From the NCBI GenBank assembly GCA_003116975.1, contig BGKB01000042.1:186001-250000 (forward strand): a stretch of DNA of 64,000 bases. Reading direction: 5' to 3'. The translations under genes and the position numbers were made by a program. Below, in pieces: positions 1 to 64,000 of the stretch (positions within the stretch are counted from its first letter, which is position 1; each line of letters opens with the position of its first letter). This DNA comes from Aurantiochytrium sp. KH105 (lineage: Eukaryota > Sar > Bigyra > Thraustochytrida > Thraustochytriidae). A model generated the notes under the pieces. The model saw nothing but the letters and a program-made list of their open reading frames with translations, made no database searches and had not been told where the DNA came from.

Positions 1-672
1 AGCGTGTTCGCCGTAGTGCCAGCCAACGGCCTGTGAGGCAAGCATTGTGCCACTGACGTATCCGCCGCCGTGAAAGTGGAGAAGCCACTTTAAAGGTTTT
101 TCGCGCGTTTGATGGGCGTGTGGCGTACGTTCGTGCCACATTCGGGCCTCATTGCGTTCTTCGGAGGAGACGGCGAGTCCGAGGTGTTTCTTGGCGTCGG
201 GGACAAGGCGTTTGGGGCAGACTGCCCGGCATGGTACGCCGTCTGCGACATAGTCAAAGGTTGTATATCCTGCCTTTTCCATGGCTTTGGCACTCGAGTA
301 GGCGACGAGCTCAAAGCCTCGGCGCATGTAGCGATAGTTTGTTTCGTCATGTTCGGCTGCGATTTGCAAGAACTCTGCAGCGCTCCGCACGCCGCTGTTG
401 ATGACTTCGGTAGCCCAAGGCATGCCCATATGCTCGGGCTCTCCACCGCGACGAACGCGCGCGATTGTGGCTGCTGCCGTGCCCCATGCAAAGTCTCTCG
501 CGGCGCCTGCAAAGAGCCACGTGCACGCCTCTGCGGAGGTCTGAACTCCGGCAAGCCTTCTCGCCGTGAACACCGCGACCATTGCGAGCGCCAAGCACGC
601 CATCTGCGCCATTCGCCCGCTCGCCGCGAGGGTCTCCATGACCGTCGCCGCTGCCGCCGTCGCCGCGCCCAT
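1..672 (-). CDS. Alpha/beta hydrolase, HSL-like (partial, runs off left edge)
   Basis: The minus frame is open from an ATG at 672 to the window edge and gives 224 residues. Near the visible end it reads WLLHFHGGGYVSGT. This is the HGGG oxyanion-hole motif of the hormone-sensitive-lipase group of alpha/beta hydrolases, which cleave carboxyl esters. The nucleophile (GxSxG) and the Asp/His would lie beyond the left edge. A second in-frame ATG at 639 is a possible start; a hydrophobic stretch near residues 20-35 (MACLALAMVAVF) suggests a membrane anchor or signal. No intron is needed in the visible part. The family is supported by one strong motif plus its position about 200 residues into the protein; the substrate is unknown. 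Confidence 0.72.
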   Translation of the reverse strand, partial: MGAATAAAATVMETLAASGRMAQMACLALAMVAVFTARRLAGVQTSAEACTWLFAGAARDFAWGTAAATIARVRRGGEPEHMGMPWATEVINSGVRSAAEFLQIAAEHDETNYRYMRRGFELVAYSSAKAMEKAGYTTFDYVADGVPCRAVCPKRLVPDAKKHLGLAVSSEERNEARMWHERTPHAHQTREKPLKWLLHFHGGGYVSGTMLASQAVGWHYGEHA

Positions 673-2116
673 ATGGGGCCGCGCGGGTCCGTACCGGTGT
701 CTGTCTCTCCGCCGCGAGGGCCTTTGCGCGCGGGCACGACCGCCTCTCTTTGCTTTTCCGACCGCGCGCCGTCGCACGAAGCGGGTTTGCTGCTCGCCCG
801 CGACACGGCGAGGCGTGGCGAGGCACGCACGGCTCGCACGGCCCGATTCTGGCTTGGCTTGGGCCTGGCACGACGCGGCGCGCGAGCTCGATGAGCGCCG
901 CGCGCTCCAAGTACCGCGGAGTCGTGACCACGGCAGGCTGCTCTGCCGCGCGTGCAGGCTGCCCACAGTTGCCGGTCGCTGTACCCCCTGGTAACGGTTG
1001 ACCGGCGCACGGCCCGGCCCGGCCCGGCCCGGCATGCCACGCCACGCCACGCCACGCCACGCCGCGCCGCGCCATGCCATCGCAGGCGCTGCAGCTCGCG
1101 TCGTGCAGAAGCGGCAGCCCGCGCGCTCGACTGGCGTGTGCTTGAAGACCGCGCGGACTGCGAGTCTGCCGGGGGCGGTGGAGGCAAGCCAGCGATTGCG
1201 CGATGACGTTTCGAGCACGGTAGTACTACTTATACTACCGTTTGAGAGGGTCCAGCCGGGGAGAGGCTGCTTGCTTGTTTGCTTGCCGACCGAGCTTTTT
1301 TCCCTGTTTCCTTCCATTCTTCATGCGTCGATGTGTCTTGGTTGCTCGAGCGACCAAGCGGTCGCTGTCGGTCGGTGCGGCTACGGCCCGTCGTCGGTCG
1401 ATCGGTCGCCGCTGCGACCCTCGATGGCGATGATCGTTCAGTCGGTCGTCGAGCTGGAAAATAACGCCAGGCTGCTCAGCTTGATTTGCCCTTCCCTACC
1501 CTGCGTTGTGTAGTACTCCTCGCTAGCCGTGCATGTGTATGCCACAGGTGGCAACTTGTGCGCGCGCCCGTCGCTCCGCTGCCACGTCTCCTTTGCGCGG
1601 GCCGCACCGCGCCTCCGTCCCGAGGTCTTTGGGCATCGAAAATCACGACGACGGACGCCCTGATCACCGAGATTCACTCATACATCCACCACCCACCCAC
1701 CCATTCATCCCTTTGCTCGCTTGGCCTCGGCATCGCCCCTCGCCGTCGCGCCGTGCCTCCGACCATTCCGGGGAAGGTAAAAGCAGCCTCGGACGGCTCG
1801 CCGGAGCGAAGGTCATGACGGTCGCCGTCGGAGGTGTGCTGGTTATGCACGGATGGGAGGAGATGGTCGAAGCAGCGAGGCGGAGCAGCCTGGGCGACCT
1901 TGCTGCAGCCAGCGCAGCAGCCTGGGCAGCAGCCTGCGGGTGGGGCGAAGGAAGACTGCGAGCTCGGAACAAGTGGAGAGAGCTTGTCTGCAAGCTGCAG
2001 AATGGGGACTGGGGGTGGGGTAAGGAAGGACTCGAGGCGAGCGTGGAGCGACGTCACCAAGCCTGACTGGCGGCAAGCAGCAATGTTTCCAGCGTGGTTA
2101 TGAGTGCATCGAGCAG
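673..2116. other. Gene-free GC-rich spacer
   Basis: The stretch upstream of the hydrolase start holds pentanucleotide runs, (ggccc)n about 1012-1032 and (gccac)n about 1036-1062, and a short run of ccaccc near 1688-1705. The open frames here are rich in Arg, Ala and Pro in several frames at once, as expected from composition alone. I see no supported gene. Confidence 0.5.
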
Positions 2117-2349
2117 TCAAGCTAGGATTTGTTGCTGTTGGCAGGATGTAAACGGGGGGCAAGAATGAATCGACGCAAGTGGTATGGATTGTAAACAAGA
2201 AGGAAGGGAGAGTCCAAAGCAAAGAAGTGGGTCAATCAAACTAGACTTTGTTGGCAGGATGTAAACGGGGGGCAAGAATGAATCGACGCAAGTGGTATGG
2301 ATTACAAACAAGAAGGAAGGGAGAGTTTTTAAAGCAAAGAAGTGGGTCA
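2117..2349. repeat. Two-copy direct tandem repeat, ~116 bp
   Basis: Copy 1 (about 2117-2233) and copy 2 (about 2234-2349) share the core ggcaggatgtaaacgggg and the following aagaatgaatcgacgcaag, with a few substitutions and a small length difference. The second copy ends just 3' of the eS25 stop codon, so the array sits in the downstream flank of that gene. Confidence 0.8.
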
Positions 2350-2364
2350 CTGTGTTATTCGGGT

Positions 2365-2688
2365 TTAAGCCTGAGGGGTACGAGTGAAGATCCACTGCTT
2401 CTGGTGGTGCACGATGGGCTTGATGAGGCCCTGGTTCTGGAGCTCGAGAATGGCTCGCCGCGCAAGGGAGCCGTTGATCTTGAGACGCTCCACAACAGTG
2501 GCGACGGAAATAAGCTTCATCTTAGGCACATCAGTGAGGAGCTTCTCGTAAGCAGGCTTCTCAAAGAGGACGGCGTTGAAGGCCTTCTCGCGGACCTTGC
2601 CCTTGGCCCACTTCTTCTTCTTGCCCTTGTTGCCACCGGCCATAGCGGCCTTGGCCTTGGCCTCCTTCGTCTTTTGCTGCTTGACCGC
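2365..2688 (-). CDS. RPS25: 40S ribosomal protein eS25 (first codons in an upstream exon)
   Basis: The frame encodes the small-subunit protein eS25, which sits near the head of the 40S subunit. The core reads KKKKWAKGKVREK, then LKINGSLARRAILEL and GLIKPIVHHQKQWIFTR, the conserved eS25 winged-helix region. An ATG at 2643 could start the protein. However, the frame continues upstream as AVKQQKTKEAKAKAA and is preceded by a good acceptor (ttttatag at 2689-2696). That matches the usual eS25 N-terminus, PPKQQ..KAAK..AL in yeast. I therefore take 2688 as the start of the last exon and infer a tiny first exon carrying the ATG, which I could not place. The stop is TAA at 2365-2367. Confidence 0.9.
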   Translation of the reverse strand, partial: AVKQQKTKEAKAKAAMAGGNKGKKKKWAKGKVREKAFNAVLFEKPAYEKLLTDVPKMKLISVATVVERLKINGSLARRAILELQNQGLIKPIVHHQKQWIFTRTPQA

Positions 2689-2778
2689 CTATAAAAATCA
2701 AAGTAGAATAGCAAAGCAAAGCAAAGCGCAACATATGTCAGTCTTCCTGCCGGCCGCCTCGAATAACCACGCGCAACA

Positions 2779-2809
<31 letters not shown>

Positions 2810-3312
2810 TTCTCCAGCGTTTCTAGGCGCAGATTGAACGGGTTGATGGAGGTGTCCGTCGCACCACACGATCAGCAAACGCTCCATCTGCTAGACTTTT
2901 CTCCAAATCAAGACCGTCTCTGCTGCTAATGAAGCTGCTGATAAAGTAGCGCTGATCATCTCCACCCCGTACGCCTCCCCGCTTCCCTTGCCGTCCGCAG
3001 CCGCGTCGTCAAGCGCCGTCGCCGTCCTGGCGCAGCTCGCGTGCGCGCCATCCATGCCGCCGCCGCGCCATGCACGCCTGCATCGTCCAGGCCCGCGTGC
3101 GTCGCGCCGTCTTGGCGTCTTCGCGGGCGGGACGCCGTCCTCGCTCTCCTCCGCTGCGCCCTCTCCGCGCGCAGCGCCTCCGCCGACGCCGCCACGTACC
3201 ATGGTGCCGCGTAGACAAGCGTCGCGTCTTGTCCGAGTCTCCTTCGAGGGTCTGCTGCTCCCCGCGGCGCGCTCGCGGCCTCTCCTTTGCGGCCCTTGCC
3301 GCGCCTTTGCCG

Positions 3313-3492
3313 CACTGTGCGCGCCGCTTTGCCCCACTTGCGCGGCCCCTTTGCCCACTTGCGCCCGCGCCCCGCCTACTCCGCTACGCCCCGCTCGCGC
3401 GCCCGGGCCCCATTCCGCACTTGCGCGCCAGATACCCCACTTGCCGCGCCGCGCATAACCCACTGTGCGCGCCCCGCGCCGCGCACTTGCGC
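3313..3492. promoter_or_regulatory. Cluster of CACTTGCGC-type motifs upstream of eS25
   Basis: At least six close variants of CCCACTTGCGCG / CACTGTGCGC occur within 180 bp (near 3313, 3334, 3355, 3417, 3437, 3459 and 3484). They lie 0.6-0.8 kb upstream of the eS25 exon. The same core in reverse orientation appears three times upstream of the MYB gene at 57544-57604. A transcription-factor or core-promoter site is an inference from recurrence alone. Confidence 0.35.
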
Positions 3493-3721
3493 CCGGTCCC
3501 CGCGTTACCCGCCACTCATTGCCGCACCAGTCGTGCCCCACCGGACTATTGTACCCTAACCCTAGCTTTGGGCCTTTTGCGCGGTGTGCGCAACGCAGTA
3601 AGGACAAGGAAGGGGTGGAACGCGGGGAACTACGAGAAGACAGCCAGAAGAGGTTGGTTGGCGACATTGGGAAGGGGTGGAGGATTGATTTGGGGGAAAT
3701 GTTTGCAGTTGCGGGCGAGAA

Positions 3722-4103
3722 GGAAAGGATTGGGGGCGTTCAAGGCGAGGCAAGGTTTTCAAGGCAAGGTAGGGCAAGGCAAGGCAAGGCAATTTGTTTT
3801 TGGCTTGCATGGCTAGGGCAATCTCGATATTTACAATTCGCAACCTCAACGCACGAGCAAAGACGTCGGCAAGAAGAATTTGAGAAAATGAATGAGCGCT
3901 CAGATTTCACGAAGAGAAGATCGGCAAACTTGAAGTGTTTGGAGTTGCAGGCAACAAGGATATGATTAGGAAGGGGTGTTCAAGGCAAGGCAAGATGATG
4001 TTGGCTTGCATGGCTAGGACAATCTCACATCGTCAATGCACAAGCAAAGACGTCAGCACGAAAAAATTGAAAAAGTTAATGAGCGCTCAGATTCTATGAA
4101 AAA
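3722..4103. repeat. Diverged two-copy duplication
   Basis: The segment with ggcttgcatggctaggg about 3798-3917 recurs about 4003-4103. In both copies it is preceded by a gttcaaggcaaggc-like run and followed by gcaaagacgtc and aatgagcgctcagatt. Identity is moderate with several indels, so the duplication is old. Confidence 0.65.
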
Positions 4104-4974
4104 ATTGTTCGGTAAAGTTGTTTTTGTGTGCTTGAAAATGGCTCCGGGAAAGGAATACCTTTTTGAAATCGACATTATCAACCTCTGCCGCGTCCTTTCC
4201 AGGTACATGAATTGGCAGGACTTACAGCAGCATCAACATCACATCGAGCAGCTGGCCTTCATTTGTGGACCTTTGAGAAGATCCGTACAAGCCAAGATGC
4301 TTTAAGGTCCACCCCGAGGAAATTTGAGGTTTTCAACGGCGCTTTCGCTACATCGCTCAGTCATAAGGTGATCTCCAGCAGCACAAATTACACCAACGTC
4401 AAGTTAGAGTGATCAAAAGACGTCAAAGATGAGACCATTTGCATGACGAAGAAAGTGTTGCGAGAAGTTGTGTTTGTGCTTTTCAGCCAGAAGCACGCCC
4501 ATTGCACCTCGTGTGCACTTTGAATCTGCTTGTGCGTGGATGCTATAGCAGTTTACCACCTGGTGTCAAGGTGATGGGTAGCTCATCGTGACGAGCATCG
4601 TCGATTAAGTTAACCTCGAACTTTCGTTCCGTGTGCTAAAAAAATTGATCTAGGTGCAACACAATTTCCTTGAAATCAATCGAGCACAACAGATCGCTTG
4701 GCCATAGAGTCTTTTGCTGTTTCGAGAGCGCGCGCTCGTCGCAGGCACCGCACGCTGCCGGCTGCGTCGTCATCTGGGATGGATCCGTAAAGTGAATAAA
4801 GGCAAAAATAACAAGGCAAGGCACGGGAAGGGAAGAAAAAAGATCCAGGTTTCTCGACGACTTGCCGAGGCGCAGTCATTCATTCACCTATTTGCGCGGG
4901 GTCGCGGCGGAGGAGACGCGAAGCAGCGCGCTCGGGCGCACGCGCAGCAAGGGCAGCACGTCGCGCCAGGAACC

Positions 4975-5962
4975 ATGTCGTACGGCGAGGTGCGTTTAGC
5001 GTCGGGCAGAGACAGGACACGAAAGAGAAAAGGGGAATTGAAGGACTGACGATGAAGACTTGGGTACGCGGGGCGGCTTACGCGACGTGACGGGGGCGGC
5101 GGTGACGGCGCAGCTCGTAGTCGTGCTCGGGGACTTGCACATCCCACACAGAGCGTCGATCATCCCGGAGAACTTTCAAAAGATGCTGATTCCGAACAAG
5201 ACGCAACACGTGCTGTGCACGGGAAACGTTTGCACCAAGGAGCAGTACGAGTTCCTGCGATCGCTGGCCCCAAGTGTGCACGTTGTGCGAGGAGACATGG
5301 ACGAGGTAGGTTCACGTTCGTTTGGCGTCGTTGATCTAGGAAAGCTTGTGCAGCAATCTCACATACGAACGACGTCATGTTGCATTTTTTGCCCGCTCGA
5401 CACACATGATGCTTTTTTTTTGCCCGCTCGACACGCATTCTGCAATTTTTGCTCGCTCGACACAGCTGCCGACGCTTCCGGAGGACGCGGTCGTCCGCAT
5501 TGGCGATTTCAAGATTGGCGTCTGTCATGGCCATCAAGTTGTTCCTTGGGGGGATCTGGAGAGCTTGGCATGCTATGCGCGACAGCTCGATGTGGACATT
5601 TTAATTTCGGGCCACACGCACCGCAACTCGACCGTGGAGCACGAGGGCCGCTTCTATGTGAACCCAGGATCTATCACGGGCGCCGAGAACGGCTTTACAG
5701 AGTACGTGTAGACCTTGTTGTATGAATGAAGGATCGAGTGGAATGGAATGATGAAAAAGAGAGCGTCGAGACGTGTTAGGTTGTCAAGGGTATGCGTTTC
5801 TGTATGTGATATTGACAAGGCTAACGTGGACTTATTTGCTTGCACAGGAATGTATCGCCAAGCTTCATCTGTTTGAGCATCAAGGGCAACGTTGCGACAA
5901 CCTATGTATACGAGATGGTGGAGGGTGAGGTCAAGATCCAAAAGGTCAAGTTCACCAAGTAG
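4975..5962 (+). CDS. VPS29: Retromer subunit VPS29 (four exons)
   Basis: VPS29 is the metallophosphoesterase-fold subunit of the retromer, which recycles cargo from endosomes to the Golgi. The exons are 4975-4989, 5114-5305, 5466-5701 and 5848-5962, all with GT-AG borders; together they give 558 nt and 185 residues, the family's usual length. The protein starts [18 protein letters not shown], followed by [48 protein letters not shown] and NPGSITGA. The phosphoesterase metal-site motifs GDLH, GDMDE and GHTH are present, although VPS29 is generally regarded as a scaffold rather than an enzyme. The tiny first exon mirrors the start of the longer human isoform. The frame is exact across all three introns. 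Confidence 0.96.
5371..5465 (+). repeat. Three imperfect repeats in VPS29 intron 2, ending at the acceptor
   Basis: The unit is a T-tract followed by GCCCGCTCGACAC. It occurs near 5388-5403, 5412-5434 and 5445-5463, and the last copy forms the polypyrimidine tract and acceptor (ctcgacacag) of the intron. The upstream copies carry C or A where the final copy has AG, so only the last is a canonical acceptor. Confidence 0.6.
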
Positions 5963-6586
5963 TAGCAATGTAGAAGCGAATAAACCGGTAAAAGCCAAGC
6001 ACGCGTGTATACATCAGCACTTGTCGCATCGCAACGGAAACTCTCGATGGCGGCGGGGTCATTTAGCCATGGTCCATCCAACCCTTTGACCGCGATTGAG
6101 GCAGAGGTGCAAATTCTCTTGCCGCGGCAGAGTAAAAGAAGTCGACCGCAGCCGCGTTCCCTTGCCGATCCTCTCCGCACTGGCTGTCTTGCCGCCGCTT
6201 ACGTCTGCTCTGTCTACGCTGTCTCGCTGCTGCGCTGCAGGAAGTTGTGCGATGCGTTCTTTCCAGGGCCCCTCGAGATTTTTGCGCGAGATTCTCGAGC
6301 TTCATGCGACTTTGAAGCCCAGCATGCCAACATGGTTATGAGTGCCGCGGAGACTGGCCTGGTGAGTGAGGCTTGTGGCACTGATCGAGCCTCTTCCCCT
6401 CACCCCACCACCAACAAGAGCCTCCGGGCGAGGCTTTCAAGCGTTGTCCTGATTTCTAAGCAAGCTTCCCATCTCGTTTCGGTCCCCAGACCGCCCCGGG
6501 TAAGAGCGAGAACCACTCTTCGGTCAGGGTGGATTGGTTGATTCCTCCCGCGCGGTGCAGGTGCACGACCGGAAGCACGCTTACGT

Positions 6587-6620
<34 letters not shown>

Positions 6621-9600
6621 CAGCCCGCACCATAAGCGAGTAAGCAAGCTGGCAAGCCAGCAAGCAAGCAGGCGCTCCCGGACCGCTTCAAGAGCATGGA
6701 GCTCTGGTGCTACCTCGGCCTCCCTCGGCGAGGCGAGGCGTCGCGACGAGTCGGGTCGGGTCGAGGCGAGACGAGTCGTCGTGCAGCGCGGCGGCCAGGG
6801 AGCCTTTTTTTGAAGCTCATGTCATGCGCGTCCCACGGCCGCAGCCGCGTGGGACTCGCAGTCGCGCCGCGCGACGCTCCTCGCTCCCCTCGCGTGCCTT
6901 CCGGTCAGCCTGCCGCCGACCGCGCGGCGCGCTCGGGTCTCGGCCTCGCCGCCCGCACGGCATCGCACCTCAGCGCATCTCGCAGCGCATCGCATCGCAT
7001 CGCATCTGCCGCGGGTCCCGGACCAGAACGCGGCGCCGTGCGGCATCGCGACTCAAGACCGCCGGCCCAGCACGCACGAGAAGAGCGGCGCGAAAATCTA
7101 GCACCAGCCGGAGCTGGCTAGTTGTGCACAGCAGCTTTCGGTCGCGAGCGTTCGCGAGACTCGCGGAAGCGGGCCTGGAGGTCGGCACTCGGCGAGGCTG
7201 GCCGGCGCTTTGTTCGGGTTAGAGGTTCGCTGGTTATGATTGTTTGCCTGTTTATGTGGGCCGTTCGTTTGGGTCGTCGCGCACGCAAGGCGCATGGCTG
7301 GCGAGGCGAGGGATATTATGATGAGTTCGTGCTCCGGGCTTGTTTCTGGGCGGCGAGCGCGGCGTTCCATGGATCCCTCGCTCGCACGGATGTGATCGAA
7401 CGAATGGACGATCGAACGAAGGATCGAAGGATCGAACGAATGAACGATCGAACGAAGAGGCCTTGCAGTGCGGTGTGTTCTTTCTTGCCTTCTTCTCTTG
7501 TTTCATTTGTTTCTTTCTGCCGGACTGCTCTTCCACAGTCTCGGCAGCGCGCCGCGCGGGGGGCACGCGGGGAGAGTCGCGCGTGCAAAGACACCGCCGC
7601 GAAATCGCCCCTCCCCCCCCACCTCCGCCCCGTCTCCCCTGCGTTCTGCCGCCGCCGCAGCTGCGGGCGCGTGTGGGCCAGTGGGACAGACGGACACAGA
7701 CGCTCGGCGCACACCGTCCAGTGGTGTGTCGGCGAAAGGCAGAGGCGAGGTGGGGGGAGCGGGAGAGAGAATAGTAGCAGGGCAGATTGCGTTCACATTT
7801 TCCCCTTCTAGTATACTACGTCTCCGCGCCAATCAGAAGCCTTCTGCCCGGTTCTGCATCTATCTATCTTTTGCCCTCGTCCGGCGCGACTCTTGAACAA
7901 TCAAAATCCCTCGCGGGCCGATAAAAGTCGATCCCTCGCGCGCGCGCGCGCTCGCTTTTTCATGTATACACCTACGGCGGTGTGCTCGCGGTGCACGAGG
8001 GCGAGGTTAGGACGAGTTTTCGGGGCTCGGTGTCTGGGCCAGATGATGCGGTTTTTCCCGCTATTGCTGGCGCGGTTTGACCGATTCTCTTTCCTGGAAA
8101 CGCTACTTACTGGAGTGGCTGCTGGCTGCAGGGCGCGCGCGTGTAAGTACGTGTGTATTATACCGCACGCGCGGTGTGGCGGATGTAAAGCGCCGGGAAG
8201 GAATGGCACCGGGTTTACTAGCGCGCAAAAAAGGTTGGCGACTGCGACGAGAATCCGTGCCGAGAACAGATGATCAGAATTAAAGGGGTGGACATCGATC
8301 GATCGCCTCTCGCGGCTTGCTTCGAGCGCGCGATGGGTGGAATGGATGGATCGAGCGGCCGCGCGTCGTCGTCGGACGGCCCGCACGTCGTGCACGTGCG
8401 TGAATTCATGCTCGTGGCATTGTACATCCCTCCCTCCGTCCCTCGCTCGCTCGCTCGCTCCCTCCCAGGCGCGCGTGCCCCGCGGCTCCGACGCGCGCAA
8501 GCCCAGCTCAAGCCAGCCCGCGCGATCCCCGCGTCGAGGCGAGGCGAGGCGAGGCGAGGCGAGGCGAGGCGAGGCGTCGCTGTCGAGCGCGCGAGGTTCG
8601 CGAGGCGCCGCACGTGTTTGATCCGAATCAAGAGCTCGCAGAAGACAAGCTAAGCCAAGCCGAGCCGAGCCAAGCAAAAACTCGCGCCAAAGCCAGACCT
8701 CGCGCTCGCTGCAGCGTCCGCATGCCGATTCTGGGCGAGCGCGGGCGAGGAGCGGCCAGCGAGGGGAAGGAACGAACGAACGGGGCTCGCGCCGCAGGAA
8801 GGAGCGGGAGGGCCAGGTTTGGTTGGGATAGTTTGGGAAGGGCTATGGGGCAAGCACGTGCCGCGGTGCTCTGAAAAGGAGATGACGTGGCCGATGACGA
8901 TGGTCGATTGACGTTGATTGGATTGATCGATCGAAGCGATCGATCGAGCGATCGATCGATCGGTGGAGCAGCCAGCACGGATGCGTCCGGGCCTGACCTG
9001 GCTGGCGACTGCTTTGGTGTGACGTGTCCTGTCCTGGTCTGGCGTGTCCCGGCCTCTTGCGTCGTGTCCTTGCCAGCCAGGTGAAGAACCAAAGCCTTCT
9101 CTCTATTCACTGTAGAGCCACGAAGAATGAATGGATGAATGAATGAAAGCAGGCTACGAAGCGTCTGGCGGCTTCTCGCTTCGCGATCGTTGGGCTCGTT
9201 CTGCACAGTGGCCAGTGGCCTGTGTCTGGCAGCCCCAACAGGACGCGGGAAACGGCCATCGAAGCGCCATCTTGGCGATGGCGGCGCGGCAGGATGGATG
9301 GCCACGTGGACGGATGGATGGATGGATGGATGTCTCTCGTGCCCTCTGTCTGTCCGAAGCCGCGTCAAGCTGTGATCGGCGCCCCGCCCTGCGCCCCTCC
9401 CCATCGCGGTCCTGCGGGAAGGTACTGTGTAGTGGGCGTAGGGGAGGAAGGACAAAACAAGCATTACGCAAAAAGGGGACCGATGTATGGATGGATGAAT
9501 GGGTGGCCGAGCGCGCGCCCAGCAGCAGCCCGCGCTGCGCTCGCTCCCTTGCGCGCGACAGCGACCAACCACGCCCGACCCGACTCAACCCGACGCAGCT

Positions 9601-10314
9601 GCAGCGACGTGCGTGGCGACAGACTGGCTGATTGGCTGCTTGACTGACTGACTAACTGACTGCGAGGAGCTCGCTCACTCAGCTGCAGTTGGCGAAAGGT
9701 CTGCTCGCGGCAGCGCCGGAAGGAAGGGGGAGACGAAAGGAGAGAGGGAGGAGGTTCGTCCACCCACAGCGCGCAGAGGAGGCTGCTCGCGCGTGTGCGC
9801 AACCGAGTATTATGATTGACCTGCGAAAGACCCGCCTCGCCCCGGTCCGAGGCTCGAGCCGCCAGGAAGCGCAGTCGAGCGCCGAGACGCAGAGCGCACG
9901 CTCGCTTGGCCAGCCCAGAATCGCGTCGCCTCGCCTCGCTTCGAGTTGAGCTGACTCGAGTCGACTTGTGCTGTCAATTGGCTCGCTCGATCGATTGATT
10001 CATCGATCGCCAGGTCGGTTGGTCCGCGTGTCGGTTGGTCCAAGCGAGGCTGGTCTGCGCCTGCTGCTGCTTATTTTATTCTTTCTTTCCTTTCTTCCCT
10101 CGGGGGGCCCTTCAAATGCGGCTTTACTACTTCGTACCTCTCACTTCCTCGCCTAATTTCCTCGTCTGGAGCTCCTGGCCTCGCAGCCACGCGTGCGTCA
10201 GCGAGAGACGGACGTGCGGCGCAGGTCGAGTTCTTGATTCTATCTGCAGCGCATGCAGTACAATCCCCTCGCTGCAGTGCAGTGCAGTGCTTGCTTCTGT
10301 TGGTTCTGTTGGTC

Positions 10315-10360
<46 letters not shown>

Positions 10361-12041
10361 TTGGCTTGGCTCGTGCGGGCGGTGACCGTTGATCTTGATC
10401 ATTAAAATTTCTTCTCGCGCAAGATCGCCGCGCGGTTAGACGCTCGCGCGCTCGCGACAACGTCTGCGCGAGGCGGCTCGAGCGGACGCGGACCCGCGTA
10501 AGCACGCTGCGGGTCCGAGTCCGGGTCCGGGTCCGGGTCCGCGGAGAAGCTTAAATATCAAGGCGTTAGTTCGTATTCAGGCTGCGATAGACGTTGAGCC
10601 GCACGCACGCGGGGACGGACGCGGTTGGAGCGGCGGCGGCGACGCGACGCCTGCAGCTGCCTGCCTGCCTGCCTGCCTGCCTGCCGGTCGGAGCTACAAC
10701 GCCTAGCGCAGGAGTCGAGAAGCCAAGCCACGTGCCGCGGTCTCTTTCCTGGAATCGCATTTCGGGGGTCGATCGATCTTCAAAGGGGAAAGAGTGGGAG
10801 AATGAATGAATGATTGAGAATGGGACGAATGAATGGGTGGTTGGAAGGCCGCTGCCGCCCGTGCCGCCGCGGTCTCTAAACAAGAACCTGGACGTGCAAA
10901 GCATCTCGACTCGACCGTGGCGCTGTTGGCTTGACGCGCATGCATGCTGCAGCTGCGTTCTTCGCAGCCGCAGCCGCAGCAGCTAGATGGTCCTGCTGGG
11001 TCCTGACGCCGCCGCGGCGCGAGGCAGCGAACAGCGAGAAGCGCAGCGAACAGCGAGAAGCGCGCAGCGGCAGAGATCATTCGCCCGGGCCGCCATCGCG
11101 ACGAAGGCGTAGTTGATTATTTATGTGGGCGAGAGAGCCGGGTCCCCCCGCCTATCTCCAACAGTACGGAGTCTGCGGGATTGCTTCGCGCGGCCAGCTT
11201 TGCGTCTGCGGGCGGCCCGCATGAAGCCGGGCAGGCGAGCGCGGGCGGCGGCGCTTCTCGCGCGCTCGCTCGCTTCTTCGCCGCTGCCGCTCGCTCCGTC
11301 GCCGGGGCGATTTTGAGGCGAGGCCGGGACAGTATAGCAAGCGGACAGCCGTCCAGCGCGCGCGGTCTCGCGGCGGGTCACCAGAGCGAGGCCTCCGCCG
11401 GCGGCCGTGCCGCTGGCTAGCTCGCCGCGCGCGGCGGCGGGGCCGCACAGGGCTGGAGAAAATTCCGGCCCCGGGCGGGCCTGCCAGGTCCCCGCAGCTG
11501 GCTGGTGCGGGTCCGGGGCGACCGCCTGCGAGGGGAGGAATAAGCGGGCGGGTCTGACACCCGCCCCTGCGCTGCGGTAGATGGGCTAGCTGCGGAAAAG
11601 CAGCCAGCGTCCTCCAGAAGAAAAGCTGGGCAGGCCCCCGCAGCGGAGGCCTTTGCTCAGGCAGCCAGGGCAGCCAGCTCGCCCCGATCCCGCTCCCGCT
11701 CCCGCGCCCCGGGCAGACTCAGTCAGCCTGGCGGGGCGGCGCTGAGCGCGTGGCCGCGGCAGCGCTTGCGCGACCTCGCGGCGCGCCGCGGAAGCGCCCC
11801 AGAGAGAGACCAGGCCGGTCGCGGCTGCGGCAGCCGCTGCCGGCCGGCGCAGGATGCGCTGCAGCTGGCTAGCTTCCCGCGGGCGCGGAGGAGGCGCCGG
11901 CGCAGCTAGAGAGAGAGAGAGAGAGAGAGAGAGAAGGAGAGACGGAGGAACTCGCCGCGGGCCGCCATGCTGCTCGGAGTGCGGGGCGGAGCGGCGACCA
12001 GCCCGCTGTGGGATAATAGGCAGCGAGCTGTGGTTGAAGGG

Positions 12042-12088
<47 letters not shown>

Positions 12089-13057
12089 AGAGACCGTGGC
12101 GAGGCGTCGTGCATGTCTGCCATGGCGGCTGCAGGTTGGGACGGAGCCCCGCCGCGTTCGAGCGGGCGGTTGGCGGGCGGGCCGGCCGGCCGTCGATCGT
12201 CTCGGCGCAAAAGGCGGGGCAAGCGCAGGCCCTCGCTGCGTTGCGCTGCCGCTGCGCCTGGTCCGGGCAGGGCCGGGCGGCGGTGGCAGCTAGAGCCTCG
12301 CGCCGAGCACGGGGCGAGCGAGCGCAGGCTCCTTTTTCGATCCCTCCTACCGTTGGTGACTTTTCCCCTCCTTCTTCCAGGCTCGGAGATCTCTCGATCT
12401 GCCTCTGCGGCCGCGCGACCAGCGAGTCAGCGGCGGGAAGTGTGCGGGGAGGGTGCGGGGACACCGCAGCGGCGCGGCCACTGGGCCTGGAGGTGCACGG
12501 TGCGCCCCGGGCCGCTGAAGATGGGCCAGGTGGGAAGGGAAGAGGAGGGGCAGGGTGGGAGTGGGACGGGGGAAGCGCGCGAGGTGCGGGGCGAGCGGTG
12601 CGGGCAGGCGGGCGAGCGGGGGCAGCGCGCGAGCGAACGCGGGAAGGGGGCGGGAAGAGGTGCAGAAGGGGCTCTGAAAGCAGCGCAGGAAGAAAGAGCG
12701 CAATGAAAGGAAGGACGGCAAGCAAGAAAACAAAGAATGTTATTCCTGAAAGAAAGGCAGCAAGGAAAGAAGCAAAGAAGGAAAGAAGAACCGGCCAGGC
12801 CTCCACTCTGCGGCTCTGAAAATCAAAATAAAAATGAAAATCAAAATGAAAATGAAAATGAAAACGCAAGCCCCTCCTCTTCCTTCCATCGGCCAACGAA
12901 GAATAACTAAAAGAAATAAAAAAAACAAGGAGGCGCTCGCGCGCTCGCGTCGCGCGCGCGGCAGCAAATCAGAAACAGAAACTCCTGACCCGCGCGAGCC
13001 CGGCGACCCGACCCGAGCGAGCGCGAGCCCGGAGACCGCGCGCGAGAGCGACAGCGA

Positions 13058-13088
<31 letters not shown>

Positions 13089-13395
13089 GCGAAGCCCGGC
13101 CTCGGCGGCGCGACCCGCGGAGAGAGCGAGAGAAGCCGAGCCGAGGAGCGCAGCCGGCAGAGGGGACCCGTTTGGGCGGGGCGGCTCGTGGCTGGCTGGT
13201 CTGATCGATCGACACACAAAGAGGAAAAAGCGAAAGCAAAGCCCCCGCGGCGCGGCCGTTGAGGCGGGCGAGCGCGACGCGAGGGCTAGCCCGGCGCGGT
13301 CGGGCTGGAGCGGAGCGGCCTGGCGTGGCGTGGCCGCGCAGAGACGAGGCCGAGAGCTCCGTCACTCGCGGACGTTATATAACCAAGACGGGAAG
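5963..13395. other. 7.4-kb GC-rich microsatellite desert
   Basis: I find no gene that stands out from composition. Simple repeats include (acgc)n 6587-6619, (gctc)n 8441-8460, (gaggc)n 8535-8574, (cgat)n clusters 8922-8962, (ggat)n about 9314-9332, (ggct)n about 10315-10358, (ctgc)n 10656-10685, (ga)n 11908-11935 and (ggca)n 12039-12088. A run of ccgggt units lies about 10511-10540. Long open frames here (for example 11586-12896 or 8628-9572 on the minus strand) are Ala/Arg/Ser/Pro repeats of the microsatellites. A possible small gene starts at ATG 6047 (MAAGSFSHGPSNPLTAIEAE) with a plausible acceptor near 6239, but I could not find a consistent spliced frame. The right end is the 5' flank of the zinc-finger gene. 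Confidence 0.5.
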
Positions 13396-15003
13396 ATGAT
13401 GCAGCAACAGCAGCAACGAGCACAGCCCGCGGCCGCGGCGCGCATTGCCAGCACCACGAGCACCATGAGCACGTCTTCCAATGCCGCAGGAGCCGCGCCA
13501 GACCTCGCGTGTGAGTTCTGCGGCAAGGTCCTTGCCACGTCCAAGCTCCTCCGAGAACATGTCGCACAGCACAAGTGGGGCCCGCACGAGGTCATCCACC
13601 GCACCGACGGTCGCACCGTCTTTCGATGCCTCTTCGAGGGCTGCGGCAAAGTCGTCAAGGACCGTAAGGTGCTCCGCAAACACCTGCTCACACATAAACC
13701 ACGCGAATTTGTGTGCCCTGTGCCCGGGTGCGGCAAGAGATTCTATGAACGAGCAAAGCTCAAGCGCCATAACCTTGTGCACACTGGTGAAAAGGACTTC
13801 GTTTGCACATACCCCGGCTGTGACAAAAAGTTCGCGTACAAGGCAAACCTCAAGACCCACATTCGCACCCATACCGGTCATCGACCCTATGCCTGCACAT
13901 ACCCCGGCTGCAACAAGTCTTTTGCACAAGCATCCAACCGCAACTCCCACATGCTTACCCATAATCATTCCAAATCCAAGCGCAAGGTGCCCGACTCCTC
14001 CTTGTCGTCACCGTCATCGCAAATCCACAACACATATGGCGCGCCCACCTCTGCATACACGCACCAGCTTCGTCTCACCGCCGCCGATGTCGCCGACGCG
14101 CCCTCGCGTCAAGGAAACACCGTGCTAGCCACCGCACAGGCGCTCCTGCACCTGCCGCCCCACAAAGTGCGCAAAATCAGCGACGCCTCTTCCCCCCAGG
14201 ACGATGCCGCGAGCGCCACGGCCTCTCCCGAGAGCGAGCGTCCCGCCGTCGCCCAGGCCCCTGTCTCTCCGCTTCTCGTGGCCAGACAGGCGCCCGATGC
14301 CCGCGCCTTCCTCGAGGCCTCGACAGCGCCAAACAGCTTTTCCAACAATAACAACAACAACAACAAAGCGACGGCGACCGTGCCGGCCCACCTCAAGCAA
14401 ACCGAGACCGTGCGCTCCCTCTTGAGCCTGAGTGGCGGCGGACCCTCGCCCTCGACGCTCTCAGAGTCTACCGCGCCGCGCAAGCTCGTCGGCCCTTCTT
14501 CCCTCGACAAAATGGCAGATCTCGTGCAGCTCACGTCGCAAAAGAACAAACTTCCCACCCCCAACGCAGCTACGTCCAGTGTGAAAAAGATGCCTCTGCG
14601 TCAACACAGCAGCCATCACTCCAATCAGCCCCGCGTGTCCATCCCAGCGCTGCCTCGTGTCCCCGATGCGACGGCGTCGCCCTCCATGGCGCCATCCAGC
14701 ACCTCAAAGCTCTCGCCTTCCTTCTTTGATGACTTTATGGCGCAGCTGAAAATGTCGAGCAGCCCCAAGAGCCCCGCTGAAGACTTTACGCCGGCAGCAT
14801 CACCCCTGGCACACCTCTTTTCACCTTCCGCATACGAAAATCACCTCTATGCGCCCCCCGTTTTTCCCTCTGGGTCCGTGTCAAATCTTCTGGCCTCGAC
14901 GTCCGGCGGCAACACTCTCTCCGCCAGTAGTGGCCTTGGAAGCAATGCCTCCACTGCCGAACCCTCGTTCATGCAGCAGCTCATGAAGAAGGCCCTCATG
15001 TAA
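13396..15003 (+). CDS. C2H2 zinc-finger protein with a YY1-like finger array
   Basis: This single-exon gene gives 535 residues. The first ATG is at 13396 (MMQQQQQRAQ); the frame is open upstream but has no earlier ATG that I trust. Five C2H2 fingers lie at about 39-59, 78-100, 107-129, 137-159 and 167-189. Fingers 2-5 have the spacing, linkers and residues of animal and plant YY1: RKHLLTH, GCGKRFYERAKLKRHNLVHTGEK, then LKTHIRTHTGHRPYACTYPGC and FAQASNRNSHMLTH. The first finger (CEFCGKVLATSKLLREHVAQH) is extra. The rest is Ser/Ala/Pro/Asn-rich and probably disordered. A DNA-binding transcription regulator in the nucleus is the natural reading. YY1 orthology is inferred from the fingers alone. 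Confidence 0.88.
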   Translation: MMQQQQQRAQPAAAARIASTTSTMSTSSNAAGAAPDLACEFCGKVLATSKLLREHVAQHKWGPHEVIHRTDGRTVFRCLFEGCGKVVKDRKVLRKHLLTHKPREFVCPVPGCGKRFYERAKLKRHNLVHTGEKDFVCTYPGCDKKFAYKANLKTHIRTHTGHRPYACTYPGCNKSFAQASNRNSHMLTHNHSKSKRKVPDSSLSSPSSQIHNTYGAPTSAYTHQLRLTAADVADAPSRQGNTVLATAQALLHLPPHKVRKISDASSPQDDAASATASPESERPAVAQAPVSPLLVARQAPDARAFLEASTAPNSFSNNNNNNNKATATVPAHLKQTETVRSLLSLSGGGPSPSTLSESTAPRKLVGPSSLDKMADLVQLTSQKNKLPTPNAATSSVKKMPLRQHSSHHSNQPRVSIPALPRVPDATASPSMAPSSTSKLSPSFFDDFMAQLKMSSSPKSPAEDFTPAASPLAHLFSPSAYENHLYAPPVFPSGSVSNLLASTSGGNTLSASSGLGSNASTAEPSFMQQLMKKALM

Positions 15004-16332
15004 GTACCACAACACAGTCAACCTATTTTTATTTGCCTCTACTTTCCTTTCTGTCGGCCTGCCTGAGTTCTCTTCTTGTCCTTGATGCAATGCCAGCACG
15101 ACACAAAGATACAATCTCGCAAAGGAAAGTTGCGGGGAAAAGATCTTGCCAGCTTCTGCTAGGGTGCGGCTCTCGTCGTTAAAACTATAAATTCATCGTC
15201 AATGTGGTGCATCTCGACACGCTGTCTGGTAGTTCATTTTTCACTCACACGCCATGCTTGCTGGACAAAGGCTTCGCTCAATCAACTCTCATCCGTGCCG
15301 CGATTCGTCGAGCCGTAAAATGCCTGGTATTTCCTTGGTCACGCACATGCTCGCTTTCCCGCGCACCACGTGCAGGTGCGCTTGTACGGTCCTGAGCTTG
15401 AAGCAGCTTCCGCGTAAACATCACCGAGTTGCGTTTGCTGCGCGCAGAGTTGCTGCATGCCGATCGGAAGGAGTTCTTAATTTCCCTCGGAGTTTGTATC
15501 AAATCGTTCACCCCCCTGCCGGCCACCGTCACCGTGCCAAGAAGGCCCCTGACCACGACATTGATGTTGCGCAGGTCTTAGCATCCCGTCTGCGTTGAGC
15601 GCCTGCGTAGTCTCAACTGCGGACCCGAACAAGCGACCAAAGAAAAGTCGGTCATCTATCCACCGAGCATCGGCCCACGCACGTCGTTTAGGCCCCTCGA
15701 TCTCCTCCGCGCCCGCGCTTGCCGCAGCCGCTGCCTTGTAGCGCAAGATCCCTTCGAGCCGCTGCTACCTCCGCGACGGCAGCGACGACTGCCATTCGAG
15801 GCCGCGACATTTCGCAAGACTCGTGTCGCAGCGCGTGCAGCAAAGAGAGCAGCGCGTAAGCGAAGAGACGCAGCGGACCGGAGGCGCGCTGGGCCGACTG
15901 CGTCGCGCGCACTGCACGCGCGATCGGCGTGCGACCCGTCGCGGCGCACGCGATGAAGAAGAAGGGGCGGAGTCCCTCGGGTTAAAGCAGTAGCGAGGTA
16001 TTGCGTGCTGCGCGAGTGTGCTGCGCGAGTGTACAGGAAAAGTGTACAGGATTAGGGACGCAACGTGAGATGGAAGATGCAGGGCCGCAAACAACAGCAG
16101 AGCGCAAACGAAGCGAGACAGGCGACCGAAGCATTCACGAGCGTCCACGAGCACGTGCGCGGCGAAGGCAGCAGCAAGCGGAGGGGGGGAGGCGTGGCGC
16201 GCAAGGGGGGAGGGGAGCAGGAGCGACGTAGCGGCGCGAACAGTCGCAGCGAGGTGCGAGAAGGGCGAGCGATTACTGAGAAAGGGGGGAGAAAGCAAAA
16301 AGCGTGTGCACACGGGTGATAAAGACGAGAAG
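15004..16332. other. Spacer with an unresolved coding-like patch on the minus strand
   Basis: On the minus strand between about 15250 and 15950 several frames look protein-like, for example VVVRGLLGTVTVAGRGVND about 15495-15560 and RRAWADARWIDDRLFFGR about 15640-15700. Plausible splice sites exist, but I could not join the pieces into one frame or recognise a family. The rest is the 5' flank of the LRR-kinase-TIR gene. Confidence 0.3.
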
Positions 16333-19300
16333 ATGAATGCCATGAAGAAGCTCACTGCCCGCATGAAGCGGGCGCCTCGGGCCCAGGGTGATGACCATGC
16401 GCCTTCTTTCGAGCATGGCGCGGTCGATCAAGATGACGCTTCGCTTCATTACCTTGCGGACGATGATGAGGTCGTCAACGAGGTCGTCCATGAGCATCTT
16501 GACAATCACGGGGACGAAGAAGAGGACGAGTCGTACGACAAAAATATGGCTAATGACGCGTACAGAGAGAGAGATAAAGGAGAAAGCGATGAAGATGACG
16601 ATGATGAGGACGTGAATCATTACGATGATCATGGCGGCGGCGGCGGCGATGGCGGGGAAGGCGGGCATGATGAGGGCAACGACGACGAAGATCGCGCCGG
16701 TAGCGGGAGCGAAGATGAGACGCCCAAGGAAGAAGGCCTCGAGGAAGGTCTCAGCGGGCAACGTGCGGTCAGCAAGGCTATCGAACTGATGCGAAACGGC
16801 GTCAAAACGATTGAGTACGTTGAGAATTTTCTCCTAAGGGAAATTGACCTATATTCAATCCGATTTATTGACATTATTCCCGCAAATTATCCTCAGTCTT
16901 ACCAAGCGTTATATCGGCGACAAAGGGGGCATGGCGCTGGGAGAAGAGCTTGGTACGAACACCTCACTCATTTTGTTGACGTAAGTTAGCGCTTGTGCGG
17001 GATTTTGTCTGATGGAAGCGCGCACATGTTTTCGCAAGGATAGAATCGGAGTTGTCGAAATTGAATGCATTATTGCACAATGCCAGGAAGACACTGACTT
17101 TATGTGCTTGTCGCCATCACCCAGTCTTGAAAAGAATGGGATCCAGGGAGAGGGTGGCGTTGCTCTGGCCCAAGCCCTGCACCAGAACTCCTCGCTTACC
17201 ACGCTTTCGTAAGTCAAAGCTTGTCTCGGAATTGATTAGGAAAAGTGCCAACAAAAGAGATTCTGGTGAAGGCAGCTGGATATTAGCGTCGTGTAACGAC
17301 GCCATTACATAGTAAGCAAGAGACTAACAACCTCAGACTCTCAAAAAATGCAGTCTCAAGTGCAACAGCATTGGTGTCGATGGCGCGTTTGGTTTTGCGC
17401 ACGCATTGACGGTGAACTCCACGCTCTGCTCGCTGAAGTAAGTTGAGCCTCGATCTGTCATAGTGACAAAAGAAAGGACTCGTGCAGGCATCGCCGGAAT
17501 CCTCTGGTCGAGCACTCAGCCCCGATGCCATTATTTCGGTGTTAAAAGAAACCCAAAGCAAAGAGAGGGTCTCTTGGAAAAGAGTTGTTCGAAGACTTAC
17601 ATGGCTCGCTTATTGTCACGACTTCAATAGTCTTGGAAGCGAACAGTTCGAGAAGAGCAATGGCATTGGAGACGATGGGGTCTTGGCGCTCGTCGATGCA
17701 CTGAGCGAGAATACAGTACTCACGTCCTTGGAGTAAGTTGGGGGCTTGAGATAGGTGCAGAGGACTTGTGACGACACTCCTACGCCAAATCCTAAATTAC
17801 AAGACTGACATCTCAAATTAATTTCACTGACAACACACAGTCTCAGCTTCAACGGCATCAGTGCGGTTGGTGGCAAAGCAATTGCAGACTTGCTCACCAC
17901 GAACACGTCGCTGCAAATTCTCAGGTATGTTCTGATGTATCTTGATAATGGTCAACAAGGCAGCATGGGTGTCTTTCTGCGTGAAGGAAGGCAGCTGGGC
18001 GTTCGTGGCGGAGAGCAGAAAGGCGGGACTGCGCCATGACAACGGCGACGGCGAAGGCGACGGCGACATGAGGGTGGGCACTGACAGCCATTTTGCGCTC
18101 ATCAATGAATGCAATAAATGCAATAAATGCCATGCCACACCACAATCATCATGCACAGTCTTGGACACAACGGCATCGGCGACTCGGGCGCCGTAGAGCT
18201 CGGGGAAGGCCTGGGCAAGAACAGGTCGCTTACGTCTTTGAAGTAAGTTGGTTCGGTTTTGTTTTGCTGCCTTTGATTGGAGGCAAGACTTTGAATTGGA
18301 CAACGCAAGAAGGCGGCATGCGTGGACTTCTGCGTGAAGGAAGGCAGGTGGGTGTTCGTGGCGGAGAGCAGAAAGGCGGGACTGCGCCAAGACGACGGCG
18401 ACGGCGACATGAGCGCGGACACTGACAGCCATTTCGCGTTCATCAATGAATGCAATCAATGCAATCAATGCCATGAATGCCATGCCACACCACAATCATA
18501 ATGCACAGTCTTTACAAGAACAAGATCGGCTCAAATGGCGCCGTTGGGCTCGGGGAAGGCTTGGGCAAAAATAGGTCGCTTACGTCTTTGAAGTAAGTTG
18601 GTTCGGTTGTGTTTTGCTGCGTTTGATTGGAGTCAAGACTTTGGATTGGACAACGCAAGAAGGCGGCATGTGTTGATTTCTGCGTGAAGGAAGGCAGGTG
18701 GGCGTTCGTGGCGGAGAGCAGAAAGGCGGGACTGCGCCAAGACGACGGCGACGGCGACGGCGACATGAGGGTGGACACTGATAGCCATTTCGCGCTCATC
18801 AATGAATGCAATCAATGCAATCAATGCCACACCACAATCATCACGCACAGTCTTGGACACAACAGAATCGGCGACTCGGGCGCCGTTGGGCTCGGGGAAG
18901 GCTTGGGCAAGAACGGCTCGCTTACGTTTCTAATGTATGTTGGTTCGGTTGTGTTTTGCTGCGGTTGATTGGAGGCAAGACTTGGAATTGGACAAGAAAG
19001 GCGGCATGCGTGTATTTCTGCGTGAAGGAAGGCAGGTGGGCGCTCGTGGCGGAGAGCAGAAAGGCGGGGCTGCGCCAAGACGACGGTTACGGCGACATGA
19101 GGGTGGACACTGACAGCCATTTCGCGCTCAACAATCAATGCAATCAATGCAATCAATGCAATCAATGCAATCAATGCAATCAATGCAATCAATGCCATGT
19201 CACACCACAATCATCATGCACAGTCTTGAGTCGAACAAGATCGGCGACTCGGGCGCCGTTGGGCTCGGGGAAGGCTTGGGTAAGAACGGCTCGCTCACGT

Positions 19301-22300
19301 CTTTGAAGTATGTTGGTTCGGTTGTGTTTTGCTGCGTTTGATTGGAGGCAAGACTTTGGATTGGACAACGCAAGAAGGCGGTATGCGTGGATTTCTGCGT
19401 GAAGGAAGGCAGGTGGGCGTTCGTGGCGGAGAGCAGAAAGGCGGGACTGCGCCAAAACGACGGCGACGTCGACATGAGGATGGACACTGACAGCCATTTC
19501 GCGCTCATCAATGAATGCAATGAATGCAATCAATGCCATGCCACACCACAATCATCATGCACAGTCTTGAGTCGAACAAGATCGGCGACGATGGCGCCGT
19601 TGGGCTCGGGGAAGGCTTGGGCAAGAACAGCTCGCTTACGTCTTTGAAGTAAGTTGGTTCGGTTGTGTTTTGCTGCGTTTGATTGGAGGCAAGACTTTGG
19701 ATTGGAGGTAAGGCGGTGGCATGCGTTGATTTCTGCGTGAAAGAAGGCAGGTTGGGGTTCGTGGCGGAGAGTAGAAAGGCGGGACTGCGCCAAGACGACG
19801 GCGGCGGCTACATAAGGGTGGACACTGACAGCCACTTCGCGCTCATCGATGGCTGCAATGAATGCCTTGAACGACTTGCCACAATCATCATGCACAGTCT
19901 TGAGGAAAACAACATCGGCGCATCTGGCGAATTCGCGTTGGTGAGTGCTCTTTTGGCTCAGAATTGTCGTTTGCACGAATTCAGGTAAGTTTTGTCTGAA
20001 ATGGCTTGTGCATTGTGTGGATACGTTTTACATCCTTCATACTAATTTAGAATTTCTATTCAGAGGCATACGTCCTCTTCCATCCCTGTCCTGGACGGAG
20101 TTGCTGAAGCTCCCGACAGGTGGTGCTCGTGTAGAGAGAATTTTGGAATTTTACCTGAACGAAGATGGAGAGAAATGGACTCCAGCCGCGCATGACTTAG
20201 CTGGAGAGCACGCAGACCTATTCGCCGTCTTTCTTACTGCTTTATGCGCTTGTTATTTACCAAGTGTGCAGAATCGTCTCGGCAAGGCCGATTTATGGCT
20301 TCTCAGAAACGAGGGAGCGAAGGATGAGGAATTCTCGATCGAGGAAAAAGATTCCGCTATTCCTTTGATTCATGCCCTGTTCGACTGCCGCACAGCAAAA
20401 TCAGAATACTCACTTTCGCGATGGTTTTGCGATGAAGTTCTCGCAAAATGCCTGTCTCTCGAAGATGGGCTCCAGTTGATGATTGCCGAAGATGAAGGCG
20501 GCCGATCTCTTCGATCACTTGCACTCACCAACAAAAACACCAAGAAGTGGGCGAAGACGTATGGCATGTATCTCGATCGTTATAGTATCATGGAAGGCCC
20601 TCCAGTGCATGAATCCAAAACGTGTGCGGTCCACTACGCGACGGATATCCAGAGAAATGAAGCTGTGGCGCTCAAGATCATGCGGAGAAAAGACCAATAC
20701 GATCGCGAGATTGTTGCACGCACAGCTGCAGACGGCGGAGATGCGAATCTTGAAGGCTGTTTACCACTTCTCCACCGCGAGGATGCGAATTTCGCTGAGC
20801 GCCTTGATGAGGAGCTATGCTTGGTGATGACAAAGGGTTCGCGTTCACTGTTTGAAGCCATCAACACGGAGCGCTTTGCCGGCCGTGACCTGCAAAAGAT
20901 TCGGGCGATTGCGTACAAGATTATTTTTGCGGTCAAAGGTCTGCACGACAGCGGTCGAATTCATGGTGACATCAAGCCACGCAACGTTGTGCGTGTCGCC
21001 GCTTCAAGGCAACACACATTCTCGTATGGCGATAAAGGAGATCGTCTCGAGGTGTCAAAAGAATGCCGAGAAGACGTGACGGGAGAGCGTTCTGTCTCCG
21101 CAAGTGACGACGACTGGCAACTTATAGATTTGGACGCGTCGGCACCGATAAATTATGAAAAGGTGCCAAAGAAAAAGAGTGTCGTCACGAACAAGGTGAG
21201 TACTGGCTACGCAGCTCCTGAACTGGCCAAGTGGCACTTTCTCCACGAAGCAAAAGAGGACATGGCCCCCCAGGCCGACCCGGCAATCGACGTTTGGGGT
21301 TTTGGCGTGGTGCTTTTTCAGTTGTTCTCTGGTACAAAGCTCTTCATGGTCGACGACTCCGACGATAATATCGTAACAATTCGCGAACAGACTGAGCTTA
21401 TGAACTGGCTCGGGGTGGACGACGAGCGTCTACATCGCATCAAGCTACGAGAGAGCAAAGAGAAGGGGGAGACAGATGATCTTTGTGCAACTGAATTTGA
21501 TGTCGAGGCCGCCCGTGACCTCGTTCGTCTGTGCTTGCGTGGTGACCCGGGCGAGCGCATCACCGTGAAGCAGATCATCGACGAGCACCCTTTCTTTGAA
21601 TCAATTCGAACGAATACGTGCGAGCCGTGCGAGGAGGTGGATGCCGTCGTCACAAGTACACCAGTGCGCGCGAGCAGATCCAAGACGCGTTTCTCACGCC
21701 GCGTTATGAGTCTGCACAAAGCCATTATTCCGCGTCGGTTCAGCCTTTTCGGACGCACCACAAAAGCGCGGCTGCGCAGAAGCATGACACCGAACGAATT
21801 TTACAAACAAGGTGCTCACAGTGAACTCATAGAGCTCCCGACGTACCACTTTTTCTTGTCGCACATGCAGTTGCAGGCGGCCGGGATCGTTAAGGACCTT
21901 GCAGCTGGCCTCGGACGGCACCAGCTATCATCGTGGATCGATATGCGCGCGTCAGAAATCACACTCGAGTCGATGTATCGAGGTGTTTTGGCATCAAGGC
22001 GCTTTGTCATGGTTCTCACGAAGGACGTGCTCTTCAGACCATACTGTCTCGCAGAGCTTTACTTTGCGGTTGAGTTCTTCAAAACTTCGTCTCGATATGA
22101 TGATTTGGAATGGAGCATCTTCTTTATCGTCGAGATGGATGATCGCTTCGATCCGTGGAGCGAGAGTGATGTGCCTTGGCGTGAAGGAACGGAAGCGGAG
22201 GGGGATCAACGTGCCATAGAAGCCGGTGAATTGAGAGAGACGCTAGACAACCTAGGTTTGAAGGATTGGAAAGGCGGTCCCGCGAAGTCAGAGGAGATTC

Positions 22301-22899
22301 TGTTTAACGCGAAACAAGCACTCGAACATTGCAAAAAGATACCTTACCGTCGTCGCCTCTATGAGGAAGAGGCAATGCTTCAAGCTCTCATCAAGCATGC
22401 TGGATTCGATACATTTCCCCCTGCCAGAAGCGCGAGCTCGGAGGAACTTTCGATTGTAGTTGTTGGAATGGCGAGTTCAAGGTTTACGAAAGAGCTTCTC
22501 AAGAAGCTTGAAAAAGAACACGAAAAACTCAATGTGGATATTACTCTACTTCACAATAAGTCTGATGCTGTCGAAGCGTCATCAGTGGTTGTCGTGGTTT
22601 TGCAACAAGGCTGTCAAGATGAAGTGGAAAGTGCTTTAGCTTCGAATCAGCTCGGTACACAGCCTGTCTTGGCCATCGCGGTCGAGGATAAATGGGAATT
22701 CGATGAAGCTCACAAGGGCGAGTTTACCCCAGAACTTCAGAGCAGGCTCTTCGACCACCTGGAAGTCTTGATGTGGCGTCCACCTCGGTCAATAGGAAAC
22801 TGCAACGTGGGCCACGAACACTCTGCACTCATCGACGAGCTCTGTTCCCGCGCACGAAAATTGAGGAATGGAAGAGCGCAAGGACCAGCGCCTGAATAA
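16333..22899 (+). CDS. LRR - protein kinase - TIR-like receptor protein (13 exons)
   Basis: Exons are 16333-16814, 16897-16980, 17125-17208, 17354-17437, 17631-17732, 17841-17924, 18159-18242, 18509-18592, 18851-18934, 19224-19307, 19565-19648, 19898-19984 and 20064-22899. All introns are GT-AG and phase 2, and the total of 4263 nt gives exactly 1420 residues. Residues 1-150 are very acidic. Residues ~155-476 are RNI/NLR-type leucine-rich repeats of 28 residues, one per exon (for example IGDSGAVGLGEGLGKN). Residues ~645-915 form a kinase-like domain: VALK (Lys680), HGDIKPRN (Asp778) in place of HRD, DLD (831-833) in place of DFG, AAPE, and DVWGFGVVLFQLFSG. From 1069 a TIR-like domain reads YHFFLSH, SSWIDMRASEITLESM (Glu1111 at the place of the catalytic Glu of NADase TIRs), VMVLTKDVLFRPYCLAEL. 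A second Rossmann-like segment follows (1270-1390). I infer a cytoplasmic immune- or stress-type sensor, as there is no signal peptide or membrane span. Confidence 0.88.
17925..19984 (+). repeat. Tandem array of six intron+LRR-exon units (318-373 bp each)
   Basis: Units are 17925-18242, 18243-18592, 18593-18934, 18935-19307, 19308-19648 and 19649-19984. Each consists of an intron of 234-289 bp followed by one LRR exon of 84 nt (87 in the last). Introns are almost as alike as exons: all carry gtgaaggaaggcag, gcggagagcagaaaggcggg and gacactgacagccatttcgc in order, then a variable aatcaatgc microsatellite and the acceptor catgcacag. The first unit has a different 5' intron part and the last is the most diverged. 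High intron identity implies recent unequal exchange. Confidence 0.92.
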
Positions 22900-23327
22900 A
22901 AATAAGTATTTGAATCGCCTTTGCGCCATGTATCGAGAGTGCGCTGCACTTTGCTGCAAATCTTCAGCAACTTCATCGACTTTCCGCGCTTACGTGGCTA
23001 AGCGTATCGCTATGAAACCTCGCGTCACGTTCTTGAAACAATACCGAGCTATTCTACACAGTTCGTCTCGACTCGTCGCAAGAGTCACCGATTTAGAAAA
23101 ATGTTATCGATCAAGTCTCGGGAGGAGATCAAAACTTTTGACGCGGAATTTCGTTGCAAGCGTACGCCAAAGTCTCACGTGATCATAAACTTTCGGAAGC
23201 CCGGTCTCGTCACCACGGCGATTGCAAGCTTCCACATTGCTAAACAAGTTTTGATATTCCGGCTTGTTTCCCGGGTGGTGATGACGATCTTTCAGGCAAA
23301 CCAACAAACTCGGGACGCGAAGCGAAG
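22900..23327. other. Short intergenic spacer
   Basis: Spacer between the LRR-kinase-TIR stop and the PhyH start. An open frame at 22868-23182 overlaps the end of the upstream gene and has no recognisable feature. Nothing else is seen. Confidence 0.5.
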
Positions 23328-24269
23328 ATGACTATGTTGGTCTCCAACGTGGCAAGGACAGCCAAGAGGAAGACGGCCCGAACGCTGTCAGCCCTGCCGC
23401 GCCGACTGTCCTCGACCACTGCGCCAGTCGTCTCTGCCGACGCGTCAGCCAAGCTCGCACGAGATGGTTTTGTCGCGGTCGGCAAGGTACTCTCACACGA
23501 CGAGGTGCAACGCGCGCGCGGCCGCTTTGAGGACCTCTTCAAGGGCAACTTCGACACGGGCATCTATCCAGACGAGTGGCACTGGCGCGAGGGCATCTCC
23601 AAGCCCGACGCCTTTCGTGAGATTGTCAACGGCTGGAAGGCAGACTCCCAAATCGCTGGAATTGTACGATCCCCAACGCTCGGTAAACTTGCCACGGAAC
23701 TCATGGGCTGGCCTCACGGTGCACGACTTGCTCAAGACGATGTGCTCTGGAAGCCTCCTTTGGCAGGCGGCGTCGCGTTTCATCAGGACTCAGCCTATAT
23801 ATCTGCACAATTTAAACCGTACGAGAACAATAGCGTCACCATCTGGATTGCCCTTGATGATGCAGATCAAGACACTGGCGTTGTAGAATATTGTGTTGGC
23901 TCTCATCTCTGGCCCAACAACAAGGCCAAGGAAACAACCGCCAGCGGGTCCGCTTTTCATGGCCAGGCCCATCATCTTGGCCCACTTGCTCAAGCTGCGC
24001 GCAATGCAGGGGTCTCGGATGCAGATATTGACATTCAGCGGATCACTGTGCGCGCAGGCGAGGCAATTGTACATCATCAGGACGTGTGGCATGGCAGCGC
24101 TGCAAGTGTATCTTCCACCCGCCATCGACGCGCTCTAGGTGTCCACCTCGTTCGATCTGACGTAACGTGGCGTGACACCCGTCGACCGGACTATATTTAT
24201 GGACGTTACTACCTGCCTCAAGAGGCAAGCCCACGCGACGAGTTCTTCCCTCAAACGTACACGCCATGA
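23328..24269 (+). CDS. PhyH-family Fe(II)/2-oxoglutarate dioxygenase
   Basis: A single exon gives 313 residues from ATG 23328. Phytanoyl-CoA-hydroxylase-like enzymes use Fe(II) and 2-oxoglutarate to hydroxylate a substrate. The metal triad is visible as His152-x-Asp154 (FHQDSAY) and His255 (HHQDVWHGS), with basic residues at 265-268 (RHRR) suited to 2-oxoglutarate binding. PGV-like contexts are replaced by DTGVVEYCVGSH, which is typical of the family just after the HxD strand. The first 30 residues (RTAKRKTARTLSALPRRLSST) are basic and Ser/Thr-rich without acids, which looks like a mitochondrial targeting peptide. The substrate cannot be told from the sequence; many protist PhyH proteins act on small molecules or halogenated or lipid substrates. 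Confidence 0.88.
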   Translation: MTMLVSNVARTAKRKTARTLSALPRRLSSTTAPVVSADASAKLARDGFVAVGKVLSHDEVQRARGRFEDLFKGNFDTGIYPDEWHWREGISKPDAFREIVNGWKADSQIAGIVRSPTLGKLATELMGWPHGARLAQDDVLWKPPLAGGVAFHQDSAYISAQFKPYENNSVTIWIALDDADQDTGVVEYCVGSHLWPNNKAKETTASGSAFHGQAHHLGPLAQAARNAGVSDADIDIQRITVRAGEAIVHHQDVWHGSAASVSSTRHRRALGVHLVRSDVTWRDTRRPDYIYGRYYLPQEASPRDEFFPQTYTP

Positions 24270-24990
24270 CGGGATCGTAAAGTAGAGTTGAAAAATATCG
24301 CATTCATCATGGCAGACACGTTCTCCCAAGCAAAGCAGCACTTGCATTCGAAGGTATTTTGCCTTTCAGCCAGCATCGACCCAAAACAAACTTTCATCTT
24401 TTGGAAAGGTTTGACTTGTTTCGAATCATTTCAAGAGCTTCATCCTCCCGCCCAATAGTGAAGGAAACAAGTGCTTGCAATCTGCCAATCGCAGCAGCGA
24501 TCCTCTCTGCATGAGCATGAAGCCATTCGCGGGTCTGCAGCAATACTTGGAAGCTGTGACCATGAGTTGAGCAATAATAAAATCTGTGTGATGTTGCGTA
24601 AGCTTACGTCATTGTGACACATGGATTTAAGACGTCTTGGAGCCGGGTCCACTGGAGGTTTCGAATTGATACGAGTCATGTGCGCTGGTAGCTATAAGTT
24701 GAGCACTTAAGTTTGTGCATTGGTAATCATACGCCATTGTGGCAAGTGAATTTCTTACCTCGTAAAGCCGAGTCCACTTGATGGTTTCTAATTGACACGA
24801 GTCATTCATGTGCGCGCATATCCAAGTGCGCGAGTCAAACGAGCGCAATGATCTCGCTCTACATACTTTACAAAATTAAGATCTCACTTTGGTGTTCCGC
24901 TCACGTTTCCTTCGGAGACACCCTGGGATTGCAGGTACGCCAACTGTTCGCTCCGCTTGCTATTCATTTTGATGCTTGCTCCTCTGCAGG
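24270..24990. other. Intergenic, AT-richer
   Basis: The downstream flanks of two convergent genes (PhyH and the IQ protein) meet here. A diverged duplication occupies 24565-24815. I see no gene. Confidence 0.5.
24565..24815. repeat. Diverged direct duplication, ~120 bp
   Basis: Copy 1 is about 24565-24685 and copy 2 about 24698-24815. Both run from gttgagca through cattgtg, gagtccactgg/gagtccacttg, aattgayacgagtca to atgtgcgc. There are many substitutions, so the duplication is old. Confidence 0.6.
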
Positions 24991-26985
24991 TTAATTACCA
25001 TCGTCTGGCTTTTCGTCGGTTGGCGACTTTTTCTCCTCAAATTCTGTACTCGTCCCCAGTGCGTCAGCATTCAGTTTGTCTTCTTCCTTTTCAGACGATG
25101 AGTCGTGGTCCTCGGGATTTTCATTGCGGTCGCGCTCCGTCACTTCACAGCTTTCCAAGGCCTCCGTCTTTCCTCGATCTGCTTTTTTGCTTTCAACAGC
25201 AACATCATTCGACTTTTCATCGATCGGAGACTTTGCAGTTTCAGGCTCTTGACTCGCCCTATCGGGCTCCTGACTTGCCTTATCGGGCTCCTGACTCGCC
25301 TCATTGTGCTCCTGACTCGCCTCATGCTCGATTTTACCTTCCTCCACAACCTCAACTTCTTTGATCGCTTCATCTGCCTCAGCATCCTTTTCCGTCAAGG
25401 CCATCTTGTCATCAGAGTTTTCACTCATGCAAATCGCCGCATTGGCGTCCGATGCCATGGCCTCAAACATCTCGTCAACGTGATCCTCAAGACCCTCGAG
25501 GATCTCTGCCGATTGGGCCAAATTTCGCGCGGATTGCGAAACGCGAGCGAGATGGCCCCTCGTAACAGCCTGAATCTGGACCGCGGACTGACTTCGCGAC
25601 AAAACGCGCTTGCGTTGTTGTCGTCCTCGCGCAAGGGCCTGCACCTTGACAGCCGCCATTGTCTGTGCCTTGCGTTCTTCGCGAGCGTGATGCCCACGTA
25701 CAACAGCTTGGACCTGCGTCACGCATCGTCGTTTCGCCGCAAGCTCGCTGCGTATAATGCGCCCACGAGCCAAGGCTTGGGCCTTTGTAGCAGCCTCCTT
25801 CTTCTTTTGCAAGACTCTACGCTCGTGACGCGCACGCGCCATTGCTTGAACTTGGGTGGCTGCCTTGTGACGGCGCTTGATCTCTTTGCGATCGCGCTGC
25901 CCGCGCGCCAGTGCTTGCACCTTCGTCGCGGCCCCATGCTGACGAGCCTGTTCTTTCCGCACCGCGTGCCCACGCGTCACAGCCTGAACCTTTTGGGCCG
26001 CAATAGTACGATTACGATTCGCCTTTCGCACAAGCTTGCCCCGCGCTGCAGCTTGAACGGTTGTCGCCGCACGCGCTTCCTCCTTTTCGCGTTGTTGACG
26101 CACAAGAAGAGCGCGCTGCATATGGCCTCGAGCCACGGCCTGAACCTTGGTTGCAGAGGCGATCAACGTGCTTTTGAGCACGAGCGACGCAAGCATGCGC
26201 AAGGCTCGCGCCGCTTCCGAAGCCTTGTTCACCATCGCGTCCTTGTGCAACTGCTGCAGACCCGCAAAGATTTCCGCGCGCGGTGCTTGAACGCCCAAGA
26301 TCACCAGATCCGATCGCAGGTGTGCAATGTCCCGCTTTCCCAGAGGCTTGCCCCGAATAAGGGCCAGCAGCGAGGAGAGGAAACGATGTACCGTGGGTTC
26401 CTGCACGCGACTGTCAAAGTCATGCGACAGCTTCAGTACGGCGCCGGCATAATCAAAGGGTGGTCGCGGCCTCCTCTTTTTCGCAACGCCGAGCCCAGGC
26501 CCGGACTCCACCGAGCCAATGCTCATCATCATCGCAGCGCCACTGGCGCCGCCACCTCCGCCAGGAGAGACCGGCCCGATCGCCTCACTCGCATTCGCAG
26601 CGCTCGCGGCCCATCTTCGAGCCAGTTTCAAGAGTTGGTCGATGCGACGATCCAGATCTGCAGCGAGCGTCTCGTTTCTTCGTCGCGTCGGCCGCGCAGC
26701 GTTTTTGCAGAGTAGCTCGGACCGAAACGTGCTAGCGTCGACGGCTGCTGAGGCCGCGGCAGCTGCGGCAGCGGCCGCGCCAGAAGCGCCAAGCGACCCG
26801 GCACTCAGATACAGCGCGCGCGTCTGTTCCACACGCTCCTCTGGCGATCCGAGCGGCGCCAGCACCACGCCGGCGGACTTTGACCGCGCTGCGGGCGTCG
26901 CTCGACCCGGAGACTTGGACCTTGAGCGCGCCGCTGCGCGCGACCGCGGTCTTGACGCTGCTGTCGCCTTCGTCTCCTCCACCAT
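24991..26985 (-). CDS. IQ-motif repeat protein (calmodulin-binding type)
   Basis: The ATG at 26985 (MVEETKATAASRPRS) starts a 664-residue protein without introns; the longer upstream frame has no ATG. The first ~170 residues are basic, with RSRSKSPGR and a poly-Ala run. A helical middle part precedes nine IQ-like motifs of the form KVQAxARGxxxR, spaced 22-27 residues apart (for example TKVQALARGQRDRKE). IQ motifs bind calmodulin or calmodulin-like light chains and occur in myosins, ASPM and IQD-type scaffolds. No motor domain is present. The C-terminal ~150 residues are acidic, with an ASQEPD/ASQEPE repeat. A calcium-responsive scaffold is the likely role; the partner is unknown. Confidence 0.85.
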   Translation of the reverse strand: MVEETKATAASRPRSRAAARSRSKSPGRATPAARSKSAGVVLAPLGSPEERVEQTRALYLSAGSLGASGAAAAAAAAASAAVDASTFRSELLCKNAARPTRRRNETLAADLDRRIDQLLKLARRWAASAANASEAIGPVSPGGGGGASGAAMMMSIGSVESGPGLGVAKKRRPRPPFDYAGAVLKLSHDFDSRVQEPTVHRFLSSLLALIRGKPLGKRDIAHLRSDLVILGVQAPRAEIFAGLQQLHKDAMVNKASEAARALRMLASLVLKSTLIASATKVQAVARGHMQRALLVRQQREKEEARAATTVQAAARGKLVRKANRNRTIAAQKVQAVTRGHAVRKEQARQHGAATKVQALARGQRDRKEIKRRHKAATQVQAMARARHERRVLQKKKEAATKAQALARGRIIRSELAAKRRCVTQVQAVVRGHHAREERKAQTMAAVKVQALARGRQQRKRVLSRSQSAVQIQAVTRGHLARVSQSARNLAQSAEILEGLEDHVDEMFEAMASDANAAICMSENSDDKMALTEKDAEADEAIKEVEVVEEGKIEHEASQEHNEASQEPDKASQEPDRASQEPETAKSPIDEKSNDVAVESKKADRGKTEALESCEVTERDRNENPEDHDSSSEKEEDKLNADALGTSTEFEEKKSPTDEKPDDGN

Positions 26986-27323
26986 TGCGCCCGCGACAAC
27001 ACGTGTCACCGGCCACCAAGCTGTCAAGCGACGAAGGAGGCGCGTACGTGCGCGAAGCCCGTCACGAGCGCCACGCCAGACCTTGGCGCAGCCTTGGCTC
27101 TGCGCGCGCGCGCGTGCGCGACACTCGAGCAGACGTGCGCCCTCTCTTTGCCTGCGCGAGCCACTTGGTTCGTCTTCGGCCAAGGGCAAGCAAAAGGTGT
27201 GTACCGCCTGAGAGCGCTCACCGGATATCTATCTACACCATACCACACGCACGCACTTTGCCGTGCCAGGATTCCGGCTTGGCTTTACAATCAATTGACG
27301 ATCCCCAGATAGATTACCTTACC

Positions 27324-29063
27324 TTAGCTGGCCTTGGCGCGAGCTTGCAGGCGCGACAGCAGCGGGCCCGCGGTGAGGCTCGCGATGATGGCGACACAGG
27401 CCGTGAGCCAATGCGCAAAGCCGAAACACTGATTTCCGAAACACTCGTCCACATGCGTGTCGGGGTTCTCGGTGGCGTGGCTCTCAAAGACGAGGGAAGC
27501 AAGAATGTTGGAGAAGATAAGAGACCCGAACGTGGGCGCAAAGCCAACAACCGCATAGAGAAGACCAAAGTACTCGAGCCCGCAAATGTCTGCCAAAATC
27601 GTGGGGTCCAAGGTCCACGAGGCGCCATACGAGGCACCGCCTAGAATCCCCGCCAAAGGAAGCGCATAGAGCGGGAGAACAGCAAAAAGAACCTGAGCCA
27701 CGCCCATAGCGAGCGTGACGCCCATGAGTAGCCACGTTCGATCAATGTTGTGACGCTGCAGCACGGGGTGGTCCGCAAGAAAACCAATGCCCACGCGCCC
27801 GAGGCAGTTCGACACGGAAATCACTGACACCAGCATGGAGATTTCAGAATCATTTCCACCCTTGGACGCGACAATTCGCGCTGCGTTACCCACGAGGAAA
27901 AGGCCTCCGCCCATCGTCACGAGAAGCATCAAGAAAAACAGCCAAAATCGGCCAGATCGGAGGGCCTCTGACATTGTCATTGACACCACCTTGTCCTCTT
28001 CAGCCCCGCCACTGCGTGTCGGTTCACATTCTTCTCGAATATCTTCAGCCGCAGCGTGGCTGGACGGCACTTGTGCCGTCCCGTGTTCGCGTGCAAGCTG
28101 TGCAGATGCACGACTCTCCTCCTCAAGAAGGGCGGAAGACTCTTGGTGGCGCGGGGAGTCGCCGAAGACATCATTGAGCGAAGCGTCTGCCGACTCGGGG
28201 GCGCGCAAGCCCCCCAAAACTCCGTCGGCTCGTAGCGTGCGCGACAGCAGTATCGCATAGTCTGTAAAGAATGTGGTCCCCAATGCTCCGGCGACCAGAA
28301 CTAGAACTACGAGCGTGACGAAATGGGGCGCGTCTTGGGCCAAGACGGAGTGTAAAAAGAGAACGATTGCGATGGTAACCTCGACACTCAAGAGGAAACG
28401 GAGCTTCCACCACGCGAGAGGCTCGCTCTCCAGCAATGATTTCGGAGACGTTGTCCAAGGCAGACAGATGAGCACCAACGCTGAGCCGACGGGACCAAGG
28501 ACAAAGAGAAAGGCGCTTGCTGAGAGTCCCGTCTCGTGAACCAGCGCAAGGAGACTTGCCGACAGTCCAAAGTAACCCTTGAGGAGGCCCATGACGGTGC
28601 CACGATTTTGGAGGGAAAAGTTGCGCACCGTGCTGCCAATGATGGCAATGTCGATGAAGCTCGTCGCGTGGCCAATCATGAAAAAGGCCACGTAGGACAG
28701 GACATTCGGGGCACGTTCGGGGCCGCTAAAGAACTGCAGATAGACCGTTGCGTAGGCGCACGTGTTGAGCACGGCGCCCACGAGCATCGTCTTGCGCGTG
28801 CCGAATTTATGAAAGAAGAACCCGGACACTGGCACGTAGGTACCCACGAGCGTGCACTCGTACAGCGTGCTCAAGAGCGCCTGGCCGTGGGCGCGTTCGT
28901 GCTCGGGCCATCGCAGCGAGAGCGCCTCACTCCACACGCCAAAGGCGTAGATGTTCCCGGCCACCACCAGCAGCAGGCATCCGCACGCCAGCGCAGGCCA
29001 CCGCGCGCCGCGCCCGCCGCCCCCCTCGCCGAGCGCGCTCGTCGTTTCCCCGTGCTGCGTCAT
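27324..29063 (-). CDS. MFS transporter, nodulin-like type
   Basis: The ATG at 29063 gives 579 residues in one exon. It has about twelve hydrophobic spans in two groups of six, split by a long hydrophilic loop around residues 290-370 that is rich in Glu and Ser. The first half carries FHKFGTRKTMLVGAVLNTCAY, the loop 2-3 signature of the nodulin-like subfamily of major facilitator proteins. SWTLDPTILADICGLEYFGLLYAVVGFAP in the second half is also typical of that group. These membrane carriers in plants and protists move small organic solutes or metals; the substrate here is unknown. The gene is head-to-head with the LRR membrane protein gene at 30134. Confidence 0.88.
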   Translation of the reverse strand: MTQHGETTSALGEGGGGRGARWPALACGCLLLVVAGNIYAFGVWSEALSLRWPEHERAHGQALLSTLYECTLVGTYVPVSGFFFHKFGTRKTMLVGAVLNTCAYATVYLQFFSGPERAPNVLSYVAFFMIGHATSFIDIAIIGSTVRNFSLQNRGTVMGLLKGYFGLSASLLALVHETGLSASAFLFVLGPVGSALVLICLPWTTSPKSLLESEPLAWWKLRFLLSVEVTIAIVLFLHSVLAQDAPHFVTLVVLVLVAGALGTTFFTDYAILLSRTLRADGVLGGLRAPESADASLNDVFGDSPRHQESSALLEEESRASAQLAREHGTAQVPSSHAAAEDIREECEPTRSGGAEEDKVVSMTMSEALRSGRFWLFFLMLLVTMGGGLFLVGNAARIVASKGGNDSEISMLVSVISVSNCLGRVGIGFLADHPVLQRHNIDRTWLLMGVTLAMGVAQVLFAVLPLYALPLAGILGGASYGASWTLDPTILADICGLEYFGLLYAVVGFAPTFGSLIFSNILASLVFESHATENPDTHVDECFGNQCFGFAHWLTACVAIIASLTAGPLLSRLQARAKAS

Positions 29064-30133
29064 GGTCTTCTGCTCGTTTGGTTATGCCATCCTTACTTAC
29101 GTTGACGCACTCGCTCCAAGATCCCTGACAAGCTTCGCGTTCTTCACTTCATGAATTCGCTTTCGTTGTTTCATGCCCTGACACGAGGAAACCACGAGCC
29201 TCGAGCCGCCGAGGTGATCGATGACAACACCAACTTCTCCGCGCTTACGACGACTCGCATGGTAGACGTCGTAGTACGACCATGTGTTATTAGATACGTA
29301 TACTTTACATGCACGTTTGCCGAGTCCTTCCTTGCCTCGGACCATGCATGACTGACGGACCGACGAGGAAAGATGGCCAGGGGCCTCCGGCAACAGCGCG
29401 ATGCGCACAACGCAACGCAACGCAACACAACGCAACGCAAGCTTACGATTATCCTCACTTCGCAACACTGAGCTTTCCTGTGCGTGTCTTCAATTTGGCT
29501 CCCAGTTATTCTATTCTCATCTTCGTATAGAATACACGGATAGTGTACGTATACAAAAAGCTCGTGTTTCCACACCCTCAGCAGTATATACAACAACAAC
29601 GGCGGCACGATCGCGCACACCCACACTCACGATTCCCTCCTACGAACGAACTCGTACGAGTCGCGGCCTCTCCCGTCAAGAAAAGGAGCTCCTGCAAGAG
29701 GTTGAGCGAACATCGCGAGACCCGGATGCAGGCCAGCCAGCCCGAGGATGACGCATTGGTGCATACGAAAAACGTCGTCGCGCAGCACTCGAGGCCCGCC
29801 GTGAAGGACGTGGTGAAGACCGACGATTTCCGTGGCGTGGACGCCGCGAATTCGGCCGAGCAGAACTTGAAGGGTGGAATGGCGCTCTAGCACGGCCGGC
29901 GCGCGGCGCTCCGGAGGTGGGACACGAAAGGCCCTCGCGGCCAAGGTTTGCTCGAGACTTTGCGTGGTTCGTACACCTCAGCTCGCGCGACCGAGAGAGC
30001 GGGATCGACAAGAGGAAGTGAAAAGACGAAGGGAGCGAGCGAGGATGGTGTGCAAAACGCGAACGAGGAGGAGCCACAAGAAAAGTCAGAAAGGGCACCG
30101 TCGGAGAGAGGCACTCGTCGAGGCAGGACGAAG
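29064..30133. other. Divergent promoter region between MFS and LRR genes
   Basis: A 1.07-kb spacer between two head-to-head genes. It holds a (cgcaa)n run at 29406-29440. Opposed open frames at 29543-29890 (+) and 29627-29944 (-) overlap each other and neither shows a recognisable domain, so I leave both uncalled. Confidence 0.45.
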
Positions 30134-32815
30134 ATGCGTCTCGCGGGATGGGTACTGTGTCTTGGCCTCACGGCCGTCTGCACGCGCGTGGCTCAGGCCT
30201 CTTGCTTTTGCGATACTGAGATCTGCAGTGGAGCATCGACGGAGCTCACCTGCACCGAGATGAGCTCTCTTGCGATGATTCCATCTCTCACCGATGTGCC
30301 GGACCTCAAGTACCTGTACGTTTTCCCCATGAGCCAAGCTCCTCGTTCTCCCACGTCGCATATATCAAGCTGAATGCTAATGCTGCTTTTGTTGGTCTTT
30401 TTTGTTTATTCGCTCAGCGCCATCTTATCGTCGTTCGATCTCACCTCAATGACGGACACTGTCTGCCTTCTGCCGGCACTGACAGAATTGTGCGTCTTCC
30501 GCTCGGCCTTGAATCGAACCTTGTGAAACAAAACGAAACACGCGCCCGCTAACTTTTGATTTGTCTTCGTTCATACTAGAATCTGGCGCGAAACGAACAT
30601 AACCTCGGTCCCCACTTGCATTAGCGACCTTAATTCCCTGAAAAAGCTGTGAGTTTAGGTTCCAAGATACGATATCCAGAGGCTCAAAGCTCACTAACGC
30701 GTCGCACATTGGAATAGGGACCTGAGAACCAATCAGCTTTCCACTTTCCCAGATGCCATCACCACTCTCGCTACGCTGACGAGCTTGTGAGTTTAAAGTA
30801 CAGGAATGACTGATCCTTGGCGAGCCAAAGACTGACTTACCTTTGCCCCAAATTCTTACAGACGTCTCACCAGCAACAACCTCACCTCGATTCCTGAAGG
30901 AATTGGGGCGCTCGACGCTCTTCGAACCTTGTGAGTCTGCCTTCTGCAGAGCAACAACGTGAAAGGAGGGCTGCATTCTGTTTCCCTTTAGCAGCACAAA
31001 ACTGACCCGCTCGTTGCCATGGCACAGAGATCTTGAAGTCAACCACCTTGCCTCTCTCCCAACGACGATCAACGCTTTAGAGGAGCTCAGAACTCTGTAA
31101 GTCAATTCGTCAAAGGTGCAAATTCGTTTAGTGCAAGCTTGCAAAGCATTTTCTTCGAACTTACGCAATATGTTCGAATGTCGTCACAGCCGGGTTTCCA
31201 CAAACCTTTTACAATCTTTTCCGGAAGGAATTTGCGAGCTCCAGAAGCTGTCTGACCTGTGAGTTGAGCGATTTGTTTGAGGTGTTTCTTTTTTTAATTA
31301 AGTGTGTGTCGCGAGGCATCTCGTTCGAAGCTGACCACAAATAAAATCATCAAACACCGTGCACCGCAACAGCCGCTGCTACAAGAACGCTCTTACCTCT
31401 CTACCCGAGAACTTTGGCAACCTGACGGCCTTACGACGTTTGTGAGTTTGCGCACAACAGACGTCAAACGTGCGTTTGAACGTTTCTCTAACCTGCTCGA
31501 TCTTGAACTCGATAGCTACTGCTCTGGCAACCAGTTCTCCTCCCTTCCAGAGAGCTTTACCAATCTGATTGCTCTTAGTAGACTGTTAGTTCTCATTTTT
31601 TCACGAGGTCATCTGCGTTTTCAGGGTCTGACAAAAACGCTTCTGCATCGCCGACAGGTACCTCGACACGAACGAGCTCTCCTCTCTTCCAGATGACTTT
31701 GGTTTGCTTGCCCAGGTCGACACATTGTAAGTTGAACATGAAAAGGAATCGCTCAAGCGCATCAAACCGAAAAGCCAACGAAGTGATTCAACGCAAAAGG
31801 GTTTCTTCAATCAAACCAGCTTACTTCTCTTCCGGAGACATTGACTATGCTCACGAAGCTGACTGACTTGTGAGTTTGACAGCGCTTTCAATCTGATCAA
31901 TGGGCAGCAGCTTGACGCTCTTACTGACTGATGCTTGCCTCCCGTAAATCATGCCACAGCTACGTCTCATCCAATTCGCTGTCCTCGCTTCCCGATCACA
32001 TTGGCGACCTTTCTATCCTAGAAACCTTGTAAGTTCGTTTCGACAATTGTCCTGGCGAGGCGAATACAGTGCATCTGACAACTGGAGATACAGAACTCTC
32101 GATGAGAACAAGCTCTCCAATCTGCCAGACACATTCGGTGGCATGACCAACATGCTGGCTCTGTAAGTCGCATTTGTAAAAGTCTGCAACTCCACATGAA
32201 AGACTTGGTACAAGAGCTAACTTGACGAGGAAATCTGTAGGAGTTTCAGCTCGAACCAGATCTCGACGCTGCCAGAGAGTTTTGCACACCTGACCAATCT
32301 CACGTACCTGTACGTTACATATGCCTTGATTTGCCCGTACCTGTGCCAAACGAGCAAATTCTAACCAAAAGTTGCTCAACTTATGTTGCGTCACAAGAGA
32401 TCTGAGATCGAACAATTTCAGAACCCTTCCCGATGTCTTTTCGGGAATGACGGCGCTCACAACCCTGTAAGTACAAGAGACAAAAGGCATCTCGCGATGA
32501 GATAATTGGCTGCCTTTGTCGAGACCGCTGACGAGTAAATTTGAATGGATTCGCATCTACAGCCTCGCTGAAGGAAACCCACTTTGCGGACCTCAGCCAA
32601 GCCAATTCAATAATCTTACAACCGAGCCCTGTTCCTCGTCGGAATCGGGATCGAGTTGGGAAGTGATTGCTGGTGCTGTAGTAGGTGTCATGGCCGTGTG
32701 CGGCGCTGTCGCTCTCCTTTGGTTTCGCCATCGGCGTCTACGACTACAGGATCCAAGCGCAGGCGACAAGAAGCAACCTGTTCAAGTTGCAGTTACCAGC
32801 GCTTCGCGCGAGTAA
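30134..32815 (+). CDS. Secreted-type LRR single-pass membrane protein (15 used exons)
   Basis: Exons are 30134-30315, 30418-30489, 30580-30648, 30718-30786, 30862-30930, 31028-31096, 31190-31258, 31373-31441, 31516-31584, 31658-31726, 31960-32028, 32094-32162, 32241-32309, 32398-32466 and 32563-32815. All introns are phase 2 and the sum (1335 nt) gives 444 residues. The N-terminus MRLAGWVLCLGLTAVCTRVAQA is a signal peptide. Thirteen repeats of about 23 residues follow, one per exon, of the form LxLxxNxLxxLPxxFxxLxxL. The last exon holds the cap motif GNPLCGPQPSQF, one membrane span (VIAGAVVGVMAVCGAVALLW) and a 30-residue basic tail. A receptor-like protein without a kinase is the best description. 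An extra exon-like segment at 31800-31869 is one base out of register and is omitted. Confidence 0.9.
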
Positions 32816-33070
32816 TTCAAGGTCTTTGCACCGTTTGCTCAAAACAACACAGTTGTTTCTACTTTCGTTTCAAAGAGTTTACTATACTCTGTCAAATCAT
32901 GTTTTCTTCACATACATTTTCCTTGTGGTATGCTCACTGCCTTGCTCCACACCTTTCAGTTGTTTTGTTCCTATTGCGTGAGGTTAGCACCCTCCTTTTG
33001 CGAATGCGGCCTTGCTAAATGTTGAATAGGATCCCATAAGATGATCAAGGTCGACTCGCTTTCACCGTCG

Positions 33071-34957
33071 CTAGCGTCGTGAGGAAACTTTCAATTGCGC
33101 TGTGTCCACGGCAAGCGTCGTGGTGAGATTGTGATGGTCGTCTTGAGAGAGAGCGCGAGCCTTTCCACGATTCCTCGCGGCGCGCGCAGGACGGCGAGGC
33201 GGGCAAGACTTGGACAGCATCGGCGGCGGTTCAACGTTTTCGGAACCTAGTTGCTCACGCCGAGATGACGTTGGCGCCTTGGACTTCATTTTCTGAGACG
33301 ACACTTTTTTCAAAGACCTAACAGTCTTTGTTGAAGAAGACAGTCGCTTGCTTTTGGCCGTGAATTTTGACGCTGCCCGTGTCATTTCGCGAGTACGGCT
33401 CGCAGATGCAGATGTGGGCCTCGTGAGGGATGTAGAGGGCCGTTGTGCAGGCTTCGAAGCTCTTTTTGTGCGACGACGCGGCGGTGACACGGGCGGAGAA
33501 GGTGGCCGATGCGCGTGCACAGACCCACTTTCGACGACGCCCTTGGCCATGAGCGCTGATCGCAAGTGCCCAAGGTTTAAATTATCCAACATCAACGGAA
33601 GATTTGTCGAAGCGCCGCTCCTGTTTGCTGTGTCGCTCGCATGAGCTGTATTCTCGAAATGGTCCTCGTCCGCAGGGTTTGCATGATCCTCGCGGACGCT
33701 CAGTAGACTCTCGGCCATGCTGGAAGCTTCGGGTTCAGACGAGAGACTCTCGGCCATCCCGGGCGGCTCAGGTATAGGTCTTGTCGCTCTAGGTTTTAGT
33801 CTCAAACCCAACTCCTCCTCCTCCTCCTCCTCCCGAGTGATCTCACTCTCTTCATATACAATGCTTGCGAAGTTGACGGGAGACGGACCCGTTCTTGCCG
33901 GGCTCAGAGACGACATAGCCGCTTTGCTCGGACTCCGACGCGAATCTGCAGCAGGAGAAGACTCGAGCTCCATCCATTGACCTGTAGCCGCTAGGGACCT
34001 GTACGAAGGACCGGGAGGACGCTCGGGCACGACGCGCTTGCTGAAGGGGCTCCGCATGACGGGCTGGCCGCTTCTCACGATCTCATCCGCGTCGATCCAT
34101 GACACTGACTTGGGTTCCCTACACGCCAAGCCTGCCTCGCGTCGTGATTTCCTTTTCGCGCGGTGCGGTGATGAGACTGTCACAGGGGCGAGCGTTTTCT
34201 GTTGGTCAAAAAGTAATGGCATCTCCGTGGTCCTCGAGGATTCATTGGGGTGCAGATTCCCGGCATCGTGTCCTGCCTTTGCCCACACGGCATGAGGCTG
34301 GGATTCACTGGCGTCGCTGTTCAAATAGGTGTTATGCAAGAGGAGCTCCTCGTTCGCGCGCGTGCTAATCATGTGGAGATCGATGTCGGCCACATTCCAT
34401 GATCTAAATTTGCGTGCAGCCCAGTCTGCAGCGTGCGGGATCGCATCAAGATAGGTCGTTTCGAGCCAATCGCTGACCTGCTGGAGCTGCTTGACAAACT
34501 TTTGGCTGGGCAACAAGTCGGACCGCTTGCGTTGCAGAAAAGACATGGACTTGTGCAAACTCCAGCCGTAGACATTCATGAGATATGCGAGCACGCAGCT
34601 ACATGCGCGGTTTGTGCCGTCTTGAGAGTGCACGAGCACCCCGGCGCCGACTTCCAGGGCTTCCTCGATGAAGGCGCACGTTTTGCCAAGCCAAACGCAA
34701 GGACAGCCCTCGACTTCAAACTCGTTCGCGTCTTGACCCCAGGCTTGAGTCATTCCGTCTGCGGCGAGCAAATCAAAGTTCTCTTCCGCGACCCACTCAA
34801 AGCTCAGGTATTCGATGCCGAGCGCCTCCCACCGATTCTCCAGTTCGAGAGCCGCGCAGTTGATGACCCTCGTGATCTTGTTCGCCACGAGGAAGTTCAC
34901 GTCCATGGACGACAGCGCGTCGCCCACGAAGAGGCCGTCGACGACCCTGGCTGCCAT
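33071..34957 (-). CDS. Dual-specificity phosphatase-like protein, catalytic Cys replaced (pseudophosphatase)
   Basis: The first ATG at 34957 (MAARVVDGLFVGD) gives 628 residues in one exon. Residues 1-150 match a DSP fold: GLFVGDALSSMD at the start, ITRVINCAA, then VLVHSQDGTNRACSCVLAYLM at the active-site loop and SDLLPSQKFVKQL after it. Active enzymes have HCx5R; here His110-Ser111-x5-Arg117 keeps everything but the nucleophilic Cys. That predicts a phosphopeptide-binding rather than a hydrolysing protein, as in STYX. The remaining ~470 residues are Ser/Pro/Arg-rich and probably disordered, with a Glu run near the middle. An open extension upstream to 35194 lacks an ATG. Confidence 0.82.
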   Translation of the reverse strand: MAARVVDGLFVGDALSSMDVNFLVANKITRVINCAALELENRWEALGIEYLSFEWVAEENFDLLAADGMTQAWGQDANEFEVEGCPCVWLGKTCAFIEEALEVGAGVLVHSQDGTNRACSCVLAYLMNVYGWSLHKSMSFLQRKRSDLLPSQKFVKQLQQVSDWLETTYLDAIPHAADWAARKFRSWNVADIDLHMISTRANEELLLHNTYLNSDASESQPHAVWAKAGHDAGNLHPNESSRTTEMPLLFDQQKTLAPVTVSSPHRAKRKSRREAGLACREPKSVSWIDADEIVRSGQPVMRSPFSKRVVPERPPGPSYRSLAATGQWMELESSPAADSRRSPSKAAMSSLSPARTGPSPVNFASIVYEESEITREEEEEEELGLRLKPRATRPIPEPPGMAESLSSEPEASSMAESLLSVREDHANPADEDHFENTAHASDTANRSGASTNLPLMLDNLNLGHLRSALMAKGVVESGSVHAHRPPSPPVSPPRRRTKRASKPAQRPSTSLTRPTSASASRTREMTRAASKFTAKSKRLSSSTKTVRSLKKVSSQKMKSKAPTSSRREQLGSENVEPPPMLSKSCPPRRPARAARNRGKARALSQDDHHNLTTTLAVDTAQLKVSSRR

Positions 34958-36679
34958 CGCGCGACGACTCTCCGCCCCGATCACCCGTCTGCGCGTCGAG
35001 ACCACGCTGGCTGCGATCAGCCGAGCGCCTGCGCGCGAGCGCCCAAGAAAATCGGCACTGCGCTCGCTGCTGCTGCACCAAAGGGCCCCGACCGAGCCCG
35101 GAGGGGGAAAAAAGAAGAAGGGAAAAGAGTGTGTAGTGAAGGGGGAGTCTAACGGCCGTTTTGCTCTTCGGCGAGATCGTCCGAGCCCGCACACCTTTGA
35201 GGACGTTCGTGAGTTTCCCTCGCTCGGGGATCAAGACAACGCGGGCAGAGTGAACCAGTGAAGAGCACAAGAAGAAAGTATAAATTCATGGGACAACCGT
35301 TCGTTGCTGAGGAGATCCAGTCGAGGAAGAGCAAGAGCAGCCTTGTTCACCCTTTTGCTGCTGCAGACAATTGGATCCTTCGCGATTCTAGTGTTACTGC
35401 AAACCTTCGTTGCTCTGCGATTGCATAATGCGAGACTTGTAGTAAGATGTATTCCCTGTGATCAGATGCTGGCGAGGCGGACGTGTCCGCCCGAATGGCG
35501 TTTGCACTGCAACGCAACTCCCCCGTAGTCCCCTTCTTTTTGTTTTGCTCTCGATCTCCGGCTCAAACGAGCATCGCAATGATGCCGAGAGTAGGCCTAC
35601 TTGGGGCTTCGAGCCCAGAGATTGATAGCTGAGGAACGATTTGGGACTGATGATCCGCAATTTTCTCATCATGCCGCAGCATAGCCCTCTCTCTGCTCTG
35701 TAGAACCTATGTCATAAGAACTTCAGACCAGCGCCGAGACAGCGAGCGCCACACGCCGAGACAGCGCGTTCGTCATACGATTCTTCTCTAAACCTTTGTG
35801 TTCATGCGTTTTCCCTTTAAAGTCGAATATTCCCCCCCCCCCCCAAACCGAGTCCGTGTCGCCAGAATTTCGCAACGGTCATATACCGGTACATTGTAAA
35901 ATAATCCGGCAAATGCGAAAGCAGGACCACGAGTGTGGCTTGAGAGTCAGTCGTGGGCAAGACGTCGCGGGCGCCGCGCTCGACGCGGTAGCGGGCGCGC
36001 GCCATGGAGTTTAGCTACGCGCTGCTAATCGCCGTGGTGACTCTGCTATTTGCACTGCCTATCGCGACGTGCATATTTCGCAAAATAAAGAACTGGCGCA
36101 TTCGTGCGCGTTCAAGCTGAAGAGCCTGCACGGCTCTCGCAATTTGCACGGTTTTCGCCATCTGCACGTCTCTCGCAATCTGCACGGCACTCGGAATGCA
36201 GAAAATCCCGAGTGTGTTTGCCAGTCGTGATCAGTATTGTGGCGAAAGGGTGTCGTGGTGCGTGGGCAAAGTGGAATGATGCTGCTACAGCTAAAAGTCG
36301 TCAGTGAGAATGATAATGGAGCCGACCGGCTTCGCCAAATGAAATAGCATCGCCAATGCTCGATCAGTGCATGCGAGCCCCCTTGTGTCTATCTCGACAA
36401 CCAATTTGCAACCGACATGGTGACGGCAAGAATGAGCACTCTGTAGTCAAGAAAGGAGTTGGTGGTTCAGTTTTAGTCAATGCAAATGTTCGTGACTAGA
36501 GATGAAGTTGATTGGATCCCACGCGACTACGATGGTCATACGAGTGCTCCTGCCAAGATTGTCTCCTTCAAAAGACAAGCCGACCAAAAATGAATGAATG
36601 AATGAATGAATGATTGAATGCTTGATCGAATGAGTGAAAAGGAGGTAGTTGTAGAAAAATCGTAAGTATACATGCACAA
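34958..36679. other. Intergenic region
   Basis: Spacer between the pseudophosphatase start and the kinase stop. It holds a run of thirteen or so C about 35831-35844, an 18-bp minisatellite at 36126-36197 and (aatg)n at 36591-36620. I see no gene. Confidence 0.5.
36126..36197 (+). repeat. 18-bp minisatellite, four copies
   Basis: Four consecutive 18-bp units begin at 36126, 36144, 36162 and 36180 on the pattern ctgcacggctctcgcaat with 1-5 changes each. The period is a multiple of three, so the plus frame reads as a six-residue repeat (ARLSQF, ARFSPS, ARLSQS, ARHSEC). Confidence 0.75.
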
Positions 36680-39142
36680 TTAGTCGATCTGAAAGAAAAA
36701 GTCGTGATTGAGGAGATCAAGGGCGCTTGGGCGCGCGTCAGGGTCCTTTTGAAAGCAGAGGTCAAGGACAGCGCGCACTTGCAATGGAACAGCGTCTGGG
36801 ATTGGGGGCCCGTTCGGGGAACTTGCAATTTTAAAAATAGCAGCAATGGGCTGATCAACGCCTGGCCAGGGTCGTGAACCCGAAGACATTTCCAGAACAG
36901 TTGCTGCGAGCGACCAAATGTCGGCAGGCAAGTTGTATGCTGTTTCCTTGACGACCTCGGGCGCCATCCAAGGCACCGAGCCACGAATGCGTCGAAGCGT
37001 CTCGTCGCGGTCGGCAGTGCCCATTTCGGAGAGAATCCGAGAGCATCCGAAATCCGCAAGTTTGCAAGTGCCGTCAAGCGTGACCAGCACATTGGCTCCC
37101 TTAATGTCCCGATGAATAACATTCATGCTGTGCAGGTATTGAATACCCAAGAGCATTTGGTACGTGTACTTGCGGGTAAGATCAACAGAGAGGGCGCCGA
37201 ACTCTTTGATGACGCTGGAAAGACTTCCTCCGGGCACATACTCGAGAAAGATTTCCAGGGTTGTTTCCTGCTCGACAAAGCGCGTCGCGACGTATTGTAC
37301 AATGTTTTCGTGCTCGAGCCGCCGCATGACGATGACTTCCTCTTCGTGCTGGCGCTTGACGTCGTCGCTGACGTCGGTCCGCAGCCGCTTGACAGCGTAG
37401 AGTGTGCCAGACCGCTTGTCGAGCGCGCGATGGACGCTGCCAAAGGATCCCTTACCAAAGGGAATCTCATTGATGACGACGCTGTCGAAATCAATATCCA
37501 TGATTGAGTGCATTCCAGCACCCCCGCTGTTGCTGCTGCAGCTCGTGCTTGCGTGAGAGGCGATCGAGTCGCGCCGCGGCAAATACGAGGAGGACGAAGG
37601 CAATGTGGGGTGCACTGGACGCGGACTGTGGTCTCGCGGCGAGTAGCGCGTGGATGTTGGAACTCCGATGGTCGTTTTGAGCGCAGGACGAGGCGCCAGC
37701 CGGCCCCGGGACACTGAAGGGTGGTCCGGGGACAGAGGCGTGTAGCGCGGCACGGGCAGGACGGAGTCGGTGTGGCGGCGGTCGCGGGGTTGCCTCTCGC
37801 CCTGTTGCGTGTAGTTGCGCCCGAGACGATCCGGACGCTGGTGCGGGCGAACGAACCTTCCCGAGACCGGCGAGACGCCATGCGGTGCAATGACTGTGGC
37901 GGACGACGCAGGCGAGTCTGGGTTGTGGATTTCTGCGGTCTCATCGACCGGTTTGATGGCGGTGAGGTGGGGACGAACGACCCGTTTGCGGTGCGAGTTG
38001 AGACGCGCACCACCGATGGGTCGGCCGCTTGCTTGCGCGAGCGCAAGATCTGACTTGGAGCGTTCCGCGTCCAAACGGCTGTTGCGACGTGGCATGCGTG
38101 TAGCGTTGTTGTTGTTGTTTGAGGGTGCCCCGGGAAGGTAGTTGCTCATGCGTTGCAAGTTCTCCATGTCCGTCATGTTATGTTCGGGCAGAAGACTTAC
38201 AGTGATGTTTCGCTGATGACGCGGAGATCGCGAGAGTCGTCTTCGCGCGCCGTTGCCGCCGCCAGTGCGGTACATGCCCCCCGGGGCCTCGTTAAATTTG
38301 TGTGGGGAGGCCTTACTCGGGGGCTGGGGCGGCAGAGGGCAATGTGGTTGTGGTGAGTTCGGAAAAGATGGTTGCATTTCCGGGATCTCGTCGGCTGAGT
38401 TCGATCGGCGCAAGTTGCCTCTTGAGGGGATCTCGAAACCAAGGTAGTTTTTCGGCGTGCGCGGAGACATGAAAAAGGTGGAACCCGATTCGTAGCTAGC
38501 GCCTGAGGAGGGCGACCCGAGGTGCAGGCTGCTATCAAAGCCCGCAACGCTGGGTTCGTCCGTGTCGCTTCCGGTGGAGACGCGCGACTCGAGCATGAGG
38601 CCAAGGTCGCTCTGGGATGGTCGAACGAGGTTGTGTTGCATTTGTGGGGGAAGCTGGCCCAGCTGATACTGCTCGAGGATCTCGCCGTGGCTCATCGCGG
38701 ATCCTCTTCGCTGAAGGTCGCTTTTGCTTTTCCTGAGCGCCTGGCCTGTGGAGAATGGGTTGACTTGCGCGTCCTCTTCCTGGTTGGAATCGTTGTTGCT
38801 TTTCCCGCGCTCTCCGTCGTCAGTGTCTGCGTCGACCTCGGGCCATTTGTTGTTGTTGTTCTTGTTGTGCCAGCGCGGGTTCTTTTCCAAGTTCGAGTTT
38901 TTGTTGGCCCTGTTCGCCAGGGCCTCCTCCTCCTCCTCAACCTCCTCTTCGGAGCGTCTGCCTTCGAGCGTCGCGCCTTCACTTCGGAACGCGCGCACGA
39001 GCTTCGTCCTTGCGCCTCTCCTCGCCTGCTGCTGCTGCTGCTGCTGCTGCTGCTCGCCCGCCTGTCGCTGCGCGTCCGTCGGCCTGGGTCGCGGCGTCCC
39101 CGCCTCTTGCTGCGCCGGCATCGCCATCATGATCCCCTCCAT
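36680..39142 (-). CDS. STE11/MAP3K-like serine/threonine kinase
   Basis: The ATG at 39142 gives 820 residues in one exon. The C-terminal kinase domain (about 552-818) is complete: GKGSFGSV loop, YAVKRL lysine, HRDIKGANVL catalytic loop, DFG, and GSVPWMAPEVV in the activation segment. HRDIKGANVLV plus GSVPWMAPEV is characteristic of the MEKK/ANP branch of STE11 kinases, which phosphorylate MAP2Ks. The domain ends almost at the C-terminus (LLNHDFFFQID). The N-terminal 550 residues are low complexity, with poly-Gln, poly-Asn and an acidic run, and many RxxS sites that could serve regulation. The gene lies beside a 6-kb GC-rich desert that forms its upstream flank. Confidence 0.93.
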   Translation of the reverse strand: MEGIMMAMPAQQEAGTPRPRPTDAQRQAGEQQQQQQQQQARRGARTKLVRAFRSEGATLEGRRSEEEVEEEEEALANRANKNSNLEKNPRWHNKNNNNKWPEVDADTDDGERGKSNNDSNQEEDAQVNPFSTGQALRKSKSDLQRRGSAMSHGEILEQYQLGQLPPQMQHNLVRPSQSDLGLMLESRVSTGSDTDEPSVAGFDSSLHLGSPSSGASYESGSTFFMSPRTPKNYLGFEIPSRGNLRRSNSADEIPEMQPSFPNSPQPHCPLPPQPPSKASPHKFNEAPGGMYRTGGGNGARRRLSRSPRHQRNITVSLLPEHNMTDMENLQRMSNYLPGAPSNNNNNATRMPRRNSRLDAERSKSDLALAQASGRPIGGARLNSHRKRVVRPHLTAIKPVDETAEIHNPDSPASSATVIAPHGVSPVSGRFVRPHQRPDRLGRNYTQQGERQPRDRRHTDSVLPVPRYTPLSPDHPSVSRGRLAPRPALKTTIGVPTSTRYSPRDHSPRPVHPTLPSSSSYLPRRDSIASHASTSCSSNSGGAGMHSIMDIDFDSVVINEIPFGKGSFGSVHRALDKRSGTLYAVKRLRTDVSDDVKRQHEEEVIVMRRLEHENIVQYVATRFVEQETTLEIFLEYVPGGSLSSVIKEFGALSVDLTRKYTYQMLLGIQYLHSMNVIHRDIKGANVLVTLDGTCKLADFGCSRILSEMGTADRDETLRRIRGSVPWMAPEVVKETAYNLPADIWSLAATVLEMSSGSRPWPGVDQPIAAIFKIASSPNGPPIPDAVPLQVRAVLDLCFQKDPDARPSALDLLNHDFFFQID

Positions 39143-42100
39143 CCGCTCCTTGCGCGCGCGCGCGTCTCCGCTCCTTCCGCGCCGCTGCGCCGCGCGCCGT
39201 CGCCCCGACCCTGCGCGCGCGTCTGCCTCCGCGTACCGCCTCTCGCGCTCGACGCGGCCTCGCTCGGCACTTGGCGGTCTGCTCTGCTGCGCTTTCCTCT
39301 GCTGCGCTTTGCTCTGCTCCGCTCTGCTCTGCTTGCTCTGCTCGATCCGCGTGTCTTTCTACCTCCGCCTTTCCCCCCCCCCCCTCTCTCTCGCTTCCTC
39401 TGCCTGCCTGGCACTCAGACCCCGCCCGCCTGTCCCCCCCTCGCAGCCCCCTCTCTGTGGGCCCCTGTCTGTCACTGTCAGTCAGTCACGTCAATCATGT
39501 CTCGCTTCCTTCCTGGCCGCTTCTTCCTGCCGCCCTCAGCCCCGCAGTCACGCACCGCAGTGGGGCTGCGGCCCAGCGCTGCTGCTTCGGCCCCTCCTCC
39601 CGGGTCTTTCACCGGCCGCCGATTCTTTCGCGCCTCGCCGCGGCCACGCGCTGCAGTGGCGGCTCGTCTTTCACCCGGAGCTTCGCGGCTTCTGCCTCCC
39701 TCCGAGACCCTCGCAGCCGCGACTCGCGCGCGAGCCTCGCTGGCTGGCTGGCTGGCTGGGGCTCTTCCTTCCCCGCGGATTCTTCTGCCTTCCTCCCTCC
39801 CCTTCCCCTTCCCTCTTCCTCTACTTATTTCCTCCTTTTCCCGCCCTCGCGGCGAGGAAGAATCGTCGTCGCGGGCGCGGGAAAACTATCAGACCGAGGC
39901 CAGGATACGCGCGCCCCGTCACCGGTGGCTGCAGCGTCTCGTCCCCTCCCCTCTCGTCCGTCTCGTCTCGGCCGGCGTCCGTCCGGGACCCCGACTCGGC
40001 CGCTGTCGAGGACCGCGCGCTCGCGCCTTCGCATGCAGGCGCGCCCTGAAAGACGCGGCCGCCGCCCTTGAAAGACGCGCCGCGGCTCGAAAGACCCGCC
40101 GGCCCGGACCAATGGGATGCGCGGGTCCGTCGCCTCCTCGCCTCGCAGGGAAGCACGCGCAGGCATGCGAGACACGCACGCACTGCCGCGCAAGGAAGTT
40201 GGAGGTGGCCAGGAGCGAGAGAGAGGATGGGAGGGGGAAGCGCGAGCCTGCCGCGCGGGCGGGGCCTGGCCAGAAGCAGGCAGGCTAGCGTGCGGCCAAG
40301 CGGTGTGCGCCGGCAGGCAGCCTGCCTGCTTACGCTGCGGTTGCGGCGGCGTGGACGGGGCGCCGAAGTGAGTGAGTGACCGTTGAGCGGCGGGGTGCGG
40401 GGCGCGTGTGGGTACGCGCCCCCGCAGCCGCCACTGCGACTCATTCGCTTGGTCGGTCTGTCGCCCCAAGAGCACGTGGGAGGAGGTCGCCTCCGAGCCA
40501 GGCAATGCTAGGCAAGGCAAGGCTCGACTTGGCAAGACACGGCATGGCAAGGCTCGCTTCTTCATCATCTGGCATCTTCTCCGAGGCGCTCGGGCTCGCA
40601 GAAGGCCGAGGCAGAAGAAGGAGAAGAAGAATCGAGACGCTCGCGCTCGCATCGCCAGCGAGCGATTCGGCGTTCGAGCGAGGCGAAGCGCGGTCACTGC
40701 CTGGCGCCGAGATAGATGAAAACGCAACAGAGAGGACCAATTTTGAAGACGGGAATGGAGGGACCGCCACCACTGACGCGGCACAAACACAAACAAATAA
40801 ACAAGCAACAGCAAACGGCGCAGTACAGCACAGCACAGCTCAGCATTACAATGGCAAGCGACAGCGACACAAGCAAGAGCAAGATCAAGATCAAGAGGAG
40901 AAACCCGCCAGACGAACAGTTCTGCGGAAATCCAGTGCAGGCCAGCAAGCCACACCAAACCGCCGGCGAAGGAGAAGCTGCGAAGCTTGGCGAAGGAAAT
41001 CGCGGCACGACGCAAGTCGTCGAGACACGCCCGGTCGACGAAATGTTGCGAGACGAAACGATGGCGAGACCCCAGGCACCAGGCTCCAGGCACGGGCCAC
41101 GAGACCAGTCTCGTCCGCATCGCGAGCGTGCGTGCGTGCCTAGCCGACACGAGACGAGAGAGACCTCCCGAGACCAGACCTAGACGAGACCAGTCCCGTC
41201 GAGCCCTGCGGTTTCAGGTCAGACGTTCGCAAGAAATCATTTTTCTCCTCCGCTCCGAAGGTTCGCTTTGCGAGGCACGGGCCCACCCAACTCTGCGGCC
41301 GCGTGCGCCTCGGCCGGTCGGCAACCACGCCATCGTCGAGCGCGTCTCTCGAGCCGCCGCGACATGATAAACGATGCACGCTGGTCGCTAGCCGCGCTCA
41401 GCGAGGGTTCGCGTGCAGCTGGAACCGGACGAGCGACCGGCAAACCGTGCGTGTGGAGCTCGCATTCGCAGCAGCAGGAACAGAAAAAACATCAGCAAAA
41501 ACAGCAGCTGCAGCTGCAGCTCGCTGTCGCGCGGGGTTTCTAGCGTTGCTGCGAGCTGCGTCGGCGAAGCTTGAGCTTGAGATGTTGCCGTTTCGTGCCA
41601 CCAAGAACGGCGGCCGACGACGCGTTGTCGACTTCGCCGGGAATCGGGGCGAGACTGGTCGCCTGGCCACCCACCAGTCGAACCGGAGCTGCTGATTGGT
41701 TGCGTGGTCGGTCTCACGGGGGTGACAGCCAAAGGGACCGACAAAGCTGAAGGCGAACAATATCGCTCGCGGCCAGCCGCCCCGGCAGGTTGATTGGTTC
41801 GATCGTTGGTTGGCTGCAAACGTTGATTGGCTGGCTGGCGGGCGGCCAAATCTGCGCCGGGCCTGCCACCTAGCTTCGATCGTACAAAACCCGGGGTCCG
41901 TGCCAAGTCCTCTGGGCAACCTTGGCGGTTTTGGGGCGCCCAAGTGTCAGAAAGCAGTTGCTGCGCGTTGTGCCTCTCTCCCGCTGGGCGCAGCCCGTGC
42001 ATCGCACTCGGGTCCACTTGGGGAAATCGTTAATCCACGTACTTGGCCTCAGTGCTTGCTGCCAGCTATGCTGGATGGGTGGAGCGAGCGAGTGCGCGCG

Positions 42101-45078
42101 CGCGCGCGGGGCGGCCGAGCCTGGGGCGTGGAAGGAAGGGCTCACGCGCGAGCGGCTGGTCGGGGGCGAGTCGATCGCTGGGCGAACGGACGGACGGATG
42201 GCCATGGAGGGAGGGAGGGCTGCGATGCGCGTCGAAGCGATGCGATGCGAGGCGACGCGACGCGAGGCTGGCCTGGGCCGGGCGAGCAGTCCCGGGCAAG
42301 CTAGGGCCCCCTGTGTGCTACGCTGTGGGGGCGAAGGGCGCCCGTCGGCGGTCTTTCGCACGGCCACAGCCCGTGAACAGTCGCGCAGACTGTGATAATT
42401 TCGGAGGAAAGAAGCCCCACAGCCAGCATGCACATGGACGCCTCCCGCCGCGCTGTGCCGCCTTTCCTCGCAGGCGCGGAGGCGGGCAGGGCAGGGCAGG
42501 CAGGCAGGCACACAGGCCGACCGATCGACCAACCGATCGGGCGAGGAGGCACGGAGGCAGAGCCGATGCCGCAGACGCCAGCCAGGGCGCAGCAGCACAG
42601 ACGTCGTGGGGCGACTCAGGCGCGTGGCCTCCGAGGCTCCGTCGAACTCTGTGCCACCGCAGCAGCAGCGGCAGCGGGATGAAAAGGCGGCGGGTTTTTC
42701 ATCCGATCGAACGGTGCAGAACTTGTCTTTGTTTGTTTTTGTGTGCGCCGGAGCCTGGTCTGGTGCGGTGTCTCGCATTCAATTTCCATTTCCATCCAGG
42801 CCTCCGCTTGAGTCTCCTCCTCCTGGCCACCCGCCGTGCCGCGGTATGGCGCGCAGGAGCGACGCTCGCCGTTCGCGACACGCGCTGACGATGTGATCGC
42901 GTCCGCCAATGTCGGCGAGCCCCGTGGATGCTGCTGCTGGTGCTGGAGTTGCTGCCGCTGGCGGCCTCTTTTGGCGCGGCACGCCGCTGCCGCGGGTTGG
43001 AATGGGAGAGTATAGAAGTGCGCTCAGGCGGATCAAATGCACGGCGTCAATTTCTTTCTATCGAGCGAGGCGATACTTGTTCGGAGTTCTTGACCAGTCG
43101 TTGTGACCGTGAAAGCGGTTTCTGGCTCATCCCGATCTTCGCCCGTTTTCAAGTTGGTCTCGGTCTAAAGTCTGTTCCTGGCTCTTCGTTTCTTCGACGA
43201 GCCGCCATGGCCAATAGCATTATCTATCCGATTCCATCTGCAGCAGCTGCAGCTGCTGCTGCTCCTGCTGCTGCTGCTGCTGCTGCTGCAGTAGTAGGAG
43301 TCTTGGCCTCGTGGAGTCTTCGTCTCGTAGATAGACGGTGCGGTGTGCGCTGCCCGTGCCGGCTGCAGTGCACTGCATGCACGCGAAACCAACTGCAAAC
43401 AGCCGGCGCGAGGGAGGACTCGGAGAGCACGCGCCTCTCGATGGCGGCTCGCTTTCGCAGCGACGGGCGAGACGAGCGAGGCACGAGCTCGCTCGCTCCA
43501 ACCGATGCGACCTGGCCGCTTGGCTGGCTGGTCGTGCTCGCATCGCCGTAGACGAGGGCGCGGCGCATGCGGTCCCACCACGGCGCGGCCTGACTCGAGG
43601 CGGCGCCTGGCTTGTGGGACAGGGGAACGGCCGTTGGGTATCATAAAAGTAGTTGTTGTTCTCGTTATCGCGAACTGGGACTGGGACTGGGACTGGGACT
43701 GGGACTTGGACTGGGACGCATGCGGCCACGGACACAGCCGCACCGCCTGCGCGACGAGAACTCCGTGAGCGCAGCGCTGCGCTCTAGCCTGAAGCTTTGG
43801 CGCGCCACACCACCAGCGCTGCGCTCGTGGCTGGCTGGCTTGTGCTCCTCAAGTTGCGAGCGACGTCACGAGGCCGCGAGAGAGAGCGAGCTCCACGTCG
43901 TCCATAATAACCGTCGACTCTGCGCAGCGACGGACGCGCGACGCGGGCGGCCGGTGGACGCGATCGCGATGGGCGAGCGGTCTCCGAGGCGCGCGAGGAC
44001 CGGACGCGAAGACGTCGCTCGGTCGCTCGCTGCGCGCGCCAGCCCACCGGTACCCCGCGGCTCCAACAAAGCGCGACCGTTACGAGCTCGAGGACGCGGC
44101 GCTGTGCGGCGACGAGACCGCCGCCAAGAAGGAGCTCTCTTCCCTACGAGCGCAATCTGCGCGGCGCGTGGGGAATTGAGTGGTCGCTCTCGCTGCCAGC
44201 TGCAGCTGCCAATGCTGCGCGCGGCTGTCGACGACCAGCTGGCAGCAGGTAGCAGCAGCAGCAGATCGTGGGACGCGTCCGCGAGGCCGTTATGCGCGAG
44301 GCACTCGACATGGCCTGTCGGGAAGAGATTCTTGGGTGGAAACGACGTCCGCGGACGTTGTGTTGTCGCCGTGGCTTGATGCAGTGGATGTAAGACGAGG
44401 CACATCCGCAGCAGGCTGCGCGGACCTCTCACGCACAAGTCTGCCGGCCGCTGCTCCAACGCGCCGGAAGAAAAGCACTCCAAGCGGCGGTAGGGACGGC
44501 GGCAGGCAGCGGTCGCGTCGATGTCGACGTCGTCGTTGTCACTAATTTAACGGTCCGTCGTATCAGTTCGCTCGAGTCCTGGTGGTGTGCCTCGCGGTAG
44601 CCATCGTCACTGGGGCGGACGAATGGATGGAGGGCTGGTTGGTTGGCCATTGGCTGGCCGGCTGCCTGGGGGCCGACTCGCTGTCGATGACGGGTTGACC
44701 ACCATTTTGCCACGCCGTGAAATGGAAGAATCTGCACGCTTGGGTCGAGAATTCGCTACAAGCATTATGGGAAAAGAACCAGCCAACCAGCCTCGGTGAG
44801 GCAAAGGGTCTGAGCTGAACAATGTCGTCGGAAGTGGTTCTTGAACAAAGTCTCATACGATTTTTCTTTCCAGTTTCACGCGAGGTCGTCCGTCCGCCAA
44901 ACTGCGCGCCATGCTGTGAAAAGGAAGAACTCGCACGCTTGGGACGGATCATCGCTAAACAGCGTCCATGCGAGAGACTCGCCAGTAAGGACTGCAGCAA
45001 ACAACCAAGCATAGTTTCTCGGCAGATTCCTGGCGGTTCTTATGATCAGCGTCCCTGCACACAACTTTCTTTCTTTAT
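39143..45078. other. 6-kb GC-rich microsatellite desert
   Basis: I can support no gene. Visible elements are runs of ctctgctgcg type about 39285-39345, (ggct)n about 39740-39757, AAGGC-type pentamers about 40500-40555, (gctg)n and (ctg)n about 43250-43290, and a (gggact)n run at 43677-43717. A diverged ~200-bp direct duplication is visible at about 44690-44790 and 44890-44990, both with gaagaa.ctgcacgcttggg. The long open frames here (such as 39825-41150 minus) are compositional. Confidence 0.45.
43677..43717 (+). other. G-quadruplex-capable (GGGACT)n run
   Basis: Five or more GGG tracts separated by three-base loops (ACT) lie in 40 bp, with one interruption (ttgga). This fits the usual G3+N1-7 quadruplex pattern on the plus strand. 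Function is not shown. Confidence 0.6.
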
Positions 45079-46100
45079 TTATTTCTTTCGAGTAGTAAAA
45101 TTATTCGCTAGCACAGCTGGCTGCTGGACGCAAATGAAATAAAATAGAGAATCAGATTCTTTGTTTCGTTCCACGATCAAGACTAGCCAAGAGAAAAATT
45201 GTCTCACACGTTGGAAGAGCCGCCGTGACAACGACTTTTCGGACGGCGTTTGCGACGCTAAGCGCTCCAGGATGGCTCTGCGAGTCTCAGACGAGCTCAC
45301 TCCCATCAATTCAAGTTCCTCGTCAGTCAAGTCCACACACCTCCCCACTGAAATGAATTTTTGGTCAAGGAAACGAAGTACCAAGGCTCACGAGAGGTTG
45401 AGCTGATCGAGGATCACTCGCGCCACCTCAGCTCGCACGACATGACGAATGCAAGAATATCCACAATATCTTGCCGAGAATGAGCGTTCGCGACCGAGAG
45501 CGCAGTATTGCCTTCCTCGTCCATAAGGCTTGAATCTGCCACCGCCTTCCAGCAGAGCTTGACGCAATCCAAGAGGTCTTCGCAACGATTTTCAGGTTTT
45601 GCGGGCTCTTTGCATGAAAGCAAAAGCACAGAATTGCCATAGTCGTCCCGCATATCGAGACTGGCGCCACACTAAGCGAGTTTTTTTTGCCATATCTGGC
45701 GCGGCAAAACGACAGGCGAGCATAAGAGAGGTCTAACCATCCTTATCTTGGACATTCAAGGAAATCTAGCAATTCTAACAATTTTAGCTTGGCTACAAGA
45801 ACATGAAAACATGAAAGCGGCATTCCCGATCACGTCTTGCAAGTGTCGAGGTCAGCACCATGATCTAAGGGACACTGCACAATTGTGAGCTGGTCCCACA
45901 CAGTCGCAAGCAGCTATCAATGGATTGCATGCAGATTCAGGCTCGCGCCATGTTCAATAAGCACTTTAGCCAAATAAGGCATAGCACGAGCAAGCATCAG
46001 TGCGGTGTTCCCTACGCTGTTCCGAAGATCCACGTTTGCGCCACGCTCAAAAAGAATTGTAGCAGTGTCCAAGACCCCATTCTCGCTAGCCAGCGAGCAT
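45079..46100 (-). pseudogene. Decayed ankyrin-repeat/SAM-domain gene
   Basis: On the minus strand, ankyrin-repeat text is spread over more than one frame: ASENGVLDTATILFERGANV and LIEHGASLNLHA about 45925-46098, LTIVQCPLDHGADLDTC about 45850-45895, NAAFMFSCSSQAKIV about 45775-45825, CGASLDMRDDYGNS and MDEEGNTALSVANAHSRQD about 45470-45675. It ends in a SAM-like segment, LTDEELELMGVSSSETRRAIL about 45255-45320. In-frame stops interrupt it after LNLHAIH, after DTCKT and inside the SAM start (after LDQLNLS), and at least two frame changes are needed. No set of introns that I tried repairs it. The remnant begins abruptly about 150 bp past the eIF3j stop. Sequencing error over so many sites is unlikely. 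Confidence 0.7.
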
Positions 46101-46249
46101 CGTCAGCCTTTGAACTGACCAAGACCCGAGTGGTCGGATGGATATGGGCAAACGCGAATACAACAAAGAGTGCCCAAATGTGAAAAAAAGAAAAGAAAAA
46201 AGGAAAAGTCAGAGGGAGAGCAAAATCAATTGCGACATCGCGGCATAGC

Positions 46250-47029
46250 CTACATAAAGTCACCGTCGAGGTTCTCATCCACGTATGAGGCGGCGTGAGC
46301 AAGGCCACGAGCGTCCGCACCGCTAAAGTCAGCAAGGTCGTCGGTGTTGCTACGAGCAACGTTGGCAAACTTCTTGCCCACCTTCTTCTTCTTCTTGTTC
46401 TGATCAGTCTTGACACGCTCGTTCTTAATAACGTTAAGCACGGCAACAACCTCTGCAAAGTCTTCACCCTTGATGGTGCGGCCGAGGTGACGGCAGAGCT
46501 CCTTGAGGAACTCCTTGGTCATGAACGAGTCATCCTCGACCTCGATACGGTGGCCGATCGCCGAGGCGAAGTCCTTGTACTGCTCCTCTTCTTCGAGGGG
46601 AACGGCCTGCAAAAGGCTCTGGATGGCCTGGGCATCGAGAGTGCCTTCGTCCTTCTTGGCCTGGAACATCTCGCCCATGAGCGAGAGGTCCGATTCCTCG
46701 GCAAGCTGCTGAAGGCGCTGCTTCTCTGCGATTTTCTCCTCCTTGGAGAGTGGCTTGGCGTTGCGAAGAGCCTCGGCCTCCTTCTCGAGCTTTTCCTCCA
46801 TCTCCTTCTTCTTGGCCTTGGTCATCTTCTTGGCCTTGGCCTTGGCGGCGTCGCCTTGCTTGCGAGCCTTGGTGGCCTCGCTGGCCTCGGCCTCGTTGCC
46901 AAAGTCTACCACCTCCTCGTCGTCGCTGTCCTCGAGGGCGGCGGCGGCGGCCTTGTCGTCGTCGACGCCGTCGGCGGCCGCCAGCACCTGGTCGGCCGCC
47001 GTCTCCCAGTCATCGTCATCCCACGACAT
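46250..47029 (-). CDS. EIF3J: Translation initiation factor eIF3 subunit j
   Basis: The ATG at 47029 (MSWDDDDWE) gives 259 residues, the normal length for eIF3j (yeast Hcr1). This factor helps load eIF3 and mRNA on the 40S subunit and later aids ribosome recycling. The N-terminal acidic tryptophan motif is the eIF3b-binding site of the family. It is followed by an acidic run (EDSDDEEVVDFG), a Lys-rich coiled coil (KAKKMTKAKKKEMEEKLEKEAE) and the conserved helical core from ESDLSLMGEMF to LGRTIKGEDFAEVVAVLNVI. The end KKKKKVGKKF and DDLADFSG is also typical. The open extension upstream of the ATG to 47236 uses no ATG and is 5' flank. Confidence 0.95.
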   Translation of the reverse strand: MSWDDDDWETAADQVLAAADGVDDDKAAAAALEDSDDEEVVDFGNEAEASEATKARKQGDAAKAKAKKMTKAKKKEMEEKLEKEAEALRNAKPLSKEEKIAEKQRLQQLAEESDLSLMGEMFQAKKDEGTLDAQAIQSLLQAVPLEEEEQYKDFASAIGHRIEVEDDSFMTKEFLKELCRHLGRTIKGEDFAEVVAVLNVIKNERVKTDQNKKKKKVGKKFANVARSNTDDLADFSGADARGLAHAASYVDENLDGDFM

Positions 47030-47900
47030 CGCCTCGCGCGGCTGCTCGCCGCCCGCTCGCTTCCCCGCCCTCGCGCGCTCCCGCTCGCTCGCCGCGCTGC
47101 GCGCTTTCCTGGTCTGCGCGGGCGTCTGTCTGCGAGTCTGTCTTTCCGGATTGGATTGGCCGGAGCCACCAAAGAAGAAGGGCTCGCCGCGCACACTGCC
47201 GGTGCGCGAAGTTGAAGTAAGTGGCGGCGGCTGCAAGTGGACTTTCTCTCGAGACCATCGCGCCGGCCCGCCGGCCAGCCAGCCAGCGAGGGCGACCTCG
47301 AGGAAGACAAGGTCGCCTTGACCGAGGAGACCTTGCAGGCGACCTTGCAGCAGCGAGGCTCACTTGGGCACCGGTCGGGGAGGTATGAAGGTCGCGGCGA
47401 GGAGGAGAAGAGGAATTTTCAATGAAATGTGTGATTTGGAGTGACGATCTCTGCATCACATCAAGAGCTCGTTGCGTGAATAGGCAGCTGCTTCGTGTTT
47501 GTTAACACAGGGCAAACATGGATGAAACGATGAAATGGAGCTTCTCGCACGAGCAACAAAGGAAGCGAGCGACAATGACGAGAAGACGAGCAAGGAAAAA
47601 AAGAACTTTGGGGTGTCAGATGATTGAACATCAGCGCATGATATTGATTATGAGAAAATAGATAAACAGTCTAGCAGTGAGGGTGACGCAGACGCCAGGG
47701 TGTGCTGGACCGCCTACCTGCAGCAGAGTAAGAACACGGCGCATATGCCGCCGGTCTGTCCAGCTCAGCGGAACCTGACGTGACCTGAGACAACAAGACT
47801 CAGGAAGGACGAACGATCGATCGAGATGCTTGCGCGGGAAGATTTGGAAAAAGAAAAGGACGAGGGCCTAACTTGCGACAAGACACGTGTAATGTCGAGC
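47030..47900. other. Intergenic, 5' flank of eIF3j
   Basis: GC-rich near the eIF3j start, then AT-richer toward the DHBP synthase stop. No gene seen. Confidence 0.5.
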
Positions 47901-48698
47901 TTATTCGTCGGTCTTGGCCTTCTTGGCGTCCGGCTCCTCAGTTGAAGCCTCCTTGGCAAAGCCATGGGCCTCGAGGAGCTCGTAGCCCTCAACCATGGGG
48001 ATGCCGTGCTTCTTGGCGTAGGCGCGGGCCTCCTCGACGGGAAGCGCGAGGTCGCCCTCGGGGGCGAGCATCTCAGCGCCAATAGTGACAGGAGCAAGAC
48101 CTGCAAGGCGGGCGATCGAGACGGCGAGCTCGGTGTGGCCGCGGCGGTTCTTGAGGCCGCCGGGGCTCTCGCGGCACACGGGAATGTGGCCCGGGGTGCG
48201 GAACTCCTCGCCAAGGCGCTTGATGCAGGCCTCCTGGTCCGCCTTCTCGTCGAGGAGCTCCTTGGTGAGCTCGGCGAAGCGGGCCGTGGTGAGGGCGCGA
48301 TCCTTGTCGGTGATGCCGGTGAAGGTCTTGCGGTGGTTGAGCGAGACGGTAAAGGCGGAGCGCGAGTCGTACTGGAGATCCGTCGTGTCGAGGGCCTTGA
48401 GCACGGCGTGCGATCCCTCCATCTCCTTAAAGAGGTCCTGAAGGTAGGGCATGCCGAACATCTCGCCGACCTCGTCGCCGATGGCAAGGAACAGCAGACC
48501 GCCGCACTCCTTGCGCAGACGGCGGATCCACTCGGGCTTGGTGCCGATGCCGGGGAACAACAAGTCCGTCTCGCCCTCCCGGAACGCGCTGTCAAAGACC
48601 ATGCACGGCTTGCCGTTCTTGAAGGCCTCCACGCACGCCTTGACGCCCTCGCTCATGGTGCCCGCGCTCGTCGCGTTCTCTCCATCGGCGCCGCTCAT
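47901..48698 (-). CDS. RibB: 3,4-dihydroxy-2-butanone 4-phosphate synthase
   Basis: The ATG at 48698 (MSGADGENATSAG) gives 265 residues. The enzyme turns ribulose 5-phosphate into 3,4-dihydroxy-2-butanone 4-phosphate and formate in riboflavin synthesis. Visible family motifs are DSAFREGETDLLFPG (metal and substrate site), DLQYDSRSAFTVSLNHR with TGITDKDRA, the FRTPGHIPVC strand, and RRGHTELAVSIARLAGLAPV near the active-site histidine. It is a stand-alone protein like yeast RIB3 rather than the RibBA fusion of plants and many bacteria. A second ATG (MSEGVKACVEA) 13 codons later is an alternative start. The C-terminus ends in a short Lys-rich tail. Confidence 0.95.
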   Translation of the reverse strand: MSGADGENATSAGTMSEGVKACVEAFKNGKPCMVFDSAFREGETDLLFPGIGTKPEWIRRLRKECGGLLFLAIGDEVGEMFGMPYLQDLFKEMEGSHAVLKALDTTDLQYDSRSAFTVSLNHRKTFTGITDKDRALTTARFAELTKELLDEKADQEACIKRLGEEFRTPGHIPVCRESPGGLKNRRGHTELAVSIARLAGLAPVTIGAEMLAPEGDLALPVEEARAYAKKHGIPMVEGYELLEAHGFAKEASTEEPDAKKAKTDE

Positions 48699-50279
48699 CG
48701 TCCTGTCGCTGGCTGCTCGCTGGCTGCTCGCTCGCTCGCTCCCTGGCTTGCAGACGATGCTTTCTTTGCGGGTTTGTTCAGGATCGCGAAGTTGCCTCGC
48801 AGGAGCCACACGTTGCGCCTATGTAATATGAGGCGCCGTGCACGCGGCCCCGACCCGGGAAGGCCGCCCTTCCCGCGCCTTTTCCGCCGCGCCCGCGCGG
48901 CCTCCGGCCCCCGCGCGCCGCGGAGAGGCCGCCGCGGGCGCGGGGAGGCGGCCCGCGGCGGGGCCCGCGGGTTTGGCGCCGAGGCCGCGGCCCGGGACCG
49001 GTCGCCGCGGCGGATCGGGCGCGGCCGCCTTTATGGGCGCGAGCCCATGGAAATGATAGGGCTGATAGGGCAAAGAGAGGCAGGGAAAGAGAGCGAAAAG
49101 CAGGGAGGAGAAGGCGCCCGAGAGCGACCCCGAAGAGCTCATGAAGAAGGCGGGCTTGCGGCGCGCCAACGGGGAAGCCTGGCTTGGGGACGCGTGAAAC
49201 GTGGCGGAAAGGCTGCGAGCGGCAGCTGTTGCGAAGGAGGACTCGAGTGCGCAGCTAGGTCGGGAGAGTCGGCGACGGAGAGCGCGAACGGTGGGGCGGA
49301 CAGCGGCGTGAAATGGAGTGACGGCCGCTCATGGCGGGCCACAGAAAGGAAGCGCTGTGCGAGATGAAGAATGCTTTGGCTGGTGCGTTCATCTGACAGT
49401 GAATGCGGAAAAGGGGATGCATGAAGTTGAGGTGGCAAGGAAGGGAAGGAAGGGATGAATGAAGGCGCGGTGCGAGTGAAATTGGACTGTCTGGGCCCGG
49501 AAAAGAAAGCTTGGTTTCCGACGGCAGGAGCGGACACGCCCGGGTGGTGGTGGTGGTGGCAAGGTGCTTTCATCGCCTACACGGATGCATATTGCAGTTG
49601 TGATTGGACTTGTCTCTTGGAGCAAGATTCTGTGCATGCGGAAACCCTCCACAACGAAGAGAATGAATGCTACGGTCGTAATGTGATGCCGGTTAACACA
49701 CGCACACGAGCGTTGTGTGTGTACAGATGGACTTATCTCGTCTCGTGGCAATGATGATGACGACGGGCGTTCATCCCGTCACCAATGGATAGATGGCATA
49801 TCGGTCAAGCGATCGCATACATTGTCTGTCAGAGTCATTGGTGAGTGCATTTTTCCTGCTTCTCGTGCACCATACCATCTCCTGCTCTCTAGGAAATTGG
49901 CTCACTCATTGGCCACAGCAGCAGCAGCAGCTGGCTGTCACAGGTGGCTTTCATGGCTAAAAGCAACGTCGGCGAGATCTCTGCCCTTGCGCAGCCTCTC
50001 TCGTTTCCCTCTCACCGCTCTATTGTGCTGCAAATGGCATTGCCCCCTTCGTCGTTCTTCTTGGACGCTGTTCCTCGTTATGACGTGGCCATCATAGCGG
50101 CCAGAGCGGGAAAGCGAACACGCTCGCGAGCGCGCGCGTCGGTCTCGCGCAAGGAGCGAGGCGGCAGGCACCCGGCGCAGCGGGCGAGCAGTACGTGCGC
50201 GTCTGGGATCCTTTGACTCGAGCGAAAGCAAGCGCGCGCGGCAGCGGCGGAGCGTCACCGGAACAGGGACTTGGCGAAG
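48699..50279. other. Divergent promoter region
   Basis: A 1.6-kb spacer between head-to-head RibB and YIPF genes. The RibB side (48840-49030) is extremely GC-rich. No gene stands out; open frames are compositional or antisense. Confidence 0.45.
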
Positions 50280-51467
50280 ATGTACGGCAACAACAACAAC
50301 AACAACAGCAACAGCAACCATGGCGGTGGGTACGGCCACTACAGCCAGCAGTCTCCATACTCGCAGGGGGGGGTTGGGCAACCTGGCTATGACCAAGGCC
50401 AGCAGCAACAACCGCCATCGCAGCAGCAATATGGAGGCAACAGCTACGACAACAACAACAACGACAACAACCACAACCACAACAGCTACGATTACGGCAG
50501 CCATCAACAGCAGCAAGACTCGTGGCAATCACAACCACAAACATTCTCCCACGTCCAGGTGCCTGCCGGCGCAGCGCCGAGCGAGGATGAATGGTTCTCA
50601 ACGGCGGCATCATCTGCGCCGCCGCCTGGCGGAAGCGGATCAGGGTCAATGCCTCATGGATCCTCCGGCAACAGCGCCTTTGGTGGACAAGCTTATACGT
50701 CCACGGGTTTCAACATGCCCTCATCCAGTGGAAGCGCTTCGGGACCTCCACCGCCTTCCTCCGTAACGGGTACGTCAGGCTTCGGAGGATCGTCATCTTC
50801 TTCCTCATCGTCGTCAAAGGGGTTTGGCGCCGCCAGCGCAGCAGATGGCTCCTCCGCCATGCCCCAATACACCTCTCACGGGTTTGGCGCTCCCCCTCCC
50901 GAGCCAGAGGTTGTTCCAGGAGGTCCTGTCAATTACGAGGACGAACCACCACTCTTGGAAGAGTTGGGCATTAGTTTTGATCACATTCGGACAAAGACGA
51001 TTGCCGTCATTGTGCCCACGAAAACGATCGAACCTGAGATTTTGGCCGATGCCGACATGGCAGGTCCTCTCGTCTTTGCACTGGTCCAAGGCTTTTGCCT
51101 TATGCTCAGTGGCAAGCTCTTCTTCGGATATGTCTTTGGCTTTGGCGTCATGGGCTGCCTCTTCATCTACGTTGTCATCAACCTTATGAACCACGCAGGC
51201 AATACTGTCATTGACATCTACCGCGTCTGCTCCGTGCTAGGCTACTGTTTACTTCCGATTGTTCTTCTTTCCGCAGTGACCATCCTCTTTGACCTTCGCG
51301 AGGCGTCCACGATAGGTACGCCTCTTACGCTTATCGCTATTCTTTGGTGTACACAGACCGCCACGCGCTTTTTTGAAGCCGCCACGCAAATGTCAGAGCA
51401 GCGATTCCTCATTGCGTATCCGGTTTTCCTTCTTTACGCCTGCTTTGCTCTCATTACCGTCTTCTGA
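50280..51467 (+). CDS. YIPF5/Yip1A-like Golgi membrane protein
   Basis: The first ATG, at 50280 (MYGNNNNNNSNSN), gives 395 residues in one exon. Residues 1-215 are low complexity with Asn, Gln, Gly and Ser runs. Then NYEDEPPLLEELGISFDHI, the conserved start of the Yip1 domain, is followed by about five membrane spans (for example GPLVFALVQGFCLML, YVFGFGVMGCLFIYVVINLM). PPLLEELGI and the FGYVFGFGVMG segment are typical of the YIPF5/Yip1 branch, which binds YIF1 and Rab GTPases in ER-to-Golgi transport. The N-terminal extension is longer and more repetitive than in animals. Confidence 0.93.
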   Translation: MYGNNNNNNSNSNHGGGYGHYSQQSPYSQGGVGQPGYDQGQQQQPPSQQQYGGNSYDNNNNDNNHNHNSYDYGSHQQQQDSWQSQPQTFSHVQVPAGAAPSEDEWFSTAASSAPPPGGSGSGSMPHGSSGNSAFGGQAYTSTGFNMPSSSGSASGPPPPSSVTGTSGFGGSSSSSSSSSKGFGAASAADGSSAMPQYTSHGFGAPPPEPEVVPGGPVNYEDEPPLLEELGISFDHIRTKTIAVIVPTKTIEPEILADADMAGPLVFALVQGFCLMLSGKLFFGYVFGFGVMGCLFIYVVINLMNHAGNTVIDIYRVCSVLGYCLLPIVLLSAVTILFDLREASTIGTPLTLIAILWCTQTATRFFEAATQMSEQRFLIAYPVFLLYACFALITVF

Positions 51468-51692
51468 CCGAGCATCTTTTGATTTGAAAGTTCCGAGTCT
51501 GATCACCATCAACGAAAGATTTGCATCTTTTCTGTTTGTTTTCTTTCATGCTAGTTCAACATGTCAAGCTAAAAGTAACTTGTCCCAAATGCGTTCACTT
51601 ACAGTTAAAAAAAAAAAAACTTGGACATTTGGATTCATCCTTTTATCCTTCCTTCTCTCCTACTTTCCTCGATCTTGGTCAAAATGGCTGAT

Positions 51693-51790
51693 GAAAGAGA
51701 AGAATACGTCATGCAAAGGACAGCGTCGAGTCCGCCTCTGAGAAAGAGAAGAATACGTCATGCAAAGGACAGCGTCGAGTCCGCCTCTGA
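51693..51790 (-). repeat. Perfect 49-bp tandem duplication at the 3' end of the C2H2/CxxC gene
   Basis: 51693-51741 and 51742-51790 are identical, running from gaaagagaagaatacgtc to gtccgcctctga. The second copy holds the last ten codons and stop of the minus-strand gene; the first copy duplicates these just beyond the stop. The period is not a multiple of three and does not affect the encoded protein. Confidence 0.93.
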
Positions 51791-52741
51791 AATTGTTCCC
51801 GCTTGACTGTCGTCATCTCTGTTCTTTCCTTCTGACATCTCTTCCTCCTCGACCCCAGTGAATGCAGACTCTATCGAACTGTCTGATGAAATGGAACCTC
51901 CGGCGTCCAGCAAAGCAGACACATCAAGAAAGAGCGCTGCTGGGTCGCATGGCGGTATTTGTTGCGCAATATCCTCCCGGGATTCCTCTTGTTCTACGTC
52001 ACTCCGTATGCTAGGCGTCTTTGACTCTTCCTCAGCCCATTCATGTTCATAAGCATCATCCGACTCGATGTCGCGTTCATTTGCTTCTTGCATGCCTCTG
52101 CCATGGTCCGAAGGAGTATAGGAACCTGTCTCAAAGCCTTCGACCTCGGCCAGAGCGTCGAGCCCAGCTACAAATTCAGCTTCCGTTTTGATTGTTGGCT
52201 TTTCTTCTTTCTTCGTCGACGAAGAAACAAAAGGCTGCTGTTGTTGTTGCTGTTGTTGTTGTTGTTGTTGGGTGTGCACATGCGCCTTAGTACGAGCCTC
52301 GCTCTGTTGCGCGCAATTGAACAGCTTTTCCACTTGAGATTTCACGCATGGCCACTTTTGTGTCTCGATCTTGGAGTAATGGTACGGAATTGGAGTGCCA
52401 TCTGCGAAAGCAGCGCTCACTTCGAACGCGCCGAGACGCGCGCTACCACCAAGCTCACGTACTGTAATGCCCGGAAATCTGTGTTGTATCTCGCTAAAGA
52501 GGGCTTCATGATACTCGTCATACTTTGTCTTTGTGTTATAAGGCGCGCGATTGCCGTGTTGCCGCTTGTTATGAAGTTTCCAGGACGTCTCATTGGCGCA
52601 AACCGTTGAGCAGCGAGGGAACCTGCATACATAGCGCACCTGATGCTTGGTACAGTGCTGGTGCGTCTCACACCCCTTGCACCGCTCGAGCGTCACGACA
52701 AGCCTCTGCGCAAGACGTCTTGCCCGAAAGTCCTCCTCCAT
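51758..52741 (-). CDS. CxxC (Rdx/SelW-like?) protein with an embedded C2H2 finger
   Basis: The ATG at 52741 gives 327 residues. Near the start it reads VVTLERCKGCETHQHCTKHQ, a CxxC at the end of a strand. Later come YDEYHEALFSEIQHRFPGITV, RLGAFEV and SKIETQKWPCVKSQVEKL. The order CxxC, helix, FPxxxV, GxFEV resembles the thioredoxin-like Rdx (SelW/SelH) fold, but this is an inference. Between the two parts lies CRFPRCSTVCANETSWKLHNKRQH, with perfect C2H2 spacing (C-x4-C-x12-H-x4-H). This inserted stretch could instead be an unspliced frame-keeping intron, since it begins GTGCGC and ends AAAG. The rest has a Gln run of 12 and an acidic Ser-rich tail. Function is unknown. Confidence 0.75.
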   Translation of the reverse strand: MEEDFRARRLAQRLVVTLERCKGCETHQHCTKHQVRYVCRFPRCSTVCANETSWKLHNKRQHGNRAPYNTKTKYDEYHEALFSEIQHRFPGITVRELGGSARLGAFEVSAAFADGTPIPYHYSKIETQKWPCVKSQVEKLFNCAQQSEARTKAHVHTQQQQQQQQQQQQPFVSSSTKKEEKPTIKTEAEFVAGLDALAEVEGFETGSYTPSDHGRGMQEANERDIESDDAYEHEWAEEESKTPSIRSDVEQEESREDIAQQIPPCDPAALFLDVSALLDAGGSISSDSSIESAFTGVEEEEMSEGKNRDDDSQAGTISEADSTLSFA

Positions 52742-52784
52742 GGCTTTGAGTCACGCTTGGGCATTGTACTGCATTGCATAGTTG

Positions 52785-52811
52785 TGTCGTGTCGTGTCGT
52801 GTCGTGTCGTG
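52785..52811. repeat. (GTCGT)n microsatellite upstream of the C2H2/CxxC gene
   Basis: Five to six pentamer units, about 44 bp upstream of the ATG at 52741 on the minus strand. Confidence 0.8.
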
Positions 52812-52986
52812 CGAAAAAACTTTACCATCGAAAAGGTGTGTACCGTCGGTGTGTACTCCTGCTGGTTTGGCCGCATTTATGTGTTTTGGACAGAAGACCG
52901 GAGGACCTGAGCCAGATAGTATCCTAGTCTTTCTCAAGCGAGAAAAACTGTTCAGGACATGGCTCTGAAAAGAACGAAAATATTTG

Positions 52987-54915
52987 TCATGACATTCGGT
53001 TGTCTCGGAAAAAATTCCATGCAAGCACAAATAGGGAGAGTACCCCAGCGAGACTGCGCTGGAGCGACTGAGACGTTATGACGCGGCCCAGAATCTCAAT
53101 GGGGGGATGTGCAGCCACTTGGCGAAGAACAATGTCGATGGCGATGATTGCGTGCGAAATTCGCGTCTCAGCCATGGCGTCGTGTTCGGAGATTCCAGAT
53201 TGAAGTGAGGATGCAGCCCTCTCCGAAAGATTTGCAGCGCACTTCGCGTCAGCCTTTGCGAGACGAATATCAGCCATTGACGGAAACTGAAAGTGGAAGC
53301 GTAAGGCATCCATGCGCACTCGCAAGGTTTCAAGTGCTCGCGTATACCCTGTCTTGATGTAAAAGTTGGTGTCTGCCGCGGCCATGAGCGCCTTGAAGAC
53401 CAAGACAGCCACCGTGAGAACATCAACACCATAGATGATCGAGGAATGCCAATCGAGCCAATTGAAGTTGAGAAAGAAGGACGCAAAAGTCACAACGCAG
53501 AATATGCCCCACAGAATCAGATACACTCCGAAGATGAGTGAGAAACGCAGGTTAAAGACGGCCCCAAACCTGCTAAGAACTCTCGCAAGCATGCCCCAAG
53601 CGTAAATGTTTGATGCGAGGTAAGGATCGAGACGGATCGTGCCTATTTGGCCGTCTGATCCTCGTATGCAAAGAGATTTCGCATTCTCCATTTTGCCATC
53701 GAGCAAGCCGAGTAGTGTTTTGGCAACCTCGGCTCCACGGTGAAGATTTGTGATGGCCGCGATAAGAAAGTTGAACATGACGGCCATGAAGCTAAATCGA
53801 AGCAGCACCGCACTGGCTTTGACACACTTGTCCCACTGTGTTATCGTGTCTGCCTGGTACATTTGATGAATCGACATTCCAGCATCCGCAACCAGGTGGA
53901 AGAGGGCGAAATAGATGGGACGAATTGTCGTTGTGCGAGCCGTGACTCGCCTGTACACGTTTTGCACGAGGAAGAATGCCAAGTGCTGCACAGGAATTTC
54001 TCGCTCTTGTGGAACAGTGCCGTCGCAAATGGACTCTGCTTCACTTGGTTTTATTGGCGCACTCGACACAGTTGGTCGAAAAGCATATTTACCTGCTGGT
54101 GAGGACGGCGTCAGAGGTACGTGTGCGTCCGCGGCGCAAGAGAGAGACTCACTGTGAGCACGACGGGCGGATTCATATCCTTCGGCCAGCGCTTCCATGC
54201 ATCCCGCAGGAAGCTTTTTACGCAAAAGAAAAAAGCCGGTGATTGGACGAACAGTGATGGTTTTGAAACTTCCGGCGAGCTGATCAAAGAGAATCGCGTC
54301 GCCTGGCCTTGTGGAAAATGCGACCATGAGAAGACTGGTGAAACGAGTCCCTGTAATTTCGCCTCGATTCAGAGCGCGCAGTGTGTTTGGTGCGCAAAAG
54401 GCGTATTTGACGGCAATCATCGCGCTCCGAATGATGAGAATGACAACAATAAAGAAGAGATCGACATTGAGATCAAAGGATTCGCTGACGTGGGTTTCGA
54501 TGGTGAGCATGTAGATGCATTCCATCAAAATTGGAATGATGAGCACAAACGAAACAACTTGGGAGAGAAAGACACCGCGATTCCTTTGACCACAACCCAG
54601 TTTCCCGGGCCAGAAACCGCACGAGATCACGCCACCTCGGCCAAGGAGGAGCACAAGGACTGGCAAAAATGCGAATCCGAGAATACCCCAACCAATTTCA
54701 CAAACAAAATGCTTCACGAAGGTGCGAGTCGAGAATGGAGCAGCCCCGTAGAGGTTCTCGCAAGCAACGTGCGAGGTCCAAGCCATGTCAGCAGTGCCTT
54801 CTTCGTGATTCGCTGTGTACTCCTCGGCCTGACTTTGCAAGGGATGATGGAGGTTGTCATCTGTTCTACTTTTATCATGAACAAGATCATTTTCATAGTC
54901 ATTCTGTGTTGCCAT
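52987..54915 (-). CDS. Multi-pass membrane protein of unknown function
   Basis: The first ATG at 54915 (MATQNDYENDLVHDK) gives 642 residues in one exon. Hydrophobic spans occur about residues 80-100 (GWGILGFAFLPVLVLLLG), 125-145, 155-180, 375-400, 475-515 and near 625-640, with a soluble loop of ~130 residues around 230-340. There are no motifs that I recognise for a channel, transporter or enzyme. The loop-span pattern is loosely like large protist membrane families known only as hypothetical. A (gcgcc)n run lies 50 bp upstream of the start. I do not assign a role. Confidence 0.82.
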   Translation of the reverse strand: MATQNDYENDLVHDKSRTDDNLHHPLQSQAEEYTANHEEGTADMAWTSHVACENLYGAAPFSTRTFVKHFVCEIGWGILGFAFLPVLVLLLGRGGVISCGFWPGKLGCGQRNRGVFLSQVVSFVLIIPILMECIYMLTIETHVSESFDLNVDLFFIVVILIIRSAMIAVKYAFCAPNTLRALNRGEITGTRFTSLLMVAFSTRPGDAILFDQLAGSFKTITVRPITGFFLLRKKLPAGCMEALAEGYESARRAHSESLSCAADAHVPLTPSSPAGKYAFRPTVSSAPIKPSEAESICDGTVPQEREIPVQHLAFFLVQNVYRRVTARTTTIRPIYFALFHLVADAGMSIHQMYQADTITQWDKCVKASAVLLRFSFMAVMFNFLIAAITNLHRGAEVAKTLLGLLDGKMENAKSLCIRGSDGQIGTIRLDPYLASNIYAWGMLARVLSRFGAVFNLRFSLIFGVYLILWGIFCVVTFASFFLNFNWLDWHSSIIYGVDVLTVAVLVFKALMAAADTNFYIKTGYTRALETLRVRMDALRFHFQFPSMADIRLAKADAKCAANLSERAASSLQSGISEHDAMAETRISHAIIAIDIVLRQVAAHPPIEILGRVITSQSLQRSLAGVLSLFVLAWNFFRDNRMS

Positions 54916-54963
54916 CGTTGTTGTGCCTCTTTTTGCGTGTGTCAGACCAAACACACCGTCGGG

Positions 54964-55004
54964 CTGCGCCGCGCTGCGCCGCGCCGCGCCGCGCCGCGCC
55001 GCGC
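54964..55004. repeat. (GCGCC)n microsatellite upstream of the membrane protein
   Basis: About eight pentamer units with one variant near the start. It sits about 50 bp upstream of the ATG at 54915. Confidence 0.8.
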
Positions 55005-55221
55005 GCGTGCTCAAATTCGACTGAATACAGATGTCGGAAAGAATTGTTCATAATACCGTTGGCCTGCGCCGGAATTTATTAGGGGGGGGAAATGAAAGAA
55101 AGGTGGGAAAAACACAGTCAAGACAGCAGCAGGAAACGTGTGCTTGTGTGCGCGCATTCGAGAAATGGGGAAATGTAGTGGAATCACATGTCAATCAGAC
55201 TCATGTCATCGGATCATCGAA

Positions 55222-57153
55222 TCATCGAATCATAATTTTGGGTGGGTTCTCGTCGACAGGTGCGTCTTGGAGCGCGTCGATGAGCATAAACTGGTCTTGG
55301 GATGTGAAGGAGGTTGCAGACATTTCGTGACCGGCGGCGAGAATGCCAGAGGGCCCGCGGGTGGTCGTTGGCCCGTAGTGAGCTTCCAGACCAAGATCTT
55401 GTGTTGACGCCTGCTGCGGGTGCTGAGAGCCGTGGTTCGGAAAAGCAACGTCATCAGTAACAGCAAAGTCCTCGAGGCCCGAGGTGACCATGTCGCCTAC
55501 CTCGAGGCCACCAAGGGAGGTGTGCGTCGGAGGCTGGGCGTTAATCGGTGCCGAAAAGTCATCAAAGGTGAGCTCAGCGTCCGAGACCAGGTGCTCGTGG
55601 CCGTGCACAGGAGGAACGTTGCCAGCGGGATGATGCATCGTTGGATGGTGATGGTGCGTCGTATGAAAGGGCTCGTACTTGACACGCGCCTGAACACCGG
55701 CACTGTGCTCGTCACCATAGTTTGTAATGTGAACGTTTGGCTCTGCCTTAATTTGCGCATACTGGGACTCGGCCTCGTAACCATAATTGGCGTCCATGAG
55801 GCGACTCGCCTCCCCATCTGTGCTGTACGCCGATGGCGAGGCATTCGCTCCGGCGAAATAATCGGTGTTGGACGAAGGAAAGAGAAGGTCATCATTGCGC
55901 GACACCGACGCCGAGTCAGGGATGGACGAGGTGGTGGCCTGGTTGGAAATGTCACTCTGTGTGTCCGTGGGCCGGTAACGAGGATCGTGCGTGTGTTCGA
56001 GCGGCGGCAGAGCGCGCATGCGCTCTTCGTGCGTCTCCTCGTGCATAACGTGCTCCAGAATGGGAGGCGGGCGCGCGGCCATGGCCGCCTGGGCATACTC
56101 GGAGGGACGCATTTCGGCATGAATGGGGTGCGTTGGATGGTACGCATTTTGCATGTACACAGGAAGAGACCAGACATAGCCGCGGTCCGTATCAACAACC
56201 TCATCGAGATTTGGGTACTCTGCGACGAGGAACTTCCAGCGCTGTCGCACGGCGTTCTTGGAGCGACCGGGCAGCTGGCTCGCAATGGCCACCCACCGGT
56301 TGCTTGCTGTAGCCTTGGCATCGACGAGGACGCGGTCCTCGGCGGGGGTCCACTGCTTTTGCATGGCGCGCACAATCGACTTGTAACGAGTCTTTACGGC
56401 ATTCTCGGTGCGGCCCTCCATATGTCCCGAGATCTCGGCCCACTTGTTTCCGAGCTGTTCGTGCAGTGCGAGAAGATGCTTGTCCTCTTCTGCGGTCCAC
56501 GGACCGCGGTTGATGCTCGGATCAAGATTGAGGCTCCAGCGTTCGCGGCACTGCTTGGCTGTGCGTCCCGGAATGTACTTGGCCACGGCCACCCACGAGG
56601 TTGAGCCAGACTCGTCGACCAGCGAGCGGAGCATGTTGTCCTCTTCTTCGGTCCAGTGGCCCTTGATGAGACCAGGCTGGAGCACCTTTTTCCATCGTTG
56701 CAGGCACTGGAGATGGGTCTTGTCCGGCACACGTTGCGCAATGGCTTTCCAGTTTTTCGCGTTGAACTCAGCCACGGCCTCGCGGAGCAGCTCGTCCTCC
56801 TCAGGGCTCCATTTTTTACTCGGGTACGCCGTGCGATTCGACGGCGGGGTAGATTTAAGTTCTTTTTGTTTGGCAAAGAGGGTTTCGGACTTGCGCGCTT
56901 CATCGAGTTCCACGGACTTTTTCACAGGTTGCCTCACCTTGAGCTGGTACCCGTTGGCCTTCTTCGCAGAACTCGACGTTGACGACGAAGACGATCCGGA
57001 CACGGTCATCTGCTTCATTTGCCCGGTCAAGGCGTCGACGTCGCTCGCGTTCTTGCCGGCTGTGGACTCCAGGAAGGCGCGCTTGCCCTCGGCAGACATC
57101 TCCTGGACATTCTTCTTGCGGCGCACGCGGCGCGCAGAGGAGCTGTTGCCCAT
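55222..57153 (-). CDS. Four-repeat MYB protein with N-myristoylation-like start
   Basis: The ATG at 57153 gives 643 residues; the open frame upstream to 57651 lacks a convincing ATG. Four MYB/SANT repeats lie at about 113-158, 164-211, 216-261 and 266-311. Each has regularly spaced Trp, such as KGHWTEEEDNML, NRGPWTAEEDKHLL and QKQWTPAEDRVL, and a recognition helix such as GRTAKQCRERW. Repeats 2 and 3 are closest to R2R3 of c-Myb-type factors. The protein begins MGNSSSARRVRRKKN: Gly2 and Ser6 fit the N-myristoyltransferase consensus, followed by a basic cluster as in myristoyl-plus-basic membrane anchors. That is unusual for a transcription factor. The C-terminal half is His/Pro/Ser/Asp-rich without a domain. 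Confidence 0.9.
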   Translation of the reverse strand: MGNSSSARRVRRKKNVQEMSAEGKRAFLESTAGKNASDVDALTGQMKQMTVSGSSSSSTSSSAKKANGYQLKVRQPVKKSVELDEARKSETLFAKQKELKSTPPSNRTAYPSKKWSPEEDELLREAVAEFNAKNWKAIAQRVPDKTHLQCLQRWKKVLQPGLIKGHWTEEEDNMLRSLVDESGSTSWVAVAKYIPGRTAKQCRERWSLNLDPSINRGPWTAEEDKHLLALHEQLGNKWAEISGHMEGRTENAVKTRYKSIVRAMQKQWTPAEDRVLVDAKATASNRWVAIASQLPGRSKNAVRQRWKFLVAEYPNLDEVVDTDRGYVWSLPVYMQNAYHPTHPIHAEMRPSEYAQAAMAARPPPILEHVMHEETHEERMRALPPLEHTHDPRYRPTDTQSDISNQATTSSIPDSASVSRNDDLLFPSSNTDYFAGANASPSAYSTDGEASRLMDANYGYEAESQYAQIKAEPNVHITNYGDEHSAGVQARVKYEPFHTTHHHHPTMHHPAGNVPPVHGHEHLVSDAELTFDDFSAPINAQPPTHTSLGGLEVGDMVTSGLEDFAVTDDVAFPNHGSQHPQQASTQDLGLEAHYGPTTTRGPSGILAAGHEMSATSFTSQDQFMLIDALQDAPVDENPPKIMIR

Positions 57154-58375
57154 GGCGAGGAGGGGCCCGTCCCTTGGGGTCGCCGCGAGAGCAACGCGAA
57201 GCGGAGTACAAAGCGCCGCGCAGACTTCGGCCGCCCCGCGGCCTCCGTGCGCGTCGAGGTGGCCGCGAGTCGAGGGAGGCCTTCTTTCTCCTGTGAGCGA
57301 GCGATCTCCAATCTCGCGCACGTGGGCGCGCGTGGACGCGGAGACGGCGGAGAGCGCCGGCGCTCGCAGCGAGCAGCGCCGGCGGCGGTGGCGGCGGGAG
57401 CGGAGTCGCGCGCGGTCTCGCGGCTCGCGCGAGGTCTGTGCGCGCGGTCGGTCTCGGGAATCGGGTTTGAAATCGAGGCCGGACCTCAGAAATAAAAAAA
57501 AGAAAATTTGAATTGAAAGAGACCGAAGGGCCGCCAGGGCGTCGCGCAAGTGCGCTATCGCGCCGCGCAAGTGGGTTATAGCGCGCCCGCCAGCCGCGCA
57601 AGTGAAACCGCGGGGGCCGGCGCGCGTCCGGGTCCCGTACGCGCGCGCCACCCGCGTCGTGCATCTGCGCGCATAAATTCTTTTGTCGATTTCGCGCAGC
57701 CCGCCGCGCGGCGCGTACCGGACTCGAAGCCTCGTTTTCGAATCGGCCTCCGGGCGCCGCGCGAGCGGAACGAGTGGAACGCCCCGGCGCTATGATTTAT
57801 ATGGACGCGACGCGCGGCCGGCGGCCCCGAATTGGAACAGATAAAGGAACGTCCGCGGAACGAAGGCGGAACGGCGACCAACCCGCGGCGAAGGAGAGGA
57901 GAGCCGGCACAAGGCGGCCGACGAGGACGACAAGTACGAGAACGACGAGGACGAGGACGACGATAAAAACGACGAGGACGGGAACGACGAGGACGAGAAC
58001 GAGGACGAGGAGAGTTTCTGCGTCGCGTCGCGAAAGTTGTTTTCTGCGTGGAGCTCCGGGCGGGAAGATGCGGGAAACGTGGGACGATTCGGGGGCACAC
58101 GACAGCGACTGGGAGTTGAGCCGAAAAAGAGGTTGATGATGCAGGATGGAGATGGAGACCCGGGCGGAGAAGAGTAGTAGAGCCGGACGCTGGACGTGGC
58201 AGCGTTGACGCGAGGAATTGTGGTCATGACGAGTGAGAGTGGTGAGCTTGCGTGCTCGAGTCCGATGACGGGTGATGTCTTCGGCCAGCCAGGGCGGAGG
58301 TGAGACGCGTTGCTGAGACCTGCGGGTTCGCATGCTCTTCGAAAGTGAACCATGGCCGTCGACGCGGGCCCAGCG
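57154..58375. other. CpG-rich upstream region of the MYB gene
   Basis: Very GC-rich from 57154 to about 57900, then a (gaggac)n-like stretch about 57919-58010 and AT-richer sequence. Open frames here are compositional (Arg/Thr or Ser runs). No gene seen. Confidence 0.5.
57544..57604. promoter_or_regulatory. Three GCGCAAGTG motifs upstream of MYB
   Basis: GCGCAAGTG occurs at 57544-57552, 57564-57572 and 57596-57604, about 0.4 kb upstream of the MYB ATG. Its reverse complement is the core of the cluster upstream of eS25 at 3313-3492. The role is inferred from recurrence only. Confidence 0.35.
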
Positions 58376-59350
58376 CAGCTGGAACTTGCAGGGGGCGACG
58401 GAGGTATAGCATGAGAAGTGCGCGGCCATAGGAAAGCCAGAGGATCCGTGGATGGGCCACCCGATGGAATATTGGGGGGATTCTAAAGAGTGGCCTTGCG
58501 CCGTCTTGATCGAAATGTCGCAATCGTACTACAGTCGCTGCGCTGGAACTTGCAGGGAGCGACGGATGCACTAGCATGAGAAGTGCACGGCCTTGGGAGA
58601 GCCAGAGGATCCGTGGATGGGCCACCCGATGGACTCCACTAGGGGAATTCCAAAGAGTGGCCTGGCGCCGTCTTGATCGAAATGTCCCAATCGTCCTACA
58701 ATCGCTGCGCTGGAACTTGCAGGGAGCCACGGATGTACTAGCATGAGAAGTGCACGGCCATAGGAAAGCCAGAGGATCCGTGGATGGTCACCCGATGGAC
58801 TAATGGGGGAATTCCAAAGAGCGGCCTTTCGCCGTGTTGATCGAAATGTCGCAATCGTCCTACAGTTGCTGCACTGGAACTTGCAGGGAGCCACGAATGT
58901 ACTAGCATGAGAAGTGCACGGCCATAGGAAAGCCAGAGGATCCGTGGGTGGTCACCCGATGGACTACTGGGGGAATTCCAAAGAGCGGCCTTTCGCCGTG
59001 TTGATCGAAATGTCGCAATCGTTCTACAGTTGCTGCGCTGGAACTTGCAGGGAGCCACGGATGTACTAGCATGAGAAGTGCACGGCCATAGGAAAGCCAG
59101 AGGATCTGTGGGCCATCAACAAATGGATTCTAAAGGTATAAACCCAAAGAGCGGCCTTTCACCGTGTTGATCGAAATGTCGCAATTGTCCTACAATTGCT
59201 GCGCTGGAACTTGCAGGGAGCCACGGATGTACTAGCATGAGAAGTGCACGGCCATAGGAAAGCCAGAGGATCTGTGGGCCATCAACGAATGGATTCTAAA
59301 GGTATAAACCCAAAGAGCGGCCTTGAACGAAATGATCGCAATCGTATTCC
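58376..59350. repeat. ~165-bp tandem satellite, about six copies
   Basis: Units start near gctggaacttgcaggg at 58378, 58542, 58709, 58871, 59036 and 59202, with a truncated copy near 59348. Each contains gcatgagaagtgcacggcc, ggaaagccagaggatc, gcaat.gt.ctacag and a ccaaagagcggcct-like block. Neighbouring central copies (58871, 59036) are the most alike and the outer ones more diverged, as expected of unequal exchange. Minus-strand open frames of 106-168 residues across the array simply read the repeat. Confidence 0.92.
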
Positions 59351-59921
59351 TGTCGCTGCCTGGAACTTTGGTTTGCGACGTCAAAGATTGGGACTACATG
59401 CGTTTGGGATGTATCCTACTCGTGAAGTGAAGAGGCAAGCTTCTGTCGGATGAAATGATCGATCGGCTTACGAAGTCGACAGTCAATGAGAATGACATAA
59501 AGTTCATATGCTCGCCATGGGAAAGACGAGATATCACCCTGATGTTGTCTGTGTTTAGGTCACCTTGCTCGCTGGATGAAATGCACGTTCTGCAGAAAAC
59601 TTGGTCTTTTCTTTCGCTGCACATGTCGTCGCCCTCACTCGGTCAGATGCACTCCTTTCGTTCCCTTCCCTTAATTATACAGATTCTTGTCGCAATATCG
59701 ACAAATCAATACGCACTCGCATCAAAAGCCGCAAAGCCTGTCTATTCCATCAACAAGCTCTTCCGGGGCTCTCCGTCGTCTGACGGATTGAAGATCGACC
59801 CATTCTGTCTGCCTGAGATCCGACTGAGATCGACCCAACGTTTGGCGACGATAAATGGAAGGGAAAGTAGATCGATGAAAAAACATGGTGGTTAAGCTGC
59901 GCGTAGGCCTAGTCTCGCAAC
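59351..59921. other. Spacer with one uncalled open frame
   Basis: An open frame on the plus strand from ATG 59455 to 59895 gives 146 residues (MIDRLTKSTVNEND...). It has ordinary amino-acid composition but no domain that I recognise, and it ends just before the SP-RING-helicase start. It may be a small gene or chance. Confidence 0.3.
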
Positions 59922-62900
59922 ATGCCTCGGACACGCGCGGCGCGGAGAAAGGCTGCCGCGGGTAGCCGGGCTGCTGCCCCGGCCATGCAAGCGGTTGTCA
60001 CTCAGCCTACGAGCGTAGAGCTCATCGTTATCCTCAAGTGGTCCATCGACGAAGTGACATGCGGGGTCCACCTCCCGTTCACGCTCAGCCAAACAGGGCA
60101 AGGCGACGACATCGCGTACACTGTCGGGCGCGTCTTCACGTCGGGAGAGTCTCGCTTTGCGCAAGGGGACTGCATATGTCGAACAGACAAAGATAACTTC
60201 GAAAGCGACAAAACGGCACACCGCCTGGCGATATCTTCAGAGCGCAAAGAGACTGTAGCCTTTCGCAAGGTTTTCCATTTCCACACCCGCGAGCAAGGTC
60301 TTGCCTTTCCTCAAATCGTCGAGAAAGAGCAAGGCTATTGCTTTACAAATTGGGAAACGCCCGGAAACTTTGCTCATCAGTTGGGCATTGGTCCAGATGA
60401 CTTGCTCGTTCTCGTCAACAATCTGCGCGTTGGCAGCTCGTACATGTCCATGGCTGGAGGTCTCGAGCCGTGGCTGCTCGCATCTCAGCAGCCTATACGC
60501 TTGTGCATCATGTGCAAGGAGCGCCCAATCTTTCGGACCGGAGGTACGCCCCAAACTCCGCGGGGCATTGTGCGGAAGCGAACACACGAAAGCGCCACCT
60601 CGCCCAGCAAATTAAGTGAGACCGCATCAGGCATCTCGAATACAGCTTCACAAGGTATTGGAACAGACTCGGTCCTCGACCGAAGCCCCAAACGCCAAGC
60701 ACAAGATGCCAGTGCGGCAGAAGGGGATTTGGGACCTGACGGTCTACTCGTGGCTGAGCAAACCGTCTCTCTCAGCTGCCCCGTCACACTCACGAGACTT
60801 CGACGTCCTGTGCGTGGCGCGGAATGCACGCACCCTCGCGCGGTAGAGCTCGAGTTCTGTCAAAGAGGCCAAAAGTGCCCGCTGTGTGGGAAACTCGTGA
60901 CGACGGTCGTCAAGGACATGGATTTACAATCCCTCTTGGCAAGCACACCCGAAAAAGTCATGCAAGCGTCCGTGACATATGATGGAAGCAAATTCACCTT
61001 TCGCCCCGTGGTCCCTGCAGGTATCTCCGCCAGCGCAATTCTCGACGTGGACGGAGACGCAGCGTCTGATGCGCCACTGTCGCCGCGCGACAGCTTTATT
61101 GACACTCTTGTCACCTCCATTCTCTCCGTTCCCGCGCCAGGAGCCAGCTCTGACACCTCCTCGATCAAGGAAAATCTCCCACAACCTGCCGCGCCGCCAC
61201 AGTCGGTCGCACAAGCAGCTAGCAAGCGCGAGGCACCCGTGATAAAACGCGAATCTTCGTCACTTGGCGTCACCGCCGAAGGCAAGCTCGGTGCAAGCGA
61301 TCAACCACAGAGCTTGCACGCGATCCTGTCTCGCTTCAGCAATGAAGACTTGAATGCCGCTGACAAATTGGCCATGACCATTTCGGAACTTTCCATCCAG
61401 GAGACAAAGGTGATCGGGCGAGGCATGGGCGCCGAGTTCGCTCATCGCGCACGCTGGCCACCGTGCCGTCTCGTCGAAGCCAAAGCGAAAAAGCGCATTT
61501 TTATCGGCGGCGTGGAGATCCTCTTTCCCCATCGCAAGCCGCTCGTCCCGCAGACTCGCGTCATGGTGGAAATGATTGCTTGTCTCAAGAGCAAGTCGCA
61601 TGCCTTGCTCGAAAGTCCGACGGGAACGGGCAAAACTGCCGCAACTCTTAGCGCTGCGCTTAGCTGGCAACGCTATCATGACATGCGCGGCTGGGCCGAT
61701 TTTTCCGGGACGCCTCGCACCATCTACTACTTGACACGAACACACTCACAAGCGACGCAGGTCGTCGCAGCCTTGCGCGGCATGCCATATCGGCCCATGA
61801 TTGTTACGCTAGCCAGTCGCGTCAATCTTTGCTCCAATCAGGCCGTCATGACAGAAGCAGAAGGGTCGAATGAGGGTCTCTCTGCATGCTGCTCGCAAGC
61901 TGTCAAGGCGGGCACATGCTTGCCCTTCAAGCAGCTTCTCAAGTACAATGTCGTGGACCATTTGTACAAGCTCACACGAACCAAGATTGCAGCCACCGAA
62001 GACGACGGCCTCTTTGACATTGAGGATCTCCGTAGCTTTGGGCCCTCTGCACAAGATCATGGATGTCCCTTTTTTGCATCAAAGGCGCTCCATCCCTCGG
62101 CGCAGCTGGTCATTTGCCCATACAATTATGTCATTGATCCAGACATTCGCAGCGTCGTCATTCCAAATGCGAACGAAGGATCGAGCGTTTTCATCTTCGA
62201 CGAAGGCCACAATCTTGAAAGTTCATGCCTCGAGACAGGCTCTTGTACGCTTCGTTTGCCGACCGTGCTCGAGATCGTCAAGGACCTCTGCGTGCTTTCT
62301 TCGTTCTCCGACTGGATTGCAGAAGAAAACATGCCCGTGCGCTCACTTGCGTTGGATGTCATGCTTGTCTTTGACAAGATTGCCCAATTTCTGCTCAACC
62401 AGCGCGCTGGGTGGATACGCACGTCCGAATCGGACCGCGTCACCAAAGAAGAAAAAACGCGCGAGTTATACAAGCGCGGAGGTATTGCATCTTCAACAGG
62501 TACTGCGCTTGCGAGCATGGTGTTCAGGGACATTGGTCTCAGCGAAGCGACTCTTTCCAACGCCGAGGAAGCTCTGGCGAAGATCTTGCGTGCTCTCGCC
62601 GATCTCGGCCATGTCAACCCGGACGATGTCACAGCGTACGACGCAAGACCACGACAGCTGCGGTCCCTCGCCATGACCGGCGCCAAGTCTCTTCGGGTGC
62701 TATCAATGATGAAGAAAATTCCCCAAGACTTTTATGCCGTGGTGAACGCAACGCGAATCGATGCTGCGGCAGACCTCGTCCACAATTTTCATCGCGACTT
62801 TAACGAGCCTTCTCACCGTCCCGCACGGACCTGCTCTCGCACACATGGCACATACTTGAACCAAAACGTCGGTGAAGTGGAATGGACCGTGGAACTTCGC

Positions 62901-64000
62901 CTCATGCTCATGAATCCGGGCGCTGTTTTCAACGATGTCGCCAGCATTGCGCACTCTGTGATTGTCGCGTCCGGCACGCTCTTCCCCATGAATTCGCATG
63001 AGTTTGGCAAGGCCTTTCATGAGCGTCTACGTGTCAAGGACCGTCAAATTGCCCTTGACCACGTCATCAAGCTCGAACAGCAACTCTATATGAGCGTGAT
63101 TCCGCGCTCGCCCACAGGCGATCTTCTTGATGGATCATACCGGAGTCGTCAGCAACTCGGGCCTTTTCGTTACGAAGCGGCGCTGTTCGAGACAATTCGC
63201 GTGGTGCTGCGAGACGCCGTCTCCATCCAAGGCGGTAGCCTTGTCTTTGTGTCGAGCTTTAAGCAGCTCACGGACTTGGAAAACTTCATGCAACAGAATC
63301 ACTTTGTTGCGAGACTCCAAGCTGAACGCGGACCAGTCATCTTCGAGAATACCAGCGTCGAGGACCTCGAGGATGCAGCGAGTGATTTTGATGAAGATAG
63401 TGATGATGGCGGGAACGAGTACAACGAAGACGAAGAGGACGATAGCGGTTACGACGGCTGGCCCTGGGGAAATGCAAGAAGTCGGCACCAGCAGCAGAGG
63501 CAGCGAAACGGCGGCTGGAACCGGGGTCAGCGCAAAGGTCATCCACGAAGGAGAACGGGGAAACCCAAGTCGGCCTTTGAGCTGGCCAAGGCTCGGTTTC
63601 GTGGGGCTGTGGACGCCGGCCAAAGTCCTGTTCTCTTTGCAGTATTCCGAGGCCGTATGTCCGAGGGCATTGACTTCAAGGACAACTATTGCCGAGCTGT
63701 CTTTCTCGTCGGAATTCCTTACCCTGCGCTTTTTGATAGCGCAATCAAATACAAGCGAGCGTGGAACGACTCGAAACATGCTGCTGGCGAATCATATGTG
63801 CGAGGGGGCGAATGGTATTCGCAGCAAGCGTTTCGAGCCATGAATCAAGCACTTGGTCGGGTGATTCGCCACAAGAATGACTTTGGTGCCGTTTTCTTCG
63901 TTGACGCTCGCCTTGACGATGTCAATATGCATCGGCACTTGGCACGCTGGTGTCGAGGGGCCATCAAGCGCGACTTTTTTCCGAGGCTTGTACCGCGCGT
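59922..64000 (+). CDS. SP-RING finger - FANCJ/RTEL1-type Fe-S helicase fusion (partial, runs off right edge)
   Basis: One uninterrupted frame from ATG 59922 (MPRTRAARRKAAAG) to the edge gives 1359 residues. At about 282-322 lies SLSCPVTLTRLRRPVRGAEC, then H304 and CQRGQKCPLCGK: Cys302, His304, Cys319 and Cys322 occupy the zinc-ligand places of the MIZ/SP-RING finger of PIAS/Siz SUMO ligases. After a disordered linker the helicase begins: motif I ESPTGTGKT (Walker A, ~565-572), four cysteines of the iron-sulfur insert (SRVNLC at 637, ACC, GTC, HGCPFF), CPYNYVID, DEGH box (760-763) and motif VI QALGRVIRH (~1307). LFDIEDLRSFG is RTEL1-like. An acidic and Gln/Arg-rich insert sits before motif V (about 1145-1215). 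The helicase would unwind DNA in repair or telomere upkeep; the finger suggests SUMO ligation. Confidence 0.9.
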   Translation, partial: MPRTRAARRKAAAGSRAAAPAMQAVVTQPTSVELIVILKWSIDEVTCGVHLPFTLSQTGQGDDIAYTVGRVFTSGESRFAQGDCICRTDKDNFESDKTAHRLAISSERKETVAFRKVFHFHTREQGLAFPQIVEKEQGYCFTNWETPGNFAHQLGIGPDDLLVLVNNLRVGSSYMSMAGGLEPWLLASQQPIRLCIMCKERPIFRTGGTPQTPRGIVRKRTHESATSPSKLSETASGISNTASQGIGTDSVLDRSPKRQAQDASAAEGDLGPDGLLVAEQTVSLSCPVTLTRLRRPVRGAECTHPRAVELEFCQRGQKCPLCGKLVTTVVKDMDLQSLLASTPEKVMQASVTYDGSKFTFRPVVPAGISASAILDVDGDAASDAPLSPRDSFIDTLVTSILSVPAPGASSDTSSIKENLPQPAAPPQSVAQAASKREAPVIKRESSSLGVTAEGKLGASDQPQSLHAILSRFSNEDLNAADKLAMTISELSIQETKVIGRGMGAEFAHRARWPPCRLVEAKAKKRIFIGGVEILFPHRKPLVPQTRVMVEMIACLKSKSHALLESPTGTGKTAATLSAALSWQRYHDMRGWADFSGTPRTIYYLTRTHSQATQVVAALRGMPYRPMIVTLASRVNLCSNQAVMTEAEGSNEGLSACCSQAVKAGTCLPFKQLLKYNVVDHLYKLTRTKIAATEDDGLFDIEDLRSFGPSAQDHGCPFFASKALHPSAQLVICPYNYVIDPDIRSVVIPNANEGSSVFIFDEGHNLESSCLETGSCTLRLPTVLEIVKDLCVLSSFSDWIAEENMPVRSLALDVMLVFDKIAQFLLNQRAGWIRTSESDRVTKEEKTRELYKRGGIASSTGTALASMVFRDIGLSEATLSNAEEALAKILRALADLGHVNPDDVTAYDARPRQLRSLAMTGAKSLRVLSMMKKIPQDFYAVVNATRIDAAADLVHNFHRDFNEPSHRPARTCSRTHGTYLNQNVGEVEWTVELRLMLMNPGAVFNDVASIAHSVIVASGTLFPMNSHEFGKAFHERLRVKDRQIALDHVIKLEQQLYMSVIPRSPTGDLLDGSYRSRQQLGPFRYEAALFETIRVVLRDAVSIQGGSLVFVSSFKQLTDLENFMQQNHFVARLQAERGPVIFENTSVEDLEDAASDFDEDSDDGGNEYNEDEEDDSGYDGWPWGNARSRHQQQRQRNGGWNRGQRKGHPRRRTGKPKSAFELAKARFRGAVDAGQSPVLFAVFRGRMSEGIDFKDNYCRAVFLVGIPYPALFDSAIKYKRAWNDSKHAAGESYVRGGEWYSQQAFRAMNQALGRVIRHKNDFGAVFFVDARLDDVNMHRHLARWCRGAIKRDFFPRLVPR

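Follow-up and report, generated by a model that had tools for sequence, protein, structure and literature searches.

Does a single gene of the thraustochytrid Aurantiochytrium sp. KH105 join leucine-rich repeats (LRRs), a protein kinase, and a TIR domain in one chain, and what might such a protein do? The question is raised by a locus within a stretch of 64,000 nt (the window; contig BGKB01000042.1, positions 186,001 to 250,000), for which an earlier note had proposed an in-frame splice model of 13 exons and 4263 nt. Splicing the window sequence anew rebuilt this model identically, yielding 1420 amino acids and no internal stop, with a reading frame that closes when intron 1 (16815-16896) is removed. 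The gene is real and its architecture is confirmed. All of its features lie on the plus strand. Exon 1 of the splice model (16333-16814) carries the start codon and an acidic, low-complexity N-terminal region (residues 1-160), which recurs in paralogue L017 (residues 1-161, 71% identity by tblastn). Five LRR exons of 84, 84, 84, 102, and 84 nt follow (exons 2 to 6, 16897-17924, phase 2), and paralogue L013 has counterparts of exons 3 to 6, the 102-nt exon among them. Exons 7 to 11 (18159-19648) are five tandem modules, each an 84-nt LRR exon with its intron, and exon 12 (19898-19984, 87 nt) is the final LRR exon. All 11 LRR exons are entered in phase 2, nine of them being 84 nt long, one 102 nt, and one 87 nt. 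Exon 13 (20064-22899) encodes a helical linker, the kinase, two TIR regions (TIR1 and TIR2), and the stop codon.

That LRR, kinase, and TIR follow one another in a single chain, as had been claimed, is borne out by Pfam analysis of the whole 1420-residue translation, in which LRR_6 (5.9e-41, eight stretches), Pkinase (5e-19), and TIR_2 (1.3e-8, residues 1072-1148) all exceed their cut-offs, and the same order recurs in relatives within the genome. The linker between LRRs and kinase (residues about 477-640, 20065-20556) has no Pfam match. Within this gene only a predicted intron (19985-20063) connects the LRR array to the kinase-TIR exon, which leaves room for a gene-model artefact, the erroneous fusion of a neighboring LRR gene to a kinase-TIR gene. 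However, a permissive scan of the LRR-to-kinase junction detected an in-phase acceptor in 18/18 genes and, 49 to 87 nt upstream of the junction, a donor closing the LRR-like stretch in 15 of the 18; this donor was not found by the scan in L012, L025, and L026, and the junction donor is irregular in L018, L020, and L021. Moreover, two intronless relatives, L027 and L038, encode LRR, kinase, and TIR within one uninterrupted frame (the TIR_2 match of L038, at 25.7 bits, lies under the cut-off of 28), so that the architecture does not depend on splicing. Taken together, the junction sites in the relatives and the one-frame genes rule out false joining, which we regard as extremely improbable.

Domains typical of other receptor designs gave no Pfam matches: NB-ARC was not found in the 1420 residues at E values up to 1, nor were Roc, COR, or ARM-SAM in the window protein. 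The N terminus is charged, and hydropathy analysis reveals no clear membrane span. One hydrophobic helix (residues 526-544, mean 1.76) is borderline to the usual membrane threshold, and a cytosolic location is therefore no more than probable.

The central domain (residues about 641-992, 20557-21612, as delimited by Pfam and the family alignment) is a non-RD protein kinase. Its motifs are Lys 680 of VALK, HGDIKPRN at 776-783, DLD at 831-833, and STGYAAPE at 855-862; the glycine-loop region has the EGPPVHESKTCAVH signature and, lacking a standard GxGxxG loop, reads EGPPVHES at that place. The earlier note had described altered HRD and DFG motifs, and this description stands, as the Arg of HRD and the Gly of DFG are absent, giving HGD and DLD. 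Loss of activity does not follow, because the residues that define a eukaryotic protein kinase, namely the VAIK Lys, the HRD Asp, the catalytic-loop Asn, and the metal-binding Asp of DFG, are all retained. The Lys is kept in 19/19 alignment rows with data, HxDxKPRN and DLD are kept in 20/20, and the catalytic Asp, the Asn, and the metal-binding Asp are invariant in A1. Judged by these residues, the kinase does not appear obviously dead, and we reject the view that it clearly is. Its C-lobe is poorly modeled by structure prediction.

TIR1 (residues about 1063-1255, 21823-22401, from Pfam, alignment, and fold model) has an insertion ahead of its last strand and carries the motifs FLSHMQ (1073-1078), W1100, D1102, and the tail IPYRRR (1235-1240). 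Glu 1111, put forward earlier as a conserved catalytic candidate, was rejected, as only 8 of 21 alignment rows have Glu there, with K, R, Q, G, T, A, or L in the others. Glu 1140, within CLAEL, instead occupies the catalytic position of the TIR, where 19/21 rows have Glu. Although a phmmer search of the TIR-TIR region against the PDB gave no match, a TIR profile did match solved structures, the best relatives including the NAD hydrolase AbTIR and Cat1, and it aligns E1140 to a C-helix Glu in both that we take to be catalytic there. TIR1 thus appears, by alignment, to have the Glu of an enzymatic TIR at the C-helix catalytic position, and it may cleave NAD+. Alternatively, TIR1 could be a scaffold with no enzymatic role, leaving the output to the kinase, much as animal Toll/IL-1 receptors signal through kinases. 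Such an arrangement would fit the catalytic residues retained in the kinase, as well as the near-identical pair L025/L026, in which Gly replaces the catalytic Glu, so that some members may not cleave NAD. Nevertheless, the prevalence of Glu 1140 in the family, its occurrence in the aligned WD40-Roc-COR-TIR proteins of the genome, and the NAD hydrolases among the closest solved sequence relatives speak against a scaffold, which we think rather unlikely.

Structure prediction over TIR1 and the C-terminal part (residues 1058-1420; pLDDT 83.3, pTM 0.83) returned a TIR fold. The best Foldseek target of this model is the plant TIR receptor RPP1 (2.4e-6), and the isolated TIR chains of RPV1, RUN1, Roq1, SNC1, and SARM1 have target TM scores mostly of 0.63 to 0.72; unrelated Rossmann proteins are also returned, such as GlmS at 1.2e-5. 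The C-terminal part, TIR2 (residues about 1263-1420, 22423-22896, from the same three sources), had been suspected of being a second, degenerate TIR. This holds by the fold model and by a PF01582 match just over the cut-off (1.9e-4, residues 1309-1388; 21.7 versus 21.3 bits), a match made by sequence in only 1 of 17 family members. TIR2 lacks helix B and the FLSH motif, and its catalytic position is not conserved.

The receptor is one of many. In the 76-Mb assembly, whose genes have introns, 26 loci combine a kinase match with a TIR match. Chance does not account for the pairing, since Pkinase and TIR_2 were both found in each of 17 family members, taken from a set of 21 sequences and scanned over their last exon only. 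TIR_2 sites number at least 150, part of them probably allelic copies, versus two NB-ARC matches. Some of these sites belong to the WD40-Roc-COR-TIR proteins, and a single Roc-COR query matched 60 places with at least 63% identity. No relative turned up in prokaryote genomes or viral contigs, each of these scans relying on one or two short strict patterns that distant relatives would escape. Among the literature matches listed, which mostly did not extend to subscription journals, no paper has an LRR-kinase-TIR protein as its subject.

Between the two haplotypes of the window gene dN/dS is 0.26 for the kinase, 0.21 for TIR1, and 1.13 for TIR2 (the last from 29 changes), showing purifying selection on kinase and TIR1; over the last exon of six other pairs it is 0.11 to 0.34. 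Allele calls relied on the 95 to 97% identity of three pairs and, for the window allele, on the neighboring gene. Per 250 nt, receptor coding DNA is 84 to 95% identical between the haplotypes, versus 93.5 to 99% at 23401-25900. Haplotypes that differ more across the receptor than across the flanking DNA are compatible with balancing selection, whether it acts on identity or on defense, and the numerous copies and modular LRRs would likewise suit a receptor that tells self from non-self (in allorecognition or mating) or serves development, with variable LRR arrays and divergent haplotypes marking individuals and TIR activation killing incompatible fusions. On the other hand, the paralogues are scattered over many contigs, and visual inspection of the 13 ATG frames in the window that reach 330 amino acids revealed no mating gene. 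We consider a recognition or developmental role improbable, though not negligibly so.

We favor, with a probability of about 0.55, a germline-encoded, innate-type intracellular receptor with an LRR sensor, a kinase switch, and a TIR1 NADase output, one of a family. An RI-type LRR horseshoe would bind ligand, its array lengthening or shortening through duplication of one-LRR exon-plus-intron modules. Bound ligand would shift the state of the central non-RD kinase, which occupies the position of the NB-ARC switch of plant TIR receptors; the kinase would phosphorylate itself or a partner, and oligomerization would bring TIR1 domains together. TIR1 would then cleave NAD+ via Glu 1140, leading to a signal or to cell death, with TIR2 as a degenerate copy that may hold or cap TIR1. 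A role in defense is plausible for such a device.

The likeness to plant TIR-NB-ARC-LRR receptors (RPP1, Roq1, RUN1) lies in an LRR sensor and TIR output in each chain, in many copies, in plant TIR structures being the top fold matches, and in a predicted TIR fold with Glu at the apparent catalytic position. The window receptor differs in lacking NB-ARC, in its central protein kinase, in its reversed order (LRR first, TIR last), and in the extra degenerate TIR. Animal Toll-like receptors also have LRR plus TIR, but here Pkinase lies between the two and hydropathy gives no clear membrane span. With SARM1 the Foldseek match points to a shared TIR NAD hydrolase fold, whereas the window protein has no ARM-SAM match and has a kinase in the chain; it also lacks the Roc-COR GTPase of LRRK/ROCO kinases. 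A study of candidate immune receptors of the LRR-ROCO type in brown algae (PMC11378527) reports a fixed-length phase-2 exon per LRR, LRR exon shuffling, and selected sites on the concave face, all likenesses to the window receptor, which differs in exon length (84 versus 72 nt) and in having a kinase-TIR output instead of Roc-COR, with no ROCO domain. It also offers a precedent for the WD40-Roc-COR-TIR proteins of KH105 in the TPR-ROCO-TIR of Chondrus crispus, with WD40 in place of TPR (PMC11378527). LRR exon arrays of Tetrahymena (PMC6564038) are likewise tandem, equal-sized, and phase 2, some fused to a protein kinase, with exons of 90 bp versus 84; the main text of that paper was found to contain no mention of TIR. 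The layout is thus that of an immune receptor, with a protein kinase where plants have NB-ARC. If our favored mechanism is true, sensor-switch-TIR receptors arose more than once, each time around a different switch, and diversifying LRRs through exons of one repeat each gains a setting beyond brown algae and Tetrahymena. The family offers a testable system for infection or non-self recognition in microbial eukaryotes.

How the LRR arrays change can be read from their modules. A single phase-2 exon, usually 84 nt long, encodes each LRR; an exon scan of the window and 17 loci, in which phase 2 was a condition and the window's first LRR exon was missed, yielded 189 LRR exons. Where arrays of different genes were compared, five window modules were set against one L009 module, and eight modules against two for L013/L015. 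Within the window array, exons 7 to 11 are 75 to 93% alike and introns 7 to 10 (257 to 289 nt) 91 to 96%. From 164 modules we chose 55 neighbor pairs with introns at least 80% identical over at least 75% overlap, a selected subset from nine genes in which adjacent pairs are not independent and L023 and L024 are probable alleles. The nonsynonymous p-distance in these pairs is 0.455 at LRR codons 2, 3, and 5, compared with 0.107 in the rest of the exon and 0.091 in introns. This far greater change at codons 2, 3, and 5 of one-LRR phase-2 exons than in introns is newly seen here, and it shows that in recently amplified LRRs the predicted ligand face has changed in excess.

At these three codons synonymous change (0.440) is as high as nonsynonymous change and is not explained by a plain selection model. 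Recent gene conversion might have made introns and framework uniform and spared older exon variants, in which case the excess at codons 2, 3, 5, 8, and 9 would be no signal of ongoing selection. This is a possible, if less favored, account of the synonymous level, of the likeness of window introns 7 to 11 (85 to 96%), and of two likely allelic arrays, not recently amplified (L025/L026 and L010/L011), in which the same codons change at about the intron rate. Yet the little-changed codons 1, 4, 6, 7, and 10 (0.018 to 0.097 per site; codon 4, 0.018) are interleaved with the variable ones, so that conversion tracts must end codon by codon unless selection retains the variants. More doubtful still is that a directed process, be it targeted mutation, conversion over very short tracts, or germline or somatic rearrangement, diversifies the modules codon by codon, so that kinase-gated TIR receptors would form a combinatorial repertoire of an adaptive-like kind. 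Codon 2 approaches saturation in the amplified arrays (0.594 per site), with two or three bases altered in 40/55 pairs; codons 3, 5, 8, and 9 reach 0.309 to 0.455 per site, and codons 17, 25, and 26 are moderately variable (0.206 to 0.248). In 10 of the 55 pairs, introns are less alike than exons.

The gene at 16333..22899 (+) of the window (contig 42, 186001-250000, of a 76-Mb assembly in 367 contigs) joins leucine-rich repeats (LRRs), a kinase and a TIR domain in one chain. The splice model proposed in an earlier note was reproduced, its 13 exons giving 4263 nt in frame and 1420 residues with a single stop at the end. The introns mark the assembly as eukaryotic, probably from a protist. Pfam searches bore out the domain order, with matches to LRR_6 (5.9e-41), Pkinase (5e-19) and TIR_2 (1.3e-8), and TIR PF01582 was matched at the C terminus (1.9e-4; 21.7 bits, cut-off 21.3). 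As two relatives, L027 (1313 aa) and L038 (1385 aa inside the fetched stretch), encode LRR_6, Pkinase and TIR_2 within a single intronless frame, the architecture is independent of any splicing inference, and the existence and layout of the gene are close to certain. TIR_2 in L038 scores 25.7 bits, under the cut-off of 28, and a second TIR is not among the Pfam matches listed for this locus.

Eleven exons carry one LRR apiece, all entering in phase 2 (nine of 84 nt, one of 102 nt and one of 87 nt). This design is of a known kind, since two reports describe phase-2 LRR exons of 72 bp, with positively selected concave sites, in brown algal LRR-ROCO genes (PMC11378527) and arrays of phase-2 LRR exons of 90 bp, some with kinase fusions, in Tetrahymena (PMC6564038); the window gene shares the phase with both and differs in exon length, mostly 84 nt. 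None of the papers listed by the literature searches described such exons joined to a kinase and a TIR. We propose that the LRRs would sense, the kinase would gate and the TIR would act as an NADase in an immune-type receptor, a reading to which we give a probability of about 0.55.

Residues 1058-1420, modelled from 24 aligned sequences (mean pLDDT 83.3, pTM 0.83), are predicted to form two successive beta-alpha folds, TIR1 (about 1063-1255) with five strands and an insertion preceding the last, and TIR2 (about 1263-1420) without helix B. With PF01582 just over its cut-off, this agrees with the TIR-like region and the possible second, degenerate TIR at the C terminus proposed previously. Foldseek placed RPP1 at 2.4e-6, followed by RPV1, RUN1, RPS4/RRS1, Roq1, SNC1 and SARM1, with target TM scores for isolated TIR chains mostly of 0.63-0.72 and for a few of 0.49-0.53; unrelated Rossmann proteins, GlmS (rank 2, 1.2e-5) and YphC/EngA, score too, at rmsd 18-20. 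RPP1 also led the structural targets of an earlier 944-residue model, which was weak (pLDDT 63.3), chiefly in the kinase C-lobe. Among the matches of a profile from nine TIRs are AbTIR, Cat1, RUN1, L6 and TLR1/2, with SARM1 a weaker one; the Glu of CLAEL falls on its counterpart in AbTIR and Cat1, where this Glu is catalytic. The CLAEL Glu, residue 1140, is kept in 19 of 21 alignment rows; Glu 1111, formerly put forward as the conserved catalytic candidate, is Glu in just 8 and is ruled out. A TIR serving as scaffold is an alternative to the NADase.

The altered HGD and DLD motifs noted earlier recur across the family, DLD in 20/20 rows with data and HxDxKPRN likewise (HGD in 19, HAD in one), and the Lys of VALK is present in 19/19. 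EGPPVHESKTCAVH stands in place of the glycine loop, with few changes among members. Among solved structures, the profile from A1, the alignment of kinase-TIR members, matches CLK and DYRK kinases best, at positions about 190-330. Judged by sequence, the kinase is of the non-RD type and may be active; non-RD kinases are common in the innate immunity of plants. The best PADLOC match, mad6 (2.2e-21), is taken as a resemblance between kinases, nothing more.

Within the genome, the TIR1-TIR2 query matched 130 places and the kinase query 32, coinciding by contig position at 26 loci, the window's included; 21 of the other 25 were fetched (L009-L028 and L038). Pkinase and TIR_2 occur in 17/17 members of A1, which covers 17 of 21 family sequences, and PF01582 is reached by the window member only. 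Three pairs of loci, at 95-97% identity, look like alleles, so the haploid number of kinase-TIR genes is below 26. L019, with internal stops, and L012, with a frame break, are probably broken copies. L025 and L026 have Gly for Glu at the TIR catalytic position in an intact frame and are possible decoy or scaffold members. About eight more places (C5, C6, C21, C33, C41, C47, C95, C215), outside the distant TIR group, match TIR1 or TIR2 parts without a kinase match; some are interrupted by stops, and they look like fragments. In frames of 506 aa, C96:215828-216808 and C182:81341-82321 match the kinase query at 51-52% identity without a TIR match, and might be a stand-alone partner or a source of the receptor kinase. 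At L028 (C9 near 55203), another TIR gene, with a frame of at least 923 aa, adjoins a kinase-TIR gene on the opposite strand.

In scans of upstream DNA the number of LRR exons ranged from 2 to 18 by gene, with some arrays cut by contig ends, and came to 189 in all for the window and 17 loci; the scan gave zero for L019, L027 and L028. Window exons 7-11 are 75-93% alike and the introns between them (7-10) 91-96%, with intron 11 at 85-88%. Across 55 adjacent pairs of modules (an LRR exon plus its intron) from nine genes, chosen for similar introns, divergence is 9.1% in introns and 16.3% in exons, the exons being less alike in 45 pairs and the introns in 10. Change is concentrated at codons 2, 3 and 5 of the LxxNxI frame, presumably on or beside the concave strand face by LRR geometry, where p-distances are 0.455 nonsynonymous and 0.440 synonymous, against 0.107 and 0.159 at the remaining codons. 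Codon 2 has two or three bases changed in 40/55 pairs; codons 8 and 9 also vary (0.400 and 0.315 per site), in contrast to codon 1 (0.042) and codon 4 (0.018). Conversion, not selection, is the alternative source of this pattern, which differs among arrays. Codons 2, 3 and 5 stand at 0.622 versus 0.066 in introns for window/L009 (one L009 module), 0.514 versus 0.046 for L013/L015, 0.417 versus 0.212 for L020/L021 and 0.156 versus 0.059 for L023/L024; because L025/L026 (0.083 versus 0.076) and L010/L011 (0.037 versus 0.052) show codons close to introns, the excess is confined to some arrays, and it is greatest in those recently amplified.

A probe beside the receptor (23300-24300) matched two places, on C42 (100%) and C300 (97%), and L009 is therefore taken as the homologous copy of the window locus. 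Identity between the two is 84-95% per 250-nt step in receptor coding DNA, 92% at 22901-23400 and 93.5-99% from 23401 to 25900. Over 944 codons dN/dS is 0.41 (linker between LRR and kinase 0.53, kinase 0.26, TIR1 0.21, and TIR2 1.13 from 29 changes); six further gene pairs give 0.11-0.34. Receptor dS, 0.181, is well over the 2.9% DNA difference in the neighbouring gene, so the receptor copies are older or have been exchanged with paralogues. Window and L009 group in a 20-row tree (support 100/99), which favors long-kept alleles. For the receptor itself, allorecognition is an alternative to an immune role. The neighbor itself (23328-24269) is 97.1% identical to the L009 haplotype, the receptor diverging more.

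Of 258 candidates from a TIR_2 search, the 150 that were scored all exceeded the cut-off, a lower bound that includes allelic copies; the two matches to NB-ARC scored low (27 and 25.2 bits, cut-off 23.5), leaving the genome rich in TIR and poor in NB-ARC. Four of five distant TIR loci sampled (L029, L030 and L033 by Pfam, L032 by eye) belong to a second family with WD40 propeller, Roc, COR and TIR in one frame; the fifth, L031, has no Pfam match besides TIR. A Roc-COR query matched 125 places, 60 at ≥63% identity, with the presence of TIR known for the sampled loci, and this is possibly a larger receptor repertoire than the LRR-kinase-TIR family. Five further loci were fetched, one of them L038, the intronless LRR-kinase-TIR gene described above. 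L034 has TIR as its sole Pfam match, and in L035:1-2040 ankyrin repeats and what by eye resembles a SAM domain precede the TIR. L037:3-2312 combines TIR_2 with an NPHP3_N-type NTPase by Pfam and is resembled, by eye, by the TIR protein of L036:1-1449; this is a further NLR-like layout.
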